46,567 nucleotides of DNA from Phycisphaera sp. (GTDB lineage Bacteria; Planctomycetota; Phycisphaerae; Phycisphaerales; SM1A02): positions 69,693 to 116,259 of the forward strand of contig WGMP01000011.1 of NCBI GenBank assembly GCA_016124975.1, given 5' to 3'. The translations under genes were made by a program, and so were the position numbers. Below the pieces are notes generated by a model, which was not told the DNA's origin, made no database searches, and saw only the letters and a program-made list of their open reading frames with translations. This document shows positions 1-46,567 of the stretch, piece after piece (position 1 is the first letter of the stretch; every line of letters begins with the position of its first letter).

Positions 1-97
1 AACGCGTGCATTCGTGGGGCCCTCGGTCAAGCCGCCCCCCGCAAGCCTCCCCCCTCAAGCCACCCCCTCAAGCCGCTCTCGTCAAGCCCTCACCCCT

Positions 98-139
98 AAG
101 GCCGTGTCTTCAAGGCCGTGTCTTTAAGGCCGCGTCTTC
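98..139. repeat. 14-bp tandem repeat, 3 units
   Basis: Three 14-base units of the form AAGGCCGTGTCTTC lie head to tail, with one or two changes per unit. The last unit runs into the stop codon of the Rrf2-type gene that ends at 138. The preceding bases (about 25-95) are a looser series of CAAGCC followed by C-rich runs. No gene is seen in 1-137. Confidence 0.7.
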
Positions 140-638
140 ACACCTTCGGGCGACGCGAGTGCGGCGCGCGATAGGTCTCGCGGGGGGCATCGGAGCGCAC
201 CCCGCGCGCGACGGGCTTCAGGCCGTCTTCCTGGACCGCCTTGCGGAAGATCTCGAGCGATGTCTCGTCAAGAAGCTGACGCACGGCCCCCTGCATCGCG
301 CGCAGCCTGTCGTGCATGGCGCACGGGTCACCAACGCCGCAAACGCCACCACCGAACGGGCAGTTGGCGCTGTCGTCATCTCGCTCGAAGAGCTCATGCG
401 CATCGCGAAGACTGATTTCCTTCGGGTCACGCGACAGCGCGTAGCCGCCGCCCGGCCCGGGCGATCCGTGCACCAACCCAGCCTGCGACAGCGTGGAGAG
501 GATCTTCGCCACCATCGCGCGCGGAAGCCCGCGCTGGTCGGCGATGTCACCCGCGGACAGCCGCGTGCGGCCGCCATCCCAGACCTCTGCGAGTCGGCTC
601 AATGCGGCAATGGCGGTTTCGGTCTGCTTTCCGTACAT
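138..638 (-). CDS. Rrf2 family Fe-S transcriptional regulator
   Basis: This is a 166-residue DNA-binding regulator of the Rrf2 family (IscR/NsrR/RsrR type). Residues 1-70 form the winged helix, with the recognition region LPRAMVAKILSTLSQAGLV and the wing GPGGGYALSR. Three cysteines, C93, C100 and C106 (C-x6-C-x5-C, followed by AMHD), match the Fe-S ligand loop of IscR-like members, so it probably senses iron-sulfur status, redox or NO. The last 30 residues are basic and variable. The start at 638 is supported by GAGGAG about ten bases upstream. The gene is transcribed alone, from a promoter near 737-764 that overlaps palindromes and suggests autoregulation. The family is clear; the signal and targets are unknown, and no suf or isc genes are nearby. 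Confidence 0.9.
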   Translation of the reverse strand: MYGKQTETAIAALSRLAEVWDGGRTRLSAGDIADQRGLPRAMVAKILSTLSQAGLVHGSPGPGGGYALSRDPKEISLRDAHELFERDDDSANCPFGGGVCGVGDPCAMHDRLRAMQGAVRQLLDETSLEIFRKAVQEDGLKPVARGVRSDAPRETYRAPHSRRPKV

Positions 639-731
639 CCTCGGTCGCTCCTCTTCGGTCGCTCCCCGCGGGAGGTGATGGGCGGCAACGCCCCCGACGC
701 TGCTCGCCGAATCGCGCGTGTCGCGAATTCA

Positions 732-764
732 AGATAAGTATATCTGCGATCGCAGGAGGCGCAA
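732..764 (-). promoter_or_regulatory. Promoter and candidate operators of the Rrf2 gene
   Basis: On the minus strand TTGCGC (764-759) and TATACT (742-737) are separated by 16 bases, a good sigma-70-type promoter. Two inverted repeats overlap it: AGATAAGTATATCT (732-745) covers the -10 box, and the perfect palindrome CTGCGATCGCAG (744-755) sits in the spacer. Rrf2 proteins often repress their own promoters, so these are candidate operators. The predicted 5' UTR is about 90 bases. Confidence 0.6.
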
Positions 765-932
765 GGGTTCCGACGCGCCGCCACAGGGAGATTCCCCGAA
801 ACGGCGCGAACGCCGAGCCACAAGCCCCGCATCCACGGGTCTCCGGCAGGCGGGAGCGTTGGTTCGGAAGTCGGAGGCCGCAAACAACCGAGGCCCACAT
901 GCGAAGCCGAGGGCCTTCGGACAGCGAGAGAA

Positions 933-1086
933 CACGCCCCGCGCGCAGCGAGAGCACGCCCCGCGCGCAGCGAGAGCACGCCCCGCGCGCAGCGAGATCA
1001 CGCCCCGCGCGCAGCGAGATCACGCCCCGCGCGCAGCGAGATCACGCCCCGCGCGCAGCGAGATCACGCCCTGCGCTCAGCGCACG
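933..1086. repeat. 22-bp tandem repeat, 6 units plus a degenerate 7th
   Basis: Six near-identical 22-base units (starting 933, 955, 977, 999, 1021, 1043) contain the core CCCCGCGCGCAGCGAGA. Units 1-2 end in GAG and units 3-6 in GAT. A seventh, diverged unit (1065-1086) contains the stop codon of the winged-helix gene that ends at 1077. The 639-1076 interval holds this array and the Rrf2 promoter; apparent reading frames through it are repeat artefacts. Confidence 0.9.
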
Positions 1087-1793
1087 CCGTTCCGAGGCTC
1101 AAGAGGGCCGTCAGGAAGCTCCGAGCCGTTCACGCCGCTCATGGCAACCGCCACGAAATGCGTGGCGGGGACGACCCTGCCGTCGCCATGCCGACGCGCG
1201 CGCGCCGTGTCGAGGATGTCCTCAACCTGCCTGAGCAACCCGCGCACGCGGTCGGCCTCGGACTGGGTGAGGCGCTCGCGTCGGACGGAGAGATGCGCTT
1301 CCCCCGTCGAGGTCGACGCGATCGCATCGGACATGCCGCGCTCGACGAGCTCGCGCAAGAGCGTCTCCCGATGCTCGAGGCAGCGATCGTTTCGCGAAAA
1401 GAACCCGTCCGGGAAACCCGATCCGTTCGCACGGTACACCAGCGCCTCTGGGCCACGGCCCGCTCGGCGGGACGACGGCGCCGCTCCCGATGCGGGCAGG
1501 GCCTTCGGTGCATGCGCCGAGACGAGACCGCTCTCGAGCAGGATGTTGATGTGGTAGTAGAGCCGCGGCGCGCTCGTGCGAAGCGCGAGCGAGAGCGTAC
1601 GCGCATCGACGCCCGGGCAGGCGCGGATCGCCTCAAGCACCTGGAGGCGCAACGGCGAACGCACGGCGTGCCATGCGGCGTCATCGCAGACGGACGCAGG
1701 AGGCGCCGCGACTCGCGCCTTCGCCGTCTGCGCCTCTGTGCCGACCTTGATCGCTGTCCGCCGAGAGGCGGATACCTTTCGCTTCTTCGACAT
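1077..1793 (-). CDS. Winged-helix (ArsR-like) transcriptional regulator
   Basis: This is a 238-residue protein with a basic N-terminus (MSKKRKVSASRRT) and a winged-helix domain at roughly residues 45-95 (SPLRLQVLEAIRACPG...LYYHINILLESGLV). The C-terminal half has no motif I recognise. It is related to the regulator at 26232-26960: both share PxRLxxxE...LYxHIxxL and a similar C-terminal layout. I start at 1793 because AGGGG lies eight bases upstream; an in-frame ATG at 1823 would add MGAAFRRGPH. The stop codon lies in the degenerate end of the 22-bp array. It is divergent from the methyltransferase gene at 1972, whose operon is a plausible target. The ligand is unknown. Confidence 0.75.
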   Translation of the reverse strand: MSKKRKVSASRRTAIKVGTEAQTAKARVAAPPASVCDDAAWHAVRSPLRLQVLEAIRACPGVDARTLSLALRTSAPRLYYHINILLESGLVSAHAPKALPASGAAPSSRRAGRGPEALVYRANGSGFPDGFFSRNDRCLEHRETLLRELVERGMSDAIASTSTGEAHLSVRRERLTQSEADRVRGLLRQVEDILDTARARRHGDGRVVPATHFVAVAMSGVNGSELPDGPLEPRNGVR

Positions 1794-1971
1794 GTGCGGA
1801 CCCCTGCGGAAAGCTGCCCCCATCGGCTGCCTGCCACTGACAAGGCTATCTGTTCATCGACCGATTCGCAAGCAACGAATGCAAGAAAGCGGTGCCTGAA
1901 TTTGATTGTTCTTGCGAACGCACGCCTCCTCTTCGGACTCAAGTCCTCCATGCGCTGCTAGGGTGGAGCGC

Positions 1972-2832
1972 ATGCACGCGTTCTACAGTCGCAGCGAGCT
2001 TTACTCCGCATTCTTCGAGCCGTCGCAGGAGATTCGCGACTCCATCGACCGCGTTGTGCGACAGCACCTCCGCCGCATGCCGCGGCGCGTGCTCGACCCC
2101 GCGTGCGGCCCAGGGCTCTGGCTCTCGCATTTCCTGATCCATGAATCCGAGGTCGCGGGATGCGACCTCGAGGAGCGCGCCATCGCGCTTGCGCACGAAC
2201 GGCTGCCGAAGCGCGGCGCGCGAGTCCTCGTGGGCGACATGCGCAGGCCGCCAGACGAACTCGGCGCGGACTTCGACCTCGTCATCAACCTCGACAATTC
2301 GATCGGACATCTCGCCGAGGCGATGGACGTCGCGGAGCATCTCGCCTCGATCCGCGCGCGCATGGCGCCGAAGGGCGTCTATCTCCTCGGCCTCGCGCTG
2401 CGCGAGCAGGGCGACGCGATCGATGCGGGGGTTGTCTACGAGCGCGGCCCCGTGGATGTCCCGGGCGGCGGATTCGCGGCGCTCCGCAGCGAGACGCTCG
2501 GACTCATGCCGCGCACGAACTGCGAGCGGATCCGCCAGATCGCGATCACCGCGAACGTTCCCGACATGCCCGCCGTCATCGCGGAGCAGTACGACCTGCT
2601 CACCTTCGACTTCGCCACGCTCCGCGACATTCTTGCGCTCTCAGGCGGCTTCGAGGTGATCGGCTGCCACGACGCGACCGATGAGTCGCTTCCCGAGAAG
2701 GCGTTCCGCAAGCGCGCGGGCGATGTCGTGCTGGTGCTCCGTCCCACGGGGGCGCCCGCGCGACGCGCGCGATCGGCGACGACTCGCAAGTCGACACGCA
2801 AGCCAATGCGCAAGTCGACGCGCAGGAACTGA
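1972..2832 (+). CDS. Class I SAM-dependent methyltransferase
   Basis: The 286-residue protein has a Rossmann methyltransferase fold. Motif I is RVLDPACGPGLWLSHF (about residues 39-54), the acidic SAM-ribose residue follows in GCDLEERAIALA, and later motifs read VGDMRRPPDELGADFDLVINLDNSIGHL (in two adjoining blocks). The last 25 residues are an Arg/Lys/Ser/Thr-rich basic tail (repeats of RKSTRK type) that may bind nucleic acid or be disordered. The start at 1972 has GGTGGAG six bases upstream and also a TAGGGT -10-like box at 1959-1964, so either leadered or leaderless initiation is possible. It lies 7 bases before the phosphopantetheinyl transferase gene, so the two are probably co-transcribed. 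The substrate is not evident. Confidence 0.85.
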   Translation: MHAFYSRSELYSAFFEPSQEIRDSIDRVVRQHLRRMPRRVLDPACGPGLWLSHFLIHESEVAGCDLEERAIALAHERLPKRGARVLVGDMRRPPDELGADFDLVINLDNSIGHLAEAMDVAEHLASIRARMAPKGVYLLGLALREQGDAIDAGVVYERGPVDVPGGGFAALRSETLGLMPRTNCERIRQIAITANVPDMPAVIAEQYDLLTFDFATLRDILALSGGFEVIGCHDATDESLPEKAFRKRAGDVVLVLRPTGAPARRARSATTRKSTRKPMRKSTRRN

Positions 2833-2839
2833 GCGGCCG

Positions 2840-3592
2840 ATGGCGCCCCCGCTTCCACCTCAACTCATCCTGCGGCCGACGGGTCGCGACTTTCCCGCAG
2901 GACTCGTGCTGAGCGAGTACGACGCGCGCCATCGGCATCACATCGCGGCCGATCGCGCGCATCTCCCCGATGAGGAACGCGCGCTCGCGGAGACGCTGCG
3001 CTCCGAGCAACGGAGGATCGGCTTCCTGGCGGGCCGCATCGCGCTGCGCTCTGCGTTCGCGGCGCTCGACCCCGCGCTCGTTCCTGGCGCCGTGCTGCGC
3101 GACGCGCGCGGCCGTCCGCACGCAGACTGGAGCGGCGCCCCGCGCATCTCGATCGCGCACACGCGCGTGCGTGCGGTTGCGGCGGCCGCGCCGCTCGGCG
3201 CCTGCGCTGCGATCGGCGTCGATGTCGAGGAACTCGACGCGCACCGCGCACATGCGCTCGTGCGCATGTCGCTCTCGACGGACGAAGCGGCGCGCGTGCG
3301 CGCGACGGACCCGGCGATGCTCGCGGGCCCGATCGCGCTCTGGTGCGCGCGCGAGGCGTGCGTCAAGGCGTTTGCGCTCGAAGTCGGCTGGTTCGGGACG
3401 GCGCTCGTGGCCACGCGCTTCGAGTCGTGCGACCCACCCGCCGCCGACGCCGTGCGTGCGTGGCGCGTGGAGATCGCGTTCGAGTCGCACGAGGCCATGC
3501 GGGCGATCGCGTGGGAGTCGCGCGGCGCGGTGTTCGCGTTCGCCTTCGATTCCCGCGCCCGAGTCAATGACGAAGCCGCGGCGCGTCCCTGA
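2840..3592 (+). CDS. 4'-phosphopantetheinyl transferase (Sfp/AcpT type)
   Basis: This 250-residue enzyme moves the 4'-phosphopantetheine arm of coenzyme A onto a serine of acyl or peptidyl carrier proteins. The family motifs are present: FLAGRIALRSA (about 62-72), PRISIAHT (101-108), the Mg-binding IGVDVEEL (125-132) and WCAREACVKAF (168-178), where R171 stands in place of the usual Lys of WxxKEAxxK. It follows the methyltransferase by 7 bases. Its 3' end overlaps the convergent RuvC-like gene by 29 bases. No polyketide or peptide synthetase is in the window, so the partner carrier protein is unknown. Confidence 0.85.
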   Translation: MAPPLPPQLILRPTGRDFPAGLVLSEYDARHRHHIAADRAHLPDEERALAETLRSEQRRIGFLAGRIALRSAFAALDPALVPGAVLRDARGRPHADWSGAPRISIAHTRVRAVAAAAPLGACAAIGVDVEELDAHRAHALVRMSLSTDEAARVRATDPAMLAGPIALWCAREACVKAFALEVGWFGTALVATRFESCDPPAADAVRAWRVEIAFESHEAMRAIAWESRGAVFAFAFDSRARVNDEAAARP

Positions 3593-4214
3593 GCCAGCCC
3601 GCCTCGATCACGCCGAAGAGCCCGACGAGGATCGCCTCCGCGGCGTCGTGACCAAGCTGCGCGGTCACGCCCCTCGTCTCGCTCCACTCGATGACCTGCG
3701 CGGCGAGCTTCAGCGCATGCGCCTTCGCCTGCGCGCCGTCGCGCCGCTCGCGCTCGTACAGGAACATGCGCCGCCACTCCCCCGCCTGCACGACGCGCAG
3801 ATGGATGCCGCGGTGCGCCGCGGCCTTCTGCCAGCTCTCCGCGAGATCCCCTCCGCCCTCGACGATGACGCTGTGGACATGGGGAATCTCGTCGAGGATC
3901 GAGGCCGCGGCCGCCCGCAGCGCGTCCTTCGACTGAAAGCGGCGCGACCGAACTCCCTCGAGGCGTCCATCGCGGTTGTAGATGGCGAACGCCGTCGCGA
4001 GCCCGAGATCGATTCCGATGAAGCGCGACTTCTCCCCGAGGACCCGCGGCGCTGTGGCCCGGAGCGCCTCCGCGGAACGCGAGAGCCCCGCGTCCTTGCG
4101 CCGCTCCTCTGCCTCGAGGCGCTCGGCGGCGGCGGCACGCTCCGACTTGGGCGGCGTGCGCCGGCCCCACTTCGGTTCGCTCCTGCCGTCCGACTCGCGA
4201 TCGCGTCGACCCAT
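3564..4214 (-). CDS. RuvC-like (RNase H-fold) nuclease, putative Holliday-junction resolvase
   Basis: The 216-residue protein has a charged N-terminal extension (residues 1-62, rich in Arg, Glu and Ala) and a RuvC/RNase H-fold core. Candidate metal ligands are D69 in FIGIDLGLAT, E119 in SVIVEGGGD, and H189/D190/E193 in LGHDAAEAILVG. Their order and spacing fit the D-E-(H/D)xxD pattern of RuvC. This suggests a two-metal endonuclease acting on branched DNA, but canonical RuvC is shorter at the N-terminus and usually sits with ruvA/ruvB, which are absent here. The start at 4214 has no Shine-Dalgarno; a TACCCT box (4226-4221) six bases upstream suggests a leaderless message. Longer in-frame extension to 4517 would cross the divergent leader region and is unlikely. 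Confidence 0.65.
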   Translation of the reverse strand: MGRRDRESDGRSEPKWGRRTPPKSERAAAAERLEAEERRKDAGLSRSAEALRATAPRVLGEKSRFIGIDLGLATAFAIYNRDGRLEGVRSRRFQSKDALRAAAASILDEIPHVHSVIVEGGGDLAESWQKAAAHRGIHLRVVQAGEWRRMFLYERERRDGAQAKAHALKLAAQVIEWSETRGVTAQLGHDAAEAILVGLFGVIEAGWLRDAPRLRH

Positions 4215-4273
4215 GTCGCGAGGGTACACGGGTGCGCAGCGCGGGGGTTCACGCGGAAAATCGAGCCGCTCGC

Positions 4274-4301
4274 TTGACTTCCGAGCGACCGCCCGTATGC
4301 T
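4274..4301 (+). promoter_or_regulatory. Promoter of the His-rich leader and downstream gene
   Basis: TTGACT (4274-4279) and TATGCT (4296-4301) are separated by 16 bases, the clearest sigma-70-type promoter in the window. Transcription would begin about 4308, only a few bases before the leader ATG at 4311, so the leader peptide would be translated from an almost leaderless mRNA. Confidence 0.7.
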
Positions 4302-4310
4302 CCCGCCTTC

Positions 4311-4403
4311 ATGAACCGCCAGCAGGTCATCAAGTGCCACGCGATGCACATGCACATGCCCAAGCATGTGTGTGGTCTCGCGCCGGCACTTGGATCCCGC
4401 TGA
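4311..4403 (+). CDS. 30-residue His/Met-rich leader peptide (putative attenuator)
   Basis: A short ORF with sequence MNRQQVIKCHAMHMHMPKHV followed by CGLAPALGSR and a TGA. It has four His codons (residues 10, 13, 15, 19), four Met and two Cys in 30 residues. A strong promoter ends ten bases before it, and a GC-rich hairpin with a T tract follows its stop by about 22 bases. The layout is that of an amino-acid-biosynthesis attenuator such as hisL, and the start MNRQQ-x-IK resembles enterobacterial HisL peptides. The downstream gene has a HisC-like fold, which supports the reading. Alternatives are a Met or Cys sensor, or a small metal-binding peptide with its own terminator. No Shine-Dalgarno is seen. 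Confidence 0.55.
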   Translation: MNRQQVIKCHAMHMHMPKHVCGLAPALGSR

Positions 4404-4460
4404 ACGGCCTTCTCCGTTCCACCCAAGACGCCGGCCCGAGCGCCGGCGTCTGTCGCTTTT
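4380..4460 (+). terminator. Attenuator: terminator hairpin with competing upstream segment
   Basis: The arms AGACGCCGGC (4426-4435) and GCCGGCGTCT (4442-4451) form a perfect 10-bp stem with a 6-base loop. TTTT follows at 4457-4460. The segment GCGCCGGC at 4380-4387, inside the last codons of the leader, is identical to 4440-4447 at the right arm, so its GCCGGC can pair with the left arm instead and block the terminator. A ribosome stalled on the His codons (4338-4367) would leave this segment free; one reaching the stop codon would cover it. The T tract starts six bases after the stem, so the terminator may be moderate. Confidence 0.6.
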
Positions 4461-4544
4461 CGGCTTTCGAAAGGGACGCGCGGCGCAGGAATCCGGCGGA
4501 AAGAGCCCGAAAGGCACGCCATGAGTTCCGGCAGGAGTTTCAAC

Positions 4545-5393
4545 ATGAGTTCCAGCACGCTTGCAGTCGAGCTTCCCGCATCGGATCGCCCAACGACCGA
4601 GGCCACCCTCATCCAGTCCGTCGTCGATGTCTCGACGCCCCGAGTCGCGCGCCCCGCGCGCGTCGCGCTCGTCGCACGGCTCGCGGCGCGGATCTCGGCA
4701 TCCACGCGGGAGGTCGCGCCGTTCGCAACGGTCGATCGCGCCGTCGACTCCATCGCCGACCGATTCTTCCGCGGCAGGCGCGTGGCGATCGCGGAGCCCG
4801 TCGCGCGCCGCATCGGCGCCAGCGCCCGCAGGCTCGCGGACTGCGTGATTGCTGCGGATTGGCGCGATGCGTGGGCCGACGCCACGCGTGGAACCGCGCA
4901 GGCAGCCGCCTTCGACGGTCTCGTCCGCGCCGCGCAGGATGCGGACACGCTCGTTCTCACGAGTCCGTTCATCGCGGAGGACGGCGCGGCGGCGGCGTTC
5001 TCGCCGCGCGACCTGCTGCGGCTGCGTGCGCGGGCGCCGAAGCCCGTTCTCGTGCTCGACCTCGTCGACGAGGATCTCGCGCGGGCGCCACTCACGCAGG
5101 CGGCGCTCCTCATTCCAGGAACCGTCATTCTCCGAGGCTTCGGCAGACTCTGGCGCGACGCGGGCGCGAACGCGGCCGCGGACCTCGGGTTCGTGGCCGG
5201 CGCACCCGAGCTCGTCGCGGCGCTTTCCGCACGAGTCGCGCGCGACGGCGCGGACGGCGGCGTGGGCGATGGCGCGGAGTCGGTGGATGAGGAACTTGCG
5301 GCCGCCGCGGTCCGAGACCTCGATCGGGCGGGAATCGAGCGCGCCGTGCAGGAAGCCGCAACGCGCACACGGGTGCCCTTCCGCGGGGACTAA
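4545..5393 (+). CDS. Degenerate, truncated class I aminotransferase-like (HisC/CobC-like) protein
   Basis: This 282-residue protein matches the order of the fold-type I PLP aminotransferase core. DTLVLTSPFIAEDG (about 134-147) takes the place of the NPNNPTG loop, PVLVLDLVDEDL (167-178) that of the VVDEAY strand, and TVILRGFGRLW...LGFVAGAPELVAAL (193-227) that of the RSFSK...GLRLGF segment. The residues that bind PLP appear lost: R201 stands where the Schiff-base lysine is expected, and the Asn of the loop and the Tyr of DEAY are replaced. The C-terminal small domain is also missing. I infer a non-catalytic or decaying paralogue, perhaps regulatory. AGGAG eight bases upstream favours 4545; an ATG at 4521 with AAGG is the alternative. 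It lies behind the His-rich leader and attenuator. Confidence 0.5.
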   Translation: MSSSTLAVELPASDRPTTEATLIQSVVDVSTPRVARPARVALVARLAARISASTREVAPFATVDRAVDSIADRFFRGRRVAIAEPVARRIGASARRLADCVIAADWRDAWADATRGTAQAAAFDGLVRAAQDADTLVLTSPFIAEDGAAAAFSPRDLLRLRARAPKPVLVLDLVDEDLARAPLTQAALLIPGTVILRGFGRLWRDAGANAAADLGFVAGAPELVAALSARVARDGADGGVGDGAESVDEELAAAAVRDLDRAGIERAVQEAATRTRVPFRGD

Positions 5394-5511
5394 GCCCGAT
5401 CGATCGTGTTCGTGCAGCGGAATCCGACGCCGCCGCGCTTGATCGCGCCCGCGTCACGGGACATCCTGCAATGAGCCGCGCATCCGCGTGCGCCACAAAG
5501 GACTCGCCATC

Positions 5512-6396
5512 ATGAAGACTGACAAGCCCACCCACACCCGATCGCTTCGACACCTCCCCGCCATCGCGGCCCTCGCCGCATTCGGCGCGCTCTGTTCGTC
5601 GGCGGTCGCCGACACGACGGTGGTCACCTTCGACAAGGGCGACGCGCAGGGCTGGTTCGGCCCGAACGGGAACGACGGCTTCGGCGGCGGAACCAGCGTC
5701 GTCGCGACGGGCGGAAACCCGTCGTCGAACATGCGCACGGTCTTCCAGGACTTCGGCATTCCGTACCTCTCTGTCTCGAACGACGCGTTCCTCGGCGACT
5801 ACACAGCATCGCAGAGCGTCACGCTGAAGATCGACCTCCGCGTCGAGAACCTGAAGTTCTGGGGAACGAACGTGAGCAGGCCGTGGCTCGTCGAGCTGCG
5901 GAACACAAGCCTCGGCTCGGGCGGCTACCCGTGGGCGAGCGTCTGGTTCAAGTTCGCGCAGATCTCGGCCGCCACGCATGGAGAGTGGACGACCTTCACC
6001 GTCACCTTCGACCCGCGCTCGACGACGCTTCCCCCAGGATGGCGCGGCACGGGCGCCGAGGATCCCGTGACCTACGAGCCGATCCTTCCGCCGGGCGTCA
6101 CCTTCGACGAGGTGCTCGCGGGGGTCGACATCATCGCCTTCACCACGCTTGAGCCGGGCTTGTTCTTCGGCTTCACCGACCACACCTTCAGGATCGACAA
6201 CATCACCATCACACGCACCGCCCCGAGCGTGCCGGGAGACCTGGACGGCGATGGCTCGGTCGGCGCGGCGGACCTCTCGATCCTGCTGTCGGCCTGGGGC
6301 GCGTGTCCTCCCAAGGCGGCCTGCCCCGCGGACCTCAACGGCGACGGCTCTGTCGGCGCCCAGGATCTGGCGGAACTCCTCGCTGCGTGGAATTGA
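5512..6396 (+). CDS. Secreted protein with C-terminal dockerin-like repeats
   Basis: This 294-residue protein has a signal peptide (MKTDKPTHTRSLRHLPAIAA, hydrophobic to about residue 30, with probable cleavage after SSAVA). A beta-rich central domain follows, beginning TTVVTFDKGDAQGWFGPNGN and running to about residue 235; its W/F-rich pattern resembles a carbohydrate-binding or laminin-G-like jelly roll, but I cannot name it. The last 55 residues hold two calcium-loop repeats, GDLDGDGSVGAADLSILLSAWG and ADLNGDGSVGAQDLAELLAAWN (each split here at the loop/helix boundary). AAAGGA nine bases before 5512 sets the start; an ATG at 5488 lacks one. It is the first of four proteins with this C-terminus within about 6 kb. 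Confidence 0.8.
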   Translation: MKTDKPTHTRSLRHLPAIAALAAFGALCSSAVADTTVVTFDKGDAQGWFGPNGNDGFGGGTSVVATGGNPSSNMRTVFQDFGIPYLSVSNDAFLGDYTASQSVTLKIDLRVENLKFWGTNVSRPWLVELRNTSLGSGGYPWASVWFKFAQISAATHGEWTTFTVTFDPRSTTLPPGWRGTGAEDPVTYEPILPPGVTFDEVLAGVDIIAFTTLEPGLFFGFTDHTFRIDNITITRTAPSVPGDLDGDGSVGAADLSILLSAWGACPPKAACPADLNGDGSVGAQDLAELLAAWN

Positions 6397-6476
6397 CGGC
6401 TGCGTGGAACTGACGGCTGCGTGGAGCCACGCCCCCGCACGGCGCCGAGCGCCGCGGCCCTGCGGCGCGGTCGCGC

Positions 6477-6482
6477 TATACT
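6477..6482 (+). promoter_or_regulatory. -10 box of the tRNA-Gly gene
   Basis: TATACT ends eleven bases before the tRNA 5' end. No clear -35 element is seen. Confidence 0.5.
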
Positions 6483-6492
6483 CCCGCCTCGC

Positions 6493-6565
<73 letters not shown>

Positions 6566-6584
6566 CTGTGTCTCGAGAAACGCG

Positions 6585-6620
6585 AAAGGGTCGCCGCGCC
6601 GTGCGCGGCGACCCTTTTGT
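6585..6620 (+). terminator. Intrinsic terminator after tRNA-Gly
   Basis: AAAGGGTCGCCGCG (6585-6598) pairs with CGCGGCGACCCTTT (6604-6617) around loop CCGTG. A TTTTGT tract follows directly. This is one of the two strongest intrinsic terminators in the window. Confidence 0.9.
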
Positions 6621-6621
6621 C

Positions 6622-6690
6622 TTGAACCGACTCTCACCCTGTACCGGCTTTCGCCCGGTACCGACTTTCTCCCGGTACCGACTTTCTCTT
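6622..6690. repeat. 17-bp tandem repeat, about 4 units
   Basis: Two close 17-base units GGTACCGACTTTCTCCC (6657-6673, 6674-6690) are preceded by two diverged units beginning TGTACCGG (6640) and TTGAACCG (6622). It sits between the tRNA terminator and the 3' end of the minus-strand LTD gene; 6566-6758 holds nothing else recognisable. Confidence 0.7.
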
Positions 6691-6758
6691 TGAACCGCTC
6701 TCCCGCACCCAGCCCGCCTGACGGCGAGCGATGCGGAAGCGGGAGCGTCCGTCGAGCG

Positions 6759-7574
6759 TTACTTGCACGCCCCCCACGCGTTGAGCATGGCCGCGAGATC
6801 GGACGCACCGACGACGCCATCGCCGTCGAGGTCCGCAGGGGATCCTGCGACATCCCAGTCGCCGAGAAGCGCCGCGAGGTCAGCGGCGTCGACGGCTCCG
6901 CTGTCGTCGAGATCAGGCGCGCAGGCGGGTGGCTTGCCGCCGCACTCTGGGTTCGTGCCCGACGCCGCGCTGCGCGGGACAGGGCCCGAGACGACCGTGA
7001 AGTCCGCAGCGTTGTCGCCCGTGTCGATCAGCCCGCCGCCGTTGCGGACGGCGCCCGTCGCGTTCGTGAGCGCAGCCACAGCCGTGCCCTCGGCGCAGTT
7101 TGCGGTTCCGAACGACACCTTGTCGACCACCGTTCCCTTCGCCTCGCCGCCGCAGGCGACGTTCGCGTTCGGCGCGTTGAAGAGCGCGACCTTTCCGTTC
7201 GTTGCGCTGATATTGATGTTCGTCGTCACGAAGTCGGCCACCACGGGAAGATCGGCCCCGCCCGTTCCTGCGGTGCCGCAGGCGAGCAGGAGGTAGCCGC
7301 ACGGCGCGATGACGGTTCCCTTTGGCAGGGTGAAGAAGTTGCTCGGCGAGCTCGCCCAGTTGCCCGTCGCGGATCCGTAGGCGATGACCCACCCGCTGAC
7401 ATCCACGGGATCGCTGCCGGCGTTGAAGAGCTCGACAAAGTCCTTCTTGTAGGTCGCCGTCGCGCCCGAGCTGCCGCCACCGCCGTAGACCTGGCTGATG
7501 CGGACATCGGCGGTTGCCGAGAGACCGATGGCGAGTGGAAGCGAGGCGACGAGAAGGGCGAGTCGGTTGGTCAT
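6759..7574 (-). CDS. Secreted lamin-tail-domain protein with dockerin-like repeats
   Basis: This 271-residue protein has a signal peptide (MTNRLALLVASLPLAIGLSA, cleaved near ATA-DVR). A lamin-tail (LTD) domain covers about residues 22-205: VRISQVYGGGGSSGATYKKD-type opening, FVELFNAGSDPVDVSGWVIAY, then FTLPKGTVIAPCGYLLLACG. Two C-terminal calcium-loop repeats follow, PDLDDSGAVDAADLAALLGD and ADLDGDGVVGASDLAAMLNA, ending AWGACK. LTDs are common on secreted nucleases and surface proteins, but no nuclease domain is fused here. GGAG eight bases upstream supports 7574; the long in-frame extension upstream on the minus strand runs antisense through the next gene and is not coding. It is divergent from the gene at 7875. 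Confidence 0.85.
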   Translation of the reverse strand: MTNRLALLVASLPLAIGLSATADVRISQVYGGGGSSGATATYKKDFVELFNAGSDPVDVSGWVIAYGSATGNWASSPSNFFTLPKGTVIAPCGYLLLACGTAGTGGADLPVVADFVTTNINISATNGKVALFNAPNANVACGGEAKGTVVDKVSFGTANCAEGTAVAALTNATGAVRNGGGLIDTGDNAADFTVVSGPVPRSAASGTNPECGGKPPACAPDLDDSGAVDAADLAALLGDWDVAGSPADLDGDGVVGASDLAAMLNAWGACK

Positions 7575-7795
7575 CTTGAGGCTCCGGGGTGCGTGTCCTG
7601 AGGAAAGCGCAGACCATAGGCGTCGCGTGTCAGCGACCTCCCGACTTCCCGTCGGGAATCGAGGGGTCCCCGCGACAGGCCGGGTGTTCTCGGCTTTCCC
7701 TGCGTTCTCGGCACGCGCGGGAAGCGTGCGGGGGTGCGGAGGAAGTCCCTCCCTCATTTTGCCCGATAAAGCGCCCGAATCGGCCGTACCCCGCT

Positions 7796-7853
7796 TTGAG
7801 AACCCGCGCCTCGCGCTACATTTGCCGCGCGGGCTTGGCTTCAGAGCCCGCGC
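7796..7853 (+). promoter_or_regulatory. Promoter and 5' UTR hairpin before the 7875 gene
   Basis: TTGAGA (7796-7801) and TACATT (7817-7822) are 15 bases apart, or TTTGAG with 16. The predicted 5' UTR contains a perfect 9-bp hairpin, GCGCGGGCT (7827-7835) with AGCCCGCGC (7845-7853), which ends eleven bases before the AAGGGA ribosome site. The rest of the 300-base divergent interval (7575-7795) shows no gene. Confidence 0.5.
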
Positions 7854-7874
7854 GAACTCATTCAAGGGACCTGC

Positions 7875-9275
7875 ATGAACACCAAGCTTCTCCTCGGCGC
7901 ATCGACCCTCGGCCTGACTGCGATCCTCCTCGGCCACCTCACGGCGACGGCCGGCTCGAACGACGGCGGCGGCGACGGCGGCACGGCGTCGGTCGGCGCA
8001 GATGTCATCGTGGGCGCGATTCCGAATGTCTCGAGCTACGGCGTCGTAGGTTCGGGCGCGAACGCCATCATGGCCTACGCGATCGGCACCACGAGCTGCA
8101 ACATCGGCACGGCGCCCCTCGAGTGGTACGCCTCGCCCGACAACAGGCACCCGTTCATCCCGATGAACGCCTTCAAGTACCGCAACGGCCGCTTCGAGCA
8201 GATCGGCCAGAGCTGGGGCAAGCACGGCTTCACGGCGCTGCAGCAGACCCTCTGCGGGTCCTGCCAGTCCTCTGGCACGGGCAGCCTCCTCGGAATCGGA
8301 TGCTCCGACCCCTACAGCTCGAGCCTGAACGGAAGCCAGAGCGGGCTTGGCGCGCGCCATGAGATCAACGCGGCGACGGGCTCGTTCCCAGGCACCTACA
8401 ACTCCGGCATGCCCTCGGCGCAGGCGACCATCGGACGCCGCCTCCAGATCCGCGCCACCGACCTTGACCCCGCGCTGAACTCGGGCGCGAGCTACATCTT
8501 CGAGGCGCAGTACATCCACCAGCAGGATGCGACCGCGGGCAACAAGATGAACAACGCCTCGTACCGCACCTTCACGGTCGGTTCGGTCGGATCGAACGGC
8601 GCGCGGGCGCTCACCCTCACGGGGCCGACCGTCCAGCAGAAGCCCGCCATCATGGCGTGGCCGCTCCTGGACCCGAACGCGACGCTGACGCAGGTCGATG
8701 TCCCGAACGACGGCCGCTTCATCGCAGGTGTCAGCGTGCGCGACAACGGCAACGGGACCTGGCGCTACGAGTACGCGGTCCACAACCTGAACTCGCACCG
8801 CTCGGGTCGCTCGTTCTCGATTCCCGTCCCCGCGGGCGTCACCGTGACGGGCGTCGGCTTCAAGGATGTCGACTATCACTCGGGCGAGCCGTTCTCGAAC
8901 ACCGACTGGACCGCGCAGGTCTCGGGCGGTGCCGTGACCTGGACGGGCGGCAGCTTCGCGCAGAGCCCGAACTCGAACGCGCTCCGCTTCGCCACGATGT
9001 ACAACTTCTGGTTCGACGCGGACCAGCCGCCGACGGGCATCGCGGCCACGCTCGGGCTCTTCCGCCCCGGGACGCCTGACTCCGTGACCATCGATCTGAA
9101 GGGTCCCTCGGCGCCGCCCTCCGATCCCGAGGATCTCAACGGCGACGGAACCATCGACGGTGCAGACCTCGGCATCCTGCTCAACAACTGGGGTGGCACG
9201 GGCACGGGCGATGTGGACGGATCCGGCGCGGTCGATGGCGCCGATCTCGCGCTGCTTCTCGGCGCCTGGGGCTGA
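7875..9275 (+). CDS. Large secreted protein with dockerin-like repeats
   Basis: This 466-residue protein has a signal peptide (MNTKLLLGASTLGLTAILLG, cleaved near residues 24-27) and a large beta-rich body (about 30-405) that I do not recognise by family. It has paired cysteines (SCNIG, LCGSCQSS, GIGCSD), a repeated aromatic pattern, and the phrases RRLQIRATDLDPALNSGASYIFEA and GTWRYEYAVHNLNSHRSGRSF (each given here only in part as signature positions near 190 and 295). The C-terminus has two calcium-loop repeats, EDLNGDGTIDGADLGILLNN and GDVDGSGAVDGADLALLLGA, ending AWG. AAGGGA at the usual distance supports the start. Secretion or surface display is likely; function is unknown. Confidence 0.8.
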   Translation: MNTKLLLGASTLGLTAILLGHLTATAGSNDGGGDGGTASVGADVIVGAIPNVSSYGVVGSGANAIMAYAIGTTSCNIGTAPLEWYASPDNRHPFIPMNAFKYRNGRFEQIGQSWGKHGFTALQQTLCGSCQSSGTGSLLGIGCSDPYSSSLNGSQSGLGARHEINAATGSFPGTYNSGMPSAQATIGRRLQIRATDLDPALNSGASYIFEAQYIHQQDATAGNKMNNASYRTFTVGSVGSNGARALTLTGPTVQQKPAIMAWPLLDPNATLTQVDVPNDGRFIAGVSVRDNGNGTWRYEYAVHNLNSHRSGRSFSIPVPAGVTVTGVGFKDVDYHSGEPFSNTDWTAQVSGGAVTWTGGSFAQSPNSNALRFATMYNFWFDADQPPTGIAATLGLFRPGTPDSVTIDLKGPSAPPSDPEDLNGDGTIDGADLGILLNNWGGTGTGDVDGSGAVDGADLALLLGAWG

Positions 9276-9309
9276 CGAGGCCCGCGTCCAGGAGCGAAAT
9301 GAAACCCGC

Positions 9310-9350
9310 GCGCGTCCGCGTTGGCAATGCCAGCGCGGACGCGCCACAAT
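9310..9350 (+). terminator. Long hairpin after 7875-9275, with an embedded promoter for the next gene
   Basis: A 16-bp stem joins 9310-9325 to 9329-9344 around a 3-base loop, with a single G-U pair. It follows the upstream stop by 35 bases and lacks a T tract. TTGGCA (9321-9326) in the hairpin and CACAAT (9345-9350) beyond it are 18 bases apart and form a plausible promoter for the YihY gene at 9357, so termination and initiation signals overlap. Confidence 0.6.
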
Positions 9351-9356
9351 GCGCCC

Positions 9357-10727
9357 ATGAAGGACCCTGCGCAGACGACGACGGGAGCCAAGGGGGCGGG
9401 ACGCACGCCGGCGGCGTCGGCGCGCCCGCCACGGCTTGAACGGCTGCGGAACCTGCTGCCAGCCGCGCGCTATGCGTTCGCCGAGTTGCGCCACTCGCAG
9501 GCGCCCGCGATGGCCGCGAACCTGGCGTTCCGCACGCTCTTCGGGCTGCTCCCCGTTCTGGTCGTCGCGACGATCGTCACGCGCGCGCTCCTCGGCGACC
9601 GCTTCATCGAGCTGGTGACGACCGCGATCGAGGCGCTCGGGCTCCACGCGATCACGATGCATCCACCCGAGGGCGGCGATGCGGAGCCCGTGCCACTCGG
9701 CAGCTGGCTCGAGTCGCTCGCGCACGAGGCGGCCGCGGTCGATCTCTCTGCGATCGGCCTGATCGGCGCGCTCGCAGTCGTGTTCTCGGCGGTGTGGACG
9801 ATGGTGGCCATCGAGTCGAGCTTCAACACCATCTGCCGCGCGCCCGCGGGGCGGCCGTTCGTCCGGCGCATCCTGGTCTACTGGTTCGTCATCACCGCCG
9901 GGCCCGTCCTCTTCGCGGCGATTCCAATCCTCCTTGGCGCGCTCGTCTCGTTCGTGGGCTCCGAGAGCCTCGCCGCGCAGCTGGCGGCGCGCGCGATCTC
10001 GCTCGCGGGCGCGTTCGTCTCGCTTTGGGCGCTGCTCGCGGCCGCGTATGCGACCGTGCCGAACGCTCGCCTCGACATCCGTTCGGCGATCGCGGGCGCC
10101 TTCGTGGCCGCGCTCCTCATCGAACTCGGCAAGAGCTTCCTCGGCGCATCGCTCGCGGGCAGCTTCTCCGCAAGTCGCCTCTACGGCTCGCTCGGCCTGG
10201 TGCCGCTCTTCATGCTGTGGGTCTACCTGATGTGGCTCGTCGTGCTCTTCGGGCTTCAGACCGCCGCGATCCTGCAGGGTCTCTCAAAGGGCGGACGGGC
10301 GCTTGCCGCTGGCGCGTCGCGCGGCGACAGCTTCGAGCCCGCGCAGGCGATCCCCTGCTTCCGCGCCGTGTGCGCGCGCTTCCAGAAGGGGCGCGGCGCA
10401 TCGCCCGACACCCTGGTCTACGAGTGCGGCGTGTCGCCGCGCACGGCGCGGGAACTCCTCGCGATCTTCGAGCGCCTTGGCTTGGCGCATCGGATCGACG
10501 GCGACGACCGCCGCTACGCGCCGTCGCGTCCGCCCGAGGAGATCGCGCTGTGCGAGGCGCTGCACGCGGGCTTCGCGCTCGTCGACGGAGGCGAGGAGAC
10601 GGCGCCCGAGAAGGGCGTGGCCGAGCTGCGCGCAAGCCAGCTCGAGAGGCTCGCCGATGCGCGCTTCGGTGCGGACGGCAGGGCCGGGGACGCTGCCCCC
10701 CTTACGGACAGTCGCCCCACGAATTGA
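9357..10727 (+). CDS. YihY/BrkB-family membrane protein with C-terminal winged helix
   Basis: This 456-residue inner-membrane protein has about six transmembrane segments between residues 40 and 315. Family signatures include AMAANLAFRTLFGLLPVLVV, the AVWTMVAIESSFNTI segment and LGLVPLFMLWVYLMWLVVLF. After the membrane core, residues about 323-395 form a winged-helix-like cytoplasmic domain (DTLVYECGVSPRTARELLAI then FERLGLAHRIDGDDRRYAPS), seen in a subset of YihY proteins. The transport or scaffold role of the family is not settled. The start at 9357 follows the hairpin; CACAAT six bases upstream suggests leaderless translation, and an ATG at 9327 would lie in the hairpin loop. The 3' end overlaps the convergent gene by 26 bases. 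Confidence 0.85.
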   Translation: MKDPAQTTTGAKGAGRTPAASARPPRLERLRNLLPAARYAFAELRHSQAPAMAANLAFRTLFGLLPVLVVATIVTRALLGDRFIELVTTAIEALGLHAITMHPPEGGDAEPVPLGSWLESLAHEAAAVDLSAIGLIGALAVVFSAVWTMVAIESSFNTICRAPAGRPFVRRILVYWFVITAGPVLFAAIPILLGALVSFVGSESLAAQLAARAISLAGAFVSLWALLAAAYATVPNARLDIRSAIAGAFVAALLIELGKSFLGASLAGSFSASRLYGSLGLVPLFMLWVYLMWLVVLFGLQTAAILQGLSKGGRALAAGASRGDSFEPAQAIPCFRAVCARFQKGRGASPDTLVYECGVSPRTARELLAIFERLGLAHRIDGDDRRYAPSRPPEEIALCEALHAGFALVDGGEETAPEKGVAELRASQLERLADARFGADGRAGDAAPLTDSRPTN

Positions 10728-11790
10728 GCATGATCGCGAGATCCTGCGCATTCACGGTGCCGTCGCCGTTGAGGTCTCCTGCGGCGCCGTCCCACAGGTT
10801 GAGGAGTGTGGCGAGGTCGGACGCCGACACGACGCCATCGAGATCGAGATCCGCGGGGCAAGGATTGCCGCCGCCGCCGGAGCCGAGCTCGACCACCGCG
10901 AGGTGCGGGAATCCGCCGCCCGCGTTGTTGATGTCGTTCCAGCGGCCGTTTGAACCGAGCAGCTCCGCGTAGTGCTCGACGCCTCCCGAGTTGTTCGGCT
11001 CCCCGCCGTTCCAGTTGGTGTACTTCGCGGGCGAGCCGTCGGTCCACTCCCAGCTGCCCTCCGAGGCGAGGTCGTTGAAGCCGATCCAGATGCGACGGTC
11101 GACGCCGCCAAGATTGCCGAAGTTGCCGTGGACGAAGTCCTGCTCGGCCTGGTCGTTGATCGAGACGAGGTGGCCTCCCAACGCGACCGCGAGCGCCTCG
11201 GACGCTGTCCAGGTTGTGCCCGCGACAGCGACATAGCGGATGCCGGTCGAGGGGTCCGTGATGTCGCCGAGGAGCGGCAGCGCGCCGATCGTGATGGTGC
11301 CCGATCCGAAGCCCGTCGCGCCGAAGGCTCCGAGGCGGACGAGGTAGGTCTCGCCCGCGGTCGCAGTGAAGCTGACGCGGGTCTGCAGCGAGCAGTTGTC
11401 GTCGGAGCAGGCGATCACAGGCGCGCTGCAGTCTGCGCCGCCGTAGATCGCGATCTTCGAGTCGAGCGTCGTCTGCGCGCAGGTCGACACCTCGACGACG
11501 AAGGTCTCGGGCGCGGTGAAGCGGAACCACACGTCGTTGAAGATGTTCTGGTTGCTGAAGAAGTTGCAGAGGACATCGGCCGCGCCGTCGGTCGTGGCGC
11601 CGTTCGTGTCGAAGGCGTAGGTGCCGTAGCTCTTCAGGGGCTCGGCGGAGGCGCAGTCGTCGGCGCCTTGCGCGAGTGCCGAGGAGCCTGCGCCGAGCGA
11701 AAGGCAGAGTGCGACGACGAAGGAGCCGAAGACGGACGGGCCAGCGACCACGCCGTGGGCGCGGGCGACGCTGCGGGGAGAACTCGACAT
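10702..11790 (-). CDS. Secreted C-type-lectin-like protein with dockerin-like repeats
   Basis: This 362-residue protein has a signal peptide cleaved near SSALAQ (about residue 41). Residues 42-175 form a beta domain typical of secreted planctomycete proteins (DDCASAEPL...WFRFTAPETF...IAIYGGADCSAPVIACSDDNC). Residues about 185-310 are a C-type-lectin-like fold (WTASEALAVALGGHLVSIND, IWIGFNDLASEGSWEWTDGS, YTNWNGGEPNN, LAVVELG). Two calcium-loop repeats end the protein (PADLDLDGVVSASDLATLLN and GDLNGDGTVNAQDLAIMLNS, then WGDCP). GAGG about nine bases upstream of 11790 supports the start. Its upstream region is the heptanucleotide repeat. Carbohydrate or protein binding outside the cell is likely. 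Confidence 0.85.
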   Translation of the reverse strand: MSSSPRSVARAHGVVAGPSVFGSFVVALCLSLGAGSSALAQGADDCASAEPLKSYGTYAFDTNGATTDGAADVLCNFFSNQNIFNDVWFRFTAPETFVVEVSTCAQTTLDSKIAIYGGADCSAPVIACSDDNCSLQTRVSFTATAGETYLVRLGAFGATGFGSGTITIGALPLLGDITDPSTGIRYVAVAGTTWTASEALAVALGGHLVSINDQAEQDFVHGNFGNLGGVDRRIWIGFNDLASEGSWEWTDGSPAKYTNWNGGEPNNSGGVEHYAELLGSNGRWNDINNAGGGFPHLAVVELGSGGGGNPCPADLDLDGVVSASDLATLLNLWDGAAGDLNGDGTVNAQDLAIMLNSWGDCP

Positions 11791-11813
11791 GATGGGACCT
11801 CGCGGCAAGTGGA

Positions 11814-11960
11814 CTTGGGACTCGGGACTTCGGACTTCGGACTTGGGACTCGGGACTCGGGACTTGGGACTCGGGACTTGGGACTCGGGACTCGGGACTT
11901 GGGACTCGGGACTTGGGACTCGGGACTCGGGACTTGGGACTCGGGGCTCGGGGCTCGCCG
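11814..11960. repeat. 7-bp repeat CTYGGGA, about 21 units, with a 35-bp higher-order period
   Basis: Units CTTGGGA (T) and CTCGGGA (C) run head to tail from 11814, with two CTTCGGA variants early and CTCGGGG/CTCGCCG decay at the end. From 11842 the order T-C-C-T-C repeats three times, giving a 35-base higher-order unit. The array lies between two divergent genes (starts 11790 and 12169) and just upstream of the lectin-like gene. Reading frames through it give SPESQVP-type artefacts. The 208 bases from 11961 to 12168 show no gene and no clear promoter. Confidence 0.95.
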
Positions 11961-12168
11961 CTCGCGACCCTCGCGGGCCGCCGCGCGGCGGCAGAAGAGG
12001 ACAGATTCGCCAATTCCGCCGCGAATGCAAGGAAAATCTCCACAGACGCCACTCCCCGCCGTCTCTCGCACAACGCTGAGGCGGCGCGGGCGCGAGGATT
12101 TCGTCAAGAACCCGCGGCGCGCGGCGGTTCCTTGCAATGGAGCGCGTGGCCGGCGCGTTTCCGTGCCG

Positions 12169-14880
12169 ATGAAGCCGCTTGCCATGCGCCGTCCAACCGC
12201 TTCAAGCCCCGCCGCCCTCGCCTCGTGGGTTGGCTTGTCGATCTTCGCCGCAGCGCTCGCCACGCAGTTCGCTGCGGCCGATAGCCAGATGGCGGGCGAG
12301 GCGCCCGTCTCCCCACCACCGACCCTCACCGCGGACGAGGTCAAGTTCTTCGAGTCGAAGATCCGGCCGATCCTGATCGCGAACTGCTACGGCTGCCACT
12401 CGGTCTCGAGCGGCAAGTCGAGGGGCGGGCTGCGTCTCGACACGCGCGACGCGATGCTCTCCGGCGGCGACTCGGGCCCGGCGGTCGTGCCCGGCGATGT
12501 CGACTCGAGCCTTCTGATCCGCGCCGTGCGCTACCTCGACGGCGACTACGAGATGCCGCCCGCGGGCAAGCTGAACGATGGCGACATCGCGCTGCTCGAG
12601 GAGTGGGTCGCGATGGGCGCGCCCGATCCGCGCGTCGAAGGTGCCGCGCCCGCTGGCCACTCGCCTGGCACCGCGCACCGCTGGACCGCCGAAGACATCG
12701 CGAAAGGCAAGGAGTCGCACTGGGCCTACAGGCCCCTCGCGACGCCCACGCCTCCCGCCACCGTCGACCGCGAGTGGGCGCGCTCACCGATCGATTCCTT
12801 CCTCCTCGCCGCGCTCGAGGCGAAGGGCCTCGCGCCGGCGCAGGACGCCGACCCCGCGACGCTCCTCCGTCGCGCGAGCCTTGACCTCACGGGGCTCCCG
12901 CCCTCGAAGGCCGATCTCGACCGCTTCGTGAAGAACCCGACGCCCGAGGCGTTCGCGCGCGCGGTCGACGCGATGCTCGCGAGCCCGCGGTTCGGCGAGC
13001 GCTGGGGCCGCCACTGGCTCGATGTCGCGCGGTTCGCCGAGTCGAGCGGCAAGGAATCGAACATCTTCTATCCGCACGCGTGGCGCTACCGCGACTATGT
13101 CATTGAGAGCTTCAACGAGGACAAGCCCTACGACCGCTTCCTCGTCGAGCAGCTTGCGGGAGACCTGCTTCCCGCCGACAGCGACGCCGCGCGCGCCGAG
13201 CAGCTGATCGCGACGGGCTACCTCGCGGTCGGTACGAAGAGCCACAACGGTCGCGGGCGCCTTCAGTTCCAGATGGATCTCGCCGACGAGCAGATCGACG
13301 CTGTCACGCAGGGCATGCTCGGGCTCACCGTGTCGTGCGCGCGCTGCCACGACCACAAGTTCGACCCGATCCCGCAGAAGGACTACTACGCGGTCGCGGG
13401 CATCTTCCTCTCGACCGACACGCGCTACGGCACCTTCGAGGCGCAGGGAAACAACCACCCCGCCGAACTCGTCGCGCTGCCCGCCGCGGCCGATGTCTCG
13501 CGCGGGCCCGCGATGCCCGCGCAGCAGCGGTCGCTCATCGCCGCCGCGAAGGAGCGCGCCGCGCAGGAAGCGGAGCGCGCGCGGCAGATTCAGGAGGAGG
13601 CGCGCGCGGCGCGGCAGCGCGGCGGCGAGATTCCAGCGAACCTGCAGCAGCAGCTCGTGCGCGCGCGGGCTGCGCAGGGCGCGAACCGGAACCTCGAGAG
13701 CATCGCCGAGCGCTTCGACGAGCGCGGCGAGCCGACCGAGGCGAACCTCGTCGCCATGGGCGCCGTCGAGCGCGGCCGCTCGGTGAACGCACGGCTCCTC
13801 GACCGCGGCGAGCTCGACAAGCCCGGCGAGATCGTGCCGCGCGGGTTCGTGCAGCTGATCTCCGACGGCGACGAGCCGAGGATCACGAAGGGCAGCGGAC
13901 GCCTCGAGTTCGCGGAGTGGGTCGCCGACGAGGAGAACCCGCTCACGGCGCGCGTGTGGGCGAACCGCGTATGGCTCCACCTCTTCGACAAGGGGATCGT
14001 GCCGACGCCCGACAACTTCGGCATGAGCGGCCAGCAGCCGACGAACCCCGAGCTCCTCGACCACCTCGCCTCGCGGCTCGTCGCGAACGGCTGGAGCACG
14101 AAGAAGCTCATCCGCGAGATCGTGCTGTCGCGCGCCTACGCGATGTCGAGCGCGTTCGACGCGAAGGCGGCCGCGGTCGACCCTGACAACACGCTGCTCT
14201 GGCGCATGAACAAGAAGCGCCTCGAGGCGGAGGCGATCCGCGACTCGATGCTGCTTGCGGCGGGGCTCCTCGACCTTCGCGCACCGACGGGTTCGCGCGT
14301 GGCGTTTGCAGAGGGCGGCATGCGCGGACCGCAGCAGGAGCGGCTGGCGTCATACCTCTCGGGCAACGCCGACAACCATCGCAGCGTCTACCTTCCGATC
14401 GTGCGCGACCGGGTGCCCGAGTCGCTCGAGGTCTTCGACTTCGCCGAGCCCGCCTTCGTGACGGGCGAGCGCAATGTGACGAACGTGCCGACACAGGCGC
14501 TCTACCTCATGAACAGCGCCGAGATGGCGCGCATCTCCGACGCCTTCGCGGCGCGTGTGGTCGGAGGCGCGTCGGACGAGGCCGACCGCATCGCGCTTGC
14601 GTTCGAGCTCGCGTTCGGCCGGAAGCCGACCATCGCGGAGATTCGCGCATGCCGCGAGTTCCTCGACGACTTCAAGGCGGCGCACGGCCGCGAGCAGGCC
14701 GCGTCGGCGCGAACCGCCGCGCAGAGCGAACCGCGCCGCGGCGCGCTGCGTGAGCGCGCGCGCGCGCGGATTGAGGCCGCTCGGGTGGCGCAGGCGAGCG
14801 CGCCCGCGCCGGGAAATCCCGAGTATTCCGCGCTGTGCCAGGCGCTTCTCCTCAGCGGCGAGTTCCGCACGGTCGACTGA
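12169..14880 (+). CDS. Planctomycete cytochrome-c / DUF1549 / DUF1553 protein
   Basis: This 903-residue secreted protein has a signal peptide (to about residue 38). A planctomycete-type cytochrome c domain follows, with heme site CYGCH near residue 71, then DUF1549 (about 190-400, with FGERWGRHWLDVARFAESSG and the paired CARCHDHKFDPI, a second CxxCH). An Ala/Arg/Glu-rich probable coiled coil lies at about 445-510, and DUF1553 (about 570-890) contains ENPLTARVWANRVWLHLFDK and NVPTQALYLMN. Proteins of this architecture occur in multiple copies in planctomycetes beside DUF1501 partners; their biochemical role is not established. No Shine-Dalgarno precedes 12169; an ATG at 12184 is also possible. 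It is followed by the DUF1501 gene after 53 bases. Confidence 0.9.
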   Translation: MKPLAMRRPTASSPAALASWVGLSIFAAALATQFAAADSQMAGEAPVSPPPTLTADEVKFFESKIRPILIANCYGCHSVSSGKSRGGLRLDTRDAMLSGGDSGPAVVPGDVDSSLLIRAVRYLDGDYEMPPAGKLNDGDIALLEEWVAMGAPDPRVEGAAPAGHSPGTAHRWTAEDIAKGKESHWAYRPLATPTPPATVDREWARSPIDSFLLAALEAKGLAPAQDADPATLLRRASLDLTGLPPSKADLDRFVKNPTPEAFARAVDAMLASPRFGERWGRHWLDVARFAESSGKESNIFYPHAWRYRDYVIESFNEDKPYDRFLVEQLAGDLLPADSDAARAEQLIATGYLAVGTKSHNGRGRLQFQMDLADEQIDAVTQGMLGLTVSCARCHDHKFDPIPQKDYYAVAGIFLSTDTRYGTFEAQGNNHPAELVALPAAADVSRGPAMPAQQRSLIAAAKERAAQEAERARQIQEEARAARQRGGEIPANLQQQLVRARAAQGANRNLESIAERFDERGEPTEANLVAMGAVERGRSVNARLLDRGELDKPGEIVPRGFVQLISDGDEPRITKGSGRLEFAEWVADEENPLTARVWANRVWLHLFDKGIVPTPDNFGMSGQQPTNPELLDHLASRLVANGWSTKKLIREIVLSRAYAMSSAFDAKAAAVDPDNTLLWRMNKKRLEAEAIRDSMLLAAGLLDLRAPTGSRVAFAEGGMRGPQQERLASYLSGNADNHRSVYLPIVRDRVPESLEVFDFAEPAFVTGERNVTNVPTQALYLMNSAEMARISDAFAARVVGGASDEADRIALAFELAFGRKPTIAEIRACREFLDDFKAAHGREQAASARTAAQSEPRRGALRERARARIEAARVAQASAPAPGNPEYSALCQALLLSGEFRTVD

Positions 14881-14891
14881 CCGCCCAAAGC

Positions 14892-14927
14892 AATTCGAGC
14901 ATTTCGAGCATTTCGAGCACTTCGAGA
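14892..14927. repeat. 9-bp tandem repeat, 4 units
   Basis: Four units of ATTTCGAGC (the first and last with changes) fill most of the 53 bases between the DUF1549/1553 gene and the DUF1501 gene, and end six bases before the DUF1501 start codon. No normal Shine-Dalgarno is present there. Confidence 0.8.
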
Positions 14928-14933
14928 TCAACC

Positions 14934-16352
14934 ATGTCCGACCTCTGCAACAACCGTCTTCCCACCGCGCTCTCCCGACGCGAGATGCTGCGCCTCGCCG
15001 CCTGCGGCTTCGGCTCGATGGCGTTCGCGTCGATGGCCGCGCAGGCGTCGGGCTTTCCGTCGCTCCTCGGCGCAGACGACGCGACGAGCCCGCTTGCGCC
15101 GAAGAAGCCGCACTTCGCCCCGCGCGCGAAGCGCATCATCTTCCTGTGCATGGCGGGCGCTCCGAGCCATGTCGACACCTTCGACTACAAGCCAGAGCTC
15201 ACCGCGATGGACGGCAAGACCTTCCGCGGCAACGCGAAGCTGCTCGGAAGCCCGTGGAAGTTCAAGCAGTCTGGGAAGTCGGGCCTCTGGATCAGCGAGC
15301 TCTTCCCGAACCTCGCGAAGCAGGCGGACGACCTCTGCCTCCTGCGCGGCATGAAGGCCGAGATCCCCGCGCACGCGCAGGCGTCGATCCAGCTCCACAC
15401 GGGGTCGTTCCAGTTCGTGCGGCCGTCGATGGGCGCGTGGGCGCTCTACGGCCTCGGCACCGAGAACGAGAACCTGCCCGGCTTCGTCGCGATCAACCCG
15501 CGCGGCGACAACGGCGGCGCGCAGCTCTACGGGAGCGCATTCCTGCCCGCGAGCTACCAGGCGACGCCCGTGCGCCTCGGGAACGGCCGCGCCAACCAGT
15601 CGCAGGACGCGATCCCGCACATCGACAACGACCGCTTCGGCGCCAAGGCGCAGCGCGAGCAGATCGACCTGATCCAGCGGCTCAACAAGGAGCGCCTCAA
15701 GCGCGAGAAGGAAGACCGCGAGCTCGAGGGCGTGATCGAGAGCTACGAGCTTGCGTTCCGCATGCAGGCGGAAGTGCCCGACCTCGTCGATCTGTCCGAC
15801 GAGAAGAAGGCGACGCTCGACATGTACGGCGTCGGCAAGGAGCCGACCGACGCGTTCGGGCGCCAGTGCCTCTTGGCACGGCGCCTCGCAGAGAAGGGCG
15901 TGCGCTTCATCGAAGTGAGCCACGGCGGCTGGGACACGCACCGCAACCTGCGCGAGGAGCTCGCGAAGCAGACGAGCGAGATCGACCAGCCCATCGCGGC
16001 GCTGCTTGCAGACCTCAAGCAGCGCGGCATGCTCGACGACACGCTCGTCCTCTGGGGCGGCGAGTTCGGCCGCACGCCGTACGCGCAGAACGGCGACGGC
16101 CGCGACCACAACGCCAAGGGCTTCACCATGTGGATGGCGGGCGGCGGCGTGCAGGGCGGCCTCAGCTACGGCGGCACGAATGAAGTCGGCGACACCGCGG
16201 TCGACGGCGTGATGGACATCCACGACTGGCACGCGACGGTGATGCACGCGATGGGCCTCGACCACGAGCGCCTGACCTATCGCCATGCGGGCCGCGACTA
16301 TCGCCTGACGGATGTCAAGGGCAAGGCGAACACCGCTATTCTGCGCGGGTGA
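14934..16352 (+). CDS. DUF1501 family protein (Tat-exported)
   Basis: This 472-residue protein belongs to the DUF1501 family (alkaline-phosphatase/sulfatase-like fold). The N-terminus carries a twin-arginine signal, LSRREMLRLAACGFGSMAFA, so it is exported folded. Family features include IIFLCMAGAPSHVDTFDYKP, RFIEVSHGGWDTHRN and LWGGEFGRTPYAQNGDGRDH, which supply the Asp/His metal-ligand pattern of the superfamily. It is the usual partner of the upstream cytochrome/DUF1549 protein and probably acts with it in the periplasm. The start at 14934 puts the twin arginines at residues 16-17. Its stop codon overlaps the GTG of the next gene (GTGA), so the three genes look co-transcribed. Confidence 0.9.
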   Translation: MSDLCNNRLPTALSRREMLRLAACGFGSMAFASMAAQASGFPSLLGADDATSPLAPKKPHFAPRAKRIIFLCMAGAPSHVDTFDYKPELTAMDGKTFRGNAKLLGSPWKFKQSGKSGLWISELFPNLAKQADDLCLLRGMKAEIPAHAQASIQLHTGSFQFVRPSMGAWALYGLGTENENLPGFVAINPRGDNGGAQLYGSAFLPASYQATPVRLGNGRANQSQDAIPHIDNDRFGAKAQREQIDLIQRLNKERLKREKEDRELEGVIESYELAFRMQAEVPDLVDLSDEKKATLDMYGVGKEPTDAFGRQCLLARRLAEKGVRFIEVSHGGWDTHRNLREELAKQTSEIDQPIAALLADLKQRGMLDDTLVLWGGEFGRTPYAQNGDGRDHNAKGFTMWMAGGGVQGGLSYGGTNEVGDTAVDGVMDIHDWHATVMHAMGLDHERLTYRHAGRDYRLTDVKGKANTAILRG

Positions 16353-16984
16353 GCGCCGCCATCGAACTGTCCCCCGAGCTCGACGACGCCGTTCGCGCGC
16401 AGTTGCGTCCTGGCGAGAGGATCGCGTACGCGCGCTCGCCGTTCAGCGAGCACGACGATGGCTCTCTGGTGGCGAGACTCACCGCTGGCCTGGTGGTGGT
16501 CGGTCCGCTTGTTGCGCTCGGGTCACTCGGAGAGTTCGTCGTCGAGGCTTCGAGCGTCGTTTCGGGCACCAAAGACGCCGGATGGGACCTCGTGAGATCG
16601 CTCGTGACGCTCGTGGTCGTCGCGTTCACGGTGTGGCGCGAAGTCGATCGATACCGGCACGCGCGCCGGGCCGCAAGGAACTCTGCGGCCGTGGTCACGA
16701 CCGAGCGGATCCTCATGGTCTCGACATGGCCAACGCCCGCGGTCTCAGCGTGGGAGGCGCGTGACATCGTGCAGTGCGTGCGCACGCCCTACAACGCGCG
16801 CTGCGGGCATGTCCGCTTCCTATCGGGGCTCTACTCGCACGAAGGAAACGCGTTGATGCGTGTGCCGCTCCCCGAAGCGTGCGCGTCGGCTATCGGAGCG
16901 CTGATCGAGGCACGCGACGCCATGCTGCGGGAGAACCTGGTCGCGGACGCGGGGGCGCGCGGCGCGAGTATCCTCCGCACATGA
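16349..16984 (+). CDS. Small membrane protein, PH-like paralogue 1
   Basis: This 211-residue protein starts with GTG overlapping the DUF1501 stop. The N-terminus (LSPELDDAVRAQLRPGERIAY) is cytoplasmic, two membrane segments lie at about 42-66 and 82-98, and a C-terminal domain (about 112-195) begins AAVVTTERILMVSTW. The layout of two membrane helices followed by a TxxRxx strand resembles bacterial PH-domain proteins, but I cannot confirm it. It is clearly paralogous to the next protein, which shares ELDxAxRAxLRxGExxxYA and the same domain order. Function is unknown; the coupling to DUF1501 may matter. Confidence 0.7.
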   Translation: MSAAIELSPELDDAVRAQLRPGERIAYARSPFSEHDDGSLVARLTAGLVVVGPLVALGSLGEFVVEASSVVSGTKDAGWDLVRSLVTLVVVAFTVWREVDRYRHARRAARNSAAVVTTERILMVSTWPTPAVSAWEARDIVQCVRTPYNARCGHVRFLSGLYSHEGNALMRVPLPEACASAIGALIEARDAMLRENLVADAGARGASILRT

Positions 16985-17745
16985 CCACCGCCGCTCAACT
17001 CACGCTCGAACTCGACGAGGCGCTGCGCGCGGAACTGCGCGATGGCGAGGAACTCTGGTATGCGGGCATGCCTGCGCCGAAGTACGCCGCGCGGAAGACG
17101 ATCCCGATCGCCGTGTTCGGGCTCTTCTTCGGGGGCTTCGCAGCCTTCTGGATCACGATGGCGGTCACGATCACCTGGTTCGGCGGCGGAGCCGGCGCGA
17201 AGGGCGCCTCGCCGACGGCGGCGGCCGTCGCGACGAATGGCGACGCAGCGCGGGAAGGCGAAGGCGATCCTGCAGGCGATGCGCCTCCGACGGAAGGCGC
17301 CGGCGACGCGGCGCAGAGCACCGCCGCAGGAAGCGGAACCTCAGCGCCCACAGGCGTGCTCGCCCTGCTCTTCCCGCTCTTCGGTCTTCCCTTCCTCGCC
17401 ACCGGTGCGGGTCTGATCTCGTCGCCATGGTGGGCCGCGCGCGCGGCGCGACGCACAGGCTGCTTCGTCACGAGCCAACGGGCGCTGCGCATCAAGGTCG
17501 GTCGGTCGATCAAGGTCGACGCGTGGTCGCCTTCTGACCTCGGCGAGATCTCGAAGACGCTCTACCGCGACGGCCACGGCTGCGTCGCGTTCGCCACGCG
17601 GCTCCAGCGGAGTTCGCGGGGCCGCACACGGACCGTGAGCGACGGATTCGACGGCATTCCCGATCCGCGCGCGTGCGAGGAGGCGCTGCTTGCGCTGAAG
17701 GCAATCGCCGCGACGCCTGCTGCTGCTTCCGATGCCCTGAACTGA
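16981..17745 (+). CDS. Small membrane protein, PH-like paralogue 2
   Basis: This 254-residue protein starts with ATG overlapping the previous stop (ATGA). It repeats the layout of its neighbour: LTLELDEALRAELRDGEELW, two membrane segments (about 37-62 and 121-146), then a C-terminal domain (about 158-245) starting GCFVTSQRALRIKV. It differs in having a long Ala/Gly/Glu-rich loop of about 60 residues between the membrane helices, which would face outside. Tandem duplication explains the pair. No enzyme motif is seen. Confidence 0.7.
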   Translation: MTTAAQLTLELDEALRAELRDGEELWYAGMPAPKYAARKTIPIAVFGLFFGGFAAFWITMAVTITWFGGGAGAKGASPTAAAVATNGDAAREGEGDPAGDAPPTEGAGDAAQSTAAGSGTSAPTGVLALLFPLFGLPFLATGAGLISSPWWAARAARRTGCFVTSQRALRIKVGRSIKVDAWSPSDLGEISKTLYRDGHGCVAFATRLQRSSRGRTRTVSDGFDGIPDPRACEEALLALKAIAATPAAASDALN

Positions 17746-17766
17746 CCGATGCGGCCCAAGAGACGC

Positions 17767-17798
17767 GCCGCGCGCGGGGCCTGCGCCCCGCGCGCGGC
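17767..17798. terminator. Bidirectional hairpin terminator
   Basis: A perfect 14-bp G+C stem (17767-17780 with 17785-17798) with a 4-base loop lies between convergent genes ending at 17745 and 17876. Only TT follows on the plus strand, so it is a hairpin of terminator position rather than a canonical T-tract terminator. Confidence 0.65.
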
Positions 17799-17875
17799 TT
17801 CTCGAGACGACCTGCGGCGGCTCTCCGCAGTCGACTCGATCGCTGTAGGAATGCTCGCGGCCTCCGACGCCTCCG

Positions 17876-20800
17876 TCAGAGCGACTTCTCGCAGCGCTGC
17901 CTGCCTGCGAAGAGGAGCCTGACCTCCGGGTCGACGACGACCTTCACGGGCTTGAAGGTCGTGGCGATGCGGAAGCTCGCAGCCTCGCCAGCGTCGATCC
18001 GCACCATGACATCCTCGAAAGGCGCCTTCGCGCCCTCCTCGCTCGGCTTCTCGCCGAAGACACGCACGACGACTTCGGTGGCCGTGGAGGACGCAGCGCG
18101 ACCGCCCGCGATGTTTCGCAGCGCGCCTTCGGTCGTGTAGGCGCCTTCGCTGCTTCCCTCGGCGATGCGTGTGTCGGCAAACTCAAGCTCGGGGAACTTC
18201 GTCCCGAGGATCCAGTCGGCGACGAATGCGTCGTACTTCGCGACATCGGGCGCGTGCTCGCGAAGGCTCTCGACCAGGTCCTCGATGAGCGGGAAATCAA
18301 GGCCTTCGGGCGTCTCGACGCCGTTCCTCCACTTGTCGACGAACGAGCGCAGGCCGGCAAGCATCGCCTCCTCGCCCACACAATCGCGCAGCATCCAGAA
18401 CACGAATCCCGCGCGGTTGTAGGTGATGACCGTGTCACCGGGGCGCGTGCCGTCGGTGCGGTTGATCGAGCGCTCGTCGTCGGGGCTGCGGCCGAAGGTG
18501 TAGGCGCGCTCCCAGCGGCGGCGCAGCGCCTCGCCCTGACTCGCGCCGAGCTCGTGGTGGACGAGCATGAGCGAGCTGAACTCTGCGAGGCCCTCGCTGA
18601 TGATGTTGCCGCCGGGGCCCTTGCCAGGCATGACGATGTTGCCCCACCACTGGTGGCCCGCCTCGTGCGCCACGATGTAGAACGCGATGTCGAGCGTGTC
18701 GGCGTCCTCGCCGTTCTCTCCCTCGACCCCGCCGATCGGCTTCGCGAGGTAACCGATTCCCTCGGAGAACGAGATGTTTCCCGGGAAGCCCTGCGCATAG
18801 CCCGCGAGCCCCGGGAACTGCGTCACGCGCAGGTTCGTCCACGGATACTCGCCGAACCACGCGCCGTAGCTCGTGCGCGCTGCGGCCAGCGCCTTCACCA
18901 TCGTGTCGACATTGTGCGGCGTGCGGCGCGAGAAGTAGACGCGCGCCCCATCGCCTTCCTTTGCCTCGAGCGGTCCGCCGACGATGTTGAAGAAGCGCAC
19001 GGGGTGCTCGGTCTCCCACACGGTGCGCGTGCGGCCGTCGACCTCGATCGACTCCTTCTCGACGCCGACGACATTGATGACCCAGTCGGACGGGCCTTCG
19101 ACGGCGAGGCGGACATCGGTCGCCCATGCGGGCCCGAACGCAGGGTCGACGCGCGACTTCCAGTGGTCAAGCGGGTACTCGCGCGCATCGCGCTGGTTCT
19201 CGTCGTCGACGCCGACGCCGTCGGCAAAGCCGACGACGGGCAGGAAGCTCGGGCTGAAGCTCGTGAGCACAACGCCCGAGGGCAGCAGGAACTCGCCTGC
19301 GCCGGCCCCGCTGCGCGACCAACCGCGCGGGAACTCGCCCTTCAGCCTGAAGGTGACCGTGACGGTCTCGTTGCGCTTGAGCGGCTTCGCGGGCGAGATC
19401 ACATAGAGCCCGCTGCGGTTCTCGATCGAGGGAAGCGGCTGGTCGCGCTTCTCGGGATCGGTGGCGACGCCGTCGACGGTCCAGTCGCTTGTCTCGAAGT
19501 GCGGGCCCACCGTGATCGGGACTTCCGCCATCGGTTCGATGTGCGGATTGCGCAGCACATAGGTCGCCGCGACCTCGATCGAACGCGTCTCGGGGAAGAG
19601 CTTCACCTCGCCGTCGACCTTGTCGAGGGCAGGCACGGGCTTGTCTTCCCAGGTTGCCGAGTTGCGCTTCCAATAGGCCTTCTGCGCATCGCGCTGCGGT
19701 GCGCCCTCGTAGCCCGACCGGACCGAGAGAGCTGCGTAGGTGCCGATCACGAGCACGGGAGTCGCCGCGAGGATCGGCACGATCGCCGCGCGGAGGAGCG
19801 CCGCCGGCTTCGCGCGGTCTGCGACGGCGCGCAGGTCGGGCAGCCGCCGCGGCCACAGCGAGAGCGTCGCGACGATGAAGAACACGGCGAGTGAGAGCAT
19901 GAGCACGCGGTTCGTCGCGATCGCCGGCCACATGAAGGCGAGCCTGTCGAGCTCGCTCCATTGGACGCTTCCCCACATGTGCCACTTCGTGACCCAGTTG
20001 AGGTAGCCGAACTGCGTGGCGAATCCCGTCCCGGCCAGCGCGGCGAGCGCGATGCCGTAGACGACGAAGCGGTTGCGCAGCAGCGCGTAGAGGAACGACA
20101 CGAACGCGGCCCAGAGGATCAAGGTCGGCGCGAGCAGGACTCCGAGGACGAGGAAAAGGACAGGCACCTCAAAGTCGATCTCGATGCCCGTGTCGAAGTA
20201 CTGCTTGCCAAGCACCATCGCGATCGCGAGCGACGCGCAGCCGATGATGACGAGCGCCATCGCTGCGTTCGCAAGCACCTTGCCCGCGAGCACCGACGCC
20301 GTCGGCACGGGCGATGCGCGGAAGATACCGCTCAGGCCGCAGCGCTCCTCGCGGACGAGGCTCTCGATCGTGTAGAAGAGGATGAGGAAGCACAGGAGAA
20401 GCGTCAGCGTGTTGAACACGCCCGCGGCTGCGGAGCCCGTCGTCACCAGCGTCTCGGTGTTGAAGGGTCCCTCGCGGAACGCCGTCGCGGCCCATGCCTG
20501 GATGAGGATGAGCGGACCGAAGAGCCAGATGCCGGGCGAACGCAGCAGCGCCCGCGTCTCCGCGCGAAGGATGTGCGCGGTCGACGCCACGAACCCCGGC
20601 GTGCGCACCGTGCACTCAGGCGGCCGTCCACGCGCGGCGATCGCTGCGTGTTCGACCTTTGCGGACCGGGATGCCGCGGCGGCGCTTGCGAGCAGCGCGC
20701 GCGGTTCGCCCACCCGAAGATCATCGCGCTCGGCCCGCGCAAGGCGGCGGCCCGTGGCCCAGACCGCGATCAGGCCGATGGCGGCGAATCCGAGGCGACT

Positions 20801-21571
20801 CAGGAGGAACGCCGCGTCGGGCGCGAATGCCGCCGTGTTGTAGAACTCGACGCCACGGTCCTCGTCGAGATAGGTGCGGAGAAACCACCGCATTCCCGTC
20901 GGATCGGCGAGCTGCATGAGTTGGTTCACCCAGAGCGGCAGCCACGGGGGATTGAAGCTCCAGACGAAGAAGATGCAGGCGACGAGCACCACGACCGGCA
21001 GCGCGAACACAAGCACGGGCTGGCGCGTTCGCACGCCGAGCCACATCGAGACGCCGCCGATGAAGATCGCGAGCGGCAGCGCGCCCACGAAGAGCGGCTG
21101 GAGGTAGCTCCAGATGCTGAACGCGCCGCGCACCCGTTCGTTCGCGTCGAGCGGAATGAGCTCGTAGAAGCCGATCTGAAGGACGAGCCACGCGCCGAGG
21201 ATCGCCGCGAGCACGACGAGCGACGCAAGGAAGCGGGAGAATGCGTAGCCTGCGTGCGAGATCGGCGTGGCGGCGATCAGGCGGTTGATCTTGCGGTCGA
21301 AGTCGCCGAGGACAGGCATGCCGCAGATGACGGCGACGAAAAACGGCAGAATGAGCGCGAACAGCGCGAAGTCGGCGAACGCCAGGTTGAAGGCCGAGTT
21401 GATCGCGACCTTCGCGCCGCCCGTGTCGGCGCTTCCCGTGCTGACCTGCACGCCGCCGACGACGAAGCCGAGCGACATCAGTCCGAACACGACCAGCATG
21501 ATGACGTGGAGCGGTTTCTTCCAGCTGTTCCTGAGTTCGAGCAGCGGGATCGCGAGGAAACGCGCGATCAC
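17876..21571 (-). CDS. ABC-2 permease fused to M1-family aminopeptidase
   Basis: This 1231-residue membrane protein has an N-terminal half (1 to about 590) with two sets of ABC-2-type transmembrane helices (MIARFLAIPLLELRNSWKKP at the start, a second set from about 330). The C-terminal half is an M1-type metallopeptidase outside the membrane: H969-E970-x-x-H973 in HEAGHQWWG is the zinc site, and E993 in ISEGLAEF is the third ligand (spacing one longer than usual). Such permease-peptidase fusions are known in Bacteroidetes and planctomycetes. The GTG start overlaps the stop of the ATPase gene (GTGA), showing translational coupling. It probably exports or processes a peptide or membrane-associated substrate with the ATPase; the substrate is unknown. 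Confidence 0.9.
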   Translation of the reverse strand: MIARFLAIPLLELRNSWKKPLHVIMLVVFGLMSLGFVVGGVQVSTGSADTGGAKVAINSAFNLAFADFALFALILPFFVAVICGMPVLGDFDRKINRLIAATPISHAGYAFSRFLASLVVLAAILGAWLVLQIGFYELIPLDANERVRGAFSIWSYLQPLFVGALPLAIFIGGVSMWLGVRTRQPVLVFALPVVVLVACIFFVWSFNPPWLPLWVNQLMQLADPTGMRWFLRTYLDEDRGVEFYNTAAFAPDAAFLLSRLGFAAIGLIAVWATGRRLARAERDDLRVGEPRALLASAAAASRSAKVEHAAIAARGRPPECTVRTPGFVASTAHILRAETRALLRSPGIWLFGPLILIQAWAATAFREGPFNTETLVTTGSAAAGVFNTLTLLLCFLILFYTIESLVREERCGLSGIFRASPVPTASVLAGKVLANAAMALVIIGCASLAIAMVLGKQYFDTGIEIDFEVPVLFLVLGVLLAPTLILWAAFVSFLYALLRNRFVVYGIALAALAGTGFATQFGYLNWVTKWHMWGSVQWSELDRLAFMWPAIATNRVLMLSLAVFFIVATLSLWPRRLPDLRAVADRAKPAALLRAAIVPILAATPVLVIGTYAALSVRSGYEGAPQRDAQKAYWKRNSATWEDKPVPALDKVDGEVKLFPETRSIEVAATYVLRNPHIEPMAEVPITVGPHFETSDWTVDGVATDPEKRDQPLPSIENRSGLYVISPAKPLKRNETVTVTFRLKGEFPRGWSRSGAGAGEFLLPSGVVLTSFSPSFLPVVGFADGVGVDDENQRDAREYPLDHWKSRVDPAFGPAWATDVRLAVEGPSDWVINVVGVEKESIEVDGRTRTVWETEHPVRFFNIVGGPLEAKEGDGARVYFSRRTPHNVDTMVKALAAARTSYGAWFGEYPWTNLRVTQFPGLAGYAQGFPGNISFSEGIGYLAKPIGGVEGENGEDADTLDIAFYIVAHEAGHQWWGNIVMPGKGPGGNIISEGLAEFSSLMLVHHELGASQGEALRRRWERAYTFGRSPDDERSINRTDGTRPGDTVITYNRAGFVFWMLRDCVGEEAMLAGLRSFVDKWRNGVETPEGLDFPLIEDLVESLREHAPDVAKYDAFVADWILGTKFPELEFADTRIAEGSSEGAYTTEGALRNIAGGRAASSTATEVVVRVFGEKPSEEGAKAPFEDVMVRIDAGEAASFRIATTFKPVKVVVDPEVRLLFAGRQRCEKSL

Positions 21572-22545
21572 GCGGCACCTCCGGCAAGCGCGGGCGCGGC
21601 GCTCTGCGTGAGCGCGGGCGGGATCTCGTCGCTCGGGCAGCGCATGAGGACGAGGTACGCGTCCTCGAGCGTGCCTGCGGTCCGCGCGAAACCCGAAGGC
21701 GGCACGCGACCGGGCGCCACGAAGACGCGCACGCGGTTGTTGCGGCCTTCATTGAGAACGGCGCTGATCACGCGGTGCGACTGCGCGAATGCGGGCAGCT
21801 CGGCGTCTGCGACGAAGCCTTCGTAGACGAGTCCGTCGACCGCGCGGCACGCGGCGGCAGGCGTGGTGTCGGCGACGACCTCGCCCGAGCGGATCACGGC
21901 GAGGCGCGGGCAGAGCGTCGACACATCGTCGACGATGTGGGTCGAGAGAAGCACCACGCGGCCCGCGCTCATCTCGGCGAGCAGGCGGTAGAAGCGCTGG
22001 CGCTCCTCGGGGTCGAGGCCCGCGGTCGGCTCGTCGACGATGAGGACGCGCGGGTTGCCCGCGATCGCCTGCGCAAGGCCGAGGCGCTGGCGCATGCCGC
22101 CCGAGTAGCCGCCGACCTTGCGCTTCGCGGCGCTCGTCAGGTTCACGCGCTCGAGCAGCTCGTCGGCGAGCGCGCGGCGGCCCTTCGGACCCGTCACGCC
22201 CTTCAGCTTGAGCAGGAACTCGAGCATCGCCCGGCCCGAGAGATCGGGGTAGAAGCCGAAGTCCTGCGGGAGGTAGCCGAGGCGCTCGCGCATGAAGCGC
22301 GGGTTCTTCACGGTGTCGACGCCGTCGAGGAACACGCCGCCCGCGGTCGGCTCGACGAGGCCTGCCACGATGTTCATGAAGGTCGACTTGCCCGCGCCGT
22401 TCGGGCCAAGCAGGCCGAACATGCCTTCGGGGATCTCAAGGTCGACGCCGCGCAGCGCGCAGACGGGGCCAGGGTGGATCTTGACGAGGCCGCGGATCGA
22501 GAGTGGGTTCTGTGTCATCGGATGGCTCTGCGTTCGTGCGTTCAC
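21568..22545 (-). CDS. ABC transporter ATP-binding protein
   Basis: This 325-residue ATPase has Walker A GPNGAGKST (about 48-56), the Q-loop in GYLPQDFGFYPD, signature YSGGMRQRLGLAQ, Walker B VLIVDEPTAGLDP and the switch His in LLSTHIVDDV. The C-terminal 100 residues resemble the extension of ABC-2 exporter ATPases. It starts with GTG inside the stop of the lipoprotein gene and its stop lies inside the GTG of the permease-peptidase gene, so all three are translationally coupled. It powers the fused permease. Confidence 0.92.
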   Translation of the reverse strand: MNARTQSHPMTQNPLSIRGLVKIHPGPVCALRGVDLEIPEGMFGLLGPNGAGKSTFMNIVAGLVEPTAGGVFLDGVDTVKNPRFMRERLGYLPQDFGFYPDLSGRAMLEFLLKLKGVTGPKGRRALADELLERVNLTSAAKRKVGGYSGGMRQRLGLAQAIAGNPRVLIVDEPTAGLDPEERQRFYRLLAEMSAGRVVLLSTHIVDDVSTLCPRLAVIRSGEVVADTTPAAACRAVDGLVYEGFVADAELPAFAQSHRVISAVLNEGRNNRVRVFVAPGRVPPSGFARTAGTLEDAYLVLMRCPSDEIPPALTQSAAPALAGGAA

Positions 22546-23423
22546 TTCTTCGCGGCGCGGACGGTGATGCGGCCGTTGCTGGTGTCGATGGTGGCCTTCG
22601 CCTTCGTGGCGTCGCCGATGATCATGGTGTTCGTGACAACCGTTCGCGCAACGTCGCCTCCGGCGAGATCAACCTTGCCGTTGCTGGTGTCGGCGCTCAC
22701 GGTTCCCTGCCACGCTTCGCCGAGCTCGAGGCTCACCGAACCGTTCGAAGTGTCGAGTTCGATGTCGCCCTGCGCCTCGGGCGCGAGCACGACCTCGATG
22801 CGGCCGTTCGAGGTTTCCGCCACCACGGGAGCGAGGACGCCCGAGGCGCGAATCGCGCCGTTCGACGAGCGCGCCTCGATGGGGCCCGCGTGGTCGTTGA
22901 CCTCGATCGAGCCATTCGCGGTGACGAGCTTGGCGGGCCCGCGGAAGGCGCCGACATCGATGCTGCCGTTCGTGGTCGCCACCTCGATCCCGTCGAGGTC
23001 CGCGGCGCGAATCACGATCGTCGCGGAGTCGTCCGACGCGCTGATCGTGCCGACCAAGACGACGGTGACCGCTGGCTCGCGCGGCGGGAAGTCGACTCCG
23101 ACCGTGACCCTTCCGTCGGCGTCACGCGTCGCCGTGAGCTTGGTCGCCTTCACGCGCGCGGCCGCCTTCGCTTCCGTGTCGCCGGTGCAACGGATCGCCG
23201 CTGTGATCTCCATGGCGGTGGCGGCGGGGTCGTGGATCAGCTCGACGCTGCCGTTCTCGTTCGACACGATGACGGACTTCGCGTCGGTGACCGTGGCGGC
23301 GAGGGAGCCCCTCGCGCTGACGGGGTTGATCGAGCACCCGGCGAGGCCGAGCATGGCGATGCCCGTGCCGAGGGCCAGACGGAAGGCGCGGGTACGGAGC
23401 GGATTGCGGGTCGTTGTGTTCAT
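22542..23423 (-). CDS. Lipoprotein with Asn-Gly beta-helix repeats (DUF4097-like)
   Basis: This 293-residue protein starts with a lipoprotein signal (RLALGTGIAMLGLAGC; lipobox LGLAGC). The mature part carries at least eight short repeats of the type (S/T/A)NGxIxV or SNGSVxL: NENGSVELI, TTNGSIDV, TANGSIEV, SSNGAIRA, TSNGRIEV, TSNGSVSL, TSNGKVDL, TSNGRITV. This is the pattern of DUF4097 putative adhesin or anti-sigma-linked beta-helices. I start at 23423 for the lipoprotein signal; a longer start at 23498 would add a Pro/Arg-rich stretch and spoil it. There is no Shine-Dalgarno. It is the first gene of the ABC/peptidase operon and may be a sensor or substrate-binding part. Confidence 0.75.
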   Translation of the reverse strand: MNTTTRNPLRTRAFRLALGTGIAMLGLAGCSINPVSARGSLAATVTDAKSVIVSNENGSVELIHDPAATAMEITAAIRCTGDTEAKAAARVKATKLTATRDADGRVTVGVDFPPREPAVTVVLVGTISASDDSATIVIRAADLDGIEVATTNGSIDVGAFRGPAKLVTANGSIEVNDHAGPIEARSSNGAIRASGVLAPVVAETSNGRIEVVLAPEAQGDIELDTSNGSVSLELGEAWQGTVSADTSNGKVDLAGGDVARTVVTNTMIIGDATKAKATIDTSNGRITVRAAKK

Positions 23424-23525
23424 GGGAGGGAGCGGTCGAGGCGGTGGAGCATGCCGCCGTCGCGGTGACGGGCGGGGCACGGCCATTGGGTTCACCACAT
23501 TGGCGTTTTCATGCCTTCGACAACA

Positions 23526-26066
23526 TCATCGGTCGCGCTCGTCCGCCGCCGGCAACGCGCTCGCCTTGTGAACCTCGACGCCGATCGCATAGGCGACGAA
23601 GCCCTCCCCGATCGGGAGGATCCGGATCTTGTTCACGGCATTGCCGAATTCGGTCTTCGTCCAGGTCAGGCCGCCGTCGATGGTCTGGAAGCCATGCGGC
23701 ATCGCGCCAACCCAGCCGCGGTCCTCGTCGACGAAGGCGATTCCGAACGGCCGTACCGCATGGTCTGAGACGAGCGGCACTTCCCACCAGCTCTTCCCGC
23801 CGTCGCTTGTCTTCAGGACAAATCGCGCCTTCGCCGAGGTGTCGGGGTCGTAGGACTGCAGCGTGCAATAGCCCGTCTCGTCGGTCGGGAACGACAGTTT
23901 CCAGGTGGTCTCGAACGGACGCGTCGAGCGGTAGACCTCGCGCCAGGTCGTGCCGCCGTCGTCGGTGGCAAGGATCAGGCCGTTCGACTGCGCGACGTCG
24001 GCGTGCGTGGACGATGCGATGAATCCGCGCGATTCATCGAGGAAATGCACATCGAACGCCATCGCCGCGATGTCGGGGAGCTTCGACTGCCGCCACGACT
24101 TACCGAGGTCGTCGGACCAGATGTAGGCGGTCGGCCCGCCCACGCGGCCGACGCCGACGATGCGCGGGCGCGTGTCGAGGTTGCCTGCGTTCACGAACGG
24201 AACATCGACGACCGTGAGCGCGCACAGCCCGACGACGGGCGCGCCTTCGATGGCGGTGACCGGCTCCCAGGTGTCGCCGCCATCCTCGCTTCGGTAGAGT
24301 GGCGTTGCGTCGGTGACTCCGGGGAAGTACCCGGGTCCGATGTTGCCCATCACGACGACGCGCTCGCCGATGGTCGCGAGGCAGCGCACGAAGGTTCCGG
24401 GCTTGTCGAACACCTTCTGCCAGGTCTCGCCGCCATCGCGCGTGCGGAAGATCCTGCCCGCGCCGTTTCCATAGAAGCCCGTCGACGGCGAGGAGAAGAC
24501 GATGTCGTCCTGCTTGCCTGCGTAGGGCTCGGTCGGCAGCTTGCGCCAGCCTGGAAGACCGGTCGCGAGGTCGATCTCGCTCATGACCTCGCGAACGACC
24601 GCCTCGATCTCCTCCTTCGTCTCGACCTCGGGCTGCCACGGCGCGCGCACCCCCGTCTCGACCGCCGCGACCCACTCAAGGACGCGCTTCGGCAGATCCT
24701 CGTCCCAGGTCCCCTCTCCCATCAGCACGCGGCTTGCAAGAAGCGTGGCATGCGTGGTGAAGGCGTGGTCTGCCTTCGGCATGGTCAGCACCGTGCCTGC
24801 GCCGTTCTCCCGCGCGTTGACGAGCGCGGCGATGCGCTCGTGGTCCTCGAGCGACGCGACCCAGTCGTACTCGCCCCAGAGCGCGAGCACCGCGCCCTTC
24901 GACTCGGCCCACGCGCCTGCGATGTCGATGTCCTGCAGTTCGTGGAAGAACCGCATGTGGCGGGTCGACATGTGCGTCTCGCTCAGCATCAGTCCCTGCG
25001 ACGGCTGGCGCAGCTCGGGCCAGCGCTCCCAGACATCGCCGAGCGTCTTCTTCTCGACGAGGATCATCGCGCTCGCCTTCGCCTGGGCCTGCAGCGCCTC
25101 CGTCACCTGCGCCGGCGTCGCGCCCGCGAGCTCGGTCTGCCGGCGCGCGTTCTCGAGCTCGTACTCGAACCAGGTGCGCGCGAGCGTGCCGTACACGATG
25201 CTCCCCCGCACCAGCCCGTTCTTCGCCAGATACGGCGCCATCACGCCGCCCATCGAATGGCCGAACACATAGATGCGGGAGGGGTCGACCTCAGGCATCG
25301 CGGCGAGCGCGCGGAGCGCCGCCTCGTAGCCCTCGAGCTCCTCGTGGAATCCGATCTCGCTGCAGTCAGGCCCCTCGCTGTCGCCGAGTCCGGGCTTGTC
25401 GACGCGCATCGTCACGAAGCCTTCCTTCGCGAGGGTGTGGATGATGCGCGTGTCGACGGCGTCGGGCATCGTCGGGCGATCGATCGTGTCGCAGATGATG
25501 CCCTGCACATACAGGAACGCGGGATGGCGGCCTTCGCGCTGGCGAGGCGAGACCTCAGGGACGGTCGTGATCGTGCGCAGTCGATAGCCTCGCTGCACCT
25601 CCACGCTGCCATAGCGCACGGCGCTGCCCTCCACGGTCTCGAAGCGCGCCGTAAGCGGCACGCGCATCGTGAGCGTCTCCGCGCCACGCTCGACGCGCAG
25701 CTCGGCCGAGTTGCCGGCCCCGACCTCGCGCAGCGCCCTCACGAACGACTCGCGGCCCGTGATCGCGCGCCCCGAGACCTTGAGGATTCGGTCGCGCGTC
25801 TGGAGCCCTGCCTTTGCGGCATCGGAACCCGCGAGCACCCCGGCGACCACGACGCCGCGCTCCGTCCCTTCTTCGCCCGGCTCGATGCCGACGCCGATCG
25901 GGCCAGGACGCCTCGGAAGCGTGTCGACGACCGCGCGCGGCGACGCTGCGGCGCGCGCATCGTCGGCCGGCTGCGAATCGACCGATGGAACGGCGCCGTC
26001 GCCCTGCGGCGCGAGCATGAGGGCGGAAAGCGCGAAGACACACGAAAGTCGTACGGGCGGGCGCAT
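23526..26066 (-). CDS. Secreted PDZ / alpha-beta hydrolase / YCF48-like propeller fusion
   Basis: This 846-residue protein has a signal peptide (to about residue 24). Residues 55-138 are a PDZ domain (IGVGIEP...GVVVAGVLAGSDAAKAGLQT...DRILKVSGRAI). Residues about 150-470 are an alpha/beta hydrolase with nucleophile S271 in GHSMGG, acid D401 in GEYDW and H434 in KADH. Residues about 505-835 hold five Asp-box blades (RDGGETW, EDGGDTW, DDGGTTW, SDGGKSW, IDGGLTW) as in YCF48/BNR propellers. PDZ plus propeller suggests peptide or surface binding that positions an exported esterase or peptidase. AAGGA lies upstream of 26066. A 15-bp repeat array begins 16 bases upstream of the start codon. Confidence 0.85.
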   Translation of the reverse strand: MRPPVRLSCVFALSALMLAPQGDGAVPSVDSQPADDARAAASPRAVVDTLPRRPGPIGVGIEPGEEGTERGVVVAGVLAGSDAAKAGLQTRDRILKVSGRAITGRESFVRALREVGAGNSAELRVERGAETLTMRVPLTARFETVEGSAVRYGSVEVQRGYRLRTITTVPEVSPRQREGRHPAFLYVQGIICDTIDRPTMPDAVDTRIIHTLAKEGFVTMRVDKPGLGDSEGPDCSEIGFHEELEGYEAALRALAAMPEVDPSRIYVFGHSMGGVMAPYLAKNGLVRGSIVYGTLARTWFEYELENARRQTELAGATPAQVTEALQAQAKASAMILVEKKTLGDVWERWPELRQPSQGLMLSETHMSTRHMRFFHELQDIDIAGAWAESKGAVLALWGEYDWVASLEDHERIAALVNARENGAGTVLTMPKADHAFTTHATLLASRVLMGEGTWDEDLPKRVLEWVAAVETGVRAPWQPEVETKEEIEAVVREVMSEIDLATGLPGWRKLPTEPYAGKQDDIVFSSPSTGFYGNGAGRIFRTRDGGETWQKVFDKPGTFVRCLATIGERVVVMGNIGPGYFPGVTDATPLYRSEDGGDTWEPVTAIEGAPVVGLCALTVVDVPFVNAGNLDTRPRIVGVGRVGGPTAYIWSDDLGKSWRQSKLPDIAAMAFDVHFLDESRGFIASSTHADVAQSNGLILATDDGGTTWREVYRSTRPFETTWKLSFPTDETGYCTLQSYDPDTSAKARFVLKTSDGGKSWWEVPLVSDHAVRPFGIAFVDEDRGWVGAMPHGFQTIDGGLTWTKTEFGNAVNKIRILPIGEGFVAYAIGVEVHKASALPAADERDR

Positions 26067-26082
26067 GCGGTCACTTTCCTTC

Positions 26083-26202
26083 GGTTGGAGGGCCGTGGAT
26101 TGGAGGGCCGTGGATTGGAGGGCCGTGGATTGGAGGGCCGTGGATTCGACGATATCGGATTCGACGATATTGGATTCGATGGTGTTGGATTCGATGGCGC
26201 GC
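26083..26202. repeat. 15-bp tandem repeat with two sequence classes
   Basis: Four units of GATTGGAGGGCCGTG (from 26083) are followed without phase change by four units starting GATTCGA (GATTCGACGATATCG, GATTCGACGATATTG, GATTCGATGGTGTTG, GATTCGATGGCGCGC). The array fills most of the 165 bases between the winged-helix gene and the PDZ-hydrolase start, both on the minus strand, and so would be transcribed as the 5' UTR of the latter. Confidence 0.9.
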
Positions 26203-26231
26203 GCATCGATCGATCGACGCGATCGACGCGA

Positions 26232-26960
26232 TCAGGTCTTGCGTTGCGGCTTTCGGACGGGCACCGCGCGTTCGCCCGAGGATGCGCGCTTCCCGCCCGC
26301 GGCCTTCTCCCGCACGGCCCCTTCGGCCACGGGGCGTCGCGCGGAGGCGGCGCGGCCCTCCGCCACCGCGCGCGCCGAGCGCTTGCGGTGGACGGGCACC
26401 GCTGCGAAGGCAGCGAGGTAGAGGCGTCCTTCGCGGCGCCCCTTCCGCGCATCCATGAAGCGCTTGACTCCCACGAAGAGCTCGCGCAGCTGCGCGAACT
26501 CCTCGGGCGTGAGCCACGCGTGCTCGAACTTCACGCTCGCGTTGCGTTCCTCGGGGCCGTAGACGATCTGATCCGCCGCGGCCGCGTCGCGCGTGGTGCG
26601 GAGCAGGATCTTCGCGATCGACCGTGTCGAGAGCTCGAACATCTTGTTCGCGGTCCGCGCGCTCGAATCGCGGAGCTGCGGGCGGAAGTCGTCTCCCGCG
26701 AGGTCAAACACCTGCTCGAAGCGCTTGCCTGTACGGCGCACGCCCGCCTCGACGACGACTCCCACCTTGCGCAGCTTCTCGATGTGGCGGTAGAGCGTGT
26801 CGGCGGGACGGTCGGTCGCTGCCGCGAGCTCGGCGATCGAGCATGGAGCGACCATGCGCATGCTCTCGACGATCTCGAGGCGGACGGGCGCGATGTACAC
26901 GGCCCAGGCCTTCGGGGTGGTGATGAGGTGGATCGGTGGGCGGGACATGCGTCGGAGCAT
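26232..26960 (-). CDS. Winged-helix (ArsR-like) transcriptional regulator
   Basis: This 242-residue regulator has a winged-helix domain at about residues 22-80 (APVRLEIVESMRMVAPCSIA then ELAAATDRPADTLYRHIEKL). A helical middle section follows, and then a basic Ala/Arg-rich tail of 45 residues (from about 195) that looks disordered. It is a paralogue of the regulator at 1077-1793. Start 26960 has a GACAAT box eight bases upstream; an ATG at 26948 is an alternative. An inverted repeat at 26969-26994 covers its promoter and suggests autoregulation. It is divergent from the metallo-hydrolase gene, and upstream on the same strand of the PDZ-hydrolase. Ligand unknown. Confidence 0.75.
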   Translation of the reverse strand: MLRRMSRPPIHLITTPKAWAVYIAPVRLEIVESMRMVAPCSIAELAAATDRPADTLYRHIEKLRKVGVVVEAGVRRTGKRFEQVFDLAGDDFRPQLRDSSARTANKMFELSTRSIAKILLRTTRDAAAADQIVYGPEERNASVKFEHAWLTPEEFAQLRELFVGVKRFMDARKGRREGRLYLAAFAAVPVHRKRSARAVAEGRAASARRPVAEGAVREKAAGGKRASSGERAVPVRKPQRKT

Positions 26961-26968
26961 ACCTCGCT

Positions 26969-26994
26969 ATTGTCTTTCAAGCAAGAAATACAAT
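26969..26994. promoter_or_regulatory. Inverted-repeat operator candidate
   Basis: ATTGTCTTTC and GAAATACAAT are inverted repeats (9 of 10 positions pair) separated by AAGCAA. They lie in an A+T-rich stretch of the 83-base divergent interval between the winged-helix and metallo-hydrolase genes, 9-34 bases from the regulator start. This is the usual place for an autoregulatory operator. Confidence 0.55.
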
Positions 26995-27043
26995 CATTGT
27001 TTTTCCGACTGCGCCCCGTCCCCGCCCCTGCTACCTTCGGGCG

Positions 27044-27991
27044 GTGCCCGGCCACGCCCCCTCGCCCCTCGCCCTGTCCACGCTCGATACGCGCTACCTC
27101 GGCATCGCTGGCACAGCGTCCGCCTTCGTGGTGCACGGGGACGGCGGCGCCGTCCTCGTCGAGTGCGGCTGCGCGGTGGCCTTCGAAGGATTGGTCGCGC
27201 AGCTGGCCGCGCTCGGCCTGAGGCCGCGCGACCTCGCCGCGCTCTTCGTCACGCACATCCACCTTGACCACGCGGGGAGCGCGGGGCACTTCGCCCGCGA
27301 GGGCGTGCCCGTCTTCGTCCACCCGCGCGGCGTGCGGCACCTCGCGGAGCCCTCGCGGCTGATCGCAGGATCGCGCGCGGTGCACGGGCCGCGGTACGAC
27401 CGCTTCTACGGCGACCCGCTGCCGATCGCGGCGGACCGACTCCATGCGGTCGGGCACGGCGGCGTGGTCGAGCGCGCGGGGCTCCGCTTCGAGGCGATCG
27501 AGACCCTCGGCCACGCCCGCCACCACCACGCGTGGCTCGTCGGGCGCGACGGCGAGGCGGCGCAACTCGTCTTCACGGGGGATGTCCTCGCGATGGTGTC
27601 GCCTCGGTCTCTGCACATCTCGATTCCCGTGCCGCCGAGCGACATCGACATCCCCTCATGGCAGGTGTCGGTCGAGCGCCTGCGGGCGCTGCCACGCGGA
27701 CTGCGCGCGGTGCTGACCCACGGCGGCGAGCGGCCGCTCGGCGCCCACCTCGATGCGTTCGTCGCGCGGATGAACGAGGAACTGCCGCTCCTCGCGGAGC
27801 TCGCAGAGATGGCGAAGACCGACGCCGCGGAGGCCGATGCGCGCTATCGCGACTTCCTGCTCCCACGCGCCCGCGCGGCGGGCGTGGAAGAGGAGCTCAT
27901 CGCCGCGCTGCTCGGGAAGGCCTTCCGCGGGATGAACCTCGCGGGAGTCGCGGAGGCGATTGCGGCAGGGCGCTTCCTCCCAGCCCTCTGA
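27044..27991 (+). CDS. Metallo-beta-lactamase-fold hydrolase
   Basis: This 315-residue cytoplasmic protein has the metallo-beta-lactamase fold. The zinc motif THIHLDHAG is at about residues 69-77, preceded by the FVVHGDGGAVLVECGC strand and followed by ETLGHARHHH and FTGDVLAMVS, which supply the further His and Asp ligands. The subgroup is probably glyoxalase-II or lactonase-like, but the substrate cannot be read. I choose the GTG at 27044 because a TACCTT box (27032-27037) lies six bases upstream and the longer frame to 26936 runs back through the divergent promoter. Divergent from the winged-helix regulator, which may control it. Confidence 0.8.
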   Translation: MPGHAPSPLALSTLDTRYLGIAGTASAFVVHGDGGAVLVECGCAVAFEGLVAQLAALGLRPRDLAALFVTHIHLDHAGSAGHFAREGVPVFVHPRGVRHLAEPSRLIAGSRAVHGPRYDRFYGDPLPIAADRLHAVGHGGVVERAGLRFEAIETLGHARHHHAWLVGRDGEAAQLVFTGDVLAMVSPRSLHISIPVPPSDIDIPSWQVSVERLRALPRGLRAVLTHGGERPLGAHLDAFVARMNEELPLLAELAEMAKTDAAEADARYRDFLLPRARAAGVEEELIAALLGKAFRGMNLAGVAEAIAAGRFLPAL

Positions 27992-28150
27992 AACGGTGCC
28001 CGGCACGTGCCGTGAGGTGCCTGGCACTGGCTGGCACGTGCCGCGCACCAGTGCCGCGATCCGCGGACCGGTTCCGCCCGCTGCCTCGAGGACAGGCAGG
28101 CGCGGTGCCTGGCACGTGCCGCGAGGTGCACGGCACCGGTTGACACGTGC
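27992..28150. repeat. Cluster of GGCACGTGCC palindromes
   Basis: The perfect 10-bp palindrome GGCACGTGCC occurs at 28002, 28033 and 28111, each inside a related context (GTGCC before it, GAGGTGC or GCGCACC after it), and a diverged copy is near 28142. The cluster fills the interval between the metallo-hydrolase stop and the convergent hypothetical gene. It may be an intergenic repeat family that also ends transcription. Confidence 0.7.
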
Positions 28151-28175
28151 TTGGCACCGTTTCCGCCGCGCCCGG

Positions 28176-28700
28176 TCAGCCTTGCACCGCCTCGAGGAAC
28201 CGCTCGAGATGCCGCGAGATGAACCAGTCGAGTGCCGTGCGTGTGGCGCGCGCATCCGCGCCCCACATCGCCACGCTCGGCTCGACGAACGCGAGGTCCG
28301 CCAGCACCTGCAGCTGCCCGTCGACCACATACGCCCTCGGGAGCCGCGTGCCGAAATAGGCGCTCGCCGCGTTCGACGACGGCTCCCCGATCGCGACCGT
28401 CGGCTGCAGGAGCAGCTCACGGTCGTTCAGGTACCAGAGATCGGTCATCACGATCGGAATCAGCGCACGCTCGCCTGCGGCGCCCCCCTGCTGCCGCTGC
28501 CACTGGCGCATCGCGGCGACGAGGCGGTTCGCGAGCGGCCTGTCGGCGATCTCCGCGCGCGGATGCGCCCCCACGACGATGGGCAGCAGCCGCGAGGTCT
28601 CGAGCTCCATGTCGGGCGGCATCACCGCCCACGCGGCGTCGATCGCAGCGTCCGCCATGCCTTGCGTGTGTGGAAGCGACGGCTGCTGCGGAAACTGCAT
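28176..28700 (-). CDS. Hypothetical protein
   Basis: This 174-residue protein has no signal peptide, membrane segment or motif that I recognise. It is a balanced, globular-looking sequence (hydrophobic strands LLPIVVGAH, ALIPIVMTDLWYL and PRAYVVDGQLQVL, then a helical C-terminus DWFISRHLERFLEAV), so it is probably a real gene. The start at 28700 has only GGA four bases upstream. It lies 81 bases downstream of a membrane-protein gene on the same strand and may be in that transcript. Confidence 0.6.
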   Translation of the reverse strand: MQFPQQPSLPHTQGMADAAIDAAWAVMPPDMELETSRLLPIVVGAHPRAEIADRPLANRLVAAMRQWQRQQGGAAGERALIPIVMTDLWYLNDRELLLQPTVAIGEPSSNAASAYFGTRLPRAYVVDGQLQVLADLAFVEPSVAMWGADARATRTALDWFISRHLERFLEAVQG

Positions 28701-28781
28701 GGTTCCGTGCTATCGGCGCGATCGCGCCCGCACCCGCAACGCCGGGGCGCCGTTCCGCGGGGCGCGTGCCGCGCGTGCCGG

Positions 28782-29879
28782 TCAATCGCGCATGGCAAGG
28801 TCGGGCCGCGGCTCGGGGTAGGTCCAGCTCGAGAGCAGGAGCCGCAGCGGCTCGTCTGGGCCCGGCATCTCCGCATCAGTCGCCTGCCCGAGCTCAAGCC
28901 CGACTGAAGCAGCTGCTCCCGACGCCGCCTCGCGGAAGACCTGTCGCACCCTTCCTTTGCCGCGCCGCTGGCCTGCGCGAGGCTTCGGCCGAATGATCGA
29001 CGAGATGTAGAAGGTGCTCACGAGATCCCGCCGCACGCAGTGCACCAGCGCGCCGCCCGTGAAGGTCACGATCAGGATCGAGTCGTCGACGGTGAACAGG
29101 TTCCCCTTGCCATCGCGGAGCCAGCCCGCTCCCACCACGGCGTCGCGGTGGATGCTCGGGAGGTTGAGCTTCCTGCGGAGCCAAGGGTCGCGAACGACGA
29201 GGTAGAGCCCGAGCAGGAACGACGCCGCGCCGACGAAAATCGCCCACGACCCAAGTGCACCGCCGCGCCCGGCGGCGAAACCCTGCACCCAGAACTGGAA
29301 CGACTGCACGATCAGCCACACGCCGCCGAACGCGGTTCCAGCGGGCACGGACGACGTGTCGATCTCCTCGGGCTCGGGCATCCGGCCCCTCGCTGCGAGC
29401 GCGCCGATCGACGCCGCGAAGCCGGGAAACTCCGCGAACGCCTTGTCGAGGATCAGCACAGGACGCTCGGCAAGCTCGAAGAGCGCCGCGTAGCGCGAAG
29501 GGTCGCGCCGTTCCCTCGCCGGGCCGTTGCGATCGGGAAGGAGCCGCCCGATCGGATCCTCCAGCGCCCGCTCGCGCCGAACACGAAGGGACTCCCTGCT
29601 CACCTGTGCAGCACCGATCACGCCGAGGAAGAGGAACCCGCAGACCCACGCGACGATCAGGAAGGCGATCAGCCCGACCCACCATCGTCCCGCGAGGACT
29701 GCGAGCCCGTACCCGGCGCCGATCGCGATCGCGAGCATGACCAACGCCACCGTGGCGCGCGCAATGAGCCGCTTTCCGCGGTCAACCGTCGGCAGCGCCA
29801 TGGGCGGCAGCTGTGCCACGGCCACCCGCCGGCCGGCGAAGAGCGCCTCGAGCGCGATCGCGTCGGCCGTGGTGCCCAT
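28782..29879 (-). CDS. Membrane protein of unknown function
   Basis: This 365-residue protein has two membrane helices near 43-65 and 67-92 (ATVALVMLAIAIGAGYGLAV, then WWVGLIAFLIVAWVCGFLFL) and two near 185-205 and 212-232. The N-terminus (ALFAGRRVAVAQLPP) and the C-terminal 120 residues (RDAVVGAGWLRDGKGNLFTV then DDSILIVTFTGG) are soluble. GAGG about nine bases upstream supports 29879. It lies 20 bases downstream of glyA on the same strand and is probably co-transcribed with it. No enzyme motif. Confidence 0.7.
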   Translation of the reverse strand: MGTTADAIALEALFAGRRVAVAQLPPMALPTVDRGKRLIARATVALVMLAIAIGAGYGLAVLAGRWWVGLIAFLIVAWVCGFLFLGVIGAAQVSRESLRVRRERALEDPIGRLLPDRNGPARERRDPSRYAALFELAERPVLILDKAFAEFPGFAASIGALAARGRMPEPEEIDTSSVPAGTAFGGVWLIVQSFQFWVQGFAAGRGGALGSWAIFVGAASFLLGLYLVVRDPWLRRKLNLPSIHRDAVVGAGWLRDGKGNLFTVDDSILIVTFTGGALVHCVRRDLVSTFYISSIIRPKPRAGQRRGKGRVRQVFREAASGAAASVGLELGQATDAEMPGPDEPLRLLLSSWTYPEPRPDLAMRD

Positions 29880-29899
29880 GACCAGCGCCTCGTCGAGGT

Positions 29900-31237
29900 T
29901 CAGTGAAACAGCGGGAACTTCCCGCAGAACGCGCGGATTTCGCCCCGCACGGCTTCAATCGTCGCCGCGTCGCCCGACGAGCCGAGCACGCGGTCGATCC
30001 ACGCCGCCACGAGCTCCATCTCGGCTTCCTTCAGGCCGCGCGTCGTGAGCGCGGGCGTGCCGAGGCGCAGGCCGCTCGTCACCATGGGCGGGCGCGGATC
30101 GTTGGGAATGCCGTTCTTGTTGACGATGACGCCCGCCTTCTCAAGCCACTTCTCGGCGTCGGCGCCCGTGAGGTCGGCCGAGCGCGCGCGCAGGTCGACG
30201 AGCATGAGGTGGTTGTCGGTGCCGCCCGAGCAGAGGCGGTAGCCGCGCTTCACGAGCGCCGCCGCGAGCGCCTGCGCGTTCTTCACGACCTGCTGGCAGT
30301 ACGCCTTGAACTCGGGCTTGAGCGCCTCGCCGAACGCGATCGCCTTCGCGCCGATCACATGCATGAGGGGCCCTCCCTGCGAGCCGGGGAACACCTTGCG
30401 GTCGACCTTCTTCGCGACTTCCTCGTCGTTCGTGAGGATGAGGCCGCCGCGCGGGCCGCGCAGCGTCTTGTGCGTGGTGGTCGTCACCACATGCGCATGC
30501 GGGAAGGGCGACGGATGCACGCCCGTCGCGACCAGGCCCGCGATGTGCGCGATGTCGGCCATCAGCACGGCGCCGACCTCGTCGGCGATTGCGCGGAATC
30601 GCGCGAAGTCGATGACGCGCGGATACGCCGAATAGCCGCAGATGATCATCTTCGGCTTCGTCTCGCGCGCGATGCGGCGAATCGCGTCGTAGTCGAGCAG
30701 TTCGGTCGCCGCGTCGAGGTCGTACTCGGCGATCTTGTAGAAGGTGCCTGAGAAGTTCGGCTTGAGGCCGTGCGAGAGGTGGCCGCCCGACTTGATCGGG
30801 AGCGACAGGATCGTGTCGCCCGGGTCGCACATCGCCATGAAGGTCGCGGTGTTCGCGTTGGCGCCGCAGTGGGGCTGCACATTCGCGAACTTGCAGCCGA
30901 AGAGCTGCTTCGCGCGGTCGCGCGCGAGGTCCTCGATTCCGTCGTGAAACTCGCAGCCGCCGTAGTAGCGCTTGCCTGGGTAGCCCTCCGCGTACTTGTT
31001 CGTGAGCCACGAGCCGACCGCGTGCATGACCTCGGTCGAGACATGGTTCTCGCTTGCGATCAGCTCGAGCGTGGTCGCCTGGCGCTCGGCCTCCTGGGCC
31101 ATCAGCCGCGCGGCGGCGGGGTCATAGCGCTCGAGCATGGCGAGAAGCTGCGCGCTCATCGCGTCGAGCGGGATGTCGGACGGGAAGCCGGCGGGCATGG
31201 GGCGGGACGCGGACATGGCGGCGGTCGCGGGGGTCAT
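29900..31237 (-). CDS. glyA: Serine hydroxymethyltransferase
   Basis: This 445-residue cytoplasmic PLP enzyme interconverts serine and glycine, passing a one-carbon unit to tetrahydrofolate. Diagnostic features are [20 protein letters not shown], the [16 protein letters not shown] block, [12 protein letters not shown]-type strand and the PLP lysine K257 in [14 protein letters not shown]. The C-terminus [17 protein letters not shown] is typical. Length is as expected, with about 20 extra N-terminal residues. Three in-frame ATGs (31237, 31216, 31198) are possible; TACTAT (31250-31245) seven bases before 31237 favours that one as a leaderless start. It is divergent from the DNA-repair gene across only 35 bases. 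Confidence 0.97.
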
Positions 31238-31244
31238 GGCGCGG

Positions 31245-31266
31245 ATAGTAGTCGACGCGCTACCCT
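31245..31266. promoter_or_regulatory. Divergent leaderless promoters of glyA and the MGMT gene
   Basis: The 35-base interval holds TACTAT on the minus strand (31250-31245, seven bases before glyA) and TACCCT on the plus strand (31261-31266, six bases before 31273). No Shine-Dalgarno is present for either gene. Both -10 boxes fit transcription starts at or next to the start codons; the two promoters must overlap. Confidence 0.5.
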
Positions 31267-31272
31267 GCTCCC

Positions 31273-31776
31273 ATGCGTCCGCGGGCCCGCGACGGCATCA
31301 TCGAGTCGGACATCGGCACGCTCGCGGTCGGGCGGCGGGGCGTCCTGCTCTCGGCGGAATGGCTGGTCGGCCGCGCGAGCGCCCCCGACTTCGACCCACG
31401 GGACGAGATCGCCGCCGCGTTCGTCGCCGCCTACCTCCGCTACTTCCGCGGCCACGACTGGCGCGAGGCCTTCGAGGATCTCCCCATCGGCGACGGAACG
31501 CCCTTCCAGTGCCGCGTCTGGACGAGCTGCCGGACGATTCGGCCCGGCGACACCCGAACCTACGGCTGGATCGCCAGGGACCTCGGCCTGAAGCCCCTCC
31601 ACTGCCGCTCCATCGGCAACGCGCTGCGCCGCAACCCGCTTCCGATCGCGGTGCCCTGCCACCGCGTCGTTGCCTCGTCGGGACTCGGCGGATACGCGGG
31701 GGCGCGGAGCGGCGCGCTCGCCGACATCAAGAGCCGTCTCCTCGCATTCGAGTCGGCGATGCGCGCGAAGCCGTGA
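31273..31776 (+). CDS. ogt: Methylated-DNA-[protein]-cysteine S-methyltransferase
   Basis: This 167-residue DNA-repair protein removes O6-alkyl groups from guanine onto its own cysteine. The C-terminal domain has [20 protein letters not shown], a helix-turn-helix with [15 protein letters not shown], and the active site PCHRVV with C129, followed by GLGGYAGA. The N-terminal domain is short. The start lacks a Shine-Dalgarno and has a TACCCT box six bases upstream. It is followed by the UDP-glucose dehydrogenase gene after 48 bases, which has its own ribosome site. The Ogt/Ada-C assignment is by family; the preferred substrate is not readable. Confidence 0.93.
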
Positions 31777-31824
31777 TAGAGTCTGCGTCCCCCGCGAATT
31801 GCGGGAAACGCGGAGGTTGCGCGC

Positions 31825-33183
31825 ATGAAGCTGACGATGGTGGGCACAGGCTATGTGGGGCTCGTGACGGGAGCCTGCTTCGCTGAGACAGGCCAGCAGG
31901 TGACCTGCCTCGATGTCGACGAGCGCAAGATCGCCATGCTCCGCCGCGGCGAAAGCCCGATCTACGAGCCCGGCCTCTCGGAGATGATCGTGCGCAACGC
32001 GGCCGCCGGGCGGCTCCGCTTCACGACCGACAAGCTCGAGGCCTACCGCGACGCCGATGTGGTCTTCATCTGCGTCGGCACGCCGAGCGACGAGGACGGC
32101 AGCGCGGATCTCCAGTATGTCCTGCGCGTCGCGGGCGACATCGCAGACGCGATGAACGCGCTCGGCCGCGGACAGCGCACGAAGACGGTCGTCGTCAAGA
32201 GCACGGTGCCCGTCGGAACGAGCCACAAGGTTCGCGACCTGATCGCGTCGAAGACCACCATCCCCTTCCACATCGCCGACAACCCCGAGTTCCTGAAGGA
32301 AGGCGATGCGATCAACGACTTCATGAAGCCCGACCGCGTGGTGTGCGGCGTCGAGAGCGAGCATGCCGCGGCCGTGATGCGCGAGCTCTACGAGCCGTTC
32401 GTGCGCCAGGGCAACCCGATCTTCGTCATGGATGTCCGCTCTGCGGAGATGGTGAAGTACGCCTCGAACGCGATGCTCGCCTGCAAGATCTCGTTCATCA
32501 ACGAGATCGCGAACCTGTGCGAGCGCTACGGCGCGAGCGTCACGAGCGTGCGCGAGGGGATGTGCGCCGACAAGCGCATCGGCAACCAGTTCCTCTACCC
32601 AGGCCTCGGCTACGGCGGATCGTGCTTCCCGAAGGACACCCTCGCGGTGGTGTCGATGGGCCGCGCCGCGGGCTTCGAGTGCGAGCTCAACGCGGCGGTC
32701 CACCGCGTCAACCAGTCGCAGCGCCGCCACTTCTGGTCGAAGATCGAGGGCGCGCTCGGCGGCGACCTGCGCGGCAAGACACTTGCCTTCTGGGGCGTGG
32801 CGTTCAAGCCGCGCACGGACGACATCCGCGAGGCCCCTTCGATGACGCTCATGCGCCTCGCGCTGGCGGCCGGGGCGCGGGTTCGTGCCTTCGACCCTGT
32901 TGCGCTCGACAACCTCGCCAAGGAGCTTCCCGAGGCCGAGCGCGCGTCCGACATGTACGACGCGCTCGCCGGCGCCGACGCGCTGGTCATCGCCACCGAG
33001 TGGAACGAGTTCCGCGCCCCCGACTTCGAGCGCGTGGCGGCCCTCATGCCCTCCCGCGTCGTCTTCGACGGGCGGAATCTCTACAAGTGCGAGGCAATGG
33101 AGGCCCGCGGATTTGCGTACTACTCCGTGGGACGGGCTCCCGTGCTCCCGCTCGTGGCTACGACCGCCGAGACCGTCGGCTGA
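31825..33183 (+). CDS. ugd: UDP-glucose 6-dehydrogenase
   Basis: This 452-residue enzyme oxidises UDP-glucose to UDP-glucuronate with two NAD+, feeding exopolysaccharide or envelope sugar synthesis. The N-terminal Rossmann motif is MVGTGYVGLVTGACFAETG, followed by CVGTPSDEDGSADL, STVPVGTS and NPEFLKEGDAI. The catalytic cysteine is C267 in GYGGSCFPKDTLA, and the C-terminal domain has FWGVAFKPRTDDIREAPS. Length is normal. GGAGG nine bases upstream sets the start, and a TAGAGT box (31777-31782) just after the previous stop may be its promoter. A hairpin at 33222-33243 follows the gene. Confidence 0.97.
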   Translation: MKLTMVGTGYVGLVTGACFAETGQQVTCLDVDERKIAMLRRGESPIYEPGLSEMIVRNAAAGRLRFTTDKLEAYRDADVVFICVGTPSDEDGSADLQYVLRVAGDIADAMNALGRGQRTKTVVVKSTVPVGTSHKVRDLIASKTTIPFHIADNPEFLKEGDAINDFMKPDRVVCGVESEHAAAVMRELYEPFVRQGNPIFVMDVRSAEMVKYASNAMLACKISFINEIANLCERYGASVTSVREGMCADKRIGNQFLYPGLGYGGSCFPKDTLAVVSMGRAAGFECELNAAVHRVNQSQRRHFWSKIEGALGGDLRGKTLAFWGVAFKPRTDDIREAPSMTLMRLALAAGARVRAFDPVALDNLAKELPEAERASDMYDALAGADALVIATEWNEFRAPDFERVAALMPSRVVFDGRNLYKCEAMEARGFAYYSVGRAPVLPLVATTAETVG

Positions 33184-33221
33184 GCGTGCAGGCGATCGAG
33201 GAGCGACGACGAGGGACGATC

Positions 33222-33243
33222 GGCCCCCGCACCGTGCGGGGCC
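33222..33243 (+). terminator. Hairpin after ugd
   Basis: GGCCCCCGCA (33222-33231) pairs with TGCGGGGCC (33235-33243) with one bulged C. There is no T tract. It lies 39 bases after the ugd stop, in the 216-base gap before the FHA gene, which shows nothing else recognisable. Confidence 0.5.
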
Positions 33244-33399
33244 TGTATCGCCTTGGGCTCCGTCGGTTCCCCGCCGAGAGGCCGCATCGGGAATTCGACG
33301 CGAGTCAGGGCGAGGGAACGCCGAAATCCCCGTGATGGCGCCGCGCCCCCTGCTTCGCCCCGACCGGCGGACGCAGCGAGGCAACCGAAAGGGGCGCGC

Positions 33400-34266
33400 A
33401 TGTCCGTTCTCACTTATCCTTCGCAAGCCGTGGCAGAACTGCTGATTTCAACCCCCGAAGGCGAAGTCGTCGCCAATCGCAAGCTTGACCCGACCCGCGC
33501 CTACTGGGTCGGGCGAGAGTCGTCCTGCGACATCGTGATCGAGAACGCCTCGGTGAGCCGCCGTCATGCGCTCGTGTTCCAGGCGAATGGCCGATGGCTT
33601 GCCTGCGACGCAGGTTCGCATGGCGGGCTCGAGACCGAGCAAGGCGCCGTGCGCGCGACGCCGCTCTCGGCCGACGCGTGGATCAAGGTCGGCTCCGTCT
33701 ACCTCTGGCTCGCGGGCGGCGCGCCCGACGCGCCCGACTGGATCGACGCCCGCCCCGAGGCCGCGGCGCACGGGAAGCAGGGGCGACGCGTGCACCTCGC
33801 GATCGAGGACCTCGCCGACACGGAGTCGCGCGCGGTCCGCGAGGTGCTTGTGGTGACGGACCGCGCGGGCATCGTCCACCTCTGCACGGACCTGGGCGGA
33901 CTGGCCGCCTCGAAGGGCGGCGGAACGGCCCGACTCACCATCGGCCGCGCGAACACGATGGACCTGCAGATCTGCGACCCCTCGGTCGATCCGCTCCACG
34001 CCGTGATCGCGCTCGGGAGCGAGCGCTGGTCGCTCATCGACGCGGGCTGCACGAGCGGCATCTTCTTCGAGGGAAAGCGCTGGTACCGAAAGCGCCTCGA
34101 GGACGGGATCACGCTTCCGATCGGGAACTACCGCGTGTCGGTGCAGCGGATCGCGGCCACGACCGCGCCGCAGCCCGCCACGATCCTCGCGCCCTCGGGC
34201 AGGTCCAAGCCCGAGCCGAGGCGCCCGTCAGCGTTCCTCGACGACTCGGACGATTCGATCGGCTGA
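33400..34266 (+). CDS. Double FHA-domain protein
   Basis: This 288-residue protein carries two forkhead-associated domains, which bind phosphothreonine peptides. The first, about residues 15-105, has YWVGRESSCDIVIENASVSR then RHALV, with the conserved GR, S and SxxH residues intact. The second, about 165-260, has LTIGRANTMDLQICDPSVDP then LHAVIAL, keeping GR and H but with P in place of SR, so it may bind more weakly. A 30-residue polar tail ends in DDSDDSIG. AAAGGGG lies a few bases before 33400. No kinase gene is adjacent; the partner is unknown. Confidence 0.88.
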   Translation: MSVLTYPSQAVAELLISTPEGEVVANRKLDPTRAYWVGRESSCDIVIENASVSRRHALVFQANGRWLACDAGSHGGLETEQGAVRATPLSADAWIKVGSVYLWLAGGAPDAPDWIDARPEAAAHGKQGRRVHLAIEDLADTESRAVREVLVVTDRAGIVHLCTDLGGLAASKGGGTARLTIGRANTMDLQICDPSVDPLHAVIALGSERWSLIDAGCTSGIFFEGKRWYRKRLEDGITLPIGNYRVSVQRIAATTAPQPATILAPSGRSKPEPRRPSAFLDDSDDSIG

Positions 34267-34292
34267 CCATCGACTCACGCGGCCAGTCATCC

Positions 34293-34358
34293 AAAACCCT
34301 CGGTTTTTAAGCGGTTTCCGCGCCAATCGGCGCGAACCGCGAAAAACATCGTGTTTTT
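34293..34358 (+). terminator. Three consecutive hairpins between the FHA and HU genes
   Basis: AAAACC-CTC-GGTTTTT (34293-34308) is a small T-tailed hairpin. A larger hairpin (34311-34340) pairs GCGGTT with AACCGC and CGCGCC with GGCGCG around loop AATC. A third pairs AAAAAC (34342-34347) with GTTTTT (34353-34358). Together they should end transcription from the FHA gene before the HU promoter. Confidence 0.7.
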
Positions 34359-34382
34359 GCGTGTTTTTGAGCTCCGAAGCCC

Positions 34383-34440
34383 TTGCACGGCAGGTCCGAC
34401 CCCTTTATTTTCCCTGAATCTGACAAGCAGGGAGCTTGTC
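34383..34440 (+). promoter_or_regulatory. Promoter and 5' UTR hairpin of the HU gene
   Basis: TTGCAC (34383-34388) and TATTTT (34406-34411) are exactly 17 bases apart. The 5' UTR then contains a 7-bp hairpin, GACAAGC (34422-34428) with GCTTGTC (34434-34440), ending twelve bases before the AAAGGA ribosome site. Confidence 0.6.
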
Positions 34441-34464
34441 GCAAAGGCACGAAAGGATTCCTCC

Positions 34465-34797
34465 ATGGCCAGCAAGATCAAGATCACGCCCGCTTCCAAG
34501 GTCCGCACCAAGGGCTCCATCTACAAGGACATCGCCGCCGTCACGGGTCTCTCCCGCAAGCAGGTCGTCTCGGTGTTCGACACCCTGACCGACATGCTCA
34601 AGGCCGACCTCGGCAAGAAGGGATGCGGCACCTTCAACCTCTTCGGTCTCGCGAAGATGCGCACCGTGATCAAGCCCGCCACCAAGGCGCGCAAGGGCAA
34701 GAACCCCTTCACCGGCCAGGAGATCACCATCAAGGCCAAGCCCGCGAGCCGCAAGGTCCGCATCCGCGCGATGAAGGGCCTGAACGAGAGCGTCTGA
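34465..34797 (+). CDS. HU family DNA-binding protein
   Basis: This 110-residue nucleoid protein belongs to the HU/IHF family, which bends and wraps DNA as a dimer. A short basic N-terminal extension (MASKIKITPASKVRTKG) precedes the helical dimer domain (SIYKDIAAVTGLSRKQVVSV). The beta-arm region has GKNPFTGQEITIKAKPASRK, including the intercalating proline of NPFTG, then VRIRAMKGLNESV. AAAGGA about seven bases upstream supports the start. It has its own promoter, is monocistronic, and ends at a tandem repeat and a strong terminator. Codon use looks highly optimised (mostly AAG, CTC, ATC), fitting high expression. Confidence 0.95.
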   Translation: MASKIKITPASKVRTKGSIYKDIAAVTGLSRKQVVSVFDTLTDMLKADLGKKGCGTFNLFGLAKMRTVIKPATKARKGKNPFTGQEITIKAKPASRKVRIRAMKGLNESV

Positions 34798-34890
34798 GTT
34801 TGAGCGGTCGCCGCTGCGGCGGCGAGGTTTGAGCGGTCGCCGCTGCGGCGGCGAGGTTTGAGCGGTCGCCGCTGCGGCGGCTCCCTCTGG
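34798..34890. repeat. 29-bp tandem repeat (3 units) forming GAGCGG hairpins
   Basis: Units beginning GTTTGAGCGGTCGCCGCTGC start at 34798, 34827 and 34856, directly after the HU stop; the third runs into CTCCCTCTGG. The third copy (34858-34890) matches 46413-46445 at all but about four of 33 positions, and a looser copy lies at 34941-34974. The self-complementary GC core would fold in RNA. The 419-base interval 34798-35216 contains this, a terminator and three copies of a second hairpin element; no gene is supported. Confidence 0.85.
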
Positions 34891-34905
34891 CGTGAATGAC
34901 GCGTG

Positions 34906-34942
34906 CAACGCGCCGCGAGAAATCGCGGCGCGTTGTCGTTTT
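34906..34942 (+). terminator. Intrinsic terminator after the HU gene
   Basis: CAACGCGCCGCGA (34906-34918) pairs perfectly with TCGCGGCGCGTTG (34923-34935) around loop GAAA, followed by TCGTTTT. It is a strong canonical terminator, 109 bases after the HU stop codon. Confidence 0.9.
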
Positions 34943-34987
34943 GGAGCGGGCGCCGCTGCTGCGGTTTCCTTTGGCGGGCATGACGAT

Positions 34988-35054
34988 CGTCGGAGTCGAC
35001 GGCTGGCGTCATCCGTTCCGCATGCGGAAGCATGCGGGCACCTCTTATGTTCGT
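34988..35054 (+). repeat. Variable-core hairpin element, copy 1
   Basis: Left flank CGTCGGAGTCGACGGCTG then GCGTCATCCGTT, core hairpin CCGCATGC-GGAA-GCATGCGG, right flank GGCACC...ATGTTCGT. Compare copies at 35090, 35124 and 43662. Confidence 0.8.
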
Positions 35055-35068
35055 GTCGCGCGGTTCAG

Positions 35069-35118
35069 GTCGGCGAAGTCGACAAACGAGGGTGCCCGTG
35101 GACGAAGTCCACGGAACG
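35069..35118 (-). repeat. Variable-core hairpin element, copy 2 (inverted, partial)
   Basis: Read on the minus strand this is CGTTCCG...CGGGCACCC with an unrelated core stem, CCGTGGAC-TTC-GTCCACGG. The left flank with GTCGGAG is absent; the bases beyond the right flank (ending near 35069) read CTCGTTTGTCGACTTCGCC. The hairpin itself is 35096-35114. Confidence 0.75.
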
Positions 35119-35123
35119 CAAAC

Positions 35124-35190
35124 CGTCGGAGTCGACGGCTGATGTCATCCGTTCCGCATGCTGAAGCATGCGGGCACCCGTGATGTTCGT
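35124..35190 (+). repeat. Variable-core hairpin element, copy 3
   Basis: Nearly identical to copy 1: CGTCGGAGTCGACGGCTG, then ATGTCATCCGTT, core CCGCATGC-TGAA-GCATGCGG, and right flank GGCACCCGTGATGTTCGT. It lies 27 bases beyond the murQ stop. Confidence 0.8.
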
Positions 35191-35216
35191 TTCGCAGGCT
35201 TGGAATCGTCGGTGGC

Positions 35217-36122
35217 TCAGCCGATCGCGCGACGCAGCGACCCACCGTGCGTGGCGAGCGTGCGCTCGGCTTCGGCACGAGTCTCGCTGCGCGCGCGCAT
35301 CACGAGCGCGATCTTGAGCAGCCCCCCCGCGGCCTCGAGCTGCGTGAAGGCCTGCTCGCGCGAATCATTCGGGAAGAACTCGCGGTAGATCCGCAGCGCG
35401 CGGTCGACGAGCTTGTCGTTCGTCGCCGCGAGGTCGACCATGAGATTCCCGTAGGTCTTCCCGAGCCTGACGAACGCGGCGGTCGTGATCGCATTCAGTG
35501 CGATCTTGGTCGCCGTTCCCGCCTTGAGGCGCGTCGAGCCGGTCAGGATCTCCGCGCCCGTCGCGAGCACGATGCGGTGGTCGCAGTGCGCAGGTTCGGC
35601 GTGCGGCGCGCAGGTCAGGAAGCCCGTGGTCGCGCCGCGCGCCTTCGCAAGGCGCAGCGCGCCAAGAGCGTACGGCGTGGTTCCGCCCGCTGCGATCCCG
35701 AGGAAGCAGTCGCGCGCATCGAGCGACAGCCGCTCGAATTCCGCAGCGATCCCCTCCTCCTCGTCCTCGCGGCCCTCGCTCGACCTCCGCAGCGCACCGT
35801 CGCCGCCCGCGATGATGCCGACGACTTGCGCAGGATCGCTGCGGAAGGTCGGCGGGCACTCGCTCGCGTCAAGCACGCCGAGCCGACCGCTCGTGCCTGC
35901 ACCCGCATAGACGAGCCTTCCACCGCGCGCGAGCGAGCCCGCGACCGCGTCGACGAACGCGGCGATCGCGCCCGCGGCCTGCTCCACGGCCTCGACCGCC
36001 CGGCGCTGGTCGTGTGCAAGCAGCGCGACGATGTCCACGCTCGACAGCCGATCGAGCTCCTGCGAGGCCTCGTGGCGCTGCTCGGTGGCGACATGCGCAC
36101 GGTCGGGTGGAAGCTGGGTCAT
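35217..36122 (-). CDS. murQ: N-acetylmuramic acid 6-phosphate etherase
   Basis: This 301-residue cytoplasmic enzyme of peptidoglycan recycling cleaves the lactyl ether of MurNAc-6-phosphate to give GlcNAc-6-phosphate and lactate. The SIS-domain signature AGAGTSGRLGVLDASECPPT spans about residues 73-92 with catalytic E88, followed by IAGGDGALRRSSEGREDEEE, GIAAGGTTPYALGAL and TGSTRLKAGTATKIALNAIT. Length matches the family. Its ATG overlaps the stop of the S9 peptidase gene (ATGA), so it is translated with it. No MurNAc kinase or transporter gene is in the window. Confidence 0.96.
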   Translation of the reverse strand: MTQLPPDRAHVATEQRHEASQELDRLSSVDIVALLAHDQRRAVEAVEQAAGAIAAFVDAVAGSLARGGRLVYAGAGTSGRLGVLDASECPPTFRSDPAQVVGIIAGGDGALRRSSEGREDEEEGIAAEFERLSLDARDCFLGIAAGGTTPYALGALRLAKARGATTGFLTCAPHAEPAHCDHRIVLATGAEILTGSTRLKAGTATKIALNAITTAAFVRLGKTYGNLMVDLAATNDKLVDRALRIYREFFPNDSREQAFTQLEAAGGLLKIALVMRARSETRAEAERTLATHGGSLRRAIG

Positions 36123-38338
36123 GACTCCTCCTCGGTCGAAGCGCCTTCCGGCGAAGGCGCGGCGTCCTTCCGCCCCCACGCAGGCGCCTCGGGGCGAAGC
36201 GCCTCGACGAAGAACGACCAGCGCAGGCTCTCGACCGACGGGCTCCAGATGCCGTGGTCGGCGTTGGGGAAGATCATCATCGAGAAGGGCCTGTTGAGCG
36301 ACTGCAGCGCATCCGCGAGCGCGAAGGTGTTGTTCGGGTGGACATTGTCGTCGAGCATTCCGTGCAGGAGCAGGAGTTTCCCCGTCAGTTTGCCCGCGTG
36401 CACGATGCAGCTCCCCGCGTCGTATCCCTCGGGGTTCTCCTGCGGCGTGCGCATGTAGCGCTCGGTGTAGATCGTGTCGTAGTGGCGCCAGTCGGTCACG
36501 GGCGCGCCTGCCACGGCGGCGTGGAACGCATCGCCGCGGCGCACGACGCCGATCGCCGCCATGTAGCCGCCGTAGCTGTGGCCCGTGATGCCGACGCGCG
36601 ACGCATCGACGAAGGGCCGCGTCGCCGCAAGATGCGCGACCGCCGCAGCCTGATCGTCGATGTCGACCTGCCCCAGGCGCAGGTATGCCGCGCTCTCGAA
36701 GGCCTTGCCGCGCCCTGGCGTGCCGCGGTTGTCGACCGTGACCACGAGGAACCCGAGCGCCGTGCGCGGGTCGCCCGCGCTGAAGCGGTCGACGACCAGT
36801 CGCACGGTCGGGCCGCCGTAGGTGTCGACGATGACGGGGTACTTCTTCGTCGGGTCGAACGCAGGCGGATAGGCGATGCGTCCGTAGAGGGTCGTCTCTC
36901 CGTCCGCGGCCTTCGCCGTGAAGAGCTCGCTCGGCGTCAGTCCGTGCGTCGCGAAGCCCGAAGTGCCGCCTTCGCCGAGGCGCGCGACAAGCGTTCCTTC
37001 GGCGCGTGCGCCCGAGTCCGCCGCGATCGGGGCCGCGTAGACGACATCGTGACGAGGCTCCGCGGTCGTCTCGGCCGTGGCGATCACGAACGCGCCGTCG
37101 GGCGAAATGCGGAACTTCGTGTGGTGATGCTCGGGCGATGTGACGCGCACCGAACCCGATCCGTCGAGCTTCGCGACATGGAGCTGCTGACGCACGGCGA
37201 CGGGCGCGCTCCACGCCGTGAACCACAGCTCGCCCGCGTCTTCGTCGACGAGGACGATCGACTCCGCGGGCCACTCCCCCGCCGTCACGGTCGCGAGGTG
37301 CGATCCGTCGAGCGAGCGGAGCTCGTAGTGCTTGAATCCCGTCTTCTCCGTCTCCCAGAGGAAGCGCCTTCCGTCGGCGAGGAAGCGCATCTCGGGGCGA
37401 TTGTCCTGCCAGGTGTCCTGCCGTTCCGACACGACCAGGCGCGAGGCGCCCGTCCGCGGGTCGGCCGCGAGGACCTCGAGCACATCCTGCCGCCGTGGCG
37501 TGCGCGAATAGAGGATCTCGCTCCCGTCAGGCGTCCAGCGGATGTTGTAGACATAGTGCTCGGTTCCTGCGGCGGCGCCCGACGCCTCCTCGAGGCAGTC
37601 GATCTCGATCGTCTTGCCCGTGGCGATCTCGTGGACGAGGAGCGACGCCACGGGGTTGTCCGCGCCCGCCTTCGGGTAGGCCTCGCTCAGGACGCGCGTG
37701 CCGAGCCCGCTCCATCCGCCAACGATGTGGAAGTCCTTCACTTTTGATTCGTCGAAACGATAGAACGCGATGTACTTGGAGTCGGGGCTCCACCACATCG
37801 CCGTGGTCTGGTCGAGCTCCTCGCCGTAGACCCACGAGGCCTGGCCGTACTTGAGGTCCTCGCCGCCGTCGGTGGTCACGGCCACGCGCTCGCCCGACTT
37901 CGGCTCGAGGAAGAGGTTGCCGCCTTCGCTGAGCGCGGTGAACGCGCCGTCGGGGCTCTCGGCGCGCGCGAACTGCCGCCCGCGCGGAGGTCGCCGCCCG
38001 CCCTCGCCGCGCTCGGCGCGCGAGGCCTGCGCCGATTCAGGCGGCGCGCCCTCCGCCGCGGCGACCACGCCCGTCCCGAGGTCGAGCGTCTTCCATCCGT
38101 CCTTCGAGAACCAGAGGAGGCCCGCCGCGGTGTCCCATCGCGCGTCCGCGACCTCACCGCCCTGGCCGATTCCGCCAAGCGCGGCCTGCAGGCGGCGCAT
38201 CTCCGCGCCACCAGGAATCTCGGCGATCGGGGTGTAGGTCTGCGCCATCGCCGGTCGCGCGACGGCGACGGGAACGGCGGCAAGGGCCGCGCCCAAGAGA
38301 AGCGAACGGAGCGCCCTGGAAAGCGTTCTGCGAAGCAT
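36119..38338 (-). CDS. S9 family peptidase (dipeptidyl peptidase IV-like)
   Basis: This 739-residue serine peptidase has a signal peptide (ALRSLLLGAALAAVPVAVAR, cleaved near AMA-QTY). An eight-bladed propeller of the DPP IV type follows (about 45-480; MWWSPDSKYIAFYRFDESKV is typical). The catalytic alpha/beta hydrolase (about 490-739) has S588 in GHSYGGYMAA, D663/D664 in HGMLDDNVHPNN and H695 in NADHGIW. It probably trims proline-containing peptides in the periplasm or outside. A TACGCT box six bases before 38338 suggests its own leaderless start, although the PfkB gene ends only 18 bases upstream. murQ is coupled downstream. Confidence 0.92.
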   Translation of the reverse strand: MLRRTLSRALRSLLLGAALAAVPVAVARPAMAQTYTPIAEIPGGAEMRRLQAALGGIGQGGEVADARWDTAAGLLWFSKDGWKTLDLGTGVVAAAEGAPPESAQASRAERGEGGRRPPRGRQFARAESPDGAFTALSEGGNLFLEPKSGERVAVTTDGGEDLKYGQASWVYGEELDQTTAMWWSPDSKYIAFYRFDESKVKDFHIVGGWSGLGTRVLSEAYPKAGADNPVASLLVHEIATGKTIEIDCLEEASGAAAGTEHYVYNIRWTPDGSEILYSRTPRRQDVLEVLAADPRTGASRLVVSERQDTWQDNRPEMRFLADGRRFLWETEKTGFKHYELRSLDGSHLATVTAGEWPAESIVLVDEDAGELWFTAWSAPVAVRQQLHVAKLDGSGSVRVTSPEHHHTKFRISPDGAFVIATAETTAEPRHDVVYAAPIAADSGARAEGTLVARLGEGGTSGFATHGLTPSELFTAKAADGETTLYGRIAYPPAFDPTKKYPVIVDTYGGPTVRLVVDRFSAGDPRTALGFLVVTVDNRGTPGRGKAFESAAYLRLGQVDIDDQAAAVAHLAATRPFVDASRVGITGHSYGGYMAAIGVVRRGDAFHAAVAGAPVTDWRHYDTIYTERYMRTPQENPEGYDAGSCIVHAGKLTGKLLLLHGMLDDNVHPNNTFALADALQSLNRPFSMMIFPNADHGIWSPSVESLRWSFFVEALRPEAPAWGRKDAAPSPEGASTEEES

Positions 38339-38356
38339 GCGCGCAGCGTAGCCCGA

Positions 38357-39322
38357 TCAGACGCGCGCGTGGCGCGCGAAGCGGCGGTAGCGCTCGGCGA
38401 GATCGGCGGGCGTCGCGCGCGCGACCCCGTCGAGGCTGAATGCGCCGATCGTGAAGCTCGCCATGACGGTGCCCCACGCGAGCGCCTCCTGCAGCGTGTC
38501 GAGGTCGGAGCGCCCCGTGCGCGCGAGGTGCGCCATGAAGCCGCCCGCGAAGGTGTCGCCTGCGCCCGTCGGGTCGACCACCATGTCCTCCTCCGCGGGG
38601 AACGCGGGCACGACGGCCACGCCGTCGCGGTGGACGAGGACCGCTCCGTGCTCGCCCTTCTTCACGACCGCGAAGGTCGGCCCGTATCCGAGGATGCGGC
38701 GCCCCGCGGTGATCGCGTTGCGGACGCCCGTCAGCTGCGCGGCCTCCGAATCGTTCAAGACGATGCCGTCGACCTTCGAGAGAAGGTGCACGAGCTCGTC
38801 GTGCGCCACGTTGATCCAGAGGTCCATGGTGTCGGCGACGGCGACCGCGCGCGACGGCACCTGCTCGAGGAGCCCCGCCTGCACCGCGGGATGCGTGTTG
38901 CCGAGGAAGACGAACTCGCTGTCGGCGAAGACCTCGGGCACGCGCGGCGGCGCCTCGGCGACCACGCCGAGCTCGGTGAAGAGCGTCTCGCGCTCGTTGA
39001 GGTTCAGGAGGTACTTCCCGCCCCACGCGAAGGTCTTGCCGCCCGCGCGCGTCTCGAGGCCGCGCAGGTCGACGCCGCCGAGGCCCTCGAGCGTGGATCG
39101 GTGCGACGCAGGCAGATCGTCGCCGACGACGCCGACAAGACGCACGGGCGTCAGGCGGCTCGCAGCGGCCGCGAAGTAGGCCGCGCTGCCGCCGAGCACG
39201 CGGTCGGCGCGGGCCGACGGCGTCTCGACGGTGTCGATTCCGATCGTGCCAGTGACGAGGAGCGGCCGCGCCGCGGCGGGGGCGGAGGAGGAAGCGTCTG
39301 CAACGGAGTTCGCGTGTGCCAT
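38357..39322 (-). CDS. PfkB/ribokinase family sugar kinase
   Basis: This 321-residue kinase has the PfkB fold. Early motifs are LVTGTIGIDTVETP and RVLGGSAAYFAAAASRL; the ATP/anion-hole signature is DPTGAGDTFAGG (about 250-261) with catalytic base D256. Other recognisable parts are LNDSEAAQLTGV and VVKKGEHGAVL. Substrates of the family include ribose, adenosine and fructose; which one applies here is not clear, though planctomycete members with this LGGSAAYFAxAA opening are usually annotated simply as PfkB sugar kinases. No strong Shine-Dalgarno is present at 39322. The S9 peptidase and murQ follow. Confidence 0.9.
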   Translation of the reverse strand: MAHANSVADASSSAPAAARPLLVTGTIGIDTVETPSARADRVLGGSAAYFAAAASRLTPVRLVGVVGDDLPASHRSTLEGLGGVDLRGLETRAGGKTFAWGGKYLLNLNERETLFTELGVVAEAPPRVPEVFADSEFVFLGNTHPAVQAGLLEQVPSRAVAVADTMDLWINVAHDELVHLLSKVDGIVLNDSEAAQLTGVRNAITAGRRILGYGPTFAVVKKGEHGAVLVHRDGVAVVPAFPAEEDMVVDPTGAGDTFAGGFMAHLARTGRSDLDTLQEALAWGTVMASFTIGAFSLDGVARATPADLAERYRRFARHARV

Positions 39323-39406
39323 CGTGGATCTCGTGTCGTCCTTGCGTCGGGCGTCGTTTCGTCGGGCGTAGATTTGGGGCAGGCGTGGCTTGGGGAACTC
39401 AGGTCG

Positions 39407-40246
39407 TCACGCACGCTTCTGCGCAACCGGCTGCCCGGCCTTCTGCTCGACGAAACTGCGCATGAAGCCGTAGCCGAGCGCAGTGCCCATGAGCGCGCCC
39501 GCCGCCATGTCGAGCGGCACGACGCGCAGAAGCCGCGGAAGGCTCCCATCGACGAGGCCCGTGGCGAGGTTTCCCTCGAGCGTGAAGGCGAGGAATCCGT
39601 ATGCCGCCGTGAAGACCGCCATCGGCGCGGCGGCGAGATAGACCGGCTGCGTGCGCGGCGCGAGGATCCGTCCGATCGCCCCAGCCGCGAAGCCGCCGAG
39701 CGTGGCCGCACCGAGCGCCTGGCCCTTCGTCAGCGTCGCAGCCGCCAGCCACACGACGACCACGCCCGCGATTCCCGCAAGCCACGAGATACGGGCGCTC
39801 CGGCCCGTCGGTGCGTCGATGTCGTCCTCGAAGGTCTTCGGCACGTCGGAGAGCGGTCCCGCGAGGCGGAAGACCGCGGCGCTTGCCAGCGCGACCAGCA
39901 CCGTCCACCCGAACGCCTCGAGCGCCACCAGCCGCAGCTGCGCTTCGCCGAAGACGAGGTCGCTCACCGTTCCCGAGCGCATCGAGAGGATCGCAACGCC
40001 CGCTCCGACGACGAAGAGACCGACGACGGCGTTGGCGGCGCGACCAGCGACGGCCGCGAAGCCCGTCGCGAGCGTGAAGGCGACGAGCAGCGCGCCGATC
40101 GCGAGAACGGGCCGCGATGCCGCCGCGAGCGTGGGCCCCGCGACACCGCGGTCGCTCGCGAAGGCGGGCACCGCGAACGCGAACACGAGCGCCGATGCGA
40201 TCATGGCGGCTGTCACGATGAGGAAACGGCGGCCCGATGGGTCCAT
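39407..40246 (-). CDS. Multi-pass membrane protein of unknown function
   Basis: This 279-residue protein has about seven hydrophobic segments, beginning FLIVTAAMIASALVFAFAVP. Others are near residues 45-65, 70-88, 100-122, 150-170, 180-195 and 200-222. A polar loop (PLSDVPKTFEDDIDAPTGRS) lies near 130-150. I do not recognise a family. The start at 40246 is chosen for the first membrane segment; GGAG is directly adjacent and not well spaced. Extending the frame upstream runs antisense into hutH. It is divergent from hutH across 84 bases and lies 84 bases upstream of the PfkB gene. Confidence 0.7.
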   Translation of the reverse strand: MDPSGRRFLIVTAAMIASALVFAFAVPAFASDRGVAGPTLAAASRPVLAIGALLVAFTLATGFAAVAGRAANAVVGLFVVGAGVAILSMRSGTVSDLVFGEAQLRLVALEAFGWTVLVALASAAVFRLAGPLSDVPKTFEDDIDAPTGRSARISWLAGIAGVVVVWLAAATLTKGQALGAATLGGFAAGAIGRILAPRTQPVYLAAAPMAVFTAAYGFLAFTLEGNLATGLVDGSLPRLLRVVPLDMAAGALMGTALGYGFMRSFVEQKAGQPVAQKRA

Positions 40247-40314
40247 CTCCGCAGTGTGCGCGAAAGCGCGCCGAGCCGCAAGCAGCGCAACCGCAACGGA
40301 CGCGCGCTTCCCCG

Positions 40315-40320
40315 TATAGT
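40315..40320 (+). promoter_or_regulatory. -10 box of hutH
   Basis: TATAGT ends ten bases before the hutH ATG; no Shine-Dalgarno or clear -35 element is present, which points to a leaderless or nearly leaderless message. Confidence 0.5.
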
Positions 40321-40330
40321 CCCCGCCCGA

Positions 40331-41902
40331 ATGCCAGCGACCTCGCCCGCGCCGAACGCGTCCCACCCGTCCACCCTCGTGCTCGACGGGTCGCCGCTTG
40401 CGATCGCGGACCTCGTGCGCGTCGCCCGAGCCACGGCTTCCGCACCCGTCAGGGTCGAGCTTTCGCCCGACGCGCGCGAACGCGTCGCGCGCTCGCGGCG
40501 CGTGGTCGACGAGGCCGTGCGCGGCGGCCGCGCGGTCTACGGGCTCAACACGGGCTTCGGCAGCCTCTCGCGCGTGCGGATCGAGCACGACCGCGCGTGC
40601 GAGCTGCAGCGGAACATCATCCGCTCGCACGCCTGCGGCGTGGGCGAGCCGCTGCCGCGCGAGGTGTCGCGCGCGCTCATGGTCACGCTCGCCGCGAGCC
40701 TCGCGCGCGGCGCATCGGGCGTGCGCGTCGAGACGCTCGAGCGCCTCATCGACTTCATCAACCACCACATCGACCCCGCGATTCCCTCGCGCGGCTCGGT
40801 CGGCGCGTCGGGCGACCTCGCGCCGCTCGCGCACGCGGCGCTCCTTCTCCTCGGCGAAGGCGAGTGCTGGGTCGAGGGCCGCATCGAGCCCGTGGCGTGG
40901 GTCGCGCGCAGCCGCGACATCGAGCCGATCGAGCTCGCCGAGAAGGAAGGCCTCGCGCTCCTGAACGGCACGCACCTGATGTGCGCGACGGGCGCGCTCC
41001 TCTGCCACGACTTCCGCAATCTCTTCGACGCGGCCCTCGCCGCCGCCGCGATGGCGGTCGACGCGGCGAAGGCGACCGACGCGTTCCTCGACGCGCGAAT
41101 CCATGAGGTCCGCAGGCAGCCGGGGCAGATCGAGGTCGCGACGCGCCTGCGCGGGCTTCTCTCGGGCAGCGAGATCGTGCGTTCGCATGCGGACAACGAC
41201 CCGCGCGTGCAGGACCCCTACTCGCTGCGCGCGATGCCGCAGGTGCTGGGCGCCGCGCTCGATGCGTTCCGCTTCGTCGAGGGCGCGGTCGAGCGCGAGC
41301 TCGGCGCGGTGACCGACAACCCGCTCGTCTTCGCGAACGATGCGAAGGGCTCCGGCGACATCGTCTCAGGCGGCAACTTCCACGGCATGCCGCTCGCGAT
41401 CGCGCTCGACCTCCTCGCCGTCGCGTGCAGCCATGTCGCGGGAATCAGCGAGCGCCGAACCTTCTGGGTCGTCTCTGGCTTCGACCAGTTCGTGGCCCAC
41501 AAGCCGTATCTCGCGAAGGACCCCGGCGTCGAGAGCGGCCTGATGATCGCGCAGTACGCGGCCGCCGCGTGCGTGAACGAACTCGCTGGGAACGCGACCC
41601 CCGCGAGCGTGACGAACATTCCGACGAGCGCGGGCATCGAGGACTACAACTCGTTCGGCGCGACGAGCGCGCTGAAGGCCTCGCGCAGCGTTGCGCTTGC
41701 ACGAAGCGTGGTCGCGATCGAGCTTCTCACGATGGCGGAGGCGCTCGAGGCGCACCGCCCGCTCAGGTCGGGCGCGGGCGTCGAGCAGGCGCACGCAGCG
41801 GTGCGCACCGTGGTACCGAAGCTCGCGAAGGACCGCGTGCTGTCGCCCGATATCCGCGCCATCGAGAAGTTGATCGGAACAGGCGCATTTTCGCGGCCCT
41901 GA
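40331..41902 (+). CDS. hutH: Histidine ammonia-lyase
   Basis: This 523-residue enzyme removes ammonia from histidine to form urocanate, the first step of histidine breakdown. The electrophilic MIO group forms from A159-S160-G161 in [13 protein letters not shown]. Other signatures are [67 protein letters not shown] with NFHGMPLA, and the C-terminal [20 protein letters not shown]. All catalytic regions are intact and the length is normal. hutU follows 31 bases downstream with its own -10 box. The aromatic selectivity (His rather than Phe or Tyr) is supported by the hutU neighbour. Confidence 0.97.
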
Positions 41903-41920
41903 GCGCGGCGGCACCCCCGC

Positions 41921-41926
41921 TACACT
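41921..41926 (+). promoter_or_regulatory. -10 box of hutU
   Basis: TACACT lies seven bases before the hutU ATG in the 31-base hutH-hutU gap. There is no Shine-Dalgarno, so hutU may have its own leaderless transcript in addition to read-through from hutH. Confidence 0.45.
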
Positions 41927-41933
41927 CGTCGCC

Positions 41934-43625
41934 ATGACGACGCCTTCCACGATGGTCGACGCTTCCGCCCGCGTGATCCGCGCTCCGCGCGGCAACACCC
42001 TCACCTGCAAGTCGTGGGCCGCGGAGGCCGCGATGCGCATGCTGATGAACAACCTCGACCCCGAGGTCGCCGAGCGCCCCGAGAACCTCGTCGTCTACGG
42101 CGGCCGCGGGCAGGCCGCGCGCAGCTGGGAGGCGTTCGATGCGATCATCGCGAGCCTGAAGGCACTCGCGCCCGACGAGACGCTGCTTGTCCAGAGCGGA
42201 AAGCCCGTCGGCATCGTGCGCACCACGAAGGATTCGCCGCGCGTCCTCATCGCGAACTCGAACCTCGTGCCGCACTGGGCCACGCAGGCGAAGTTCGACG
42301 AGCTCGCCGCGAAGGGCCTCATGATGTTCGGCCAGATGACCGCGGGCTCGTGGATCTACATCGGCACGCAAGGCATCCTTCAGGGCACCTACGAGACCTT
42401 CGCAGAGTGCGCGCGCCAGCATTTCGGCGGTTCACTGCGCGGCACGCTGAACGTGACAGGCGGCTGCGGCGGCATGGGTGGTGCCCAGCCCCTCGCGATC
42501 ACGATGAACGAAGGCACCTGCCTCATCGCAGACATCTGCCGCGAGCGCCTCGAGAAGCGCATTCACGACCGCTACCTCGACGAGATGCACGAGGACCTCG
42601 ACGCCGCGATCGACCGCGCGCTCGAGCTGACCGCGCAGGCGAAGGAAGGCAAGAACAACGGCATCTCGGTCGGCTGGCTCGGGAACATCGTCGACCTCCT
42701 GCGTCGCCTCGACGCGCGCGGCATCGTGCCCGAGACGCTCACAGACCAGACGAGCGCGCATGATCCGCTCGAGGGCTACTACCCCGCCGACATGAGCCGC
42801 GAGAGCGCAGACATCCTGCGCGCCCAGAATCCCGCGGAGTACCAGGAGCTCGCGTGCGCCTCGATGGAGGAGCATGTGCGCCTCATGGTCGGGTTCCTCC
42901 ACAAGGGCTCGAAGGTCTTCGACTACGGCAACAACATCCGCCAGCGCGCGCTCGACCACGGGTTCGCCGACGCGTTCGCGTTCCCCGGGTTCGTGCCCGC
43001 GTACATCCGCCCGCAGTTCTGCACGGGCCGCGGGCCCTTCCGCTGGGTGGCGCTGTCGGGCGACCCCGCCGACATCAAGACGACCGACGAGGCGATCCTC
43101 AAGCTCTTCCCGCACGACGCGTCGCTTGCGCGCTGGATCAAGATGGCGGGCGAGCGCATCGCGTTCCAGGGGCTCCCCGCGCGCATCTGCTGGCTCGGCC
43201 TCGGCGAGCGCCACAAGGCAGGGCTCCTGTTCAACGAACTCGTGCGCAGCGGCAAGGTGAAGGCGCCGATCGTGATCGGCCGCGACCACCTCGACTGCGG
43301 CAGCGTCGCAAGCCCGAACCGCGAGACCGAGGCGATGCTCGACGGCACCGACGCGGTGAGCGACTGGGCGATCCTCAACTTCGCGGTGAACACCGCAAGC
43401 GGCGCCAGCTGGACGAGCTTCCACCACGGCGGCGGCGTCGGCATCGGCTTCTCGCAGCACGCAGGCCAGGTGATCGTGGCCGACGGCAGCGACGAAGCCG
43501 CCGCGCGCATCGAGCGCGTGCTGACAAACGACCCGATGATGGGCGTCTTCCGCCACGCAGACGCCGGCTACGAACTCGCGAAGCAGTGCGCACGGCAGGA
43601 AGCGGTCAAGATTCCGATGCTGTAG
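41934..43625 (+). CDS. hutU: Urocanate hydratase
   Basis: This 563-residue NAD+-dependent enzyme hydrates urocanate to imidazolonepropionate, step two of histidine degradation. Features include [53 protein letters not shown], the NAD-binding [18 protein letters not shown] and the C-terminal [20 protein letters not shown] then [15 protein letters not shown]. Length matches the family. The last two pathway genes (hutI and hutG or hutF) are not in this window. The downstream 310-base gap holds a copy of the variable-core hairpin element and a small hairpin. Confidence 0.97.
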
Positions 43626-43661
43626 CGCTGGCAACCTGCTCGCTCTGGCGTGGATCACGAT

Positions 43662-43750
43662 CGTCGGAGTCGACGGCTGACATCATTCGTTCCGCAGACC
43701 GCGTCCGAACTCCGTTCGGACTCCGTCTGACGGGCACCCATGATGTTCGT
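43662..43750 (+). repeat. Variable-core hairpin element, copy 4
   Basis: The flanks match copies 1 and 3 (CGTCGGAGTCGACGGCTG, then ACATCATTCGTT; right side GGCACCCATGATGTTCGT). The core is longer and unrelated: GTCCGAAC-TCC-GTTCGGAC nested inside AGAC/GTCT and CCG/CGG pairs. It lies 36 bases after the hutU stop. Confidence 0.8.
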
Positions 43751-43801
43751 CGAGACGGAATGCCGCGATTCCACGCGCCCGCACGCTTCCTGCCGGCGGA
43801 C

Positions 43802-43820
43802 GACAAATCCTCGATTTGTC
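43802..43820. other. Perfect hairpin GACAAATC-CTC-GATTTGTC
   Basis: An 8-bp perfect stem with a 3-base loop lies in an A+T-richer part of the 43626-43935 gap, upstream of a secreted-protein gene. TTGACG at 43831-43836 may be a -35 element, but no well-spaced -10 box follows it. The hairpin has no T tract; it could end the hut transcript or be an operator. Confidence 0.4.
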
Positions 43821-43935
43821 ATGATTTCACTTGACGGGGGGGATTGTAGTAAGTTCGTCGCATCGCCGCGCGCGCGCCGCACACGCGCGGCCCTGTTGCA
43901 GAACGCCGCTAGAACCTCCCCTTCAGGAGATCGCT

Positions 43936-45306
43936 ATGCCATTGCCATCGCTCGCGCCATCGCCCGCGTCCTCGCTCCTCCCTCGACTCCGCCGACGCGC
44001 CGCGGTCGCGTTCACGGCCGCCGTGGTGTTCGGCGCGCAGCTCGCCCCCGCCTTCGCGCAGGACGAGCCGCCCGACGACGGCGACGACGCCGTCGAGATC
44101 GTCGGCTGGGACCTCTCCCACCCCGTGAACCGCGCGGAATCGCGCGAGTTCTTCGCAGGCCTCTGGGCCGCCGAGGACGCGGGCCTTCCGCCACCCGCCT
44201 TCGAGTTCACCAACACCCCGCCCGGGCTGATGCTGGCGATGCTCCTCCCCGAGCTCGAGGTCTTCACCGAGATCTACGGCCACCGACTCCAGCTCGACTT
44301 CGACGCGGGCGAGCGCTATCTCGTCACCGACCTCATCGCCGACGACGCGGAGGTGCGCGCGGAGTTCCGGGCGTTCGTGCTGACCGGCAAGCTCGCGCCG
44401 CGGCCCGAGATCGACGCAGGCGCCTACCTCGCGCACTACCTGCTCGTCCTCGACGCCGTCACCGCGCAGGAGCGCGCATCGGTCGTCGGCGTCGAAGCGC
44501 TCGGCATGCTCCTCGAGAGCGAGGGGCTGAGCGTGGAGGCGGAGCCGCCAGCTCACGATCAGCCGATACCTACCAATCCCTCCACGCAAGAGGATGCTCG
44601 CACGAAGTGCGCATTGCTCTGGCTCTTGAGCGCTTCGAGGCTGGCATGTGTGTACGAGAAACTCAGGACGGCCCCGACCCCCGGCGTCGACTTCGACTGC
44701 GATGATGCTGCAGACGCCTTGCTTCGCTGGCTGCTCCGATCTCCGAACCCCGATGGGTCGAGATTGCTTCCCCCAGCGTGGGAGGCCGGCGGCATCGGCA
44801 TCGTCGCCTGCCGCGACCCAGCCCCCACGGGAAGGGGGCATGCTGTCCCGGTGCTCATCGATCCTCACGGGCGTTACTGGTATCTCGAGCCATGGCTGAC
44901 AGTCCGCAGCAAGGCGGTTCAAGGTCCGTACCCAAGCGAGGAAGCACTTCTCGTCGCGCTGAGGAGGCGGTATCTCAGGGGCTGCAACGACGTCCATCCG
45001 AGCATCACTGACGACGTCTTGCCGATGCATGATCTCGGACTGCGAGGCCACGGCGTTCTGGGCGAGGGCGATCCATGGTGGACGAACGCCACCTGGAGGG
45101 CGCGGTTCTGCAGTGCGCTCGGCGAGTGCTGCGAGGCTACACCCCAGAACTTGCTGGACTGCAACGAGGCGGACTGGATTCCCACGCCTCGTCCGACCTT
45201 CGAGGCCTGCGACATCCGCGACGACATGCCGAATCCACTTCCCGACTGGCTCGACTCGTGGGGACCGCTCGAACCGTGCTCTCCAGCGGCTCGTCGACGC
45301 GCATGA
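43936..45306 (+). CDS. Secreted protein, putative transglutaminase-like Cys-His domain
   Basis: This 456-residue protein has a signal peptide (AAVAFTAAVVFGAQLAPAFA, cleaved before QDEPP). The N-terminal half (about 25-205) is Ala/Glu/Leu-rich and helical, with no recognised family. The C-terminal half has FDCDDAADALLRWLLRSPNP near residue 252 and GHAVPVLIDPHGRYWYLEPW near 302; a Cys followed by a later His and an aromatic/acidic strand is the order of transglutaminase-like cysteine enzymes. Eight or so further cysteines lie near the end, fitting an exported protein. AGGAG lies seven bases before 43936. Base use changes visibly at about codon 205 (near 44550) from very G+C-rich to more even. 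The function is tentative. Confidence 0.6.
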   Translation: MPLPSLAPSPASSLLPRLRRRAAVAFTAAVVFGAQLAPAFAQDEPPDDGDDAVEIVGWDLSHPVNRAESREFFAGLWAAEDAGLPPPAFEFTNTPPGLMLAMLLPELEVFTEIYGHRLQLDFDAGERYLVTDLIADDAEVRAEFRAFVLTGKLAPRPEIDAGAYLAHYLLVLDAVTAQERASVVGVEALGMLLESEGLSVEAEPPAHDQPIPTNPSTQEDARTKCALLWLLSASRLACVYEKLRTAPTPGVDFDCDDAADALLRWLLRSPNPDGSRLLPPAWEAGGIGIVACRDPAPTGRGHAVPVLIDPHGRYWYLEPWLTVRSKAVQGPYPSEEALLVALRRRYLRGCNDVHPSITDDVLPMHDLGLRGHGVLGEGDPWWTNATWRARFCSALGECCEATPQNLLDCNEADWIPTPRPTFEACDIRDDMPNPLPDWLDSWGPLEPCSPAARRRA

Positions 45307-45391
45307 ACTTTCGCCAATCGGCCACGCATGAACATCCCTGCTGCAGCAGAGGCTCCGAAACGGCCTCTGCATGGATGTACGATCTGGAGCG

Positions 45392-46411
45392 GTGCAGCGT
45401 CTCACCACCATGACTCTCGTCGTCCTCGTAGGCGCGTTGGCGTCCCTGGCGCTCGCGTTGGTCGCCGCCTCCGATCTTGGTCATCCGTTGCCAGACGGAG
45501 CTGGCTCGGTCATTGGAGCACGCGGTCACGGGAGAACGATGGTCGATCGGTTCTGGCGACCCTTCGCACCCGAGGCATGGCGAGCGTGGCCAGGCGCCGC
45601 GCGAGTCACCGATCCCGACGCCGAAGTCGGCCGAACGGTTGGAATCTTGATCGGCGACACATGGGTTGCATTCGTCGTTCAGGGCGCGGGTCTCTACGAC
45701 ACCGTCTGGATCGAGTCCGTTCACGGCGTGGAGGATTGCTGGTCGTTCCGACGCGATGACGCCCTTTCCGATCTCAGTCGACTGAGGCGTCACGGGGCGC
45801 CCGGGAGTGCGACGCCTGTAGAGATCACACCGGAGTGGATTCCCAAGCACTTCTCGCGAAAGTGCACGGGCATGCTTCCCGGCGACACTGCGACGGTCGC
45901 CGCAATGCTCCTCGAGCACCCTCGTCCGCAGTTTCCGCTCGTGCCGCCGGGTGACCGCAGCGGCGGCGATGCGCGGGAAGGGACTGGGTCCCCCGACGCG
46001 TGCATGATTCGTGTCGACGAGACGCGGCTGTATGGATGGCCACTGCGCTGCTTCATCGTGCACGGATCACGCCTTGACGAGTCGTCGGCGGATCTCATGG
46101 ATGAGCGCGAGCCCAAGCCGCCACACCACTGGTCGAGCGGGATCGGCGCAGCTGTCGTCGATGACCCACTGGCGTATCGGGTCGAACTCCTCCCCGCCAC
46201 CGGTCTTCCATGGAAGCCACTCTGGCTTCCGTTGCTCGCAAACTCGCTGATCCTCGGCGTGCCGCTCACGCTTGCGGGCGTCGGCGTCTCGCGCGCCGCG
46301 CGGTGGGGTTTCGCGAAGGTCCGCGGGCGAGGCGACAGGTGCCCGCGCTGCGGATATCCGCGCACGGGCCTCGCGCCCGGCGCCGCGTGCCCCGAGTGCG
46401 GCGGCGCGTGA
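45392..46411 (+). CDS. Membrane protein with C-terminal zinc ribbon
   Basis: This 339-residue protein has a membrane helix near the start (LVVLVGALASLALALVAA), a large extracytoplasmic region of unknown fold (about 30-275), a second helix (PLWLPLLANSLILGVPLTLA) and a cytoplasmic C-terminus with a zinc ribbon, CPRCGYPRTG...CPECGG. This C-terminal ribbon after a membrane helix is common in planctomycete proteins. I prefer the GTG at 45392, which has TACGAT eight bases upstream; ATGs at 45371 and 45410 are alternatives, and none has a well-placed Shine-Dalgarno. Base composition is lower in G+C than the rest of the window until about 46260. Function unknown. Confidence 0.65.
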   Translation: MQRLTTMTLVVLVGALASLALALVAASDLGHPLPDGAGSVIGARGHGRTMVDRFWRPFAPEAWRAWPGAARVTDPDAEVGRTVGILIGDTWVAFVVQGAGLYDTVWIESVHGVEDCWSFRRDDALSDLSRLRRHGAPGSATPVEITPEWIPKHFSRKCTGMLPGDTATVAAMLLEHPRPQFPLVPPGDRSGGDAREGTGSPDACMIRVDETRLYGWPLRCFIVHGSRLDESSADLMDEREPKPPHHWSSGIGAAVVDDPLAYRVELLPATGLPWKPLWLPLLANSLILGVPLTLAGVGVSRAARWGFAKVRGRGDRCPRCGYPRTGLAPGAACPECGGA

Positions 46412-46412
46412 C

Positions 46413-46567
46413 TTGAGCGGTCGCGGCTGCGGCCGCTCCCTTTGGTGCTTGGGGTGCGTCGTGCAAACTCTCGCGGCTGCGGCCGCTCCCTTTGGTGCTT
46501 GGGGCGCGTCGTGCAAACTCTCGCGGCTGCGGCCGCTCCCTTTGGTGCTTGGGGCGCGTCGTGCAAA
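46413..46567. repeat. 50-bp tandem repeat running off the window end
   Basis: Units with the same 50-base period start at 46423, 46473 and 46523. Each contains GCGGCTGCGGCCGCTCCC, then TTTGGTGCTTGGGG and GCGTCGTGCAAACTCTC. The first unit is preceded by GAGCGGTC, giving a hairpin GAGCGGTCGC-GGCT-GCGGCCGCTC. The first 33 bases match the repeat near 34858. The array starts one base after the stop codon of the zinc-ribbon gene; its full length is unknown. Confidence 0.9.

Follow-up and report, generated by a model that had tools for sequence, protein, structure and literature searches.

A candidate his-type transcription attenuator, probably older than the loss of histidine synthesis, precedes a HisC-derived pseudoenzyme gene in a planctomycete genus

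Attenuators are commonly described as devices by which biosynthetic operons regulate themselves through feedback. In the portions of the literature drawn on here, attenuator theory is treated in PMC1183508, His attenuators are reported from Proteobacteria and some Firmicutes (PMC9413887), and a His-leader ORF upstream of hisD has been excluded in Corynebacterium glutamicum (PMC3896937). The hisL leader of E. coli and Salmonella combines a short ORF carrying regulatory His codons, alternative terminator and antiterminator structures, and a terminator before the first gene, according to the relevant parts of PMC3896937 and PMC9413887, and these features recur at the locus described below. Outside the Proteobacteria, the sections of PMC9413887 on the his operons of the Bacillus cereus group, Eubacteriales and Erysipelotrichales likewise describe leader peptides with His codons, terminators and antiterminators, and the same source describes T-box (His) leaders upstream of his genes as another kind of sensor of tRNA-His charging. 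Neither the main text of PMC9413887 nor that of PMC3766115 has a word starting with 'planctomyc', and a literature search on planctomycete attenuators, His auxotrophy and HisC pseudoenzymes, judged by abstracts and with subscription papers mostly outside its reach, returned no paper describing the locus.

We analyzed a locus in a 46,567-nucleotide stretch of DNA (hereafter the window) from a freshwater planctomycete whose 3.61-Mb genome is assembled in 59 contigs at 97.6% completeness. An initial annotation, made from the letters of the window, had proposed that ribosomes stalling at His codons of a short leader open a downstream gene. Our comparisons support that proposal, though the antiterminator needs correction and the biological setting differs: with fair confidence, we read the locus as a ribosome-mediated his-type transcription attenuator that has outlived the histidine pathway and now stands before a HisC pseudoenzyme.

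The features of the locus all lie on the plus strand. A promoter-like element (4274-4301) can be read directly, with a -35 box TTGACT (4274-4279), a 16-base spacer and a -10 box TATGCT (4296-4301), just as first annotated. Nine bases separate the -10 box from the ATG of the leader ORF (4311-4403, stop at 4401-4403), and its 30 codons, MNRQQVIKCHAMHMHMPKHVCGLAPALGSR, do contain the four His in ten residues noted at the outset (positions 10, 13, 15 and 19), along with Met at 12, 14 and 16 besides the start. Four pairing regions follow from the folds. Region 1, TCAAGTGCC (4330-4338), is the predicted partner of region 2 when the leader is untranslated, as indicated by minimum-energy folds and by a comparison of cognate with swapped 1:2 arms (weak in 3 of 11 loci). 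Region 2, GCCGGC-A-CTTGG (4382-4393), is the antiterminator arm within the last leader codons, and its bases 4385-4393 pair with region 1 too. A small hairpin, AACGG/CCGTT (4403-4418), overlaps the leader stop inside the antiterminator loop, and its TGAA is invariant in the alignment. Region 3, CCAAG-AC-GCCGGC (4423-4435), comprises the left arm of the terminator and its 5' flank and can pair with either region 2 or region 4; the GACGCCGGC motif is invariant in all 11 loci. Region 4, GCCGGCGTCT with GTCGC and TTTT (4442-4460), supplies an intrinsic-terminator-like right arm and T run.

The terminator reads as originally claimed, with a 10-bp stem (4426-4435/4442-4451) 22 bases past the leader stop and TTTT at 4457-4460, beginning 5 bases after the stem. 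The claimed copy of the terminator arm stands in part: GCGCCGGC at 4380-4387 does repeat 4440-4447, but the alternative pairing is not the 8 bp envisaged. In the fold, the antiterminator instead consists of GCCGGC (4382-4387) paired with 4430-4435 plus CTTGG (4389-4393) paired with CCAAG (4423-4427), and this extension, absent from the initial annotation, holds much of the comparative signal described below. The pseudo-HisC gene (4545-5393, 282 aa) had been given a start at 4521; we consider 4545 more probable since AGGAG precedes that ATG. On the other side of the leader, a divergent neighbor (3567-4229, minus strand) has sub-threshold Pfam matches only (Y2_Tnp, 8.5e-4; DUF460, 0.07). Elsewhere in the window, a repetitive stretch at 11789-12079 has one frame that translates as repeated LGTRDSGLGTWDSGL, an odd ORF translation.

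The arrangement exceeds what chance would give. The two strands of the window together hold 237 ATG-to-stop readings of 15-45 codons; 2 of these have at least four His in ten residues, and of the two only the leader at 4311 precedes a terminator-like hairpin, compared with means of 0.1 His-rich short ORFs and 0.0 with a hairpin behind them in 20 block shuffles. The RNA from 4311 to 4460 folds at -75.1 kcal/mol (z -6.57), a value matched by 0 of 200 shuffles. Rfam searches of the window at the gathering score returned tRNA only, with no T-box match, and RF00514 (His leader) was not matched up to E 5 in seven loci including that of the window, where again only tRNA scored above gathering.

These elements suggest a mechanism of the following kind. 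Transcription would start at, or a few bases from, the leader ATG. With charged tRNA-His plentiful, the ribosome would reach the stop codon and cover region 2, allowing regions 3 and 4 to form the terminator and ending the RNA near 4460. When tRNA-His is uncharged, the ribosome would stall on a His codon, leaving region 2 free to pair with region 3 and letting the pseudo-HisC gene be transcribed. A leader that is not translated would let region 1 hold region 2, giving termination by default.

We searched for the protein encoded downstream in an initial 61 genomes and then in 181 genomes of the window's family, 16 of which make up its genus. The gene was found in 11 of the 181, all within the genus, and in each it lies directly behind a leader, so that the upstream region of all 11 contains a promoter, a short His-rich ORF, an arm copy, a TGA and a GACGCCGGC terminator. 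The initial annotation had named orthologous loci lacking the short ORF or its His codons as evidence against it; an ORF of 28-41 codons with 3-9 His is present in all 11 fully readable loci, and a terminator hairpin with a T run stands between leader and gene. Across the aligned upstream regions TTGAC is invariant and the -10 box is TAnnnT throughout; the T run is interrupted in two genomes (G004 and G013). The near-leaderless layout, which had been flagged as unusual for an attenuator peptide, recurs by eye in 9 of 11 orthologous leaders, with the ATG 7-10 bases past the -10 box (24 bases in G010, 27 in G003), and in several his operons of the family. A sequence related to the 6-base core of region 2 is found in all 11 leaders at a fixed distance from the stop codon, with an exact GC[C/T]GGC in seven.

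A twelfth genus genome (G002) has its leader at a contig edge with the gene beyond view, and in another four (G007, G009, G014 and G015) neither gene nor leader was found by protein and covariance-model searches; a weak protein match in G014:C256 from the 61-genome search (E 6.8e-4) did not reach E 1e-5 in the family-wide one. A further scan of assembled contigs yielded 10 loci, each among those already described, and no additional species. The covariance model of the leader (R1), which was not used to count leaders, matched 56 of 181 family genomes at E 0.1. We inspected eight matches ranking below the 11 orthologues: that in G002 is the contig-edge leader of the same kind, those in G004:C27, G025 and G024 are his-operon leaders, and those in G014, G147 and G023 proved to be plain terminators behind other genes. 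The eighth, in G117 (L149, 4313-4785, minus strand), is a near-leaderless leader-like ORF, MTQRTMHLAPTTISCVCTVRHRPVSLLMQRTP, then a GACGCCGGC-type hairpin and then a gene, possibly a further attenuator of the family.

Downstream of pseudo-HisC, and on its strand, is a tRNA-Gly (CCC) gene (6493-6566 in the window). As far as the fetched stretches reach, eight of the 10 other loci have it too; it overlaps the end of pseudo-HisC in G010 and starts less than 200 bases after it in G003, G005, G011 and G012. Readthrough at the attenuator might feed this tRNA as well.

Pairing between the regions is conserved on average across the 11 leaders. Most folds bring the last codons of the ORF together with a stretch near its start, and the His and Met codons fall in between. 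Loss of the antiterminator pairing among orthologues had been proposed as a ground for rejection; once the upstream part and the right arm are left out of the fold, all 11 leaders form the 2:3 pairing, with flank pairs that differ (for example CTTGG:CCAAG in G000 and CGGGT:ACCCG in G010). On average, swapping arms between genomes weakens the pairing: cognate arms do better for 2:3 (p 2.5e-4), 1:2 (p 2.5e-4), the 2:3 flanks alone (p 7e-4) and the base of the 3:4 stem (p 1.1e-3), all with relatedness ignored, and omission of the near relative G006 leaves p values of 1.0e-3 (2:3 flanks), 1.5e-3 (1:2) and 8.1e-3 (3:4). Mutually exclusive 1:2, 2:3 and 3:4 pairings are kept on average; in three of the 11 genomes (G005, G011 and G003) cognate 1:2 pairing falls below the swapped mean, and in G008 cognate 2:3 pairing is no better than its swapped mean. 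A genome's own partner was the best partner in just 5 of 11 cases for 2:3 and 3 of 11 for 1:2, and tests of the arm copy in single genomes were weak (codon-shuffle p 0.001-0.22). The initial annotation had counted covarying stems as support; RNAalifold found 3 of 16 pairs changed on both sides. At the base of the terminator stem, one pair is C-G in seven leaders and A-U in four.

His is the commonest residue of these orphan leaders (53/362, 14.6%), and its placement fits the proposed geometry. In eight of the 11 leaders, region 2 is preceded by a His codon at a distance of exactly 4 codons, a count that residue shuffles reach at any position with a frequency of 0.0018 (relatedness ignored). 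The nearest upstream His codon in the other three is at -6, -6 and -7; G010 has a further His codon at -2, and G005, G011 and G003 have an additional one past region 2. Since the ribosome covers ~12 nt downstream of the translated codon, according to the part of PMC4833913 relied on here, -4 is about the last codon at which a stalled ribosome would leave region 2 free, and we suggest that stalling occurs at this His codon.

A similar arrangement is found at the family's own his operons. Twelve of 181 family genomes have hisB, and hisG could be located in ten of them (G063 and G099 were left out of the leader count, with no hisG motif in the fetched stretch). All ten have a leader ORF and then a hairpin before hisG, and their leader ORFs have 20-28 codons with 5-7 His each (63 of 226 residues). 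In a simple scan both G098 and G114 had a T-poor hairpin, and that of G098 was also weak. The best partner of the hairpin's left arm starts 1-5 codons past the last His, as judged by raw pairing uncorrected for chance. Given this His-rich leader and hairpin before hisG in 10 of 10 operons, the window's switch seems to derive from a his attenuator that many his operons of the family share. Its derived features look to be the interspersed Met codons and the pseudo-HisC target.

The Met codons raise the strongest alternative, that methionine, or His and Met jointly, is sensed, with alternating codons stalling the ribosome when either amino acid runs short. Met is nearly as common as His in the orphan leaders (44/362, 12%) and accounts for 3 of 226 residues (1%) in the family's his-operon leaders, so Met has probably been gained. 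MetX (TIGR01392) was found in 0 of 16 genus genomes, making Met auxotrophy possible, but the model matched just 7 of 14 control genomes and the search was limited to MetX, missing users of MetA. Against methionine sensing, single or joint, Met is less fixed relative to region 2 than His is (best 7 of 11, at -11), three genomes have it at -1, from where a stalled ribosome would cover region 2, and the CATG repeats that encode it also form the leader hairpin, which would account for the Met codons without any sensing. We therefore regard a methionine signal as possible and rather doubtful. We would give similar, limited credence to a broader scenario in which, once the pathway was lost, the his leader stayed together with a pared-down HisC and the pair was rebuilt into a dual His/Met starvation alarm with the pseudoenzyme as its output.

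The setting of the switch is a genus that appears to have lost most of histidine synthesis. Its genomes are drafts, nine of the 16 (G005 among them) reaching 90% completeness or more with contamination of 5% or less. hisB and hisD were each found in 1 of 16, and none of the nine well-complete genomes has either gene. HisA/HisF matches above 100 bits occur in two genomes, two in G004 and one in G005. The PF00977 cut-off was passed by 6 of 16, and of six weak PF00977 matches (27-38 bits) the five scanned are IMP dehydrogenase, the sixth lying in G015. The G005 gene (G005:C219, L152; 203 bits) has a class I glutamine amidotransferase next to it and a glycosyltransferase nearby, and lies outside a his operon within the fetched stretch; it resembles the HisF/HisH paralogues of surface-polysaccharide clusters, and is perhaps such a paralogue. 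TIGR01141 says little about whether hisC is absent: none of the genus genomes reaches its cut-off, with best scores of ~94-104 bits except in G003 (256) and G004 (237), and the HisC proteins of the family's own operons (216-237 bits) fall below it too. Pathway loss was therefore judged on hisB, hisD and hisA/F, and most members of the genus are probably histidine auxotrophs. G003 also has a HisC-like aminotransferase gene (L056, 1483-2562, minus strand) with NNP and SKAFGMAG motifs, the source of its 256-bit score, with no his gene noticed adjoining it in the fetched stretch.

The exception is G004, which has a contig (G004:C27), possibly a contaminant, on which a leader, MNASALHHRHHHHHAKCGCR, stands before hisG, hisC, hisB, two hisA/F genes and hisD. 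The G+C content of this contig equals that of the pseudo-HisC locus. Since G004 holds both the pseudo-HisC locus and a his-operon contig, descent of the locus as a relic of a lost operon and descent as a paralogue are inseparable.

The encoded protein is a HisC derivative, in keeping with its first description as a degenerate aminotransferase-like protein; profile search, alignment and the neighborhoods of the matching HisC genes agree on this. Sequence searches of Pfam, NCBIfam and PDB with the window protein named no family, and TIGR01141 was not among the NCBIfam matches of 11 members at E 10. We set aside weak matches of single members to Pfam (Sua5, LSDAT_prok and ParB_C, 1 of 11 each) and to NCBIfam SF-CC1 (1 of 11); the other weak NCBIfam matches, PtaA (2 of 11) and CobD (1 of 11), are PLP enzymes. 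A profile search of the 181 family genomes gave five weak matches outside the genus (E 1.4e-8 to 1.8e-6), all of them HisC genes beside hisG: those of G120, G113 and G024 sit between hisG and hisB, and those of G154 and G155 follow a hisG reading frame. The hisG genes of G120 and G024 pass the hisG cut-off, and TIGR01141 is the best model, below its cut-off, for the HisC of G120, G113, G024, G025 and the G004 operon. On our reading, pseudo-HisC descends from the HisC of the family's hisG-hisC-hisB operon, with only the large domain kept and the catalytic lysine lost.

Alignment sets DLAYxEFA...LPNxxVxRTFSKAxGLAGLRxG of HisC against DLxxEx...PLTQxAxLxPxTxxxRGFGxxWxxxGA of the window family, which keeps the Asp of the DLAY motif and is without the Lys, the NNPTG motif and the Tyr. 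SKxxGLAG is the motif with the PLP-binding lysine of HisC, and at the corresponding column the 11 sequences have R, Q, E, A, D, L or S. Gaps stand opposite most of the HisC C-terminal part. The predicted structure (pLDDT 85, pTM 0.81) contains a fold type I large domain related to HisC: the top PDB matches in Foldseek are mostly HisC (best 9.1e-11), and a VIA comparison with 4r8d_B gave Z 20.4 and rmsd 2.5 over 207 aligned residues. HisC large domains head the VIA list as well, but other class I aminotransferases score within ~1 Z of them, and identification as HisC therefore needs more than the fold.

All 11 pseudo-HisC genes have uninterrupted reading frames, their PLTQ and RGFG motifs are invariant, and dN/dS ranges from 0.16 to 0.58 among the 12 closest of 55 pairs, at partial saturation of synonymous sites. 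From dN/dS and the intact frames, the gene looks like a maintained pseudoenzyme under constraint and not a free-running pseudogene. These observations, together with the retained pairing regions, bear on a second alternative, that the locus is a decaying relic of a lost his operon with no present function; the absence of hisB and hisD from 15 of 16 genus genomes and the four genomes with neither gene nor leader fit such decay, which we nevertheless judge unlikely given the constraint. Pseudo-HisC is very unlikely to act as an aminotransferase; given its proposed regulation and lost active site, it would most likely serve as a histidine-starvation effector or protein partner in bacteria that import histidine.

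Less probable still is that the nascent peptide, rich in His, Met, Cys and Lys, is itself a sensor, for instance of copper or another soft metal, whose binding stalls or releases the ribosome. The HMHMHM and KHMxKHM runs of the leaders, and their composition, resemble those of metal-binding peptides, but the his-operon leaders at the same place are His-rich and not Met-rich and the target is HisC-derived, both of which indicate histidine. Least credible of all is a structured small RNA ending at the terminator, with an incidental ORF and an independent downstream gene: it would suit the locus's own promoter, terminator and very stable fold, but not the open ORF in all 11 loci, the region-2 copy at a fixed distance from the stop, the strong His enrichment, the same gene behind every complete leader or the similar arrangement before hisG in relatives.

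If the dual His/Met alarm considered above is real, it would mean that attenuation operates in an auxotroph, sensing through codons of two kinds and acting through a pseudoenzyme. Our data extend His-leader attenuation, as a prediction, to a planctomycete family, and the sensor appears here to persist past the pathway, with a former biosynthetic enzyme lacking its active site as the only protein gene directly behind it. This raises two testable questions: whether regulatory RNAs are exapted after pathway loss, and what job an aminotransferase pseudoenzyme has in a bacterium dependent on imported histidine.

Compared with T-box (His) leaders as the relevant part of PMC9413887 presents them, the window's leader would share the sensing of tRNA-His charging but has a His-rich ORF in place of a T-box match at the gathering score. 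Its target shares with HisC (4r8d, 1fg3, 3cq5; TIGR01141) the fold of the large domain, the family's HisC proteins as nearest relatives and the Asp of DLAY, and differs in having variable residues for the PLP lysine, in the loss of NNPTG and Tyr, and in the absence of the C-terminal small domain. Unlike hisL, the window's leader is near-leaderless, intersperses its His codons with Met instead of arranging them in a run and has no Rfam match, and it precedes a HisC-derived pseudoenzyme in hosts without most of the pathway. The initial annotation had noted that the gene was not part of a his operon, and indeed pseudo-HisC occupies the place of a histidine-making operon; the amino acid that would be sensed is a product of the relatives' hisG operons and not of the gene regulated here. 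The leaders of the Firmicutes type, in the sections of PMC9413887 cited above, stand before his operons, whereas this planctomycete family has the design before hisG and the window's copy appears to be its orphan derivative.
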